From positions 1 through 42,698 of the forward strand of contig JAFTVX010000041.1 in the NCBI GenBank assembly GCA_017465575.1: a DNA stretch of 42,698 nt. Reading direction: 5' to 3'. This document shows, one piece after another, positions 1 to 42,698 of this stretch (its first letter is position 1; the number at the start of each line of letters is the position of its first letter). The DNA comes from Alistipes sp. (GTDB lineage: Bacteria; Bacteroidota; Bacteroidia; Bacteroidales; Rikenellaceae). Both the position numbers and the translations under genes were made by a program. The notes under the pieces were generated by a model, which saw nothing but the letters and a program-made list of their open reading frames with translations, was not told the origin of the DNA and made no database searches.

Positions 1-1620
1 ATGCTTGCCCACCAAAGCTATCAAAGTCTCAGCAAGACCGATAAAGCCGATACCAAGTGTGCCTTGATTAATTACACGACCTACCGTATCGTTTGGTTTG
101 AGATTCTCGCATCCCATCCACAACGATGACATCAAGAGTGGAAACTGCTTGGCAAGAGCCGTTTTCTGGAAATCGTAACGGTCACAAAGCTGCTTGGCGG
201 TAATCTCCAACAACTCATCCAACTTGGCGAAGAAACTCTCAATACGGTGTGCCTTATCCTCGATAGCCATACACTCTATGGCAAGACGCACGATATTGAT
301 TGTCGAGAACGAGAGGTTTCCACGGGCAATAGAGGTCTTTTCGCCAAAGCGATTCTCAAAAACCCGGGTACGACAACCCATAGTGGCAACCTCATATTGG
401 TAACGCTTTGGGTCATCCTCACGCCACTTCTCATGTTGGTTGTATGTTGCATCCAGATTCACGAAGTTGGGGAAGAAACGACGTGCAGCAACCTTGCAAG
501 CCATTTGATAAAGGTCGTAGTTACGATCCTCAGGCAGATAGCTCACCCCTCGCTTCTTTTTCCAAATCTGAATAGGAAAAATTGCAGTTGATCCACCACC
601 TACACCTTCGTAAGTTGATTGCAACAACTCACGAATGATACAACGACCTTCGGCAGAGGTATCGGTGCCATAATTGATAGATGAGAAAACAACCTGATTA
701 CCTCCTCTCGAATGTATGGTATTCATATTATGGATAAATGCCTCCATCGACTGGTGCACGCGATTGATGGTACGGTTGATGGCATGCTGCTTGAAACGTC
801 CTTCACCTTGCATGAAATCGAGGTCACGATAGATATAATCCTGAATCTGAGTGTCGTAGAGGTGTTTAAGATCAATATTGGTTAGCTTTTCAATGGTTTT
901 AATTTCCTCAATATAGCTGCGGCGCACATAGGGAGCAAGGTAGAAGTCAAAGGCTGGAATAGCCTGACCTCCATGCATCTCGTTTTGTACGGTTTCCATC
1001 GAGATACATGCCATGATAGATGCCGTTTCAATACGCTTGGTCGGACGGCTCTCGCCGTGTCCGGCTTGAAAGCCCTGCTCCAAAATTTTGTCTAAAGGAT
1101 GCTGGATACAAGTCAGCGATTTGGTCGGATAGTAATCCTTATCGTGAATGTGGAGGTAATTGTTACGTACCGCCCAAAGGGCCTGCTCTGAAAGAAGATA
1201 ATCATCGACAAAAGGCTTTGTGGTCTCTGAAGCAAACTTCATCATCATACCTGCTGGGGTATCAGCATTCATATTGGCATTCTCTCGAGTTACATCGTTC
1301 GACTTTGCCTCCACAATTTCGAGGAACATCTCTCGAGTCTTTGCCTTACGAGCTATGCTTCGCTTATCGCGATAAGCGATATAACTCTTGGCAACCTCCT
1401 TACGTGGCGAAGCCATCAACTCCAGTTCAACCATATCTTGAATCTCCTCTACTGAAGATTGCTCCTTACCGCGAAACTCTATGCGGTCAACAATTTTATA
1501 GACGAGGACTTCGTCCTCACCAACCTCGGTCGTAAGCATCGCCTTGCGTATAGCTGCAGCGATTTTCTCGCGGTTAAAGCCAACGATTCGACCATCTCTC
1601 TTTACTACTGTCAGTATCAT
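1..1620 (-). CDS. nrdD: Anaerobic ribonucleoside-triphosphate reductase (class III), 3'-truncated by window edge
   Basis: Reverse-strand translation from the ATG at 1618-1620 stays open to base 1 (540 codons), so the C-terminal part with the glycyl-radical loop lies outside the window. Residues 1 to about 95 form an ATP-cone allosteric domain (KRDGRIVGFNREKI near the start). The barrel follows, with recognisable NrdD stretches such as IHDKDYYPTKSLTCIQHPL, GGNQVVFSSINYGTDTS and SFSTINIVRLAIE. NrdD reduces ribonucleoside triphosphates to dNTPs in strict anaerobes after activation by the radical-SAM protein NrdG, which is probably encoded beyond the left edge. The gene sits behind a cobalamin riboswitch with a leader of about 120 nt. 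Identification is firm; only the distal part is unseen. Confidence 0.95.
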   Translation of the reverse strand, partial: MILTVVKRDGRIVGFNREKIAAAIRKAMLTTEVGEDEVLVYKIVDRIEFRGKEQSSVEEIQDMVELELMASPRKEVAKSYIAYRDKRSIARKAKTREMFLEIVEAKSNDVTRENANMNADTPAGMMMKFASETTKPFVDDYLLSEQALWAVRNNYLHIHDKDYYPTKSLTCIQHPLDKILEQGFQAGHGESRPTKRIETASIMACISMETVQNEMHGGQAIPAFDFYLAPYVRRSYIEEIKTIEKLTNIDLKHLYDTQIQDYIYRDLDFMQGEGRFKQHAINRTINRVHQSMEAFIHNMNTIHSRGGNQVVFSSINYGTDTSAEGRCIIRELLQSTYEGVGGGSTAIFPIQIWKKKRGVSYLPEDRNYDLYQMACKVAARRFFPNFVNLDATYNQHEKWREDDPKRYQYEVATMGCRTRVFENRFGEKTSIARGNLSFSTINIVRLAIECMAIEDKAHRIESFFAKLDELLEITAKQLCDRYDFQKTALAKQFPLLMSSLWMGCENLKPNDTVGRVINQGTLGIGFIGLAETLIALVGKH

Positions 1621-1741
1621 AATGCACTAATTTATAAATTGCACGCCTATGATACTTGCGGGGAATGTTGCAGATGAAATCTATCCTTTTTCAGACTTAA
1701 TCTTTGACGCTCTATCTCCCGAAAGCATCTAAAAACAGATA

Positions 1742-1912
1742 AAGGCAGGTCTTCTGACTTGTTTCTTCCGTGCGGCCTTCCCACCCCTACAGGCAGTGAC
1801 CATAAAGAAAGCACGGAGCGTAATGAAACTCACAGCTACGGGTATAGTCTCGGATTTACACCGAAGTTCCCTTTTCATTCTTGGCGACTGATGTCACCTT
1901 GAACACCTTAAT
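1742..1912 (-). ncRNA. Cobalamin (B12) riboswitch upstream of nrdD
   Basis: On the reverse strand this stretch reads as a cobalamin element. It begins with an AAGGTG-like segment (1894-1910), then has AAAAGGGAA, a CGGTG-AAATCCG segment and CCGTAGCTGTGA. It ends with the B12 box AAGTCAGAAGACCTGCC at 1744-1760. All conserved landmarks occur in the expected order and spacing. It lies between the nrdD promoter and the nrdD start, so cobalamin binding should lower nrdD expression. I saw no clear intrinsic terminator between 1741 and 1621, so control may be translational (inference). Confidence 0.93.
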
Positions 1913-1918
1913 CTGATA

Positions 1919-1926
1919 CAAAGGTA
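1919..1926 (-). promoter_or_regulatory. Bacteroidota -7 box for riboswitch/nrdD transcript
   Basis: The reverse strand reads TACCTTTG, a match to the Bacteroidota -7 consensus TAnnTTTG, a few bases before the first riboswitch segment. This fits a transcript starting near 1912. No convincing -33 TTTG was found at the usual 19-21 bp spacing. Confidence 0.6.
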
Positions 1927-2150
1927 ATAAAAAGTCTCAATTATTAGCACTCTGCGGGCTAATTATTACGACTTGATAAGCATTTTAGAGTTTCAACCCT
2001 CGATTTTGGCTTCTGCTTGTAGGCAATCCTACCGCTACACAAATAGATGGTTTCTCTAAATTATCCCTAATTTATATACTACTCCTCTATAAAACATTTT
2101 AACTCATAGTAACCCATCGTAACACATTTTAACCCATTATTGATACTCTG

Positions 2151-2232
2151 TCATACTGAGCGTAGCGAAGTATCTATCTGGTTGTATGGCGGTTGGTGCA
2201 TATTGGGAGATTCTTCGCTATGCTCAGAATGA
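2151..2232 (+). repeat. MITE-like inverted-repeat element, copy 1
   Basis: Ends TCATACTGAGCGTAGCGAAG and the near-complement at 2208-2232 (TTCGCTATGCTCAGAATGA) form a long imperfect hairpin around a central GGTTGTATGGCGGTTGG. It is in the same orientation as the copy at 2792 and opposite to those at 3679 and 4071. No ORF lies inside, so it would be non-autonomous if mobile. Confidence 0.7.
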
Positions 2233-2238
2233 TCCACG

Positions 2239-2629
2239 CGGGTATCTAAATAGATACCCGTGAGATTGTGGATTGAGTCCGTGTTTAGTGTGTGCGGGTA
2301 TCTAAATAGTTACCTGTGCGGTTAGTAGGTGCTTTATTTATACACTTTTGCTCGTTGCTCCTTCATCGTATGGGTATCTAAATAGTTACCCGTGCGATTG
2401 TGGATTAAGACCGTGTTTAGTGTGTGGGAGTATCTAAATAGTTACCCGTGCGGGTGTTAAAAATAACACCCACATCACAAGTAAACTGACTCGCCGTGGG
2501 TGTTAAAAATGATACCCTAACAAAGTGGCGCACTTGCTATACAGGTACTAAAAATAACACCCGCGAGGTGTTAAAAATAGTACCTTATTAGGTGACACAT
2601 AAATAGCGCGGGTGTGAAAAATGACACCT
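2239..2629 (+). repeat. Left block of short GGGT...ACCC palindromes
   Basis: Palindromes at 2239-2260 (10-bp arms, perfect), 2295-2316, 2371-2392, 2427-2447, 2452-2471, 2498-2517, 2543-2562, 2566-2586 and 2610-2629. The first four have the core TCTAAATAG; the later ones have the core TTAAAAAT. A 35-nt stretch containing GTGAGATTGTGGATTGAGTC recurs between them (2259-2295, and again at 2899-2935), with a partial copy at 2393-2425. Confidence 0.75.
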
Positions 2630-2791
2630 CTAACAAGATGATCCACTTGTTATACGGTTAACTAGAATAGTACCTGTGCGGTGATAAAAGCAAAGTTCAA
2701 AGTGAATAGTTAGTTTTTAAAGATCCTCAAAAAAACATTTTAACTCATTTTAACTCATCGTAACTCATTTTAACCCATTATTGGTACTTTG

Positions 2792-2873
2792 TCATACTGA
2801 GCGTAGCGAAGTATCTATCGGGTTGTATGGCAGTTGGTGCATATTGGTAGATTCTTCGCTATGCTCTGAATGA
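2792..2873 (+). repeat. MITE-like inverted-repeat element, copy 2
   Basis: Nearly identical to the element at 2151-2232, including the flanking TTTTAACTCAT runs on its left and the perfect GGGTATCTAAATAGATACCC palindrome on its right. This shows that a larger module was duplicated in direct orientation. Confidence 0.7.
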
Positions 2874-3167
2874 TCCACGCGGGTATCTAAATAGATACCC
2901 GTGAGATTGTGGATTGAGTCCGTGTTTAGTGTGTGCGGGTATCTAATTAGTTACCCGTGCGGGTGTTAAAGATCGCACCCCAGCAAAATGGACTGCTTGT
3001 TATGCGGGTGTTAAAAATCGCACCTATATCATAGTTGTGCTAACTTCTCCATGTGTGTTAAAAATGATACCCATATCGCAGATGTGCTGGCACGCTGTGG
3101 GTACTAAAAATGACACCCGCATGGGTATTAATTTTAAGACCTCTACATCAGTTGCCACCTACACGCA

Positions 3168-3672
3168 CGGGTAACTATTTAGGTATCCGCATCACAAAAG
3201 AGCAGAGCTGTAAAATTATTAGCCAACATACTATGCATGGGTAACTATTTAGGTACCCGCAAAGCAATATGCGATAGCAAAAGAGCATCGACTTACAACC
3301 TCACACGGGTATCTTTTTAGGTACCCACACGGGTATTAATTTTAATAGCTCTACATCAGTTGCCACCTACACGCACGGGTAACTATTTAGGTATCCGCAA
3401 AGCAAGATGCGATAGCAAAAGAGCATCGACTTACAACCACGCACGGGTAACTATTTAGGTACCCACATCACAAAAGAGCAGAGTTGTAAAATTATTAGCC
3501 AACATACCACGCACGGGTAACTATCTAGGTACCCGCAAAGCAAGATGCGATAGCAAAAGAGCATCGCCTTACAACCTCACACGGGTATCTTTTTAGGTAC
3601 CCACACGGGTATTAATTTTAACACCTCTTCATCAGTTACCACCTACCCGCACAGGTAACTATTTAGATACCC
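3168..3672 (-). repeat. Right block of short palindromes with recurring spacers
   Basis: Palindromes at 3168-3189, 3238-3259, 3307-3326, 3377-3396, 3445-3464, 3515-3534, 3583-3602 and 3652-3672 lie 68-70 bp apart almost throughout. Three spacer families alternate. One contains GCAAGATGCGATAGCAAAAG, one contains AAAAGAGCAGAGTTGTAAAA, and one is GGGTATTAATTTTAAC followed by CATCAGTTGCCACCTAC. The core CTATTTAG is the reverse complement of the core in the left block. The block continues at 3903-4066 with the same components. Confidence 0.75.
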
Positions 3673-3678
3673 GCAGGG

Positions 3679-3766
3679 TCATCCTGAGTGTAACGAAGGA
3701 TCTCGCAGTTAGCAAGGCCATCGACCGCCATACAACCCGATAGATCTTTCGCTACGCTCAAGATGA
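3679..3766 (-). repeat. MITE-like inverted-repeat element, copy 3
   Basis: TCATCCTGAGTGTAACGAAG at the left end pairs imperfectly with CTTTCGCTACGCTCAAGATGA at the right end. The interior CGCCATACAACCCGAT is the reverse complement of the centre of the copies at 2151 and 2792, so this copy is inverted. Confidence 0.7.
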
Positions 3767-4070
3767 CACCCTCCTGTGGTCTTTCGGTCTCTGTGGTCTA
3801 TATCGATAGTGAGTTACAATGAGTTAAAATGGGTTAAAATGCTTTTTTAGTGGAATTTTTCTAACAACTAATAACTAACAACTCTCTTTGCTATTAACTC
3901 CGCACGGGTAACTATTTAGGTACCCGCAAAGCAAGATGCGATAGCAAAAGAGCATCGACTTACAACCACGCACGGGTAACTATTTAGGTACCCGCACGGG
4001 TATTAATTTTAACACCTCTTACATCAGTTACCACCTACACGCACGGGTAACTATTTAGGTACCCGCAGGG

Positions 4071-4157
4071 TCATCCTGAGTGTAACGAAGGATCTCGCAG
4101 TTAGCGAGACCATCGACCGCCTACAACCCGATAGATCTTTCGCTATGATCAAGATGA
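4071..4157 (-). repeat. MITE-like inverted-repeat element, copy 4
   Basis: Same orientation as the copy at 3679 and very similar to it over the first half. It is preceded by the same GGGTAACTATTTAGGTACCC palindrome. The right end is slightly decayed (CTATGATC in place of CTACGCTC). Confidence 0.65.
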
Positions 4158-4312
4158 ACACCCTCGCAATAATGTGTTGCGATTATTTACAATTCCTAAA
4201 TAAAAGATCATAGCCCATTATTTAAGGGTGTCCGCCTGCTCAATGTTGTCTAAATTTTACCTCGCACCACTTCATTTCTATCACTCCATTCGCCCGATGC
4301 AGATATTTTTTT

Positions 4313-4320
4313 TAACTTTG
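4313..4320 (+). promoter_or_regulatory. -7 box TAACTTTG, 4 bp before the ATG of the GNAT fusion gene
   Basis: TAACTTTG matches TAnnTTTG and ends four bases before the ATG at 4325. A TTCG at 4289-4292 stands 20 bp upstream as a weak -33 box. Transcription would begin at or just after the start codon, suggesting a leaderless mRNA. Confidence 0.55.
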
Positions 4321-4324
4321 TGGT

Positions 4325-5836
4325 ATGGAGAAAGTGATTACAATTCGCCCAGCGAGGCGAGAGGATGCGCCGATGATTGCCGAGGCGGTGGCGATGGCTG
4401 TGGGCTACGGTGTCGAGCATCCGCTGTATGCCGTATTTTTGGAGTTAGCGGGGCGTGAGGTGGCGCAGTATAGCTACCGAAATAGCCTTGTTGCCGAGGT
4501 CGATGGCGTTGTTGCTGGTGCTATTGTGGGCTACGATGGCGCACGCCTTGAGGAGCTTCGCCGTCCGATATATCCACTTCTTAAGGAGCATCTTGGCGAG
4601 ATTCCCCATATCGAGGATGAGACCGAGGCTGGCGAGTATTACCTCGACTCGCTCGGTGTGTTGCCCGCCTTTCGTGGCTTGGGCGTAGGAGGGGCGTTGC
4701 TCAATGCAGCCTCGGAGCGAGCCTTTGCCGAGGGGCACACACGGGTCGGTCTGATTGTCGATTTCGACAACCCCGATGCCGAGCGCCTATACTCCTCGCT
4801 TGGCTTTCGTCGCGTTGGCGAGAAGCGCTTCTTAGGGCATCGAATGTGGCATTTGCAGAGGGTAAAGAGCCGATACGGCGAGCCCTATTTGGGTGATACA
4901 AAGTATGTTGCGAAGTGTCGATTGTTGCAGTCGCGCTATCGTGCCGATATTCTAAATCTGCCCATTGCGCCCTACAAGGGTGGTGGCAAAAGTTACTTCT
5001 TTGGCAACTACATTGCCGATGGCGAGAGGTCGGGGGCGAACTTTTTGGAGGAGTATATCTTCGCCTATGCCAAGCATCGTGTGGCGCATAAGCGACCCTA
5101 CGAGACAATCCAGTCCGACAGGCTTTTCAACAATCTGTTGTCAAGTCAGCCGATGGCATTTAACCTATTTTGCCCATTGCGAAAGATGCTCTCAGAGGAT
5201 GCCGAGGCGGCGACAAGGTCTCTGCAACGAGCATTGCCCGACTACGATATAGCGTGTGTCGAGGATGTCGATTTGGAGTTTATACCCGCTAACTATGAGC
5301 AACTTACGGGCGACAGAAGCGCTATGGATGCCATTATCCGCTACCGCAATAGCGAGGGCAAGGAGTGCTTTATCGCCATCGAAACCAAGTACTCCGAGAA
5401 CCTCGGCACCAACGAGGCGGGAGAGCGTGGTAGAGCAAGGGCGGTGGAGGTTATCGAGGAGTTGGGTTGCTTCCCCGCAGATATAGTTGAGCAAATCAAG
5501 AGCAACAAGATACGCCTCACGCAGATTTATCGTAACTTCCTTTTAAGCGAGGCGTATGCCCACCATAATGGCTTTATAGCGCACTCGCTGATATTATCGC
5601 CAAAGGAGCTTGGCTCGACAGAGAGGGAGCTTAAGGAGTTAAAGGATAGGCTAACACCCGCTTTCAGCGAGAGACTCGGGTCGCTGTCGTTGGAGAGTTT
5701 TGTAGATTCGCTAATTGCGAATTGCCCCACGGCGTATCGCGCAGTATTTGAGCAATTTAGAGAGCGATACCTCGCCTTTGATAGATTGGATAACCTCGAC
5801 ACGGAGGGTTATTGGCAGAAACAAAATAGCCTATGA
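4325..5836 (+). CDS. GNAT acetyltransferase fused to PGN_0703-like PD-(D/E)XK nuclease domain
   Basis: This 503-aa protein has two parts. Residues 1-180 are a GNAT acetyltransferase: IRPARRED at the start and the acetyl-CoA loop LPAFRGLGVGGALL at 113-126. Residues 185-503 resemble the PGN_0703 family of putative restriction endonucleases (LLSSQPMAFNLF at 271-282). They carry a PD-(D/E)XK-type signature, D335 in SAMDAII followed by the E353-x-K355 motif in FIAIETKYS. The substrates of both domains are unknown. Its stop overlaps the next ATG (ATGA), so the two genes are probably co-transcribed. The gene lies directly downstream of the palindrome field. The fusion is unusual; each domain call is fairly secure, the joint function is not. 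Confidence 0.85.
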   Translation: MEKVITIRPARREDAPMIAEAVAMAVGYGVEHPLYAVFLELAGREVAQYSYRNSLVAEVDGVVAGAIVGYDGARLEELRRPIYPLLKEHLGEIPHIEDETEAGEYYLDSLGVLPAFRGLGVGGALLNAASERAFAEGHTRVGLIVDFDNPDAERLYSSLGFRRVGEKRFLGHRMWHLQRVKSRYGEPYLGDTKYVAKCRLLQSRYRADILNLPIAPYKGGGKSYFFGNYIADGERSGANFLEEYIFAYAKHRVAHKRPYETIQSDRLFNNLLSSQPMAFNLFCPLRKMLSEDAEAATRSLQRALPDYDIACVEDVDLEFIPANYEQLTGDRSAMDAIIRYRNSEGKECFIAIETKYSENLGTNEAGERGRARAVEVIEELGCFPADIVEQIKSNKIRLTQIYRNFLLSEAYAHHNGFIAHSLILSPKELGSTERELKELKDRLTPAFSERLGSLSLESFVDSLIANCPTAYRAVFEQFRERYLAFDRLDNLDTEGYWQKQNSL

Positions 5837-6135
5837 AACGCATTAAGATAACCGTGAAGCGCATTACGGTCTACCGCGACCTAATGGCCCAGTATGAAAA
5901 CCCGATTGAGCACGCCTGCGATATGCAACTTGGGCAGAGCTTCGTGGTCGAAAACTGCGAAAAGCCCGAGGGTATGTGCCAAAGTGCCTGGGAGACCCTC
6001 TACCCATTTGTTCGGGAGTTGGCGGAGGGAGGTGGAAACTTCTTCGATGGCTGGATACGCAACCCTCACTCGGCAATGCTCTCGTGCAACGATGGCTTCC
6101 GCCCCGTTAGCTTCTATATCGAGGTGGTGGAGTAA
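5833..6135 (+). CDS. TIGR04076 family protein
   Basis: This 100-aa protein starts with KITVKRITVYRDL and contains GQSFVVENCEKPEGMCQSAW and CNDGFRPVSFYIE, the pattern of the TIGR04076 family of small proteins of unknown function. The usual Cys residues (C29, C42, C49, C86 approximately) are present, suggesting metal or redox chemistry (inference). There is no signal peptide, so it is probably cytoplasmic. The ATG overlaps the stop of the GNAT-nuclease gene by four bases, indicating translational coupling. Confidence 0.8.
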   Translation: MKRIKITVKRITVYRDLMAQYENPIEHACDMQLGQSFVVENCEKPEGMCQSAWETLYPFVRELAEGGGNFFDGWIRNPHSAMLSCNDGFRPVSFYIEVVE

Positions 6136-6183
6136 CGATAAACGCCTCTCAGAGCAGAGGGTACAATTAGCATCAGCAAAAGT

Positions 6184-6225
6184 GAGTGCCTCGGGATAGT
6201 ACACTTTGTACAGCCCGAGGCACTC
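6184..6225. terminator. Hairpin between convergent genes
   Basis: GAGTGCCTCGGG (6184-6195) pairs perfectly with CCCGAGGCACTC (6214-6225). The loop contains a second small stem, GTAC/GTAC. It lies between two convergent genes and probably ends both transcripts, although neither side has a strong T run. Confidence 0.55.
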
Positions 6226-6268
6226 AGCATCTTGGTTTGGGGCTAAGCATGCCCCTTATCGCTACAAA

Positions 6269-6898
6269 TTAGAATGTCAAAGTAAATCCGAGGAATACAC
6301 CCTGGTTGAATACATGGCGCTTAACATCCTTCGGCTTATACTGATAGTATCCCTCAAACTCAGGACGAGGACGAAGAAGGTAGGCTTGATAGCCCAACAT
6401 AATATCATATTTGTACTTGCTGTCGGGGGCCTGAATGCGGTAGCCGATACCACCTGCACATGTTGAGCCAAGGCGAACAGCACCCTTCTGGAAGAGCAGG
6501 TTAGTACCGAGGTTCACGAAGTTGAAGAGACAGTTTTTGCGTGTGCCATAGTAGTAGTGCGCAGTGGCATAGATAGGCATCGTTGTGTAGTTATACTGAA
6601 TCTGAGCACCAAGCTCGGCACCAATCTTCCAGTGGTTGTTGATGAAATAACCGATGTTGAACAGCACATCGCCACCAAACTTCGCTTGGTCGGTATAGGT
6701 GCGCACAGACTTCTGGCCTACGATGCGTGTGCGGTCGAGCTCATAGAAGAAAAGGTTGGCACGCAACGACACACCCTTCTCCCAACCCTGATAGTGGCGG
6801 GTCTTACGCTCAATCTCCTCAGGCGTCTCACGGCGCTTAGCCTCAGCCACAGGTATTGTCAAAGTTGCCAACAGCAGCAACACTAAAAACTTCTTCAT
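6269..6898 (-). CDS. Outer-membrane beta-barrel protein
   Basis: This 209-aa protein has a signal peptide (MKKFLVLLLLATLTIPVAEA). It then has alternating aromatic/glycine strands such as GVSLRANLFFYELDR, KIGAELGAQIQYNY and the terminal GVFLGFTLTF, ending in Phe as outer-membrane barrels do. The substrate is unknown. It begins 34 bp after the galE stop on the same strand and has no clear promoter of its own, so it is probably the second gene of a galE transcript. It may be a structural porin-like protein; no specific family was recognised. Confidence 0.75.
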   Translation of the reverse strand: MKKFLVLLLLATLTIPVAEAKRRETPEEIERKTRHYQGWEKGVSLRANLFFYELDRTRIVGQKSVRTYTDQAKFGGDVLFNIGYFINNHWKIGAELGAQIQYNYTTMPIYATAHYYYGTRKNCLFNFVNLGTNLLFQKGAVRLGSTCAGGIGYRIQAPDSKYKYDIMLGYQAYLLRPRPEFEGYYQYKPKDVKRHVFNQGVFLGFTLTF

Positions 6899-6932
6899 TC
6901 CAAAATTGTTTATAAACGAACGGTCTTAACGA

Positions 6933-7958
6933 CTATTTATTGCCTCTTACATACTTCTCCCACTCCCACGCAGCACGCAGAGTGTCGTTGAGCTCACGCT
7001 CGGCACGCCAGCCAAGCTCCTCATTGGCGAGTGTGGTATCTGCCCATACTGCCGTAACATCACCTGCACGGCGTGCAGCGACCTTGCAGTTGAGTTTCAG
7101 GTCGTTGGCAGCCTCGAAACCCTTGACAAGCTCAAACACCGAGACGGGGCGACCAGTACCTACATTGAATACCTCGTAGCGCTCCTTGTTGCGACCCTCG
7201 ACCATACGCTCGATAGCCACCACATGGGCACGGGCGAGGTCTACGATATCGATATAGTCGCGCAGACACGAGCCATCGGGTGTAGGATAGTCGTCACCGA
7301 AGATTGAGAGGCACTCGCGGATGCCGGCAGCGGTCTGTGTGATGTAGGGCACAAGGTTGTTGGGCACGCCATGGGGAAGCTCGCCGATAAGTGCCGAGGG
7401 GTGCGCACCGATGGGGTTGAAATATCGCAAGGCGATACCGTTAAGACCCTCGGTGGCAAAGACCATATCGCGGAGGATATCCTCTGACATCTGCTTCGTA
7501 GCACCATAGGGCGAGGTGGCGGGCTTGCGTGGTGTAAGCTCTGTTACGGGCAACACCTCAGCATCGCCATAGACGGTAGCCGATGATGAGAATACGACAT
7601 TGTGGCGACCGTACTCCTTCATAAGCTCGAGGATTGTAACGAACGAGAGAAGGTTGTTGCGATAGTACTTCATAGGCTCGGCAACCGACTCACCAACGGC
7701 CTTGAAGGCAGCAAAGTGGATAACCGAGTCAAAGTCGTAGCGCTCGAATACTCGGCGCATAGCCTCCTTGTCGCAGCAGTCAGCCTCGACAAATGTGGGC
7801 TCGATGCCTGTGATTTTGCGGATGCCGTCGAGCGACGAGGGGTCGCTATTCGAGAAGTTGTCGACGATAACAACCTCAAAACCCGCCTTAGTAAGTTCTA
7901 CCACGGTGTGCGAGCCAATATAGCCTGCACCACCAGCAACCAATACTCTCTTATTCAT
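6933..7958 (-). CDS. galE: UDP-glucose 4-epimerase
   Basis: This 341-aa protein is the normal length for GalE. The Rossmann motif GGAGYIGSHT is at the N-terminus, and the SDR catalytic pair appears as SSSATVYG and the YGATK motif (Y of Y-x3-K). Further GalE landmarks are LRYFNPIGAHPSALIGE and GSCLRDYIDIVDLA. It interconverts UDP-glucose and UDP-galactose with bound NAD, supplying galactose for surface polysaccharides and Leloir metabolism. A strong promoter lies 33 bp upstream. It is followed by an outer-membrane barrel gene. Confidence 0.96.
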   Translation of the reverse strand: MNKRVLVAGGAGYIGSHTVVELTKAGFEVVIVDNFSNSDPSSLDGIRKITGIEPTFVEADCCDKEAMRRVFERYDFDSVIHFAAFKAVGESVAEPMKYYRNNLLSFVTILELMKEYGRHNVVFSSSATVYGDAEVLPVTELTPRKPATSPYGATKQMSEDILRDMVFATEGLNGIALRYFNPIGAHPSALIGELPHGVPNNLVPYITQTAAGIRECLSIFGDDYPTPDGSCLRDYIDIVDLARAHVVAIERMVEGRNKERYEVFNVGTGRPVSVFELVKGFEAANDLKLNCKVAARRAGDVTAVWADTTLANEELGWRAERELNDTLRAAWEWEKYVRGNK

Positions 7959-7990
7959 AATGCAAAAGTGCTTTTCTAAGTTTCAATCAA

Positions 7991-8022
7991 CAAAGATATG
8001 CTTTATTTTGCATTTATGCAAA
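7991..8022 (-). promoter_or_regulatory. galE: galE promoter (TTTG-N20-TATCTTTG)
   Basis: On the reverse strand a TTTG -33 box (8019-8022) is followed after exactly 20 bp by a TATCTTTG -7 box (7991-7998). This is a textbook Bacteroidota promoter. It leaves a leader of about 25-30 nt before galE. It begins only 8 bp from the stop of the last phage-cassette gene. Confidence 0.85.
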
Positions 8023-8029
8023 AAGCAAG

Positions 8030-8473
8030 CTACAATTTTCCTTCACCACACTCCACCCTCTCAGCCCCACGGTCGCACGCAAAGAGGTTCCAGCCACGGT
8101 GGATATCGGCAATCGAGGGGCATGTGCCATTCTCGATTTCGGCCATTGCCGCCACGATAGGCACCATATCGCGGGGGCTTCGGCTATCTACCCTATCGTC
8201 GGCACCGATGCCTGACCTTCGCTCCACGAAGCGCACATAGCCATCTGTAAAGTTCTCAGTAGGTGGCGCATAGCGCGTTATCATCTCGCGAATTGTCGTC
8301 AGGCGATAACGGCGTGCGTAGGTATCGAGCACTACGAACATCGCGCGGTAGCCATACTCCACCGCCGAGAACTGCTTGAAGGCGCTATCCGCAGAGGGCA
8401 CAACCTCGCCCTTGAAGTGCGTTGCCGAGAGGCGAATATTGCCGGGGTTGTTGTTACGCGTGCCTCTACTCAC
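8030..8473 (-). CDS. Phage muralytic enzyme / P5-like structural lysin
   Basis: The protein (about 147 aa) starts SRGTRNNNPGNIR, the hallmark of a family of phage structural lysins that degrade peptidoglycan. It continues with FKQFSAVEYGYRAMFVVLDTY and REMITRYAPPTENFT. I prefer the GTG at 8471-8473, which places SRGTRNNNPGN at the N-terminus as in relatives; an ATG at 8494 would add seven residues (LTRRCRV). The start overlaps the holin stop. As the last gene of the cassette, after a holin, it should act in cell-wall lysis or particle entry. Confidence 0.75.
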   Translation of the reverse strand: MSRGTRNNNPGNIRLSATHFKGEVVPSADSAFKQFSAVEYGYRAMFVVLDTYARRYRLTTIREMITRYAPPTENFTDGYVRFVERRSGIGADDRVDSRSPRDMVPIVAAMAEIENGTCPSIADIHRGWNLFACDRGAERVECGEGKL

Positions 8474-8891
8474 CCTGCACCTCCTCGTCAACACGACGCT
8501 TTACGATACGACCGAGCCACGCCAAGAGTGGCGAATTACTAATCGTGGCGCCATTCTCCAAGAACGACCACAGCTCCACGCCACAGACAAAACCCGTAAA
8601 GAGGCGGGCGAGATTAAGGTGCATAAATTCCAGCACGCAACTATCAAGCACCCACGACATTACGATGCCCACAACGACAAACACCGTTTTCAGTATCGTG
8701 CGCCATGCTCGACGGCTCTCGAACCACCATTGGCGCCCCGAGCGACGAGCCTCGACATACGAGGCAGCAACACCCGTAAGAAAGTCGACAAAGATAAAGG
8801 CTACGGCCGAGAGGATAAGTGGTGTGATGGGGCAAACAAGTGCGGCAAGTGCAGCCACGAGGCCACTAATGAGTCTGTACAATATCTCCAT
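8466..8891 (-). CDS. Phage holin family protein
   Basis: This 141-aa protein has three or four hydrophobic segments: residues 8-24, 27-45 (LILSAVAFIFVDFLTGVAAS), 67-90 (ILKTVFVVVGIVMSWVLDSC), and 98-110. The DFLTGV motif and the charged tail RIVKRRVDEEVQGE are typical of the phage holin_4 family. It would form membrane lesions that let the adjacent muralytic enzyme reach the wall. It overlaps both neighbours by a few codons, so the lysis pair is translationally coupled. Confidence 0.8.
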   Translation of the reverse strand: MEILYRLISGLVAALAALVCPITPLILSAVAFIFVDFLTGVAASYVEARRSGRQWWFESRRAWRTILKTVFVVVGIVMSWVLDSCVLEFMHLNLARLFTGFVCGVELWSFLENGATISNSPLLAWLGRIVKRRVDEEVQGE

Positions 8892-9342
8892 TGATTGAGC
8901 AACGATTTAAGGGGTTTTCATCGGGGTCGTACTCCGCAAAATCGGCAGAGTGCGCATTGAGGTAGTCGCCAAGACGGCGTGAGAGGGTCTGCGCCGTGTG
9001 GCGTAGGTTGCGTTGCAGAGCCGACATACGGACATTGTCAGCCGTCGTGGCGTTGTAGAAGTCGTTGCCCTCGCTCACCAAGCACGACGAGCAACGATGA
9101 CCGAGCAGGGGCTGAATGGCATAGCGCACCCAAGCGGCAATAGCGGGGGCTACATACTCCTCCATAAGGTCGGCATAGCGCCCCTCGGCAAGGGCATCGT
9201 AGAGTGCCTCACCAACCACGGGGCGGATATGGCGCTCCTCGACAGCCACAATATCCGAGGGCATAACGACACTTGGCGAGAGTAGCTCATCTACGGAAAA
9301 AGCGAGTCGAAACACCCTTTCGGGAGAAATCAAAGTATTCAT
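8866..9342 (-). CDS. Head-completion/connector-like phage protein (DUF6712-like)
   Basis: This 158-aa, mainly helical protein lies immediately downstream of the portal gene (6 bp gap). It has no signal or membrane segment. Recognisable stretches are ALYDALAEGRYADLMEEYV and AIAAWVRYAIQPLLG, which resemble the small Bacteroidales prophage protein I associate with DUF6712. Position next to portal and capsid genes suggests a head-tail connector or head-completion role. The family name is from memory and should be checked; the positional inference is stronger. Confidence 0.5.
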   Translation of the reverse strand: MNTLISPERVFRLAFSVDELLSPSVVMPSDIVAVEERHIRPVVGEALYDALAEGRYADLMEEYVAPAIAAWVRYAIQPLLGHRCSSCLVSEGNDFYNATTADNVRMSALQRNLRHTAQTLSRRLGDYLNAHSADFAEYDPDENPLNRCSINGDIVQTH

Positions 9343-9348
9343 AACGAT

Positions 9349-10569
9349 TTAAGTATTAGAAGTTTTACCAAGCGTGGCAAGGAACAGCTGCTGTTCGGGG
9401 TCGCTCTCGTCGTACTCTAAGCCATCGGCCTTGCGTGCCTCCCAGATACGCATATACTGTGGTTTTGAACAGGTCGGTGGGCGATTGACAATCTCCAACG
9501 ACGAAGCGTCAATGCCGAAAACAAGCTCGATAACCTTGCGTATAGGCGACAATAGCTGCTCCTGCTCGGGGAGAATCACGGTGTTGAGCGCCACCTCATA
9601 TTCGTGCAAGATGCGCTCCGACGAGAAGCCCGACGAGTAGTCGAGACCACTTAGCGAACGGAACCACGAGTGGGCGATGATAAGGTCGTTCTCGGCCTGA
9701 GTGTGGAGCGTATGCCAATCGCCATCTGTTGCGGTGTTGATAGGTATAAATCGCGAGTTGTCGCCCTCGGCCTTGTCGCGCAATACGAAGAGCACCTGAC
9801 CTGGGTTGCCCGCAAACTTCTCCTCGGCCATACGCACGATGCGGTCGGCCTCCGCTTCGCTATCCACCACGCTGTCGAGCATCATCACGCCCGAGAGCTG
9901 GAAGGCGTTGTCCAAACGCGAGATATTCCACTTATCGGTCTTGTAGGCGATGGCTGCAGCATCGACAGCTGCCAAGTATCCCGCCACGCCATAGTGCTGA
10001 AACATAGGCTCATAGTCCTTGTAGTGGAGTATAGAGCGCAGCGTACCATCGGCCTGCTCCTCGAAAAGTGGGAATAGGGGCAACGACTGCGCATCAGAGG
10101 AGTTAAAAGCCGACCAGTTGTGGTGCAAGACGATATGCTCGGAGTCGCGTGCCACACGACACTTCGAGGCATCGTGGTGGTAGAGCGCGAGGAAGCTATG
10201 CTCCTTATCGGTCACCACCTCCAAGAAGGCGTTGCCGAAGAGTGCCTCATCGAAGGCCAAGCGATGAACGATGTCGCGCAGAGTGTCGCCCGAGGCGTTT
10301 GCCGAGGATATAAGGTGGCTAACCAGAGGCTGATTATCGCCACAAACAAGGCCCTTGCCAGCGATATAGTCGGCCTTGTCGTTGAGTATTCGGCGGTGAG
10401 CCACCGAACGACGCGATATAAGCGAGAGGGCATAGGGCAACATATTGTCGTCGCCCCAGTGCCACACCCTATCCGATGTTGCGGATACTCCCGCCACGGT
10501 CGAGCCCAAGAGGGGCTCGACACGGTTTTCGGGGGCTGCTATGCGTGTAGCAATACGATGTTCTGACAT
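9349..10569 (-). CDS. Phage portal protein
   Basis: This 406-aa protein shows portal features: early WHWGDDNMLPYALSLISRR, IAGKGLV, a clip/wing region, and then NISRLDNAFQLSGVMML, FAGNPGQVLFVL and FRSLSGLDYSSGFSSERIL near the C-terminal half. Portals form the dodecameric DNA channel at one capsid vertex and dock the terminase. Here no terminase gene is present in the cassette. The length is short to normal for an HK97-type portal. It lies between capsid protein and connector genes, 19 bp after the capsid gene. Confidence 0.8.
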   Translation of the reverse strand: MSEHRIATRIAAPENRVEPLLGSTVAGVSATSDRVWHWGDDNMLPYALSLISRRSVAHRRILNDKADYIAGKGLVCGDNQPLVSHLISSANASGDTLRDIVHRLAFDEALFGNAFLEVVTDKEHSFLALYHHDASKCRVARDSEHIVLHHNWSAFNSSDAQSLPLFPLFEEQADGTLRSILHYKDYEPMFQHYGVAGYLAAVDAAAIAYKTDKWNISRLDNAFQLSGVMMLDSVVDSEAEADRIVRMAEEKFAGNPGQVLFVLRDKAEGDNSRFIPINTATDGDWHTLHTQAENDLIIAHSWFRSLSGLDYSSGFSSERILHEYEVALNTVILPEQEQLLSPIRKVIELVFGIDASSLEIVNRPPTCSKPQYMRIWEARKADGLEYDESDPEQQLFLATLGKTSNT

Positions 10570-10588
10570 AGCGCAAAGGGTTTAAAGA

Positions 10589-11551
10589 TTAGTAAAAGTC
10601 GGCACGCACGATGAGCGACTCATCGAGAATCTCACAACCCAAGAGGAACGAGGCACGCTGACGGTTCTCCATCTCGTCGGGGTTGTACCACATACGAATC
10701 TCGGCGCTCGGGTCGTCGGCGGTATTTACCGCAAGTACAAGGTTGCGACGGTCGGTGAGGAAGCAGTGGGTATCGCCCTCAAAGGAGTAGAGAGGCAAGT
10801 ACTGCGTGATGCCCATATCGATGAGGCGGATACCATGATAGTAGAGCTCACGGCGGCCAGTGGTCATATCGGTATAGGCGGCATCGGCACCAAACTTGTC
10901 GAGGTGCGCCTCAAAGGCATCGAGCACATTCGAGGTGCAGAAGAAGGCGAGATTACCCTCGGCCTTGAGCGACTTAAGTGCAGGGGGTGCAGCAGCCCAC
11001 ATCTGCTCAAACATATTGACAACAGTATCGCCATCAATCTGAACGCCAACGAGGTCTACGCCCGTAACCTGGCTGTAACGATATACGCGAGCGAGGAAGC
11101 CGTCCAAGAGGTTGATATCCTCGGCATCGGTATCGCCAATCCACATCATGGTGCGGATGCTCTCGGCAATCGATGCACGGAAGAGCTCGGTCTCGGCCTT
11201 CTCGAGGTCGGTGCCTGTAAGGTCCTCGAGACCAACATCCGAGCGGTTGGTGATAAGCTCATAAATCTGGTTGAAGTAGTCCTCAGCCGAGAAGCCTACC
11301 TCTGCCTTAATCTTGCTCATGTCGATAATCTTCTGCTGACGAATAGCGCTCTCGCCACCTGTCCAACCCGTGGTGTAGGGCTGCAACACATTGCTACGAG
11401 GACTCCACAGAGGCACCACCGTTGGCATAGGCATATTGTAGATTACGCGGATGCCGAGCTGCTCGGCACTCTCGCCCTTGAACATAGGACGGAAGAAGAT
11501 GGTTTCGAGATCACGGGCTGTGTAACGCTTAGGATTTTCAATCATTCCCAT
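10589..11551 (-). CDS. Major capsid protein (HK97-fold-like)
   Basis: This 320-aa protein lacks a signal peptide or membrane segments. It lies between a ClpP-type protease gene and the portal gene, the position expected for a capsid protein. Sequence landmarks include YTTGWTGGESAIRQQKIIDM, EVGFSAEDYFNQIYELI and LAFFCTSNVLDAFEAHL, with a C-terminal region rich in beta strands (MWYNPDEMENRQRASFLLG). It would assemble the icosahedral shell. The call rests on context and general architecture more than on a universal motif. Confidence 0.7.
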   Translation of the reverse strand: MGMIENPKRYTARDLETIFFRPMFKGESAEQLGIRVIYNMPMPTVVPLWSPRSNVLQPYTTGWTGGESAIRQQKIIDMSKIKAEVGFSAEDYFNQIYELITNRSDVGLEDLTGTDLEKAETELFRASIAESIRTMMWIGDTDAEDINLLDGFLARVYRYSQVTGVDLVGVQIDGDTVVNMFEQMWAAAPPALKSLKAEGNLAFFCTSNVLDAFEAHLDKFGADAAYTDMTTGRRELYYHGIRLIDMGITQYLPLYSFEGDTHCFLTDRRNLVLAVNTADDPSAEIRMWYNPDEMENRQRASFLLGCEILDESLIVRADFY

Positions 11552-11618
11552 AGTTGTAAAAATTTAGGTTATTAAACAAAAAAGGTTAGGTTGGATTTGT
11601 TGATTAGTTTGTTGATTT

Positions 11619-12773
11619 TTAGCGATTTCTTAACGAGCGAGCATCACGCTCATATGCCGTCATTCGCTCATCACTGCATCGCTCCACGGGCGAGGGATCC
11701 TCGGTAGCCTTGGTCGTAGTGGGCTTGACACCCTTCTGACCCTCATCGAGGGCGATAAGCGAACTCTCAGCGGCTGCCGAGGGTAGAAGCTCCGAGCGAG
11801 GGATATAGTTGATATCGTCGCCCGCATCGGGCGCTGTGTCGATGCCGATAGCTCGAAGCAGTGCCTGAACACCACGCTTTGCCCTCTCGCCAAGGCCCTC
11901 TTCGGTAGCTGGCTCCTTAGCCGAGGGGATAAGTCTATCGACAAGCCCTTCGGCAATCGCCTCGTCGGGCGAGAGCCAGCGGCCACGGCCACCATTTACC
12001 GACATTAGCGCCTCAATCTCCTCGACCGCACGCCCCGAACGCTCGGCATAGATGGCTGCCAAGCGGCGGTCGGTCTGGCGAAGCATATCAACCTCGGCCT
12101 GCAACTCCTCGGCATTGCCCTCGGTCGAGCATAACGAGTTGTGGATAAGGTAGAGTGACGAGGGTGCTATCTCGCGGCAACCCTCCGAGGCTGCCTGTGC
12201 CACGATGGTGGCTGCCGAGGCGGTGTAGCCATAACAGCGTGTGGTGATGTGGGCACCCGTGGCACGCAGAGCCTCGTAGATAAGCAGAGCATCGTTTACA
12301 TCGCCACCCGTAGAGCGGATATTGACCACGATATGCGCTGAGCTAAGGTCGGCAATCTTGGCCACGCTCTCACGGAAGCGCTCGTAGGTTGCCACACGGC
12401 TCTCGGGGTTGTCGAACTGCCACTCCTCCGAGAGGCCTATTGTGCCCTCTATGTCGATTGTGGCACTCTCGGCCTCGTTCTTGATTTTGATTACTGAGTT
12501 CATTTTAGGTTGTGTTTTAAGAAGTTTTTGTTCGTCGTAGACCGCCTGTCGCACCTTCTCATAGGAGCAGGAGAAGGCCACGGCAGCCTCCGACATCGCC
12601 CTACAACGCCCCACACCCATCACAGCATTTTTCGCAACAAAGCGAGAGATTGCCCTACGCTCGAGGCGAACACTATCGACCATAGAGTGACGAATAAGCA
12701 TTGCAATGAGGCGTTCATATCGACGGTTGCGCGAGCAGGGTTTATTGCTGTATGTTAGGGTGTTAGGTGTCAT
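11619..12773 (-). CDS. ClpP-type phage head maturation protease with N-terminal extension
   Basis: Residues 92-290 of this 384-aa protein are a ClpP/S49-like serine protease: NIRSTGGDVNDALLIYEAL, the nucleophile S186 in GYTASAATIVAQAA, H211 in LYLIHNS, and the typical tail WLSPDEAIAEGLVDRL. Such proteases cleave capsid precursors during head assembly. The first 90 residues are a basic helical extension (RNRRYERLIAMLIRHSM, CSYEKVRQAVYDEQ) unlike usual phage proteases. Translation could also start at M91 (MNSVIKIKNE), but no better start signal was seen there. The C-terminal 90 residues are low-complexity and may be scaffold-like. Confidence 0.75.
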   Translation of the reverse strand: MTPNTLTYSNKPCSRNRRYERLIAMLIRHSMVDSVRLERRAISRFVAKNAVMGVGRCRAMSEAAVAFSCSYEKVRQAVYDEQKLLKTQPKMNSVIKIKNEAESATIDIEGTIGLSEEWQFDNPESRVATYERFRESVAKIADLSSAHIVVNIRSTGGDVNDALLIYEALRATGAHITTRCYGYTASAATIVAQAASEGCREIAPSSLYLIHNSLCSTEGNAEELQAEVDMLRQTDRRLAAIYAERSGRAVEEIEALMSVNGGRGRWLSPDEAIAEGLVDRLIPSAKEPATEEGLGERAKRGVQALLRAIGIDTAPDAGDDINYIPRSELLPSAAAESSLIALDEGQKGVKPTTTKATEDPSPVERCSDERMTAYERDARSLRNR

Positions 12774-12789
12774 AGTGCTGGTTTAAAAA

Positions 12790-15114
12790 TTAGTCGTTAA
12801 GTGTGCGCAAGAAGCGACAGCGTGCCGTCTGGTGCTCGGTGTCGTAAGCCTCAACCGAGAGCAGGCGGAATAGCGAGGAGTGGCCACCCTCCGAGAGACG
12901 GAAGCGAGAGCGAATGGTGGCGCCCGAGGTCGATGGGTCGAAGAGTGCGAGATACTCGTCGGGGTCGATGCGCAAGCTAAGCTCCACCACCTCCCTCTCG
13001 GCCCACTCCCTAAGCTCGGTGTCGTAGTAGCGGTGCAGACCCTCGATGCCATCGCCGTCGCCAAAGGCGAGGCTCTCGCCAAGCTCGGTATTGTGGAAGG
13101 CGGCGTGAGGGTATTCCGAGCGTACCACAGGTGATGCCCACCACTCGCCCCTGGGGAGTGCTACCATGCCGCTATATAGCACCACACGCGGTGTCAGCGC
13201 CTCGTCGTAGAGGCTGTCGCGGTCGCCTGCCGTAAGCACCTCGGCCGAGGGTGCCGACGGGGCAAAATCACGGATAGAAGCGGTGGGGGCAAAGAGAGGA
13301 TTTACGATGGTGTGCTCCGCGTACTTCGCCGCATAGCCCTCGTTGTGGTGGCTCCAACTACCGGGCTCCGAGCCCAGCTGCTCCCTCAGTCGGCTGATGA
13401 CGCCATCGCCCGCCTGATACTTCAAGGTTGTTTGGGTGTAGCTCGCCACAATGCCCTTGTCGAGCGCCACCTCACCCTCTACCTGTCGCTCACGCCAGTC
13501 GACAACCGTGCCTGAGTAGAAGTCATCACGAGGCTCGATAATGAGGCGCTTCGATGGCTCGTGGGAGTAGATGCGCAGGTTGTACATCTGTTGCATAGCT
13601 TTGAGCAGTGTGGCAAGCGAGATATCGTGGTGGGTGATATCCTCCCACTCTACCCTCTCGCCATAGCCCGCCACACCGTCAAAGACGGGCGTTACATAGC
13701 AACTGCTATGTAGCGTAAGCGTCTGACCCTCGGCAGCACCACCAAAGAAGATGTCGCTGAAACGCTTAGGCGAGGTGGGTGTGTAGCGCTCGAACGAGGA
13801 GCGAACATCAATCTCTACGGTGCGACGACCCGTAGGCTGAACATAGCCGTTGTAGAGTGCCCAATCGCCACTATACGGCATAAAGAACGAACTGGAAGAG
13901 GTCTTGTAGTAGAGCGAGACAGCCGAGCCCGCATCCTCCGTAAGGACAATCTTGCTTATAGGCTCTGTGATAGCGCCATAGCCACGGAGCAAGTACTCCT
14001 TCTCGGGGTCGAAATCGAAGATATATAGCGTATACTCCACACCCGGTGTAAAGGAGTTTCGACGGTCGATATAGGGGTTGTTGAGCTTGATTTCTATCTC
14101 GCAACCAGTACCGATATTTAGCCTGTCGAAGCCCTGCAAAAACTTACTCGACGCTATTCGATAGTCGGTCGTGAAGCGCAGGTGGTAGTCAAATGCCACG
14201 CTTATATCGCGCTTGGGGCGGAATACAGGGCGACCCTCTTCGAAGCTAAAACATCCGCCCGAGGTGTAGGCATCACCCACCATGATACCCTCGTCGGTCA
14301 TAGCAGCGGGGTTTACCGTATCGACCACAGCACCAACATTCGATGCCATGGCTGGCTCCCAGACATAGACTCTGCCATCCTCGCCCGCTGTGGCCGTCGT
14401 TGTCTTTGTGCGGTAGGCCTTGAAGCCCATCTTGGCGTAGGCTGTGGTGCTCTCAACCTTGGGCCATGCGCCACTCATCATAAGGCGACGAAAACTCTCC
14501 GAGCGCAGGAAGTCGCTATCGAGGCTATACCCAGCCCTCTCGGCAAGGCTCTCGACAATAGGCAGAACCGAGATAAAGGGGTGGTAGTTGTGGGGCATCA
14601 GCGTGCGTTGCTCCTCGTAGATACTTGTGGCGGTGGGCTCGGGGTAGCTATCACGCCATAGAGGGAGAAAGTGTACGGGGCTATCGTCGCTCCACGACTC
14701 GGCGATACCTGGTAGCGACATTATGGCGCTGAAATCGACCTCCAAGTCGCCGAGCTTCGTGGTTGCCGCCAACTCCGCCCACTCAGCGCCACCGCTACGA
14801 AGACGCACTCGGTAGGTTCGACCACTCGCATCGCTCTCCGAACCGAGCAACACCGCCAACCCCTCGAAGAGTGCCACACCATCAACCTCGAGGCGTGCCG
14901 CATGATACGAGGCATTGAAGTCCTCGGCATGGTAGAGGTCGGCGCCATTCGCGAATAGCTCATCGGTAGTGGGCACCGAGGCCACCATTAGGTCGATATC
15001 GTCGCCCTCGCGCCACGCATCTACATCGCATAGGCGGCGAGCATCGTAGGTGGGTAACTTAGGCTCACAACCCACAATCGGGCATACCACATCGTCGATT
15101 ACAAGGCGCATCAT
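12790..15114 (-). CDS. Large phage tail/baseplate-like protein
   Basis: This 774-aa protein has no signal peptide and is rich in beta structure and aromatic residues. The region around 520-600 (LATLLKAMQQMYNLRIYSH, KRLIIEPRDDFYSGTVVDW) and the C-terminal SLRIDPDEYLALFDPS recall baseplate-hub or distal tail proteins of Bacteroidales prophages, but I cannot name a family. Its start overlaps the upstream stop by 4 bp (ATGA), so it is translationally coupled to the 322-aa protein. It is the largest cassette protein. Alternative: a capsid decoration or host-contact protein. Confidence 0.5.
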   Translation of the reverse strand: MMRLVIDDVVCPIVGCEPKLPTYDARRLCDVDAWREGDDIDLMVASVPTTDELFANGADLYHAEDFNASYHAARLEVDGVALFEGLAVLLGSESDASGRTYRVRLRSGGAEWAELAATTKLGDLEVDFSAIMSLPGIAESWSDDSPVHFLPLWRDSYPEPTATSIYEEQRTLMPHNYHPFISVLPIVESLAERAGYSLDSDFLRSESFRRLMMSGAWPKVESTTAYAKMGFKAYRTKTTTATAGEDGRVYVWEPAMASNVGAVVDTVNPAAMTDEGIMVGDAYTSGGCFSFEEGRPVFRPKRDISVAFDYHLRFTTDYRIASSKFLQGFDRLNIGTGCEIEIKLNNPYIDRRNSFTPGVEYTLYIFDFDPEKEYLLRGYGAITEPISKIVLTEDAGSAVSLYYKTSSSSFFMPYSGDWALYNGYVQPTGRRTVEIDVRSSFERYTPTSPKRFSDIFFGGAAEGQTLTLHSSCYVTPVFDGVAGYGERVEWEDITHHDISLATLLKAMQQMYNLRIYSHEPSKRLIIEPRDDFYSGTVVDWRERQVEGEVALDKGIVASYTQTTLKYQAGDGVISRLREQLGSEPGSWSHHNEGYAAKYAEHTIVNPLFAPTASIRDFAPSAPSAEVLTAGDRDSLYDEALTPRVVLYSGMVALPRGEWWASPVVRSEYPHAAFHNTELGESLAFGDGDGIEGLHRYYDTELREWAEREVVELSLRIDPDEYLALFDPSTSGATIRSRFRLSEGGHSSLFRLLSVEAYDTEHQTARCRFLRTLND

Positions 15115-16079
15115 TGCTCACCCCCTTTCCACTCCTCGACAATGTCGAGCGATAGTCGTTGCAGTGCGCCGTGGTCGTCGTAGCGAAGCTCTCGGCTCGA
15201 CAGCTCAACACTCTGGATAGAGCCCGAACGCTCCTCGAAGATGTATGGCGAGCGGAGAATCTCGGACAATCGCTCCTGCTCGCTTAGCGACAACACCGCC
15301 GATGTTAGACGCACTCGGCTCTGGGCTGCGACAAGGCGACAATGGAGTTGCGAAGCGCTACGAACGGCCGAAACATCAGCTTTGCGCTCGACTAAACGAG
15401 AGTGCGGAAATATGTAGCCCTCGACACCACCCTTGGCATTGTACCAGAGCAACCTACGCGAGCCCACAGCACGCTCAACAACCTGATAGTCAAATGAGTT
15501 TGTTGTAATACCATCGCTGATAACGACCACCACCCTATCTGCCTGCGGCGAGAGCTCAGTTATAGGCACCACAACCTCGACTATCTGAGACTGAGCGCTA
15601 TACGCCAAGTTTGCAATCTGTCGTGGTCGGCCACCAATAATCTCCTTGACCAAGATAGATGCGCTCTTAACAACATTAAGCGTAAAGCGTAGCGTATCGC
15701 CAACTGCAATACCGCACCCCGTACTCATCGACGAGAGTAGCATGTGTACCGTGGGGGTATAGTCGGCACGAAAGAGCGTAACGGTGGGTGATGCCACACC
15801 TTCGACCTCGACAACAACTCGGCACATTGCCCGTGAAGGGATAATCTGAGGAGTAGTGGCAAATGGTGGCTCGTAGCTCATCTTTCGGCACACAGCGGGC
15901 GCTATATCCACCGTGCCCCCAATAACCGAGTAGAGCTTCATTCGCCCAAACTCCTCGTTTGTGTCGGCATCGCGCACTACGACCACGACATCGCTCGGCT
16001 GGTCGAGTTCGGTAGCAAACGAGTAACAAAGTTCGCCACCCCACGATGCACCATTTTTTGGAATGTTTGTAAACTTCAT
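15111..16079 (-). CDS. First gene of phage-derived cassette; beta-sandwich tail-like protein
   Basis: This 322-aa protein starts MKFTNIPKNGASWGGELCYS and consists of repeated beta-rich segments (DVVVVVRDADTNEEFGRMKL, VVVPITELSPQADRVVVVIS), consistent with Ig-like or carbohydrate-binding modules in tail proteins. It has no signal peptide. It is the promoter-proximal gene, preceded by a leader of about 275 nt with multiple inverted repeats and no strong Shine-Dalgarno (AAACAATTTAACTT before the ATG). I recognise no family; the tail/baseplate assignment comes only from its pairing with the 774-aa protein. Confidence 0.45.
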   Translation of the reverse strand: MKFTNIPKNGASWGGELCYSFATELDQPSDVVVVVRDADTNEEFGRMKLYSVIGGTVDIAPAVCRKMSYEPPFATTPQIIPSRAMCRVVVEVEGVASPTVTLFRADYTPTVHMLLSSMSTGCGIAVGDTLRFTLNVVKSASILVKEIIGGRPRQIANLAYSAQSQIVEVVVPITELSPQADRVVVVISDGITTNSFDYQVVERAVGSRRLLWYNAKGGVEGYIFPHSRLVERKADVSAVRSASQLHCRLVAAQSRVRLTSAVLSLSEQERLSEILRSPYIFEERSGSIQSVELSSRELRYDDHGALQRLSLDIVEEWKGGEQ

Positions 16080-16117
16080 AAGTTAAATTGTTTAATATAG
16101 GAATAGACAAAAGAGCG

Positions 16118-16329
16118 GGAGGGTCGCCGAGCAAGCCAAGAATGGTCTTGCTTATCTACCACTGGGAGTGTGGCAACAGGGGAAATATTTGTTAGGAATT
16201 TTGTCGATAAGGTGTCAAAAACCGATAATATAACTATATTAGCACCTTATTATTAAATGATTACGAATGTCGATAACGCCATACCGACATTTGTTGACAA
16301 TGTTGATATTGTCGAATTAGCGACCCTCC
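16118..16329 (-). ncRNA. Candidate structured leader RNA of the capsid cassette
   Basis: A perfect 10-bp inverted repeat (GGAGGGTCGC at 16118-16127, GCGACCCTCC at 16320-16329) encloses at least four more inverted repeats. These are GACAAT/ATTGTC (16296-16313), AATGTCG/CGACATT (16266-16291), ATAAGGTG/CACCTTAT (16207-16250, containing TAATATA/TATATTA at 16226-16241), and an 8-bp stem with one bulge at 16131-16151. In RNA this forms a closed multi-branched structure. A minus-strand promoter at 16361-16392 would transcribe it as the cassette leader. It resembles no riboswitch I know. A nest of DNA operators is the alternative. Confidence 0.5.
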
Positions 16330-16360
16330 ATCGGGTAGGATTAAGAGGCGTTTGACGGTA

Positions 16361-16392
16361 CAAATATACAACACGAAAATGCGTTTGTCAAG
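16361..16392 (-). promoter_or_regulatory. Promoter for the phage-derived cassette (CTTG-N20-TATATTTG)
   Basis: The reverse strand carries TATATTTG (16361-16368) with CTTG exactly 20 bp upstream (16389-16392), matching the Bacteroidota promoter layout. It predicts a transcript start near 16354 and a leader of about 275 nt before the cassette's first ATG. Confidence 0.65.
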
Positions 16393-16490
16393 AGTTTGAG
16401 TTAAATTTTTTGCATTTATTTTTCACGCCAAAATACAACTATTTAACCAATAGCAAATTAGCCACTGTATGAAAATTGAAAATTTTTCGT

Positions 16491-16498
16491 TATATTTG
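16491..16498 (+). promoter_or_regulatory. prfA: -7 box TATATTTG for prfA
   Basis: TATATTTG matches TAnnTTTG and lies about 50 bp before the prfA ATG. The AT-rich upstream stretch contains no clear TTTG at the standard spacing. Confidence 0.6.
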
Positions 16499-16549
16499 CG
16501 CGGATAATGAATTTAAATAGGAAAAACTAATTTATAGAATATACCTTAT

Positions 16550-17635
16550 ATGGCAGATAATTCGATACTAATTCGCCTCGATGGTCTTAAGCTCAAGTAC
16601 GAGGAGATTGGTCAGAAGTTGACCGACCCCGAGGTGATTGCCGATGTCAAGCAGTTTGTGCAGCTTACGAAGGAGTACAAGGAGTTGGAGCCTATCGTAG
16701 AGACCTCTGACCGCTTCCGCACCGCCCTTGCCAACCTCGCCGAGGCAAAGGATGTCCTCGCCAACGAGAAGGACGAGGAGTTCCGCGAGATTGCACGCGA
16801 GGAGGTAGCAACACTCGAACCCGCTATCGAGAAGATGGAGGAGGAGATTAAGCTCTTGCTTATCCCCAAGGACCCCCAGGACGACAAGAACGCTATCGTC
16901 GAGATTCGTGGTGGTACGGGTGGCGACGAGGCAGCTATCTTCGCTGGCGACTTGTTGCGTATGTATACCAAGTACATCGAGTCGAAGGGCTGGCGCTACG
17001 AGATTACCTCATCGTCGGAGGGTGCTGCAGGTGGCTACAAGGAGGTTGTCCTCAAGGTTACGGGCAATGCCGTTTATGGCACCTTGAAGTATGAGTCGGG
17101 CGTGCACCGTGTTCAGCGTGTGCCCCAGACCGAGACTCAGGGCCGTGTCCACACCTCGGCAGCATCTGTTGCTGTATTGCCCGAGGCTGAGGAGTTCGAT
17201 ATCGAGATTTCGATGAACGACATCCGCAAGGATATCTTCTGTGCATCGGGTCCTGGTGGCCAGTCGGTGAACACCACCTACTCGGCTATCCGCCTTACAC
17301 ACATCCCCACAGGTATCGTCGTGCAGTGTCAGGACCAGAAGTCGCAGCTCAAGAACTTCGACAAGGCCTTCGAGGAGTTGCGTACCCGCGTCTTCAACCT
17401 CGAGTACTCGAAGTACCTCGACGAGATTGCATCGAAGCGTAAGACGATGGTATCGACGGGTGACCGCTCGGCGAAGATTCGCACCTACAACTATCCTCAG
17501 GGCCGTATCACCGACCACCGCATCAACTACACCATCTACAACCTCTCAGCATTTATGGACGGCGACATTCAGGATGTCATCGACCAGCTCATCGTAGCCG
17601 AGAATGCCGAGCGTTTGAAGGAGTCGGAGTTGTAG
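16550..17635 (+). CDS. prfA: Peptide chain release factor 1
   Basis: This 361-aa protein is the standard RF1 length. The stop-codon recognition tripeptide P-Q-T occurs in RVPQTETQGRVHTSA (PxT type, reading UAA/UAG), and the catalytic GGQ motif is in SGPGGQSVNTTYSAIRLTH. The N-terminal helical domain (MADNSILIRLDGLKLKYEEI) and C-terminal KIRTYNYPQGRITDHR are also typical. It hydrolyses peptidyl-tRNA at stop codons in the ribosomal A site. It has its own promoter and ends in a strong intrinsic terminator at 17669-17703. Confidence 0.97.
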   Translation: MADNSILIRLDGLKLKYEEIGQKLTDPEVIADVKQFVQLTKEYKELEPIVETSDRFRTALANLAEAKDVLANEKDEEFREIAREEVATLEPAIEKMEEEIKLLLIPKDPQDDKNAIVEIRGGTGGDEAAIFAGDLLRMYTKYIESKGWRYEITSSSEGAAGGYKEVVLKVTGNAVYGTLKYESGVHRVQRVPQTETQGRVHTSAASVAVLPEAEEFDIEISMNDIRKDIFCASGPGGQSVNTTYSAIRLTHIPTGIVVQCQDQKSQLKNFDKAFEELRTRVFNLEYSKYLDEIASKRKTMVSTGDRSAKIRTYNYPQGRITDHRINYTIYNLSAFMDGDIQDVIDQLIVAENAERLKESEL

Positions 17636-17668
17636 GGAGTGGATAGCAAAAATTAGGCTAATAGCAAG

Positions 17669-17703
17669 GCGACCACTCCCCGATGGGAGAGGTCGCTTTT
17701 TTT
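17669..17703 (+). terminator. Intrinsic terminator after prfA
   Basis: GCGACC-A-CTCCC pairs with GGGAG-A-GGTCGC around a CGAT loop and is followed by seven T residues. The hairpin ends 13 bp before the next gene, which therefore needs its own transcription start or read-through. Confidence 0.9.
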
Positions 17704-17716
17704 ATACCGCAAAGAG

Positions 17717-18142
17717 ATGAAAGCGCTAAAATACATACTTCTCGTCGTCGCTATGTTCACCATCTCGGGTGTCTCGGCAGACTACCCCGAGCGTGGCGAT
17801 TTGGCACGAAAGAAGCAGAAGACGATGACCGTCAAGGAGTGGAAGACTACGCCCGATGGTCGCAACCGCTGGATCGACCACACCGAGACCTACAACGCTA
17901 AGGGTCAGATGATTGCCGAAGCCGAGTATAGCGACTTTGGCCGTCGTATGGCGTGGCGCTCCGAGCTCTCGTACAACGAGAAGGGTCAGCTTACGAGGGT
18001 CGTTATCTACAACGAGCGCAACAAGGTAGACAAGGTGCGCAAGTACGAATACGACGAGAATGGTGTATGCGTTCGCCGACTTAATTATCAGGCAAATGGC
18101 GTGCTGAGCTCCTACCGCGATTTTGAGTTTAGTTACGAATAG
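17717..18142 (+). CDS. Small secreted protein with YD-like repeats
   Basis: This 141-aa protein has a signal peptide ending near GVSA (residues 1-21). Four short repeats follow, each with a Y-x-x-x/N-G pattern: YNAKGQM, YNEKGQL, YDENGVC and YQANGVL. They resemble minimal YD/MORN-like hairpins of Bacteroidota surface proteins. It is probably periplasmic or outer-membrane associated, with unknown function. It opens a run of ten tightly spaced plus-strand genes; the next gene begins 2 bp later. The last repeat ends at the C-terminus. Confidence 0.65.
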   Translation: MKALKYILLVVAMFTISGVSADYPERGDLARKKQKTMTVKEWKTTPDGRNRWIDHTETYNAKGQMIAEAEYSDFGRRMAWRSELSYNEKGQLTRVVIYNERNKVDKVRKYEYDENGVCVRRLNYQANGVLSSYRDFEFSYE

Positions 18143-18144
18143 CG

Positions 18145-18957
18145 ATGCAGAGGGCGCAACTGACATACGACGAGCTAAATGCTCTCGAGGTGTGGCAACG
18201 GATGTCGCCCATCACGCTTGACGAGATGCGTGGCGTGAAGCTTATGAACCGCATCGACACGAAGTATGTGCTTACCGAAGATGAGGTCGTTCGCTTCTTG
18301 GAGTTGGCAGCCGACGAGGGCTACCGCGTACAGCAGATAGGCTCGGTGCGTGCTGCGCGATACGATACGCTCTACTACGACACCGAGGAGCGCGCGATGT
18401 ATATCGCCCATCACAACCAGCAACTCACACGCCAGAAGATACGCACCCGAACATATCTCGATGGCGGTGGCTCGTTTGTCGAGGTTAAGAACAAGAGCAA
18501 CCGTGGGCGTACACGCAAGGTGCGTGTGGCGATTGCCGAGGGCGATGTCGACAACTACCGCCAAAATGCCGAGGCACGCCGTTTTGTCGAGGAGAATGCC
18601 CGCTATAATGAGAGGTCGTTGATGCCCTCGTTACGCACCCGCTTTGTGCGTATCACACTGGTAAACAACACACTCACGGAGCGACTAACCATCGACCTAT
18701 GCCTAACCTATGAGGATGTACGCACCGCGACAACTGCCAAGATTGAGCGTATGGCAATCCTCGAACTCAAGCAGGATGGTCGCACCCGCTCAACCGCCAA
18801 ACAGCTACTTCTCGGTATGCGCATTGCACCCCTCAAGGTGAGCAAATATTGCATCGGCACAGCACTTACGGTCGAGGGCATCAAGCGCAACCGCTTCGAA
18901 GAGAAACTACGATTTATAGATAAACAGCTAAATAGAGACAATTATGGTAAGATTTGA
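18145..18957 (+). CDS. VTC-domain polyphosphate polymerase-like protein
   Basis: This 270-aa protein matches the VTC/triphosphate-tunnel layout: NRIDTKYVLTEDEV at the start, DTLYYDTEERAMY, the basic strand RQKIRTRTYLDGGGSFVEVK, then LELKQDGRTRSTAKQLL and LKVSKYCIG. Alternating acidic/basic residues in the strands (VEVKNKSN, AILELKQ) fit a tunnel that binds polyphosphate and metal. In yeast, Vtc4 makes polyphosphate from ATP; activity of bacterial relatives is inferred. The next gene is a DUF4956 membrane protein, a frequent partner of VTC proteins in bacteria. The genes overlap by 14 bp. Confidence 0.82.
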   Translation: MQRAQLTYDELNALEVWQRMSPITLDEMRGVKLMNRIDTKYVLTEDEVVRFLELAADEGYRVQQIGSVRAARYDTLYYDTEERAMYIAHHNQQLTRQKIRTRTYLDGGGSFVEVKNKSNRGRTRKVRVAIAEGDVDNYRQNAEARRFVEENARYNERSLMPSLRTRFVRITLVNNTLTERLTIDLCLTYEDVRTATTAKIERMAILELKQDGRTRSTAKQLLLGMRIAPLKVSKYCIGTALTVEGIKRNRFEEKLRFIDKQLNRDNYGKI

Positions 18958-19693
18958 TAGTGAGGGCGTTGACCCCGATTTGTTCGACCAGGAGATAGCA
19001 CAACTTACCGACGCTACGGGTAGCGTTGGCGCCACATTCCTCGGTATTCCGCTCTGCGATACCACCTCGTTGCTGCAGTTGCTGTTGCAGTTTACGCTCA
19101 ACCTTGCCGTCTGCTTCCTTATCGTGCGCTGCTTCTACTACCCCAAGAGCCACCGCAAGGACTTCTCGGTAACCTTTATGCTCTTCTCGTCGGCAGTCTT
19201 TTTGCTCCTCTTCTTTATGAAGTCGGTGGGCATCGATGTGAGCATCGGTCTGGGACTATTTATGATTTTCGGCATTATGCGCTACCGCACCGAGATGGTG
19301 CCAATCCGCGAGATGACATACCTCTTCTTGTCGATTGCCGTGGCGGTTATCAACGGCATCAACCTTATGGTGTCGTATGCCGAGCTATTGGCAGCTAACG
19401 GCTTGATACTCCTTATCTTGGCGGTCTTGGAATATGGCATTATGCGCCGTCAGATTGCCACCCGTCTGGTCTGCTACGAACGCATCGACCTTATTCGCCC
19501 CGAGCGCCGTGAGGAGCTTATCGCCGACCTCGAAGAGCGCCTTGGCCACAAGGTCGAGGGTGTCGATGTTGGCAATGTCGATTTCTTGCGCGATGTCGCC
19601 TTCCTCAAGGTGCACTACATCGCTCGCAAGGGTGAGCAGCCGATGACCGAACCCTCAATGAAGATTAACGAGAAAAACGCATTTAATCAATAA
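18944..19693 (+). CDS. DUF4956 membrane protein
   Basis: This 249-aa protein has about four transmembrane segments between residues 45 and 165 (LLLQFTLNLAVCFLIVRCFY, FSVTFMLFSSAVFLLLFFMK, GLGLFMIFGIMRYR, ILLILAVLEYGIM). The FGIMRYRTEMVPIREMTYLF motif is typical of DUF4956 proteins. A cytoplasmic C-terminal domain of about 85 residues follows (LVCYERIDLIRPERREELIA). It overlaps the VTC-like gene, suggesting the two form a membrane-bound polyphosphate-related complex (inference from co-occurrence). Confidence 0.8.
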   Translation: MVRFDSEGVDPDLFDQEIAQLTDATGSVGATFLGIPLCDTTSLLQLLLQFTLNLAVCFLIVRCFYYPKSHRKDFSVTFMLFSSAVFLLLFFMKSVGIDVSIGLGLFMIFGIMRYRTEMVPIREMTYLFLSIAVAVINGINLMVSYAELLAANGLILLILAVLEYGIMRRQIATRLVCYERIDLIRPERREELIADLEERLGHKVEGVDVGNVDFLRDVAFLKVHYIARKGEQPMTEPSMKINEKNAFNQ

Positions 19694-19696
19694 GTT

Positions 19697-20479
19697 ATGA
19701 GAAAGATAACCACCATTATAGCACTCCTCCTTAGTGCCCTCTCGCTCTCGGCACAGGAGCTTACGCCTACGGTCAGCAACACCAACGACTTCCGAGGTCG
19801 CATCGAGGGCGACTTCGAGTGGGAGATTGTGAAAAACCTCTCGTTGGAGGCAGGTGTTCAACTTCGCCTCAACAACGACTTCGCCTCGGTAGACCGTATC
19901 CAGAGCACCGTGGGTCTTGAATATGAGGTTAACAAATATTTCAACCTCGGCGCCGACTACGCCCTCTTGAACAACTACGACCACACCGACAAGGTTTGGG
20001 AGAAGCCTCGCCACCGCGTAAACCTCAACCTCGAAGGCAATATCAAGGCGGGTCGTGTGGAGTTCTCGTTGCGTGAAAGGTTGCAGACCACCTTCCGCAC
20101 CGACTCGGTAAACCGCTACGAGAAGCCCAACCCACAGCTTGTGTTGCGCTCACGCCTTATGGCAGAGTACAATATCCGCCACTCGGCGTGGACACCCTAC
20201 CTTATGTTTGAGCTTCACAACACGCTCAACGCCCCCAAGGTTGTCGCCAACTTTAAGGAGGATAAATTCGGCATCGACAACTATATCACACGCTATCGTG
20301 CCGGCATCGGTGTCAAGTACCGCATCACCCGTAGCCACCGCCTCGACTTCTACTACTACTTCGACTACGACCGTGGCTATAACATTGACTACAAGGGTAA
20401 TAAGGGCGACCTCAAGGGCTATGTTCAGGAGAACGAGTTTCGCCATATCTTTGGCATAAGCTACAAATTCAAGCTCTGA
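19697..20479 (+). CDS. DUF2490-type outer-membrane protein
   Basis: This 260-aa protein has a signal peptide ending at SLSAQ and regular amphipathic strands with the barrel-closing Phe/Leu end GISYKFKL. The order of features (NDFRGRIEGDFEWEIVKNLS, RHRVNLNLEGNIKAGRVEFS, RLRLDFYYYFDYDRGYNIDY-like strand near 215-235) fits DUF2490 outer-membrane proteins of Bacteroidota. It is 3 bp after the DUF4956 gene, completing an envelope-spanning VTC-DUF4956-DUF2490 set. Substrate unknown. Confidence 0.75.
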   Translation: MRKITTIIALLLSALSLSAQELTPTVSNTNDFRGRIEGDFEWEIVKNLSLEAGVQLRLNNDFASVDRIQSTVGLEYEVNKYFNLGADYALLNNYDHTDKVWEKPRHRVNLNLEGNIKAGRVEFSLRERLQTTFRTDSVNRYEKPNPQLVLRSRLMAEYNIRHSAWTPYLMFELHNTLNAPKVVANFKEDKFGIDNYITRYRAGIGVKYRITRSHRLDFYYYFDYDRGYNIDYKGNKGDLKGYVQENEFRHIFGISYKFKL

Positions 20480-21024
20480 TGCTACGCCGTTTTGCCATAG
20501 TCGTTTTGGCTCTTACCACCACACTCACCGCTTCGGCGCGTGAGCCACTCTATGTGGTCAATGGCGAGGTTGTGGCCACCATCGAGGGTATCCCACAGGA
20601 GGATATCGAGTCGATAGATGTGCTACCTGCCAACGAGGAGACCATCGCCGAATGGGGCTTGGAGGCTTCCGAGGGCGTTATCCTCGTTAAGTTGCGTTAC
20701 GACACCCCTGCCCGCTTCTCGGCAGAGGGTCGCACCAACTTTACCGAATACCTCGCCTCGAAGGTCAAGTGGAACGAAAATATGCCTGCCGAGCGAGTGT
20801 CGCTACGCCTAACCATCGGCACCGACGGCAGAGCCACCGTTAGCGAGGTGCTGCAATCCACCTCGCGCCAGTTTCTTAAGCGAGTCGAAAAGGCTATCGG
20901 CCTTTCACCCCTTTGGAACCCTGCAACACGCGACGGCAAGGCGGTTGAGAGCATTGTGCTTGTTAACCTGCAACTCCCTGAGGGCAAGGAGCTTCCCGTG
21001 GAGCGTGCCGTAATTATACTTTAA
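20479..21024 (+). CDS. Periplasmic protein with TonB-receptor plug-like and TonB-C-like segments
   Basis: This 181-aa protein has a signal peptide (1-20). Residues 23-75 look like the conserved turn of a TonB-dependent receptor plug (PLYVVNGEVV, then DIESIDVLPANEETIAEWG and EGVILVKLR). Residues 85-175 resemble a TonB C-terminal domain (YLASKVKWNENMP, RLTIGTDGRATVSEV, LSPLWNPATRDGKAV). It has no barrel and no TonB transmembrane anchor. It may be a periplasmic adaptor. Its ATG overlaps the upstream TGA by one base. Confidence 0.6.
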   Translation: MLRRFAIVVLALTTTLTASAREPLYVVNGEVVATIEGIPQEDIESIDVLPANEETIAEWGLEASEGVILVKLRYDTPARFSAEGRTNFTEYLASKVKWNENMPAERVSLRLTIGTDGRATVSEVLQSTSRQFLKRVEKAIGLSPLWNPATRDGKAVESIVLVNLQLPEGKELPVERAVIIL

Positions 21025-21026
21025 CG

Positions 21027-22298
21027 ATGATTGAGCCACTAAACATAACGACATCCCCCACCGAGAGCCTTACGCTGGTCGACCTTCAGCGTATGGTGCG
21101 CTCGACTATCGAGGGGCGTTTTTCGGAGCCGTTGTGGGTGAGTGCCGAGATCTCGGAGCTCAAACTCAACCGCTCGGGACACTGCTACCTCAACCTTGTT
21201 GAGAAGGGGGCGAATAGTGGCACTCCCTTAGCCGAGGCTCGTGCCGTTATTTGGCGCTCGGCATATCAGCGCCTGGCAACGGTTTTCGAGGAGCTCTCGG
21301 GCACACGCCTTGCTGCGGGCATCCGTGTCTTGGTGCGTGTCTTGGTCACCTTCCACGAGGTCTACGGCTATATGTTGCAGATTATCGACCTCGACCCCGC
21401 CTACACCTTGGGCGAGGTGGAGAGGCGTAGGCGTGAGACCATAGCGCAGCTGCAACGCGATGGCGTTTGGGATATGAACCGAGAGTGCGATATGCCCCGC
21501 CCAGCACTCCGCATCGCCATTGTGTCGAGCGCTACGGCTGCTGGCTATCAAGATTTTATGCGCGAGGTGGGGCGAACACCCTACCGCTTTCGCTTCACCC
21601 TCTTCGAGAGCTTGATGCAGGGCGATAATGCCGAACGGAGTATCATCGCTTCGCTTGTTGCGATTGCCGAGCGAGAAGAGGAGTTCGATGCTGTGGTCAT
21701 CATTCGTGGCGGTGGCTCGACCAGCGACCTCGGCATCTTCGACAGCTATATTGTGGCATCCTCGGTGGCGCAATTTCCGCTACCCATCATCTCGGGCATC
21801 GGCCACGACAAGGATGTGAGCATTGTCGATATGGTGGCACATACGGCGTGTAAGACGCCTACCGCCGTGGCAACGCACCTTGTCGAGTTGGTAGATGGCG
21901 AAATGGCACTTATCGACGACCTTGCACAGCGCCTTCGTGATGGCGTGGCACGCCGTATGGCTAACGAGAAGCTACGCTTGGAGCGCTCTACGGCCGACCT
22001 TCGCAACCTCACCACGGTGAAACTAACACGCGAAAACCTACGCTTAGATGCTCTTGACGAGGGTATCATCGGCGAGGCACGCTCGTTAATCGCCCGCGAG
22101 AAGCAGAGGCTCGATGCTGCTGCCGACACCGCGGAGGCTCGCTCGCCCGAACGCCTTCTGCGCCTTGGCTTTGCCGTATTGCGCTCGGCAGAGAGGAGCA
22201 TGCGCTCCGTGGCGCAACTAAGCGAGGGCGACACCATACAAATCGAAATGGCAGATGGCAACGCCACAGCCGAAATAAAGACGATAACAAAGAAGTAA
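21027..22298 (+). CDS. xseA: Exodeoxyribonuclease VII large subunit
   Basis: This 423-aa protein has the normal XseA order. An OB-fold comes first (FSEPLWVSAEISELKLNRSG, residues 30-110), then the catalytic core (IVSSATAAGYQDFMRE, FDAVVIIRGGGSTSDLGIFD, PIISGIGHDKDVSIVDMVAH, TPTAVATHLVE), then a long coiled-coil tail. With XseB it degrades single-stranded DNA to oligonucleotides. It starts 2 bp after the preceding stop, and xseB follows after 4 bp. Confidence 0.96.
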   Translation: MIEPLNITTSPTESLTLVDLQRMVRSTIEGRFSEPLWVSAEISELKLNRSGHCYLNLVEKGANSGTPLAEARAVIWRSAYQRLATVFEELSGTRLAAGIRVLVRVLVTFHEVYGYMLQIIDLDPAYTLGEVERRRRETIAQLQRDGVWDMNRECDMPRPALRIAIVSSATAAGYQDFMREVGRTPYRFRFTLFESLMQGDNAERSIIASLVAIAEREEEFDAVVIIRGGGSTSDLGIFDSYIVASSVAQFPLPIISGIGHDKDVSIVDMVAHTACKTPTAVATHLVELVDGEMALIDDLAQRLRDGVARRMANEKLRLERSTADLRNLTTVKLTRENLRLDALDEGIIGEARSLIAREKQRLDAAADTAEARSPERLLRLGFAVLRSAERSMRSVAQLSEGDTIQIEMADGNATAEIKTITKK

Positions 22299-22302
22299 CT
22301 AT

Positions 22303-22500
22303 ATGGCAAAGAAGAAGTTAAATTATGCGGAAGCGATGGCAGAGTTGGAGGTTATCCTTGCTCGCCTGCGCTCCGATGAACTCTCGGTCGACGACCTTTC
22401 GAAGAGTGTAGCCCGTGCCACGGAGCTTATCGCCGAGTGCCGCGCGATACTTACCACCACCGAGGAGGAGGTTGAGAAATTGGTAAACACCGAGGCTTAA
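22303..22500 (+). CDS. xseB: Exodeoxyribonuclease VII small subunit
   Basis: This 65-aa helical protein has the XseB pattern NYAEAMAELEVILARLRSDE and LSKSVARATELIAEC. It binds the coiled coil of XseA to form active exonuclease VII. The length is typical. Its stop is immediately followed by the GTG start of the methyltransferase gene. Confidence 0.93.
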   Translation: MAKKKLNYAEAMAELEVILARLRSDELSVDDLSKSVARATELIAECRAILTTTEEEVEKLVNTEA

Positions 22501-23274
22501 GTGAAACGATTTATTCGCTGGATACTCAACCACATACCCCGCACAGCGTTACAGCGCATTGCAGGGTGGGCGGTGCCCGTTATGGGTCTCGCCTACTTGG
22601 GTCGTGGCCGTGAGTGTCCTATATGCCACACTCGACGTCGCAAGTTTTTGCCCTACGGCTATGTTCGCTCACGCGAAGATGCCCTATGTCCGAGCTGTCT
22701 ATCTCTGGAGCGCCACCGTATGATTTGGCTGTGGATAGAGCGCAACACCGACCTCTCCCGAAGTCGCCCACGCCTACTCCACATAGCACCCGAGGTGTCG
22801 CTAATGCGCCACTTTCGGCGCCTATATCGTGGCACGGACGGCTATATTACCGCCGATTTGGAGTCTCCTTTGGCCGATATGCACTTCGATGTACAATCTA
22901 TACCCCTTGCCGAGCGTTCGGTAGATGTGGTGATTGCCAACCACCTCTTGGAGCATATCGCCGACGATAGGCGTGCTATGAGCGAGATTTACCGCATTAT
23001 GCGCCCTGGCGGTTGGGGCATTATCATCGTTCCCGAAGACCGCAACCGCGCCACAACCTTCGAGGACGACACAATCACCGACCCCGAGGAGCGCACACGG
23101 CTATTTGGTCAGTACGACCACCTCCGGGTCTATGGTCGTGATTATGACGACAGACTACGCGAGGCGGGCTTCGTGGTGGAGCGCATACCCTTCGAGGCGA
23201 TGCTCTCCGAGAGTGAACAACAACTCTACAAAGTGGGTGGCGACGACCTTATCGTCATTCGTAAACCATTATGA
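22501..23274 (+). CDS. SAM-dependent methyltransferase with N-terminal zinc-ribbon-like motif
   Basis: This 257-aa protein starts with GTG directly after the xseB stop. Residues 39-66 hold CPIC and CPSC pairs, a probable zinc ribbon. A class I methyltransferase domain follows (RLLHIAPEVSLM, ITADLESPLADMHFDVQ, VDVVIANHLLEHIADD, IMRPGGWGIIIVPED). The substrate is unknown; the pattern resembles small-molecule or polysaccharide methyltransferases. Its stop overlaps the RelA/SpoT start (ATGA), indicating coupled translation. Confidence 0.8.
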   Translation: MKRFIRWILNHIPRTALQRIAGWAVPVMGLAYLGRGRECPICHTRRRKFLPYGYVRSREDALCPSCLSLERHRMIWLWIERNTDLSRSRPRLLHIAPEVSLMRHFRRLYRGTDGYITADLESPLADMHFDVQSIPLAERSVDVVIANHLLEHIADDRRAMSEIYRIMRPGGWGIIIVPEDRNRATTFEDDTITDPEERTRLFGQYDHLRVYGRDYDDRLREAGFVVERIPFEAMLSESEQQLYKVGGDDLIVIRKPL

Positions 23275-25487
23275 TTATGAGCGTTTTACAAAGATATAGT
23301 GCGCTACGCGACTATGTAGCCAAGAACTTTTCGACGACGACCGTCGATATGGTCGACCACGCCTTGGGCTTTGCCGATGAGCACCTTAAGGCGTATGAAC
23401 GCTACGACCATACGCCGATGCTCGACCACGGCGTAGGCGTTGCACAAATCGTTATCGAGGATATCGGCCTTGGGCGTAACTCCGCCATCGCCTCTATCAT
23501 CCACGATGTGGTGCGCATCGCCATTCAGCAGAGCCAGCCTACCGACGAGCTCTATGCCTCGATTCGTAGCAACTACGGCGAGGAGGTGCTCGGTATTGTC
23601 TTGGCGCTCTGCAAGATTTCGGATATCAAGCTCAAGGTATCGAAGGAGCAGGCATCGGACTTCCGCGATATGATTGTGTCGTACTCCGAAGACCCCCGAG
23701 TGATACTTATCAAACTCGCTGATAGGTTGGAGGTTATGCGTTCGCTCTCGATTTTCCCCGAGGCTAAGCGCCGCACCAAGAGCTGGGAGAGCCTCAACCT
23801 CTATGCGCAGATTGCCCACAAGCTCGGACTATATGCCATCAAGAGCGAGTTGGAGGATTTGTCGCTCAAATATCTCGAGCCCGAGGCATACAACCATATC
23901 GTTCACGAACTCAAGGAGAGCGAGGAGGAGCGAATGGCATTTATCGAGGAGTTCCTCAAACCCGTGCGTGAGTTGCTCGACCGCGATGACTTGAAGTATC
24001 ATATCAAGAGCCGCACCAAGTCGGTATACTCCATCTTCCAGAAGATGCGCAAGCAGAAGGTCAGCTTCAAGGGTGTCTACGACATCTTCGCCCTGCGCAT
24101 CATCATCGACTGCCCCGTGGAGCGCGAGAAGGCACTCTGCTGGACTGTCTATTCGCATATCGCAAGCCTCTATACGCCCAACCCCGAGCGTATGCGCGAC
24201 TGGATATCTATCCCAAAATCAAATGGTTATGAGTCGTTGCACACCACCGTCTCGGCTGGAGGCGGTCGTTGGGTCGAGGTGCAGATACGCACCGAGCGTA
24301 TGGACGAGGTGGCAGAGCGTGGTATCGCCGCTCACTGGCGCTACAAGGGTGTCAAGCAGGGCGGTATGGGTGCCGAGGAGTGGTTGCAGAGGCTTCGTGA
24401 GATGCTCGAAGATACCACCTCGGAGTCTATCGCACATCGCTTCTCGGAGCGACCTACGACCAACGAGATATTTGTCTTCACCCCTTCGGGCGATATCCGC
24501 AAACTCCCCGAGGGCGCTACCGTCTTGGACTTCGCCTTCGATATCCACACCTCGTTGGGTGCTATTTGCGTGGGTGGCAAGATTGGTGGCCGTGTTGTGC
24601 CTATCAAGGAGCCGTTGCACAATGGCGATATCTGTGAGGTGCTGACACGCCGTGACCAGACACCCAAGGCCGACTGGCTCACAATCTGCGTTACGCAGAA
24701 GGCACGCTCACGCATCCGTGCGTTTTTGCGTGAGGAGCGACAGAAGCACGCCCGATTGGGTCGCGAGGAGCTGGAGCGCAAGCTGAAGAATTGGAAGATG
24801 GATATCGCTATCGATGAGGCTGTTGCCTATCTTTCGAAACACTTCAAGGTGCGCCGAGGTATCGAGGTATATACGCTTATTGCCGACCAGAAGGTAGAGC
24901 TTTCGCAAATCAAAGATATCCTCAACCACTGGCTCTCGGGCGAGGCAGACGAACAACGCCGACAGGCGGCTGCCGAGGTCGAGGAGCATAAGGCACGACT
25001 GCGCGAGGAGCGCTCGGAGAGTACAGCACAGCGCACCGATGCCCTGATTATCGACGAGCGTATTAATAATATAGAGTATAAACTCGGCAAGTGCTGCAAC
25101 CCCATCAAGGGCGATGACATCTTCGGCTTTATCACCATTAGTGCCGGTATCACCATCCACCGCACCGACTGCCCCAATGCCCGCCGTATGAGGGAGCGAT
25201 ACCCCTATCGTGTTATGAAGGCTCGCTGGCGTGAGGGCACATCGGGTGCTTTCCGTGTTACGGTGGCTATCTCGGCAGCCGATATTCCGGGCTTGGCAAC
25301 GACAATTATGGATATCGCATCCAAGGAGCTGAAACTCTCGGTGCGTGGCATCAACTTCACCCCCAAGGGCGATGGCTCTGCCTCGGTGCAGCTCTCTGTC
25401 GAGGTGCCGAGCGTGGGCGTTGTCGATATGTTGCTGCACTCGCTACGCCGTGTCAAGGGGGTAAAAAATGCATATAGAATTAACTAA
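23271..25487 (+). CDS. relA: RelA/SpoT (p)ppGpp synthetase, hydrolase site altered
   Basis: This 738-aa protein has the full long-RSH layout: HD domain (50-160), synthetase (about 235-365), TGS (about 395-460), helical region, zinc-finger segment (KLGKCCNPIKGDD, about 605) and C-terminal ACT domain. The synthetase motifs are intact (RTKSVYSIFQKM, DWISIPKSNGYESLHT, EVQIRTERMDEVAERGIAAH). In the HD domain H53, H78-D79 and D151 remain, but the usual Glu-Asp after HDVV is Arg-Ile (residues 82-83) and ADRLHNM is ADRLEVM. This suggests a synthetase-only enzyme. The gene lies in a long operon with VTC-like and xse genes. Confidence 0.93.
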   Translation: MIMSVLQRYSALRDYVAKNFSTTTVDMVDHALGFADEHLKAYERYDHTPMLDHGVGVAQIVIEDIGLGRNSAIASIIHDVVRIAIQQSQPTDELYASIRSNYGEEVLGIVLALCKISDIKLKVSKEQASDFRDMIVSYSEDPRVILIKLADRLEVMRSLSIFPEAKRRTKSWESLNLYAQIAHKLGLYAIKSELEDLSLKYLEPEAYNHIVHELKESEEERMAFIEEFLKPVRELLDRDDLKYHIKSRTKSVYSIFQKMRKQKVSFKGVYDIFALRIIIDCPVEREKALCWTVYSHIASLYTPNPERMRDWISIPKSNGYESLHTTVSAGGGRWVEVQIRTERMDEVAERGIAAHWRYKGVKQGGMGAEEWLQRLREMLEDTTSESIAHRFSERPTTNEIFVFTPSGDIRKLPEGATVLDFAFDIHTSLGAICVGGKIGGRVVPIKEPLHNGDICEVLTRRDQTPKADWLTICVTQKARSRIRAFLREERQKHARLGREELERKLKNWKMDIAIDEAVAYLSKHFKVRRGIEVYTLIADQKVELSQIKDILNHWLSGEADEQRRQAAAEVEEHKARLREERSESTAQRTDALIIDERINNIEYKLGKCCNPIKGDDIFGFITISAGITIHRTDCPNARRMRERYPYRVMKARWREGTSGAFRVTVAISAADIPGLATTIMDIASKELKLSVRGINFTPKGDGSASVQLSVEVPSVGVVDMLLHSLRRVKGVKNAYRIN

Positions 25488-25506
25488 CCTATAACTTTAT
25501 AACGAT

Positions 25507-25848
25507 ATGAGCTTTGAAGATATCCGTTGCCCTTGGGGCGACACCCTCAAAACTTGTGCTATTACGGTCTGCGACCTTGATGGCGTGGTGCTCTACCAGA
25601 ACAAGCGTTCGATAGAGGTAAATGGCGATGTGCGTGATAAGTCGATGATACCTTGCCACTCGGAGCGTTCACGCCAGATAATCAACCGCCTGATGACCCA
25701 GGGCGAGAACAACGCCTACACCATCCAGAAGGGCGACCTTCGCAAACTTATCTACCAAACCCCTTGGTACGAATCGGGCGAGATAGCTGGCCTTGTGGAG
25801 TTCTCCCTCGAAATCCCCGCCGAGATGCCCCACTATGTCCGTGGCTAA
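25507..25848 (+). CDS. PAS-like sensor-domain protein
   Basis: This 113-aa protein is a single PAS-like fold (TVCDLDGVVLYQNKRSIEV, PCHSERSRQIINRLMTQG, TPWYESGEIAGLVEFSLEI). It has no output domain or signal peptide. It may bind a small ligand or cofactor; a conserved His/Cys pair (PCHS) could coordinate heme or metal (inference). It begins 19 bp after the RelA/SpoT gene and probably shares its transcript. A terminator follows about 100 bp later. Confidence 0.7.
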   Translation: MSFEDIRCPWGDTLKTCAITVCDLDGVVLYQNKRSIEVNGDVRDKSMIPCHSERSRQIINRLMTQGENNAYTIQKGDLRKLIYQTPWYESGEIAGLVEFSLEIPAEMPHYVRG

Positions 25849-25948
25849 TCTCAACTAACGACACACAATAACATGGGCCTTGACTAACCTTACATACAGA
25901 TAAGTATGCCTGTTAATTGAAGTTGAGTCCCCTTTAAAGCATACACCA

Positions 25949-25982
25949 CAGCCCGCCCAAAAGGTGGGCTGCGCTGTTTTTT
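25949..25982 (+). terminator. Intrinsic terminator after the relA operon
   Basis: CAGCCCGCC pairs with GGTGGGCTG (one G-T pair) around CAAAA. It is followed after five bases by six T residues. It closes the run of genes that began at 17717. Confidence 0.8.
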
Positions 25983-26048
25983 GGGCAGAATGAGAGTATC
26001 TGACCAAATAGTCGGCTTATGTGCGTAGTCCATAAAAATTCTTCGACA

Positions 26049-26056
26049 TACCTTTG
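26049..26056 (+). promoter_or_regulatory. -7 box TACCTTTG for the 26089 gene
   Basis: TACCTTTG matches TAnnTTTG and leaves a leader of about 25-30 nt before the ATG at 26089. No clear -33 box was seen. Confidence 0.6.
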
Positions 26057-26088
26057 CCACCGCAAAACAACAGAAGAAATTTAATACT

Positions 26089-26643
26089 ATGAAGAGAGTT
26101 TTCACACTATTAAGTGCAGTGCTGCTTTCGAGCGCAGCACTCTCGGCACAGGAGATGACCGAGACACAAACCGTACACCACATCTCGGACAAGATTAAGC
26201 CTACGACCTATATGACAAATATGGGCTATAAGCGAGCTTATCGTGCCGACATCGAGCTTGGCGCATCACTCGACCGCAAGTTTGATATCACAACATCGCA
26301 CGGCTTTAGCTTTGGCAATGGTCTTTATGTTGGTGGTGGCGTAGGCTTTGGCGCAGAGTTCACACCCAACCTAAAGGCAGAGCCTACATATCTCGTTCCG
26401 GTGTTTGCCGACATCAAATACTCATTTATGAAGAGCCTTGCTACGCCATTTGTGAGTATGAAGGGTGGTGCCTCGGCAGATATCACCAACTCGGGCATCC
26501 GCACCTTTGCAAACCCTGCAGTCGGCGTAGATATCGCACGCTTCTCGATTAAGGTGGGCTATGAGTATCAGCTCGGCTTCTGGGGTACTGGCAAGGGCGA
26601 GCACTTCCACTCGGTTAAGTTTGGTTTGGGTTATACCTTTTAA
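26089..26643 (+). CDS. Small outer-membrane beta-barrel protein
   Basis: This 184-aa protein has a signal peptide ending at ALSAQ. It then has strand pairs typical of an eight-stranded barrel (GFSFGNGLYVGGGVGFGAEF, IKVGYEYQLGFWG) and the terminal VKFGLGYTF, ending in Phe. The tyrosine/glycine distribution fits an OmpA-barrel-like protein without a peptidoglycan-binding domain. Function unknown. It has its own promoter and is followed by a small secreted helical protein. Confidence 0.75.
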   Translation: MKRVFTLLSAVLLSSAALSAQEMTETQTVHHISDKIKPTTYMTNMGYKRAYRADIELGASLDRKFDITTSHGFSFGNGLYVGGGVGFGAEFTPNLKAEPTYLVPVFADIKYSFMKSLATPFVSMKGGASADITNSGIRTFANPAVGVDIARFSIKVGYEYQLGFWGTGKGEHFHSVKFGLGYTF

Positions 26644-26654
26644 ATAATAGGACT

Positions 26655-26999
26655 ATGAAAAAGTATTTGAGAGCATTAGGCATCGTTGCCATAATGGCAA
26701 CCGTTGCAACCGTTGCCATTGCCGAGGAGGTTACGACAGAGCCCGAGAAGGGTGGCTTCTTCAAGCAGGCATTCCGCGATATGAGAGAGAGCGCAAAGCA
26801 GCAGCGCGAGATTGATAGAGCCAACTTCAAGGCTCAGAAGATGGAGACCAAGGCATTCTACGAGGAGCAGAAGGCATTGAGCAACCCCAAGGCTCGCAAG
26901 GCTATGCAGGAGGAGGAGTATCGCAAGCAGATGGCTGATGCCAAGGCACGCCAGGAGGCTGCCGAAGAGAGAATCAATAGGGCAAAGGCCTCACGATAG
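26655..26999 (+). CDS. Small secreted Lys/Glu-rich helical protein
   Basis: This 114-aa protein has a signal peptide (MKKYLRALGIVAIMATVATV to about residue 23). The remainder is a charged helix with coiled-coil character (ESAKQQREIDRANFKAQKME, EEYRKQMADAKARQEAAEE). It is probably periplasmic. It starts 11 bp after the barrel gene and likely shares its promoter. I recognise no family. Confidence 0.65.
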   Translation: MKKYLRALGIVAIMATVATVAIAEEVTTEPEKGGFFKQAFRDMRESAKQQREIDRANFKAQKMETKAFYEEQKALSNPKARKAMQEEEYRKQMADAKARQEAAEERINRAKASR

Positions 27000-27001
27000 T
27001 G

Positions 27002-27406
27002 ATGAAGAGTATAACTATAACCTTCGTAGAGCCTCTGCACCATACCTGCCTAATGTATGGTTTAAAGCAGACATTTAGTGCTATGCCCCACCTCAACCGT
27101 CGAGTTGTTGAGGTGGCTGGCAGAAGCACCATTGTCGATAACTTCGTATCTCCGCCACCGATGCTCAAAAACCCCAAGGCGAGGGCCTTCGTAAACCTAC
27201 AAAATCCACTTGTTGAGCTATCATACTGGCGCGAGAGGGCGACAATCGAGTATCAGGATTGTTGCTCCGAGGAGAGTATCAAGGAGTTTGCAGAGGCACT
27301 TGTTACAAACTACATCGCCCTGCGCTACCCCTTTACCGAGACCACAATCGAAGATGGAAAGGTCGTAGAGAGTAAGGGTGGCAAACTTATCGCCGAGATA
27401 GCATAA
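27002..27406 (+). CDS. Uncharacterised 134-aa cytoplasmic protein
   Basis: No signal peptide or membrane segment is present. The ATG at 27002 follows the upstream TAG by two bases; an in-frame GTG at 26999 overlaps that stop. The sequence (SITITFVEPLHHTCLMYGLK, FVSPPPMLKNPKARAFVNLQ, ALRYPFTETTIEDGKVVES) has mixed alpha/beta character and resembles no family I can name. The adjacency suggests co-transcription with the two preceding envelope genes. Confidence 0.55.
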   Translation: MKSITITFVEPLHHTCLMYGLKQTFSAMPHLNRRVVEVAGRSTIVDNFVSPPPMLKNPKARAFVNLQNPLVELSYWRERATIEYQDCCSEESIKEFAEALVTNYIALRYPFTETTIEDGKVVESKGGKLIAEIA

Positions 27407-27421
27407 TCGCCGTTGAGCGAG

Positions 27422-28240
27422 TTACTCGTTATCCATCAGCGACAGACGATATGCCTTTGGCGAAACGCCCTCGACACGCTTAAAGTATTTGCCAAAGACC
27501 GACTGCGACGGAAAGTCCAGCTCGTCGCTAATCTGCTGAATGGTCATCGTAGTAGATGATAGGCAACTCTTAGCATACAGCACAACATATCTCTCAATCC
27601 ACTCCAAGGCAGTCATTCCCGTGTTCTGCTTGAGGAGGGTTGAGAGATATTTGTTTGATATACAGAGCTTATCGGCATAGAAGCCTATATCGCGTTGGCG
27701 CTTGAAGTGCTTGGCAACAAGGGCTATATACCTATCGCAAATCTCCTCTTGTGAGGTCATCGCTGAAGGCATAGTCTGCGTGCTATGCACATAGTAGCCC
27801 AAGCCGTAGTAGTATGCCGAGAAGAGGTGCTTTACAATCTGCTCACGATAGGGGTTATCCTCCTGCTTTATGACACTTGACACCTGCTTATAGCACGACA
27901 TATAGGCATCAAGCATCTCCTCGGATAGAGTATGAAACTGGGTATTCTTCAGAAAAAGACGCTCTTGCAGACTTACTGGCAGATTCATCGAGTCGGTAAA
28001 CTCCGAACTCATAACCATACCAAAACCTGCAAAATCGTCATCTATATCCAACGACTCAATCACCTGACCAGGCAGAAATAGCGCCATCGCAGGGGCTTGT
28101 AGCGTATAGCATCGAAAATCGACAAGGCACGAAAAACGCCCGGCGGTGATAACAATCTGCGTTACTCGCTCAATCTTATGCGGAAAGCGCAAACCTCGTA
28201 TTATGCTCTCGTTCTCGAGTAGTTCGATATCCTGCTTCAT
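27422..28240 (-). CDS. AraC-family transcriptional regulator
   Basis: This 272-aa protein has an N-terminal cupin-like ligand-binding region (residues 20-130) and a C-terminal AraC double HTH: DIGFYADKLCISNKYLSTLL with GMTALEWIERYVV, then TIQQISDELDFPSQSVFGKY with FKRVEGVSPKAYR. It should bind DNA and regulate transcription; ligand and targets are unknown. It converges with the preceding gene (gap 15 bp) and has its own promoter on the other side. Confidence 0.9.
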   Translation of the reverse strand: MKQDIELLENESIIRGLRFPHKIERVTQIVITAGRFSCLVDFRCYTLQAPAMALFLPGQVIESLDIDDDFAGFGMVMSSEFTDSMNLPVSLQERLFLKNTQFHTLSEEMLDAYMSCYKQVSSVIKQEDNPYREQIVKHLFSAYYYGLGYYVHSTQTMPSAMTSQEEICDRYIALVAKHFKRQRDIGFYADKLCISNKYLSTLLKQNTGMTALEWIERYVVLYAKSCLSSTTMTIQQISDELDFPSQSVFGKYFKRVEGVSPKAYRLSLMDNE

Positions 28241-28257
28241 AGTGGCAATCTTTTAGG

Positions 28258-28265
28258 CAAAAGTA
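28258..28265 (-). promoter_or_regulatory. -7 box TACTTTTG for the AraC regulator
   Basis: The reverse strand reads TACTTTTG (TAnnTTTG), with ATTG 20 bp upstream as a weak -33 box. It leaves a leader of about 12-17 nt. Confidence 0.55.
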
Positions 28266-28319
28266 CGAAATTAAGAATAATTGCACAATATATCGGTAGA
28301 TTTCTGGGAAAATGCCACC

Positions 28320-28700
28320 AAACAAGAGGAATATCTGCCCAATGAGGGGGGGCACCTCGTTGAGGTGCAGAGCATAAATGCTCCAAGGGGTAAAAGGGGT
28401 ATCAGGGGTAAAAGTGTAGATGTAGCGAAAGGGCATACCTCAAGGTGAGTAAGACTATCAAGGTATTTGCTAACCGCACTACCCCTCAGACCCCATGTAC
28501 CACTTAGACCCCTCTACGATAGTAGGCGCTCCACAGAGCGCAATTCTCAGCCTTCCTATTTTCTTTTGTTAGCGGCAGCAGATGCTGCCTTTTCACAAGA
28601 AAGGTCAAAATGTCGCATACAAAAACTAAGAAGTCCTTCGTTTGAAGGACTCCTTAGCAACGCAACTCGAATTTATCTCAAAAACCAAATATCTTCCCTG
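28320..28700. repeat. Gene-free stretch rich in small hairpins
   Basis: Between the AraC gene and the next regulator lie several hairpins: GCACCTC-gtt-GAGGTGC (28352-28368), GAGCAT-aa-ATGCTC (28370-28383), and a long one at 28626-28657 with CTAAG outer arms and AGTCCTTC/GAAGGACT inner arms. GGGGTAAAAGGGGTATCAGG (28387-28406) has an approximate inverted counterpart near 28479-28512. The segment TACCACTTAGACCCCTCTAC also has a close relative at 30881-30902. No ORF is credible here. From 28700 to 28952 I see only AT-rich sequence with no recognised feature. Confidence 0.6.
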
Positions 28701-28952
28701 GGAAGTTGGTGAGTTATACTTTTAATTGCCCACCACAATTACTAACTTTTCACACTGCAAAGATACCGCCACAATACGCCAACACCAAATTTTTTGGGCA
28801 AAAAGATTTCCCCAAGCGATTTTTAAGTAACTGATAATCAGTGAGTTGAAAAAATAATTTTTGCCGATTTTTCATCTGCCTGATAATCAGCAAGTTACGA
28901 GGGTGTAAAATAGGTGTCATGGAAAAGCATCGTAAGGTGTTGATAATCAACA

Positions 28953-30671
28953 CTATTTATCGGAAATACCCGAAATCAGCAACTCCATATCGGCGGCGTT
29001 GCTCTCTTTGATTTTTGACTTTATTCGATACTTAACTTTCGAGATTGCAACGGGGTTGCTATCCATAAAGAGGCAGATTGCACGGGTTGAAAGACCTGCA
29101 TAGGTGTAGAGCGAGACACGCAATTCGCGCTCGTTGAGCTTCGGACACTGCTCCCTTAGTTTGGTCATTATGTCGCCTCGGCAACTATTGACAATCTGCT
29201 CCAACTTAGCAATACGCACCTCGTCGCTCTTGAGCTGAGCGATGGTCTGCTGCACCTGCTCAAAGACCTTGGCGGGTTGGCGCGAGGTGTTGTCGTGGTC
29301 GTAGTATGCCTCGCACAAGCGATTGAGGTCGACAAAGCGGTCGTTATACAAGCGGTCAACGGCATCAGTGAGTGCAGCAGAGCGATGTGCCTTATCGTTA
29401 TCGTCGTGGCGCATAAGTTGCAACTCGTTGATAGTTGCCATGTAGTTGGCAATATCGCGATTCTTCTGTCGCAGGCGAGAGACGATATATACAATAACGA
29501 CAACCAAAAGCACGATTGCCGAGACAAAGATTGCGATATTACGCTGTTGGCGCAACGATGCCTCACGCTCCTTGCTCTCGATAGTCATCTGCAACTGCGA
29601 AATCTGGTGGTTAAGCACGGGGTGCTCCAAGCCTCGCAGGGTCATACTATCCTGACGCGCAATCGACGACTCGCAATATAGCAACGCCATATCCGACTCG
29701 TTGTGACGGCGATGGATGCGATAGCGGGTGTACTCCGTAATAATGGGGTCGCTATTCTCCTGCTCTTCAGCCTCTTCGATAAACTCCAAAGCCTTGCGCC
29801 TATCGCCCCTCTCCGAGGCAATCATCGCCCTCATGCAAAGCTCCTGCGACATATCGAAAATCTCAAGATTGAGCTCTTCCATAAGTTTAAGCGTTGCTTC
29901 GCACTCCTCGAAGCGGTTGAGCTGCATATAGAGGTTGCCAAGTTCGTAGAGCGCCATATAGAGGAAGTCGTGGCTATCGGTCTCAAGAGCGTAATCTCGA
30001 ACCTCAACAAAGAGCTTCTCGGCAGCATCAAAGTTACGCATACGCGCCTCAACACACGCGATGTTGTAGGTACCATACATAGCGTGGTGCTTAAGACCAG
30101 CACGCTCGAAGCAATCACGCGACCTATGATATATCTCCAAGGCATTGGGCATCAACATATTGACCATATAGATGTCGCCCATAGCACGGAGGATAAGACC
30201 CTCCAAACGGGGTTGCTCGACCAACTTAACCGACTTCTCGGCCTCCATAAGCGAGAGCATAGCCTCGGGAACACGCTGTTCGGCACGATTGATGAGACCA
30301 TTATGGAAGTAGGCACGGGCACGGCGGTTATGGTCGGTAGACTTAGCGAAATACCCAACAGCTTGATTACTCAGCGAGTCGCTTGCGGGGATAATCTCGT
30401 TGTAATATTGGGTGATGATATACGATAGGGCGTAGTGGCCACGCAACTTCGAAGTAGAGAGGTCGTTGGGGTCGATACTCTGCATAATGGCAAGTGCCTG
30501 GTCGGGATGCTCCTGTGCAATAGCCTCAGCCTCAAGGATATCCTCCAACAATTCGGCACGACCACAGCCCGCAACAGAGAGCGCAACAACCACGACGACA
30601 GCAACCCTTGCCACCGCCGCCTCGATGCCCTCAGCCACACGCTGAAAAATATTTACCACCCTACGAACCAT
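28953..30671 (-). CDS. Membrane-anchored TPR sensor with C-terminal HTH
   Basis: From the preferred start at 30671 (MVRRVVNIFQRV) the protein is 572 aa. A hydrophobic leader ends in the lipobox LSVAGC. TPR-like helices cover about residues 40-360. A transmembrane helix (NIAIFVSAIVLLVVVIVYIV) lies near 380-402, then a coiled-coil linker. At the C-terminus is a LuxR-like HTH (LNERELRVSLYTYAGLSTRA, SKVKYRIKSKIKES). This is the Bacteroidota type of membrane regulator that senses with TPRs outside and binds DNA inside. A farther ATG at 30731 is upstream of the -7 box and therefore unlikely. Targets unknown. Confidence 0.8.
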   Translation of the reverse strand: MVRRVVNIFQRVAEGIEAAVARVAVVVVVALSVAGCGRAELLEDILEAEAIAQEHPDQALAIMQSIDPNDLSTSKLRGHYALSYIITQYYNEIIPASDSLSNQAVGYFAKSTDHNRRARAYFHNGLINRAEQRVPEAMLSLMEAEKSVKLVEQPRLEGLILRAMGDIYMVNMLMPNALEIYHRSRDCFERAGLKHHAMYGTYNIACVEARMRNFDAAEKLFVEVRDYALETDSHDFLYMALYELGNLYMQLNRFEECEATLKLMEELNLEIFDMSQELCMRAMIASERGDRRKALEFIEEAEEQENSDPIITEYTRYRIHRRHNESDMALLYCESSIARQDSMTLRGLEHPVLNHQISQLQMTIESKEREASLRQQRNIAIFVSAIVLLVVVIVYIVSRLRQKNRDIANYMATINELQLMRHDDNDKAHRSAALTDAVDRLYNDRFVDLNRLCEAYYDHDNTSRQPAKVFEQVQQTIAQLKSDEVRIAKLEQIVNSCRGDIMTKLREQCPKLNERELRVSLYTYAGLSTRAICLFMDSNPVAISKVKYRIKSKIKESNAADMELLISGISDK

Positions 30672-30675
30672 AGAA

Positions 30676-30683
30676 CAAAGGTA
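30676..30683 (-). promoter_or_regulatory. -7 box TACCTTTG, 4 bp before the TPR-HTH regulator ATG
   Basis: The reverse strand reads TACCTTTG followed by TTCT and then ATG (30669-30671). The expected transcript start falls at or next to the ATG, again suggesting a leaderless mRNA. It also argues against the upstream ATG at 30731. Confidence 0.5.
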
Positions 30684-30799
30684 GCAAAAATTATTGGAAC
30701 AAATCGCAAAAAGACCAAATATAATAGACAAAATATAAACAATATGGATAAATTAAGGTGTAATGCATCGCCCGAAGAACAATATTTCAAAAAAAACGC

Positions 30800-30807
30800 T
30801 ACCTTTG
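30800..30807 (+). promoter_or_regulatory. pgk: -7 box TACCTTTG for pgk
   Basis: TACCTTTG matches TAnnTTTG. It leaves a long leader of about 170 nt before pgk, which contains the two hairpins at 30853-30869 and 30916-30932. Confidence 0.5.
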
Positions 30808-30852
30808 CAGCGCAAAGGTCAAGAGAAGAGGAAAGTTCAAAGAGCAAAGAGA

Positions 30853-30932
30853 GCGCTTCGAAGAAGCGCAACCCCTTGTACCACTCCGACCCCTTAGACC
30901 CCTCTGCGGTAGCAGGCGCTTGGAACAAGCGC
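30853..30932. repeat. Two copies of a GCGCTT hairpin in the pgk leader
   Basis: GCGCTTC-gaa-GAAGCGC (30853-30869) and GCGCTTG-gaa-CAAGCGC (30916-30932) are 7-bp hairpins that keep pairing although one base pair differs. They are followed by AACAACTAATAACTAAAAAC-type runs (30938-30972). The same combination, inverted, occurs near 34366-34410 and 36841-36884, so this is a dispersed intergenic repeat. Confidence 0.65.
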
Positions 30933-30981
30933 AACTCTAACAACTAATAACTAAAAACTAACAACTAAAAATTATACAGCT

Positions 30982-32244
30982 ATGTTTGCAATCGACAATT
31001 ACGATTTTACTGGCAAGCGCGCGATTATCCGCGTAGACTTCAATGTGCCCCTTAACTCAGAGGGCAAGGTAACTGACGACACTCGTATTCGTGCCGCTAT
31101 CCCCACCATCAAGAAGGTGTTGGCTGGTGGTGGCTCTGTAATCCTTATGTCGCACCTTGGTCGTCCCAAGAAGAATCCAGAGCCCAAGTACTCGCTCGAG
31201 CAGATTATCTATGCTATCGAGGAGCGCCTTGGCGTGAAGGTTCAGTTTGCTGGCGACTGTATGGGCGAGAAGGCGGCTGAGATGGCTGCTAACCTCAAGC
31301 CCGGCGAGGTGATGTTGCTCGAGAACTTGCGCTTCTATGCCGAGGAGGAGGGTAAGCCCCGTGGCTTGGCAGAGGATGCTACCGACGAGGAGAAGGCAGC
31401 AGCCAAGAAGGCAGTTAAGGAGTCACAGAAGGAGTTCGTAAAGCGCCTCGCTTCGTATGCAGACTGCTACATCAACGATGCATTCGGTACTGCACACCGT
31501 GCACACGCCTCTACCGCTCTTATCGCTGACTACTTCCCCCAGGATAAGATGTTCGGCTATGTGATGGAGAACGAGTTGAAGGCTATCGACGGCGTTATGG
31601 AGAACCCTGCACGCCCCTTCTGCGCTATCATCGGTGGTTCGAAAGTATCGACAAAGATTACCATCATCGAGAAGCTTATGGAGAAGGTTGACTCTATCAT
31701 CATCGGTGGCGGTATGACCTACACCTTCGCAGGTGCCGAGGGTGGTAAGGAGGGCAAGTCTATCTGCGAGCCCGATATGTTCCCCGTAGCTCTCGAGATT
31801 TTGAAGAAGGCAGAGGAGAAGGGTATCACCATCCTCCGTTCGCCCGATGCTCTTATCTGCGACGACTTCGCCGAGACAGCTAACACTCAGGAGGCTCCCG
31901 CAAACAACATTCCCGACGAGTGGGAGGGTGTCGACATCGCATCACAGGGTAAGGCTAAGTTCCGTGAGCATATCCTTGGCTGCAAGACTATCCTTTGGAA
32001 TGGTCCCGTAGGCGTATTCGAGATTAACAAGTTCTCGACTGGCTCACGCGCCGTTGCAGAGGCTATCGCCGAGGCTACCGAGAAGAATGGCGCTTACTCG
32101 CTTATCGGTGGTGGCGACTCGGTGGCTTGTGTCAACAAGTTTGGCTTGGCCGACAAGGTGTCGTATGTATCGACCGGTGGCGGTGCTCTCTTGGAGTATA
32201 TGGAGGGTAAGGAGTTGCCCGGTGTAGCTGCTATTCGTAAGTAA
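30982..32244 (+). CDS. pgk: Phosphoglycerate kinase
   Basis: This 420-aa protein has all the usual Pgk landmarks: [60 protein letters not shown] and [13 protein letters not shown]. It catalyses 1,3-bisphosphoglycerate + ADP to 3-phosphoglycerate + ATP in glycolysis. A small insert around residues 118-140 ([20 protein letters not shown]) is common in Bacteroidota enzymes. The next gene starts 34 bp downstream. Confidence 0.97.
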
Positions 32245-32278
32245 TTTTACCGCGAAATACAACTAACTAAAACCAATA

Positions 32279-34306
32279 ATGAAAAAGCTTACATTTATTC
32301 TTGCAACTGCACTTATGATGACAGCTTGCGCAACAACTGTCGAGAAGCAGGCAGAGGTGCCCGCTATCGACATCAACAACTTCGATGAGGCTATCGATAA
32401 GAAGGCAGACTTCTATCAGTGGGCTACTGGTGGTTGGCAGAAGAACAACCCTCTAAAGCCCGAGTTCTCACGCTACGGCTCTTTCGATGTTCTTCGCGAG
32501 AACAACGAGATTCGTATCAACGAGCTCTTCTCGGAGATGGCCGAGGCTAAGGCCGAGGTAGGTACCGTAGAGCAGAAGATTTCTGACCTCTACAAGATGG
32601 GCCTCGACGAGGAGCGTCTTAACAAGGAGGGTGCCGAGCCTATCCGTGAGGCTCTCAACGCTATCCTCGCAACCGCTGACCGTGAGGCATTGGTGGCATC
32701 TATCCCCCAGCTTCACACCGACGGTATCGGCGTATTCTTCGCTGCTTACCCCGCTGCCGACCTTGCAGATAGCAATATGACTATCCTCTACTTGGAGCAG
32801 GGCGGTCTTGGCATGGGCAACCGCGACTACTACATCGACGAGCAGAATGCCGAGATTAAGGCAGCTTACCGCGACTACCTCCGCAAGATTTTCACCCTCG
32901 CTGGTGTTGAGGGCGATGTTGAGGCTATGGTAAACGATGTTCTCGCTGTTGAGGATGCTATCGCTGCTAAGCACTGGTCGAATGTTGAGTGCCGTGATAT
33001 TCAGAAGGGCTACAACCCCCGCACCTTCGCCGAGGTTAAGGAGCAGTACAGCGCTGTTGACTGGGATGCTTACTTCAAGGCTATGGGCGTTGAGAATATC
33101 GAGAAGCTCGTTGTGAGCCAGCCCTCATCGTTCGCAAACATTATGGTGGTTATCGCAACCACTCCCGTAGAGGCTCTCCGCCACTATGTTGCTGCTCACT
33201 ACATCGACGCTGCATCGGGCTACATGAGCGAGGAGTTTGCTTTGGCATCGTTCGAGTTCTTCGGCAAGACAATGTCGGGTACTCAGGAGATTCGCCCCCG
33301 TTGGAAGCGTGCTATGGGCGTGCCCAACTCAATCCTCTCGGAGGCCGTAGGTCAGATTTATGTTTCGAAGTACTTCCCCGAGAGCGAGAAGGCTCGTGTT
33401 GAGCTTATGGTATCTAACATCCAGAAGGCTTTTTCTAAGCATATCGAGGCTCTCGACTGGATGAGCGATGCAACAAAGGCTAAGGCACAGGAGAAGTTGG
33501 CAGCCTTCACCGTGAAGATTGGCTACCCCAACAAGTGGAAGGACTACTCTACACTCACCGTAGACCCCGCAAAGTCATACTGGGCAAATGTTGTCGAGGC
33601 TAACCGTTGGTACACCGCCGACTCTATGTCGGAGGTAGGCAAGCCCGTAGACCGCGAGAAGTGGATGATGCCTCCCCAGATGGTTAACGCATACTATATG
33701 CCTACCACCAACGAGATTTGCTTCCCCGCAGCTATTCTCCAGCCTCCCTTCTACAATCCCAATGCTGACGATGCTGTAAACTATGGTGCTATCGGCGTGG
33801 TTATCGCACACGAGATGACCCACGGCTTCGACGACCAGGGCTCGCAGTTCGACAAGGAGGGTAATATGAACGACTGGTGGACAGCCGAGGACCGTGCAGC
33901 ATTCGAGGCTAAGACTCAGGTATTGGTTGACCAGTTCAACGCTATCGAGATTCTTCCTGGCTTGTTCGCTGATGGTAAGTACTCGCTTGGCGAGAATATC
34001 GCTGACCACGGTGGCTTGCGCCTTGCATTCACAGGTCTTACCGACTACGCTTGGGCAGAGGGTCGTCCCGAGGATATCGACGGCTTCACTGGCGAGCAGC
34101 GCTTCTACATCGGTTATGCAACCCTCTGGGCACAGAATATCACCGACCAGGAGAAGGAGCGCCTTACCAAGGTCGATGTTCACTCTCTCGGTCGCAACCG
34201 TGTGAACGCCACCTTGCGTAACATCCAGTCATTCTACGATGCCTTTGGCATCACCGAGGCAGATGCTATGTATATGCCCGTTGAGGAGCGTGTAACAATC
34301 TGGTAA
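32279..34306 (+). CDS. M13-family metallopeptidase (lipoprotein)
   Basis: This 675-aa protein carries a lipoprotein signal (TALMMTAC). The zinc-binding motif is HEMTH in GVVIAHEMTHGFDDQGS, with the second M13 motif GENIADHGGLRLA supplying the Glu ligand and Asp. Upstream are NAYYMPTTNEICFPAAILQ and the N-terminal M13 domain. Such neprilysin/PepO-like enzymes cleave peptides outside the cytoplasm. It is probably co-transcribed with pgk and ends in a good terminator. Confidence 0.94.
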   Translation: MKKLTFILATALMMTACATTVEKQAEVPAIDINNFDEAIDKKADFYQWATGGWQKNNPLKPEFSRYGSFDVLRENNEIRINELFSEMAEAKAEVGTVEQKISDLYKMGLDEERLNKEGAEPIREALNAILATADREALVASIPQLHTDGIGVFFAAYPAADLADSNMTILYLEQGGLGMGNRDYYIDEQNAEIKAAYRDYLRKIFTLAGVEGDVEAMVNDVLAVEDAIAAKHWSNVECRDIQKGYNPRTFAEVKEQYSAVDWDAYFKAMGVENIEKLVVSQPSSFANIMVVIATTPVEALRHYVAAHYIDAASGYMSEEFALASFEFFGKTMSGTQEIRPRWKRAMGVPNSILSEAVGQIYVSKYFPESEKARVELMVSNIQKAFSKHIEALDWMSDATKAKAQEKLAAFTVKIGYPNKWKDYSTLTVDPAKSYWANVVEANRWYTADSMSEVGKPVDREKWMMPPQMVNAYYMPTTNEICFPAAILQPPFYNPNADDAVNYGAIGVVIAHEMTHGFDDQGSQFDKEGNMNDWWTAEDRAAFEAKTQVLVDQFNAIEILPGLFADGKYSLGENIADHGGLRLAFTGLTDYAWAEGRPEDIDGFTGEQRFYIGYATLWAQNITDQEKERLTKVDVHSLGRNRVNATLRNIQSFYDAFGITEADAMYMPVEERVTIW

Positions 34307-34330
34307 TCGACGCCTTGGCGATTGAGAAAA

Positions 34331-34355
34331 GGCCACCTTCGGGTGGTCTTTTTTT
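34331..34355 (+). terminator. Intrinsic terminator after the M13 peptidase gene
   Basis: GGCCACC pairs with GGTGGTC around a TTCG loop, followed by seven T residues. Confidence 0.9.
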
Positions 34356-34410
34356 GTGGTTGTTAGTTATTAGTTGTTAGTTTTTAGAGGTGTGCTTCGT
34401 TGAAGTGCAT

Positions 34411-34440
34411 TTTGGATTTTTAACTTTTTTCGTATCTTTG
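34411..34440 (+). promoter_or_regulatory. Promoter TTTG-N18-TATCTTTG for the DUF2147 gene
   Basis: TTTG (34411-34414) and TATCTTTG (34433-34440) are separated by 18 bp, one short of the usual range. The leader is about 20-25 nt. The region directly upstream (34366-34410) is a copy of the dispersed TTAGTTGTTAG/GCTTCGTTGAAG repeat. Confidence 0.65.
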
Positions 34441-34465
34441 CCACGAACAAAAACAAAAAAACGCA

Positions 34466-34918
34466 ATGAAAAGAGTTCTTAAAATTATGCTCGCTGTGGC
34501 CTTTATGTTGGGTGCAGCGACAACCTACGCTCAGAGCCCTGCCGACAAGATTTTGGGTGTCTACCAGGTTGAGGAGGATGGCCACAAATCTAAGGTGCGC
34601 TTTACAAAGTGTAGTGATGGTACATATCAGGGACAGATTATCTGGCTTTCGCAGCCCAACAACCCCGATGGCACACGCCGCAAGGACCTCAAAAACCCCG
34701 ACCCCAAGAAGCGTAACACCCCTTCGGACCAGATTGTTGTGGTATACGGTATTCGCTACAACGCCGAGGATAAGTGCTGGGACGGTGGTAAGGTCTACAA
34801 ACCCACCAACGGCAAGACCTACAAGGTGGAGGTATCGTTTGACGATGCCAAGACCCTGCGCGTGAAGGGCTCGCTTGGCCCTATCAGCCTATCGCGCTAT
34901 TGGAAGAAGATAGAGTAA
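34466..34918 (+). CDS. DUF2147 domain protein, secreted
   Basis: This 150-aa protein has a signal peptide ending at TYAQ. The DUF2147 pattern follows: ILGVYQVEEDGHKSKVRFTK, YQGQIIWLSQPNNPDGT, GGKVYKPTNGKTYKVEVS and LRVKGSLGPISLSRYWKK. These lipocalin-like periplasmic proteins are of unknown function. It has its own promoter, and a perfect bidirectional terminator separates it from the next, convergent gene. Confidence 0.9.
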   Translation: MKRVLKIMLAVAFMLGAATTYAQSPADKILGVYQVEEDGHKSKVRFTKCSDGTYQGQIIWLSQPNNPDGTRRKDLKNPDPKKRNTPSDQIVVVYGIRYNAEDKCWDGGKVYKPTNGKTYKVEVSFDDAKTLRVKGSLGPISLSRYWKKIE

Positions 34919-34934
34919 AAGCCAAACGCTTGAT

Positions 34935-34980
34935 AATAGTAAGAGCCGACCAAAGTGATTTTTGGTCGGCTCTTACTATT
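34935..34980. terminator. Bidirectional terminator with 20-bp perfect stem
   Basis: AATAGTAAGAGCCGACCAAA (34935-34954) and its exact complement at 34961-34980 flank a six-base loop. AT-rich outer arms give both strands a T-rich tail. It lies between the convergent DUF2147 and DUF5020 genes. Confidence 0.9.
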
Positions 34981-34997
34981 TAATATATTAGGTGCTA

Positions 34998-35711
34998 CTA
35001 ATTGAATGTCCATTTAAGACCTACGCAGGGGTTGCAGGCAAAGCCCCTATCGACGAAGTTGTTCGACAGCTCAATCTCGCAACCTACGCTAAGGTTCACC
35101 TTATCCCAACCCTTAATCTTGTTGAGATTTACCCAGAACTGAGGCTCAGCAATAAAGATAAACTCCGTGTCCTGCCATACACGAATCTCGCGCCAAAAGT
35201 CTGCAAAGCCACTAAACGAGCACCAGCCCTTTGCGAAGTTGATGCCCCAGACACCCGTAATCTGGAAGTTGTGAATCTGACCACGACCAAGAGCATCCTT
35301 AGTGCCGGGGATAATCTTATACATAGCCGAGATAGACCATGTCTTGCTGAAGTCCTTTGAGTGTCCCGAGTAGGTAAGACCTGCCAACCAAGCGTTGTTA
35401 AACGAGCCAGCAGCGGTATTAAGACCACCGTTATACTCTACATGCACCGAGAGCCAATCGACCTTGCTCTCCTGCCAGAAGTTCAGCTCACGGGCAATCT
35501 CCCAATAAGCGCCGATAGACTTTGGCGCGTAGTCGAAGTCGGTGAAGAAGAATGTGCTACCGAACGAGTCGGGGCGGAACATCTCGACGGTCGAGGTAGC
35601 GCAGTTACGACCAGCATCGTAGTAGAGCTGGATGTTTTGAGCCTCGGCACGCGGTGCCACGAAGAGCCCTAAAACAAAGATAGAGAGTGAGAAAAGTAGA
35701 GATTTCTTCAT
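34998..35711 (-). CDS. DUF5020 outer-membrane protein
   Basis: This 237-aa protein has a signal peptide (MKKSLLFSLSIFVLGLFVAP to AEAQ). It starts the mature part with NIQLYYDAGRNCATSTVEMF and has barrel strands such as WLSVHVEYNGGLN, VNLSVGCEIELSNNF and the C-terminal CVGLKWTFN. This corresponds to the DUF5020 family, related to nucleoside-specific (Tsx-like) channels. Substrate not shown. No clear promoter box was seen in the 60-bp upstream gap. Confidence 0.8.
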   Translation of the reverse strand: MKKSLLFSLSIFVLGLFVAPRAEAQNIQLYYDAGRNCATSTVEMFRPDSFGSTFFFTDFDYAPKSIGAYWEIARELNFWQESKVDWLSVHVEYNGGLNTAAGSFNNAWLAGLTYSGHSKDFSKTWSISAMYKIIPGTKDALGRGQIHNFQITGVWGINFAKGWCSFSGFADFWREIRVWQDTEFIFIAEPQFWVNLNKIKGWDKVNLSVGCEIELSNNFVDRGFACNPCVGLKWTFN

Positions 35712-35771
35712 AACATCTAAGTTTTAAATGGTTAGTATCAAATTGGTTGCCGACTGCGCAGGGCAGTAGGG

Positions 35772-36836
35772 CTATTTTTTCATCTTCTCCAGTTCGAGCT
35801 GTTGGCGCACCGACTCCTCGTGGATGGCGCTGAATATGGCGTGGACAAACTCGCGCGACATACCCATCGACTGCGCCCTCTCCGAGGCGGCATTTAGCAA
35901 CTCATTAAACCTATCGCGCTGAACAACGGCCATCGAGTGCTTGAGCTTATAGGCGCCTATCTCGCGCGCCACACCCATACGCTCGGCGAGCAGTTCGAGG
36001 ATATGGCTATCAAGGGCATCAATCTGCAAGCGGAAGTCGTGCAACGAGCCATCAACATCGGGCGTACGGCGCCATACAAGGCTATCGACCAAGGCTTTAA
36101 GCGCCTCGGGCGTGAGTTGTTGTTGGGCATCGCTAAGCGCCACGTCGGGATTGGGGTGGCACTCTATCATCAGGCCATCGAAGCCCAAATCTAGCGCCTC
36201 CTGCGAGATGCGGGCAACAATATCACGACGGCCACCGATATGGCTGGGGTCGCAGAGGAGCGAAAGGTCGGGTAGTCGGCGGTGTAGCTCGATAGGCGCC
36301 GACCAGTGGGGCGGGTTGCGGTAGGCGGAGTTGTCGTAGGTGGCAAAGCCACGGTGCACAGCCGCCAAACGACGAACACCCGCATTGTAGATACGCTCGA
36401 TAGAGCCCGACCAGAGGTCGACATCGGGGCTCACGGGGTTCTTAACTAAGACGGCAATATCGACACCCCTGAGAGCATCGGCCATCTCCTGCACAGCAAA
36501 GGGGTTGGTCGTGGTGCGAGCACCAATCCACACGCCATCAATGCCGGCACGAAGCACTGCCTCGATATGCTCGGGCGTGGCAACCTCGGTAATCATGCGC
36601 AAGCCATACTCACGCTTTGCCTCGTGCAGCCACTCTAAGGCCACAGCGCCACGACCCTCGAAAGAGCCTGGGCGGGTACGGGGCTTCCAGACACCAGCAC
36701 GCATAATGCCGATGCCCGCAGCTTTAACGCCACGCGCTGCCTCGAGAACCTGCTCTCGGCTCTCGGCGCTACACGGACCAGCGATATAGAGATGGTGGCA
36801 ATCTATGCCATCGAATATGGGCTTGAAAGTCGGCAC
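35772..36836 (-). CDS. Bifunctional DAHP synthase / chorismate mutase
   Basis: Residues 1-260 of this 354-aa protein are a class Iβ 3-deoxy-7-phosphoheptulonate synthase (YIAGPCSAESREQVLEAA, GVWKPRTRPGSFEG, WIGARTTTNPFAVQEMA, LLCDPSHIGGRRD, IECHPNPDVALSDA). Residues 265-354 are an AroQ-type chorismate mutase (RLQIDALDSHILELLAERMG, EIGAYKLKHSMAVVQRDRF). The first domain starts the shikimate pathway from PEP and erythrose-4-phosphate; the second makes prephenate and usually gives feedback control. The architecture with the mutase at the C-terminus is the known Bacteroidota type. Confidence 0.95.
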   Translation of the reverse strand: MPTFKPIFDGIDCHHLYIAGPCSAESREQVLEAARGVKAAGIGIMRAGVWKPRTRPGSFEGRGAVALEWLHEAKREYGLRMITEVATPEHIEAVLRAGIDGVWIGARTTTNPFAVQEMADALRGVDIAVLVKNPVSPDVDLWSGSIERIYNAGVRRLAAVHRGFATYDNSAYRNPPHWSAPIELHRRLPDLSLLCDPSHIGGRRDIVARISQEALDLGFDGLMIECHPNPDVALSDAQQQLTPEALKALVDSLVWRRTPDVDGSLHDFRLQIDALDSHILELLAERMGVAREIGAYKLKHSMAVVQRDRFNELLNAASERAQSMGMSREFVHAIFSAIHEESVRQQLELEKMKK

Positions 36837-36840
36837 GGCC

Positions 36841-36998
36841 TTAGTTTTTAGTTGTTGGTTCTTAGAGTTGCGCTCCGTTGGAGCTCAGAGCTAACGCTCT
36901 AATAGGATTCAATAGGACTTAATAGGGTGCAATAGGGATAAATGATGATTGCGCTTTACCCTATTAAATCCTATAAAACCCTATACAATCCTATCGAC
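36841..36998. repeat. Dispersed hairpin repeat followed by a 10-bp-phased AATAGG inverted array
   Basis: The left part (36841-36900) holds TTAGTTTTTAGTTGTTGG, a GCTCC-gtt-GGAGC hairpin (36872-36884) and AGAGC-taac-GCTCT (36887-36900). Then four 10-bp units begin AATAGG (36901, 36911, 36921, 36931). After an 18-bp loop, four 10-bp units begin CCTAT (36959, 36969, 36979, 36989). The two sets are inverted relative to each other and can form a long, interrupted hairpin. It lies between the cyclophilin and DAHP synthase genes. Confidence 0.75.
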
Positions 36999-37002
36999 TG
37001 CG

Positions 37003-37440
37003 CTACTCCTCAGTAATCGTTACCGACAAAATCAAGTCGCCGGGGCGGATATCGTCGATAACATCCAAGCCCTCGATAACCTTGCCAAAGCAGGTGTGCA
37101 CGCCGTCGAGGTGCTGGGTGTTCATACGGTTGTGGCAGATAAAGAACTGCGAACCACCAGTGTTGGGGCCACGGTGTGCCATAGACAATACGCCACGGTC
37201 GTGGTACTGACGCTCGGCACGGGTCTCGCAGGGGATAGTCCAGCCTGGACCTCCTGTGCCATCACCCTTGGGGCAACCGCCCTGAATAACGAAATCGGGG
37301 ATTACACGGTGGAAGCAAAGAGCATCGTAGAAGTGGCTCTCGGCAAGCTTCACAAAGTTAGCAACGGTGATAGGTGTCTCCTTCTCGTAGAGCTCAACCT
37401 TCATATCACCCTTCTCGGTAGATATAAGTGCGTATTTCAT
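37003..37440 (-). CDS. Peptidyl-prolyl cis-trans isomerase (cyclophilin type)
   Basis: This 145-aa protein has a single cyclophilin domain with [13 protein letters not shown] (catalytic Arg and Phe), [19 protein letters not shown] and [19 protein letters not shown]. It has no signal peptide, so it is cytoplasmic. It catalyses proline isomerisation in protein folding. It has a -7 box at 37519-37526 and is separated from the DAHP synthase gene by an inverted repeat array. Confidence 0.93.
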
Positions 37441-37518
37441 AATTTACATTTAGGCATGTTCTATAATTAGTAAATAAGCTATTCGTTGTCGGCAGATTCT
37501 ATTTCGGTCGCTTTTGGG

Positions 37519-37526
37519 CAAAGATA
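37519..37526 (-). promoter_or_regulatory. -7 box TATCTTTG for the cyclophilin gene
   Basis: The reverse strand reads TATCTTTG (TAnnTTTG), giving a leader of about 70 nt. No -33 TTTG was seen at the standard spacing. Confidence 0.55.
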
Positions 37527-37570
37527 CAAAAAAATAATTAGTTGCAGTAATAATTGGCGAATAGCCTACT

Positions 37571-38128
37571 CTAAAAGAGTTTTTTGCCATCTGAGAAGGC
37601 GTTGCCAACAACCTCGCCCAACTCGATATAGTGGTGGTTGATGGGGTCGTAGGTGATGGGGCGTAGTTTGCGGTAGTCAATCTTGCCATCGGTGAGCACT
37701 CGCTCGTCGGCACTTACATTTACAATGCGACCGACAAGGTGGTTGCTCTCCTCGTCGTACGATACCATCTCGCACTCCAATGTCATAGGCAACTCGTTGA
37801 TAATAGGCGCATTGACCACATCGGAGCGCACCGCCGTAAATCCCGCCTTGGCGAACTTATCCGACTCCTTATTGCCCGAAACGATGCCTACATAATCGCA
37901 CGCCGTGAGTTGCTCAACGGTTGCCATACTTACCGTAAAAGCTTTCGTTTCGAGGATATTCTTCGTGGTCTTATGACCCTCCGAAATGCAGATGCCGATA
38001 TGGTCATCGGTGAAGATTCCACCCCACGCAGCATTCATTGCATTGGGCTTGCCCTCCTTGTCATACGCCGCTATAATCAGCACGGGCATAGGATATAGCC
38101 AACTCTTTGCTCCAAAACTCTTTCTCAT
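37571..38128 (-). CDS. Flavin reductase family protein
   Basis: This 185-aa protein shows the FMN-binding split-barrel pattern (WLYPMPVLIIAAYDKEGKPN, NAAWGGIFTDDHIGICISEG, TKNILETKAFTVSMATVEQL, CDYVGIVSGNKESDKFAKAG, HLVGRIVNVSADE). Such proteins bind FMN and act as flavin reductases or related redox enzymes. It starts 6 bp after a RibD-reductase-like gene and is probably its operon partner. Confidence 0.88.
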   Translation of the reverse strand: MRKSFGAKSWLYPMPVLIIAAYDKEGKPNAMNAAWGGIFTDDHIGICISEGHKTTKNILETKAFTVSMATVEQLTACDYVGIVSGNKESDKFAKAGFTAVRSDVVNAPIINELPMTLECEMVSYDEESNHLVGRIVNVSADERVLTDGKIDYRKLRPITYDPINHHYIELGEVVGNAFSDGKKLF

Positions 38129-38134
38129 AACTTG

Positions 38135-38812
38135 CTAATTTTTAAACTTATACCTCATCCAAACGGTCTCGCCCATCTGCCTTACGCTCTCGAGGCGTAG
38201 TTGTGTGGCCGGGCGATTTTTGTCGGCTATGCCATCGAATACCGCAGCCATTCCCTCACGGCCATCAATGCCAGGGGCCACCATAAAGCTAATCTCGTCA
38301 AGCAACCCAGCCTCCAAGAATGCGCCGTTGATATGTCCGCCACCCGTAACTGCCAATCGCTCAACGCCAAACATCTCGCGAAGTATCTCCATTGCTCGGG
38401 CAAAGTTGATGCCATCGCTACCCACAGCAATCCACGAAATACCCTGCTCTGTTAGGCGGTCGTGGTAGGCTCGGGGGCATGTTTCATCTGTGATAACAAG
38501 CAACGCCTGACCATCAAACTCCGTTTCGCCCCACTGCAACTTGCCAGAGGTGTCGATACCTATGCAGTAGGCATCCGCCTTGTGGGCGATATGATAGGCC
38601 TCACGACCAATAGCGGTGGTGTCGGTCGCCCGAAATGGCTCGGCGAGGGCATAGTGCATCTGCATCGTTACACGCCCCATCAGCATCGAGGGGCAATCGA
38701 GCGCCTCCAATGCCTCATAATACTCATTGCCACCCTCAATCTGCTCGGTCATATCGCAGTCGATGCGCCCATCGACCGATGCAATCATATGGCAAATAAT
38801 GTATGGTCTCAT
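38135..38812 (-). CDS. RibD C-terminal/dihydrofolate-reductase-like protein
   Basis: This 225-aa protein belongs to the RibD reductase/DHFR-like superfamily: IICHMIASVDGRIDC at the N-terminus, GRVTMQMHYALAEP, LEAGLLDEISFMVAPGIDG and the NADPH-loop-like RLAVTGGGHINGAFL. I start it at the ATG 38810-38812, because a -7 box at 38828-38835 covers the more distant ATG at 38830. The substrate may be a flavin precursor, pterin or another carbonyl compound. Adjacent to a flavin reductase. Confidence 0.85.
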   Translation of the reverse strand: MRPYIICHMIASVDGRIDCDMTEQIEGGNEYYEALEALDCPSMLMGRVTMQMHYALAEPFRATDTTAIGREAYHIAHKADAYCIGIDTSGKLQWGETEFDGQALLVITDETCPRAYHDRLTEQGISWIAVGSDGINFARAMEILREMFGVERLAVTGGGHINGAFLEAGLLDEISFMVAPGIDGREGMAAVFDGIADKNRPATQLRLESVRQMGETVWMRYKFKN

Positions 38813-38823
38813 AGTTTTCGATT

Positions 38824-39046
38824 TTACCAAATATACGGAAATAGTCTGTATCTTACCCTCTGTTTATACTCCGTGTAGCCCTTTAATTCTCGCTCAAGCA
38901 ACTTTTCTTCAAGTTGTATACGCCTAACAATCAACGGTATATATAGGAGCATTATGGCTGTTGCAATGGGCGAGCCAAGAATCATTGGCATCGTGGTAGT
39001 AATCTCAATAAAGTCTGGGGGTTGATGTGTAGCCGCTCTACTCTTC
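38824..39046 (-). pseudogene. 3' remnant of an isoprenylcysteine-carboxyl-methyltransferase-like gene
   Basis: A reverse-strand frame ends at 38824-38826. It encodes PMILGSPIATAIMLLYIPL, IVRRIQLEEKLLERELKGY and TEYKQRVRYRLFPYIW, the conserved C-terminus of small membrane methyltransferases of the ICMT/PEMT type. The frame is closed by a TAA just upstream of CAAGAGAAG (about 39047), and the rest of the gene is missing. It is replaced by the 71-aa gene on the same strand. About 70 codons survive. Confidence 0.7.
38828..38835 (-). promoter_or_regulatory. -7 box TATATTTG for the RibD-like gene
   Basis: The reverse strand reads TATATTTG. The predicted transcript start is near 38821, upstream of the preferred ATG at 38812. 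The box overlaps the last codons of the methyltransferase remnant. Confidence 0.55.
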
Positions 39047-39253
39047 TCTTGTTACCTTAAAGTACTTTTTGTCCTTGCTCCAGCCGAGGGAGAATTTGGC
39101 GACATTTCGTTCCTCTAAACGCTTACGGGCATTGTGGAATCCGTTGTAGTCGGTGGCGATAGGCTCAAAGTATTTAGTCTCGCCCAAGTCGAACTCTCGC
39201 AAAGTGGCTACATAACTCTTAACCATCTTTACCTGTGATACTTTTATCTCCAT
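39038..39253 (-). CDS. 71-aa basic protein encoded at the edge of the repeat array
   Basis: The sequence begins MEIKVSQVKMVKSYVATLRE, continues with DYNGFHNARKRLEERN (a likely basic helix), and ends in a beta hairpin (VAKFSLGWSKDKKYFKVTRE). The pattern beta-helix-beta-beta with a basic helix is compatible with a small winged-helix or other DNA-binding protein (inference). I recognise no named family. Its ATG lies 2 bp from the first copy of the 34-bp repeat, and its -7 box is inside that copy. This makes it the best candidate for a repeat-binding, autoregulating protein. Confidence 0.65.
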   Translation of the reverse strand: MEIKVSQVKMVKSYVATLREFDLGETKYFEPIATDYNGFHNARKRLEERNVAKFSLGWSKDKKYFKVTREE

Positions 39254-39254
39254 A

Positions 39255-40429
39255 TTGAATTATCCTTGATAATACAAAGATAACTCAAAAGTAGTAGAAA
39301 ACCAAGATTTATTCTCATAAAATCAGCGCGATAACTGAAATTTGTTGCTCTCCTCATTTTATTGAGAGGGCGGACTGATAAGAAAAATCGAGTGGCCAAT
39401 GAAAACTACTTGAATTATCATTGATAATACGCGGATAACCCAAAGTTCTTAGACAATATATTTTCTACATATGGGATGTCGGTTAAAGTAACTCTTTCGA
39501 ATTATCATTGATAATACGGGGATAACTCAAAAGAGTATAGAGGAGAGGTTTCCTTATAGAGAAAAAATGGGGGGGGTACTAATAATAAAATATCCTCAAT
39601 AGTGCACCGATAACTCAAAAGAGGTTGAAGCCAAGATTTTTACATATAAATGTTGAGGTGAAGGATTAAAAAGCTAATGCCCCCACCCTTCGCAGAATAA
39701 GATTAGCAAACCTCGTATAATCAGATTCGCTCCACTCTTGAGTTATCCTTGATAATACGGGGATAACTCAAAAGAGGTTGAAGCCAAGACATATCAATGT
39801 AAAATAGAGAAGAAAAACTAAACTAATTCGAGCAGTTTTAAAGTCCACTTGAATTATCATTGATAATACACGGATAACTCAAAGGTAGTTAAAAACAAGC
39901 CTTACTTTTGTGAAATAGATGGGAAAACAAAACTAATTTTGCTACCATTATAGTCAACTTAAATTATCGATGTTAATACATGGATAACTCAAAGTGTATA
40001 GAGAACGCTGTTTCTATATAATGAAGGATTGGTTATAGCATCACCTTGAATTATCCACAATAATACACAGATAACGCAATGGTTGTAGTGAGCGCAGTTT
40101 TCTGCAAAGAGAGTAGACTATTTTACTCCTATTGAATTATCCTTGATAATACAATGATAACTCAAAGAGTTTAGTGAGAATAGTTTTCTACCCATAGAGG
40201 CTTGGTTGTAGCACCACTTTGAATTATCTTTGATAACGCACAGATAACTCAATGGCGAATAAAAACCAAGGTTCTCTTTGCATCAAAAGGAGTTTGATAT
40301 TCTCCTTTTGAATTATCCTTGATAATACACAGATAACTCAAAGATAGGGAAAAGTCATGGTTCTCTTTGCATCGAAAGGAGTTGATATTCTCTTTTTGAA
40401 TTATCCTCGATAATACACGGATAACTCAA
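39255..40429. repeat. Array of twelve 34-bp interrupted palindromes with 52-121-bp spacers
   Basis: Copies start at 39255, 39410, 39497, 39585 (decayed), 39738, 39849, 39959, 40046, 40132, 40219, 40308 and 40396; each is exactly 34 bp. The consensus has a left arm TTGAATTATC, a central GATAA, and a right arm GATAACTCAA. Copy 5 (39738-39771) is a perfect palindrome with 11-bp arms TTGAGTTATCC/GGATAACTCAA. Start-to-start distances fall in three classes: 86-89 bp (seven), 110-111 (two) and 153-155 (two). Spacers show weak similarity (many begin near TAGTAGAAAACCAAG) and two are near-identical, so this is a diverged tandem repeat whose core is selectively kept. No cas genes are nearby. Confidence 0.9.
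39275..39306 (-). promoter_or_regulatory. Promoter CTTG-N20-TATCTTTG inside repeat copy 1
   Basis: The reverse strand reads TATCTTTG (39275-39282) within the first repeat copy, with CTTG 20 bp upstream (39303-39306). It drives the 71-aa gene with a leader of about 15 nt. In the other copies the same position reads TATCTGTG, TATCCGTG, TATCATTG or TATCCCCG, so only copy 1 has an intact -7 box. Confidence 0.65.
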
Positions 40430-40480
40430 GAGTAGTAGAAAACAAAGGTTCTTGGGGTGAGTGGGAAATGGTTTGAGGGT

Positions 40481-40516
40481 AAAAAAATACCTGCCCAACA
40501 GAGAGCGTTAGGCAGG
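40481..40516 (-). terminator. Intrinsic terminator after the GIY-YIG gene
   Basis: On the reverse strand CCTGCCTAAC pairs with GTTGGGCAGG (one T-G pair) around GCTCTCT. It is followed by TA and seven T residues. It separates the nuclease gene from the repeat array. Confidence 0.85.
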
Positions 40517-40574
40517 CTAAGCATAATAGACTCCACATCAAATGTGATAATTTATGCTCGTAATGTAAAGGTTA

Positions 40575-41324
40575 CTACCAATTTCCTAAATAGTGGTCAC
40601 CTTGATTAAGTTTAATATATGTGTTGAGATATTGCGAATCCTTCACCTCGTAGCCCTCAAACATACATCTCTTGCCCTTGAAGAGTGAGGCATCTGTTAT
40701 CTCTTCCCACTTTGTGGGCTTAAATACAGCACGCACAACGCCTTTATATACCGCCAATACATAGTCGGCATTTTGTGCTTTATGGATATTTAGTTTCCAG
40801 TATTTGCGCGCCTTTTCATACATACTATCTCTACGGTATATCCTCTCATTACGAGTACCCTTGTAAGTATTACTCAAATTAACGACAATCAACTTGTCGC
40901 GAGTATCTATTTTCAACGGCTTACAATCGTATAGTTGGTTTATCTCTTCAGCCGATTTGATGCCCTCATCCCACTGATGATGTCCCGCCTGGATGTTTGC
41001 TAATATTGACTGCGTGTTAAACTTATTGTATGTAAGCAAATCTATCAAAGTCGACTCTACTATATATGCTTGCTCCTCACTTAGTTTGTGGCGTAGGATA
41101 TAATACTCCACCCTCAATCCTTCAGCCAAAATCTCACGAATAATGGCACTTTTCAATGAATCGTCGCTATAACAAATTGCATTTTCGGCGTGCTGAAAAA
41201 CACGATTACCACACCCCTTGCCAATGTAGAAGATCTTTCGATTACGAGGATCTACCAAACAATATACATAATAATGAATCTGCTCTATGACAGACTGGCT
41301 GAACATGGTGTTAATATTGGACAT
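40575..41324 (-). CDS. GIY-YIG (LEM-3-like) nuclease domain protein
   Basis: Residues 15-100 of this 249-aa protein are a GIY-YIG nuclease of the LEM-3-like type. The two motifs are YVY (19-21) and YIG (33-35 in IFYIGKGCGNRVFQH), with R41, H45 and E90 (EEQAYIVESTLID) as probable active-site residues. Residues 105-249 form an unassigned domain (LIVVNLSNTYKGTRNERIYR, KARKYWKLNIHKAQNADYVL) seen with this nuclease type, possibly for target recognition. Single-domain nucleases of this group cut DNA; the substrate here is unknown. It is transcribed toward the 34-bp array but ends in a terminator before it. Confidence 0.85.
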   Translation of the reverse strand: MSNINTMFSQSVIEQIHYYVYCLVDPRNRKIFYIGKGCGNRVFQHAENAICYSDDSLKSAIIREILAEGLRVEYYILRHKLSEEQAYIVESTLIDLLTYNKFNTQSILANIQAGHHQWDEGIKSAEEINQLYDCKPLKIDTRDKLIVVNLSNTYKGTRNERIYRRDSMYEKARKYWKLNIHKAQNADYVLAVYKGVVRAVFKPTKWEEITDASLFKGKRCMFEGYEVKDSQYLNTYIKLNQGDHYLGNW

Positions 41325-41397
41325 ATTTTTACTATTTTCCGTGTGGGGCTAATCTTCAAATTTTGTTTTTCATTCAACCCTTATACCTTACATATTG

Positions 41398-41419
41398 CGG
41401 GTATACTTTTTACTACCCG
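41398..41419. repeat. Isolated GGGTA...TACCC palindrome
   Basis: CGGGTATACTTTTTACTACC and the following CG form a hairpin of the same type as the palindromes in 2095-4160. It lies 25 bp beyond the stop of the TfoX-N gene and upstream of the GIY-YIG gene. It may act as a weak terminator. Confidence 0.5.
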
Positions 41420-41444
41420 TGGTATGTGTGGGGCGTTCGTAGCA

Positions 41445-41759
41445 TTAGCGATGTTTACCTTTTACGGAGAGGTTGGCAACGGTAGCCCTAACAATCTCAG
41501 TAAGGTAGTCCCTATCGTCGACATCCGTAATAAGGAAGTAATCCTTTGCACCATCGTAGGGTGGGCGCATAGCGACCTCGCGCAATAGCGAACGCACCGC
41601 CTCTGTTGGCTTGATATATAGGCAGTTATCGCAAATAAGACCAACGACCACGCCATTGCAATATAGGCAGTAGTCGCCCATCATCTTGCGTGTGGCTATC
41701 TCCCCTGCATCTGCTGTTTGGTCGACGATATATTGCACAAAATCGGCGTTGCTCGACAT
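41445..41759 (-). CDS. TfoX N-terminal domain protein
   Basis: This 104-aa protein carries the TfoX/Sxy N-terminal fold (FVQYIVDQTADAGEIATRKM, MGDYCLYCNGVVVGLICDN, CLYIKPTEAVRSLL, PYDGAKDYFLITDVDD). In gamma-proteobacteria, TfoX activates competence genes with CRP; stand-alone N domains in Bacteroidota have no proven role. It lies 7 bp after the DUF169 gene and is probably in the same transcript. Confidence 0.88.
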   Translation of the reverse strand: MSSNADFVQYIVDQTADAGEIATRKMMGDYCLYCNGVVVGLICDNCLYIKPTEAVRSLLREVAMRPPYDGAKDYFLITDVDDRDYLTEIVRATVANLSVKGKHR

Positions 41760-41766
41760 AGGCTTA

Positions 41767-42483
41767 TTACTTTATCTCTCCATTTATACGCTTACGAACG
41801 ACCGAGAAGGCGTGCTCAAAGAGTGCCGACTCGGGCATTGTTCGTAGCATCTCACGAAAACGGCTCATTGGCACAGCAAACGATAGCTCGTTCTTCGGCA
41901 CAAGGGGTCGTGCCGAGGGGTCGAACATACCTAAGAAGCAACGGCGACCGCCTTTGCGGTTCTCTGTTGTGGCAAACGAGATAACCGCAGCACAGCCCGA
42001 AGCGAATTTCGTGACAACGGCATCCTCGGCATCGTTATCGAAGAATGCCCAGGTGCAGAGACCCGATAAAATATCTGGCGTAGCGAAGAATACAACAGCC
42101 TCAACACTCTCCCAACCATCTAACTTATCGACACTTACAAAGTTAAGATATGGCTTATCGGTTATCTCAATTTCGAGGCTATCGACATACTTTCTCACCT
42201 GCTCGGGGGTCTGTTTATAATGCTCTGTTTCTGACACAAAGAGCGGTACACGCTCCGCCATTGGGCGAAAGGCGGTATATAGTCCGCCACCTCCGCACTG
42301 CACATTTTCGGCGGTGAGGGTCAGCGAGTTACCATCGCAGACTTTGCGGATTGCGCCAATCATACATCGTGGCACACGGCTATCGTGATTTACGGCATCG
42401 TCGCCATACCAAAAGGCGGTAGGCATCGGCGCAGCATCACCAAACGCCTCACGAAACTTTACGATAAACTCTCTCGGTGTCAT
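41767..42483 (-). CDS. DUF169 (COG2043) domain protein
   Basis: The 238-aa protein from the preferred ATG at 42481-42483 (MTPREFIVKFREAFGD) matches the DUF169 pattern: CMIGAIRKVCDGNSLTLTAE, CGGGGLYTAFRP, DILSGLCTWAFFD, KFASGCAAVISFA and FLGMFDPSARPLVPKNELSF. Conserved Cys residues (CGGGG, SGC) suggest metal or cofactor binding; the function is unknown. The earlier ATG (42519) is upstream of the -7 box at 42507-42514 and therefore unlikely. Confidence 0.85.
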   Translation of the reverse strand: MTPREFIVKFREAFGDAAPMPTAFWYGDDAVNHDSRVPRCMIGAIRKVCDGNSLTLTAENVQCGGGGLYTAFRPMAERVPLFVSETEHYKQTPEQVRKYVDSLEIEITDKPYLNFVSVDKLDGWESVEAVVFFATPDILSGLCTWAFFDNDAEDAVVTKFASGCAAVISFATTENRKGGRRCFLGMFDPSARPLVPKNELSFAVPMSRFREMLRTMPESALFEHAFSVVRKRINGEIK

Positions 42484-42506
42484 AGCACATAGGATTTTGT
42501 TCTCTA

Positions 42507-42514
42507 CAAAGTTA
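42507..42514 (-). promoter_or_regulatory. -7 box TAACTTTG for the DUF169 gene
   Basis: The reverse strand reads TAACTTTG (TAnnTTTG), giving a leader of about 17-20 nt to the ATG at 42483. It decides between the two candidate start codons. Confidence 0.6.
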
Positions 42515-42523
42515 CGCATAATC

Positions 42524-42574
42524 CCGAAAAAAAGAGGCTGACTAAAAAGTGCATAAGGGCTTTTGGTCAGCCTC
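42524..42574 (-). terminator. Intrinsic terminator on the minus strand
   Basis: On the reverse strand GAGGCTGAC pairs with GTCAGCCTC (42534-42542 and 42566-42574) and is followed by seven T residues. It ends a transcript entering from the right edge, just before the DUF169 promoter. Confidence 0.75.
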
Positions 42575-42603
42575 AGTTGTGTTTAGTTGCGAGTAAATTT
42601 GCT

Positions 42604-42645
42604 CAAAAAAAATAGGCTATTCCGTTGAAAAACACTGGAATAGCC
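42604..42645 (-). terminator. Second intrinsic terminator on the minus strand
   Basis: On the reverse strand GGCTATTCC pairs with GGAATAGCC (42615-42623 and 42637-42645) and is followed by TATTTTTTTT. Two terminators in tandem imply a well-expressed minus-strand gene beyond the right edge. Confidence 0.75.
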
Positions 42646-42698
42646 TTTGTTGTGTCGAAAAGTTTTTGTATATTTATGGTACCAAACAAAAACATATA

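Follow-up and report, generated by a model that had tools for sequence, protein, structure and literature searches.

We identified, in a contig of Alistipes sp., a gene for a 71-residue protein that lies immediately beside an array of twelve 34-bp repeats. The best explanation, to which we give about three chances in four on sequence evidence, is that the protein is a sequence-specific, cooperative, autoregulating DNA-binding protein of phage ancestry and that the array consists of its amplified, promoter-dead operators. The window, by which we mean the whole stretch of DNA analysed (42,698 bp), lies on contig 11 of the 47 contigs (1.95 Mb) of its source genome, designated G000. The features under discussion are as follows.

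39038..39253, minus strand: gene for the 71-aa protein (P0001), proposed DNA-binding protein recognising the array; from homologues and dN/dS
39255..39288, minus strand: unit 1, proposed promoter-proximal operator; boxes at 39257-39264, 39268-39275 and 39279-39286
39275..39282, minus strand: -7 promoter element TATCTTTG (TAnnTTTG), inside unit 1; perfect sequence match
39303..39305, minus strand: the TTG belonging to the -33 promoter element, with 20 nt between it and the -7 element
39410..39443, minus strand: unit 2; consensus match and box-triad scan
39497..39530, minus strand: unit 3; consensus match and box-triad scan
39585..39618, minus strand: unit 4, the most degenerate; 7 mismatches, under the box-triad threshold
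39738..39771, minus strand: unit 5; consensus match and box-triad scan
39849..39882, minus strand: unit 6; consensus match and box-triad scan
39959..39992, minus strand: unit 7; consensus match and box-triad scan
40046..40079, minus strand: unit 8; 4 mismatches, box-triad scan
40132..40165, minus strand: unit 9; consensus match and box-triad scan
40219..40252, minus strand: unit 10; consensus match and box-triad scan
40308..40341, minus strand: unit 11; consensus match and box-triad scan
40396..40429, minus strand: unit 12, at the far end of the array; consensus match and box-triad scan
40575..41324, minus strand: GIY-YIG nuclease, LEM-3-like (LEM-3_GIY-YIG family), PADLOC label PD-T4-3; neighbour

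The array and its three-box unit

The array extends from 39255 to 40429 and is built of twelve ungapped units, ten of which match the consensus TTGAATTATCNTTGATAATACNNNGATAACTCAA with no more than three mismatches. The spacers between units measure, in order, 121, 53, 54, 119, 77, 76, 53, 52, 53, 55 and 54 bp. These coordinates bear out the sequence-only reading, which had described twelve exact 34-bp units with 52-121 bp between them; its statement that the arms are kept in every copy held only in part, as the units at 39410, 39497, 39585, 39738, 39959 and 40046 are each at least one letter off. It had also taken the core to be better conserved than the spacers, and mean pairwise column identity across the twelve units is indeed 0.84 in the core, compared with 0.33 over 40 bp 5' of the units, 0.44 over the first 10 bp and 0.40 over the next 30 bp on the 3' side, and an expectation of 0.28 from composition. 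One hundred dinucleotide shuffles of the window gave no match to the consensus at this threshold of three mismatches; the array is real, and far beyond chance. The rest of the source genome has no match at up to three mismatches, exact repeat matches in named records came from one Rikenellaceae MAG and one Alistipes MAG, and a literature search for a comparable array found none.

Read in the sense of the 71-aa gene, a unit is GAGTTATC nnn GTATTATC nnn GATAATTC, that is, three 8-bp quasi-palindromic boxes with a consensus of about GATAWATC, separated by two free 3-bp gaps in an 8-3-8-3-8 layout with an 11-bp period. Over units that we chose (17 of 23 from three genomes for type A, omitting the degenerate unit at 39585, four G130 units and, from G184, the duplicate proximal unit; 9 of 14 matches for type B; 5 of 7 matches for type C; the types are described below), column information in boxes versus gaps was 1.85/1.71/1.89 versus 0.54/1.03 bits for type A, 1.87/1.87/0.78 versus 0.62/0.77 bits for type B, in which box 3 is weak, and 1.67/1.79/1.40 versus 1.22/0.66 bits for type C. 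A box-matrix scan, with a matrix trained on period-11 units of the same layout that it then detects, returned 17 triads at period 11 on contig C12 of genome G130 versus no more than one at any period from 8 to 10 or from 12 to 15, and in the window 12 triads at period 11 (11 units and one overlapping triad) versus 0-1 at other periods.

More independent than the matrix scan is an offset test on 17 sites of the three-box pattern outside the training set, reduced to 13 when close homologues are removed. One period upstream, at offset -11, the mean box score was -0.5 versus a median of -8.5 elsewhere, and five of the 17 sites scored above 4, two of these five boxes being the promoter box already known beforehand; the 13-site set gave a mean of 0.5, with four sites above 4. 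One period downstream, at offset +33, four of 17 scored above 4, as did four of 17 at the out-of-phase offset -39, and the mean of -3.75 was equalled at two or so other offsets.

Promoter overlap and proposed mechanism

A single base pair separates unit 1 from the ATG of the 71-aa gene. By the Bacteroidota promoter consensus given in PMC7366714, this unit overlaps a canonical promoter, predicted for the 71-aa gene and directed away from the array. The three-box make-up, the adjacency of unit 1 to the start codon and the promoter overlap were all missed by the sequence-only reading. The arrangement TTG-N20-TATCTTTG is found upstream of 10 of the 11 stand-alone family members, the exception being the copy in G179, where no TTG-N18-22-TAnnTTTG occurs within the 250 bp searched; shuffling the 250 bp of the window copy produces the latter pattern in 2.4% of cases. 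Among the twelve window units, only the promoter-proximal one keeps TAnnTTTG, which is absent from all 11 distal units, while a TTG 19-20 nt upstream of the corresponding spot persists in five of those 11. The TTG remnants suggest that the units were made by duplication of the promoter-operator stretch.

We propose that protomers or dimers, three to a unit, line the same face of the helix. Unit 1 covers the -7 element and the DNA between it and the start codon, and occupancy there would block RNA polymerase and produce autorepression. The other eleven units would be copies of the duplicated promoter-operator stretch that lost promoter function and were retained as binding sites only. They most likely add binding capacity and local concentration, by way of titration, a sharper switch and possibly looping or a compact nucleoprotein body; the role of the extra operators is the least certain step of the explanation. 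The system poses the question of why a single-gene autoregulator would retain as many as twelve operators, eleven of them without the promoter element. That a protein binds the repeats had been offered as one possibility from the sequence, and it is well supported by the boxes at helical-turn spacing, the promoter overlap, the gene-linked box variants and the occurrence of exact sites only in genomes that hold the gene, the last two of which are documented below.

The 71-residue protein and its relatives

Across 180 genomes of the genus, searches by protein sequence and by profile turned up 11 stand-alone copies, which fall in 8 genomes. Two more distant homologues both lie in prophage-like regions. 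One, in G106, is divergent from an adjacent S24-type repressor gene, and genes of SSB and Rad52 type are close by; the other, in G231, adjoins an ORF read by eye as helix-turn-helix-like. Values of dN/dS in five pairs were 0.125, 0.074, 0.044, 0.091 and 0.087, and the 71-aa gene is under purifying selection. An order-wide profile search of 393 genomes from 207 genera matched only the window's genome.

The protein has no PADLOC match and no Pfam or NCBIfam family above cut-off, a match to the CymA family (E 0.023) falling under the cut-off of that family. PHROGs returned nothing at E <= 1 for the 71-aa protein, a best E of 0.17 for six family members, and nothing for the prophage-type relative. 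In phage and plasmid records the 71-aa protein matched nothing at E <= 1, and in phage records the prophage-type relative matched nothing at E <= 10; five stretches of viral contigs fit a peptide pattern, none of them encoding a relative. A profile search of the PDB gave three matches with E 0.76 or worse, that is, chance matches. The AlphaFold model (H-E-H-E-E, mean pLDDT 57.5) had no PDB match at E <= 0.001, its best weak matches being to proteins other than winged-helix proteins. At the kbl/yifB locus of seven relatives, no kbl was found in the 2-3 kb beyond yifB, so that no clean empty site was available for comparison.

Array types and linkage of sites to the gene

The 8-3-8 spacing is common to the sites of all types, while box sequences differ. 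Type A arrays occur in G000 (12 units), G184 (4 units) and G130 (7 units, about 154 bp apart). Type B arrays accompany a paralogue of the 71-aa gene in the window's genome, which has its own array with different boxes, and a paralogue in G130; they show nine and five matches to GTTATAACNNNGTTATATC at up to three mismatches on the gene strand, at least two of the matches being shifted by one box, and neighbours are mostly 83-85 bp apart. The type C array of G179 has seven matches at up to eight mismatches, about 78 bp or double that distance apart, against a shuffle mean of 0.3. Type D comprises single proximal sites, in G152, G108/G144 and G127, and five of the 11 copies (G152, G108, G144 and two in G127) have no array. 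Points that weigh against the preferred reading are these array-less copies, the promoter exception in G179, the weak box 3 of type B and the results at offsets +33 and -39. A suggestion made from the sequence, that arrays might lie beside the 71-aa gene, proved right for type A in G000, G184 and G130 and for types B and C at the paralogues. At L032, about 5060-5360, an unrelated stretch, perhaps a mobile-element remnant, breaks a type B array.

The exact three-box pattern TATCNNNSWWTWATCNNNGATAAT is present in all eight genomes with a stand-alone gene and in none of the 172 others; since the pattern, like the box matrix, was composed after the positive genomes had been seen, only its absence from the other 172 is independent. 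With one mismatch allowed, eight further genomes have a single match each, among them G231, which has the prophage-type homologue only, and a reversed control pattern matches in six genomes. Pattern matches on contigs C44 and C33 and a coding match in G132 were judged chance or unrelated. A site in G234 (L110), a genome with no 71-aa gene detected, resembles that of G127 C26 at one mismatch from the pattern and is perhaps a relic.

The family provides a natural example, of a kind we did not find described, in which a tiny presumed DNA-binding protein has paralogues whose boxes changed and whose one-turn spacing was kept. With two box versions in one genome, a protein-DNA recognition code should be readable by swapping boxes.

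Neighbouring genes

The GIY-YIG gene next to the array matches the PADLOC PD-T4-3 model (PDLC04031, E 8.9e-44, residues 6-214 of 249). Neisseria has a link between a GIY-YIG ssDNA nuclease and repeats; no paper on a link of that type was among the literature matches listed. The sequence-only reading had tied the array to this nuclease, a tie that genome counts contradict: a GIY-YIG homologue (E <= 1e-5) occurs in 12 of 180 genomes of the genus, nine of which have no 71-aa homologue, and a full-length GIY-YIG gene stands beside the stand-alone 71-aa gene in two of eight genomes, a third having the C-terminal part only. On these counts the nuclease is an optional neighbour, and its role as constant partner of the array was rejected. 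A box-triad scan of the window found nothing upstream of the GIY-YIG gene.

The defence genes at several loci raise an alternative, which we regard as unlikely: that the 71-aa protein times the expression of nuclease or restriction-modification (RM) cargo in the manner of a C protein, the array tuning the switch. In G152 the 71-aa ORF overlaps the start of an ORF encoding a type IIG RM enzyme, and a Fic/BRO protein is encoded next; in G108 and the near-identical G144, two box sites flank a three-gene type II RM system; and the neighbour in the window is itself of PD-T4-3 type. C proteins form a highly cooperative, concentration-dependent switch, according to PMC3115060. However, no such cargo was seen by eye in the ORF lists of the paralogue B, G179 and G127 copies, and the GIY-YIG gene of the window lacks an upstream box triad. 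The RM genes thus make a controller role plausible at G152 and G108/G144, and the window is left unexplained by that role.

Several neighbouring features were recorded along the way. The 71-aa/type IIG locus of G152 (L035 6239-8834) lies about 4.4 kb from an ORF read as ParB. Positions 9349-15114 of the window, on the minus strand, encode a portal-like protein (PF04860, E 2.1e-9, just under the cut-off), a Clp-type protease and large unassigned ORFs, and look like a phage morphogenesis module or a prophage remnant. On the plus strand at 4325-5836, a fusion joins a GNAT acetyltransferase domain with a nuclease domain of the PD-(D/E)XK / REase-ARP kind, and a cobalamin riboswitch (98.8 bits) is found at 1727-1925 on the minus strand.

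Sites away from the gene

Box sites also occur far from any 71-aa gene, several of them between convergent genes. Of eight gaps with both flanks visible, four are convergent by ORF calls, three more are convergent on our own reading, the ORF calls there being muddled by antisense ORFs that overlap, and one is divergent. Four further places have one flank past the end of the contig or stretch, and the one in G184 apparently repeats a gap that was included above for G000 and G130. Located between a 202-aa gene and an EamA-like gene, this gap holds sites in both G000 and G130 with differing box sequences, which points to turnover of boxes under a constant layout. A promoter operator makes little sense between convergent genes, and these sites count against the autoregulation reading. 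In G130 all pattern matches fall on one contig, where the arrays and two orphan sites span about 37 kb; the scan of C12 adds a weak triad at 82249, and GC skew along that contig showed no interpretable boundary.

Such sites are what might be expected of a centromere-like or structural system, in which a nucleoprotein complex nucleated at the arrays would anchor or organise part of the chromosome, in a layout like ParR/parC or StbA/stbDRs. The small proposed autoregulator with its upstream repeat array, the sites in convergent gaps and the confinement of G130 matches to one contig all fit. Yet no NTPase partner was present among the 29 window proteins searched, nor was one noticed in the ORF lists of the other copies. 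The stand-alone gene is found in just eight of 180 genomes, at chromosomal positions that vary between genomes; G127 has sites spread over at least five contigs, and G152 has one clear site. We consider this account doubtful, more so than the control of RM cargo.

A wider reading of the family, speculative and in our judgment improbable as a whole, can be put beside the preferred one. Phage-derived, filament-forming DNA-binding proteins of a new family may have turned into a stand-alone system of the chromosome in this genus of Rikenellaceae, each copy co-evolving with its own boxes, seeding promoter-dead operator arrays and sites between convergent genes, and building a sequence-addressed nucleoprotein domain around stretches in which several genomes have defence genes. 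If true, such a domain would be an alternative to ParB or to nucleoid-associated proteins.

Two further observations concern orphan sites. In L051, about 2870-3090 (G000 C24, about 35.9-36.1 kb), a GTGTGTAGTGAGGCG-like minisatellite lies between two orphan sites, downstream of an EamA-like gene; with no 71-aa gene to go with it, one of these sites shows a near-promoter layout and is possibly the relic of a lost copy. In L037 (3980-8013) and L039 (2736-6600), alike distal and alike proximal sites surround cargo that differs, with a type II RM system in G108 and a leucine-rich-repeat protein in G127, as if the genes between the two sites had been exchanged.

Less likely readings: attachment sites, hairpins, neutral repeats

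The array might instead be the arm region of the attachment site of a lost integrative element, its boxes bound by an excisionase. Helical-turn spacing and the prophage-like relatives speak for this, as do Apl, which works both at att sites and at promoters (PMC7498355), and the P2 record, which annotates Cox sites beside attP. Set against them are the absence of any integrase in a Pfam search of 29 window proteins and the twelve widely spaced units, unlike a compact att arm, and we think this explanation very unlikely.

An array of structured RNAs or single-stranded DNA hairpins is more improbable again. TTATC and GATAA can pair in each window unit, and structured RNA had been suggested on seeing the sequence, but box orientation, judged by eye, varies between sites (inverted, direct or self-palindromic) and spacing is what is kept; Rfam is negative in the array at gathering scores, and the predicted promoter of unit 1 faces away from it. 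RNA-family and tRNA readings gave nothing in the array. Equally slight is the chance of a neutral minisatellite of functionless tandem copies, for which copy number (12 in the window, 4 in G184, 7 in G130), the look of the G130 units as near-identical 154-bp repeats and the 11 of 55 window spacer pairs that still align at z > 3 might be cited, but in which neither the core conservation over the flanks nor the retention of boxes in 11 of 11 distal units that lost the -7 element would be expected. A CRISPR array was rejected, with spacers of 52-121 bp, a variable repeat and a search of 29 window proteins that gave no cas family, in agreement with the initial impression that no cas genes or integrase are nearby.

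Comparison with known systems

The preferred reading, a cooperative autoregulator with amplified operators, has its closest parallels in Apl of phage 186, P2 Cox and lambda Xis, with which the 71-aa protein would share small size, tandem sites one turn apart and promoter overlap (PMC7498355). The same paper describes proteins of the Apl/Cox type as products of the first gene of the early lytic operon, highly cooperative in binding repeats spaced by one turn, and RdfS is reported to bind its own promoter as an oligomeric winged-helix protein (PMC11963761). The prophage-like relatives of our family likewise adjoin a repressor gene or, in G231, an ORF that reads like one. In contrast, the gene here is stand-alone and chromosomal, with no integrase turning up in the search of 29 window proteins, and the sites are quasi-palindromic 8-mers in an array of twelve separated three-box units. 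The RDF-type trait of tandem sites one DNA turn apart is present, in boxes that lack a simple direct-repeat form. Comparison by hhalign gave kinship probabilities of 0.8% for lambda Xis and 0.2% for P2 Cox, a weak test with single sequences on the RDF side; as no kinship was found and the fold model is of low confidence, both of which weigh against the preferred reading, the 71-aa protein is not filed as an RDF member.

C proteins of RM systems resemble it as small autoregulators, in our case a proposed one, with cooperative operators, and the overlap of the G152 ORF with the following RM gene adds to the likeness. C-protein operators consist of two to three sites, whereas the array here is large, and the 71-aa protein has no C-protein or HTH match in PADLOC, Pfam or NCBIfam. 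RM genes adjoin the G152 and G108/G144 copies, not the window copy, the other loci being judged from ORF lists.

In the plasmid stability systems ParR/parC (PMC9426499) and StbA/stbDRs (PMC3098194), a small DNA-binding protein likewise goes with repeats close to the gene that encodes it, and StbA is a further functional analogue. They differ from the present case, in which the contigs are chromosomal, occurrence is patchy and no motor protein was seen. The met boxes of MetJ are tandem, palindromic, 8 bp long and cooperatively bound; tandem 8-bp boxes are thus common to both systems, but met boxes abut with an 8-bp period, whereas the boxes described here recur every 11 bp.
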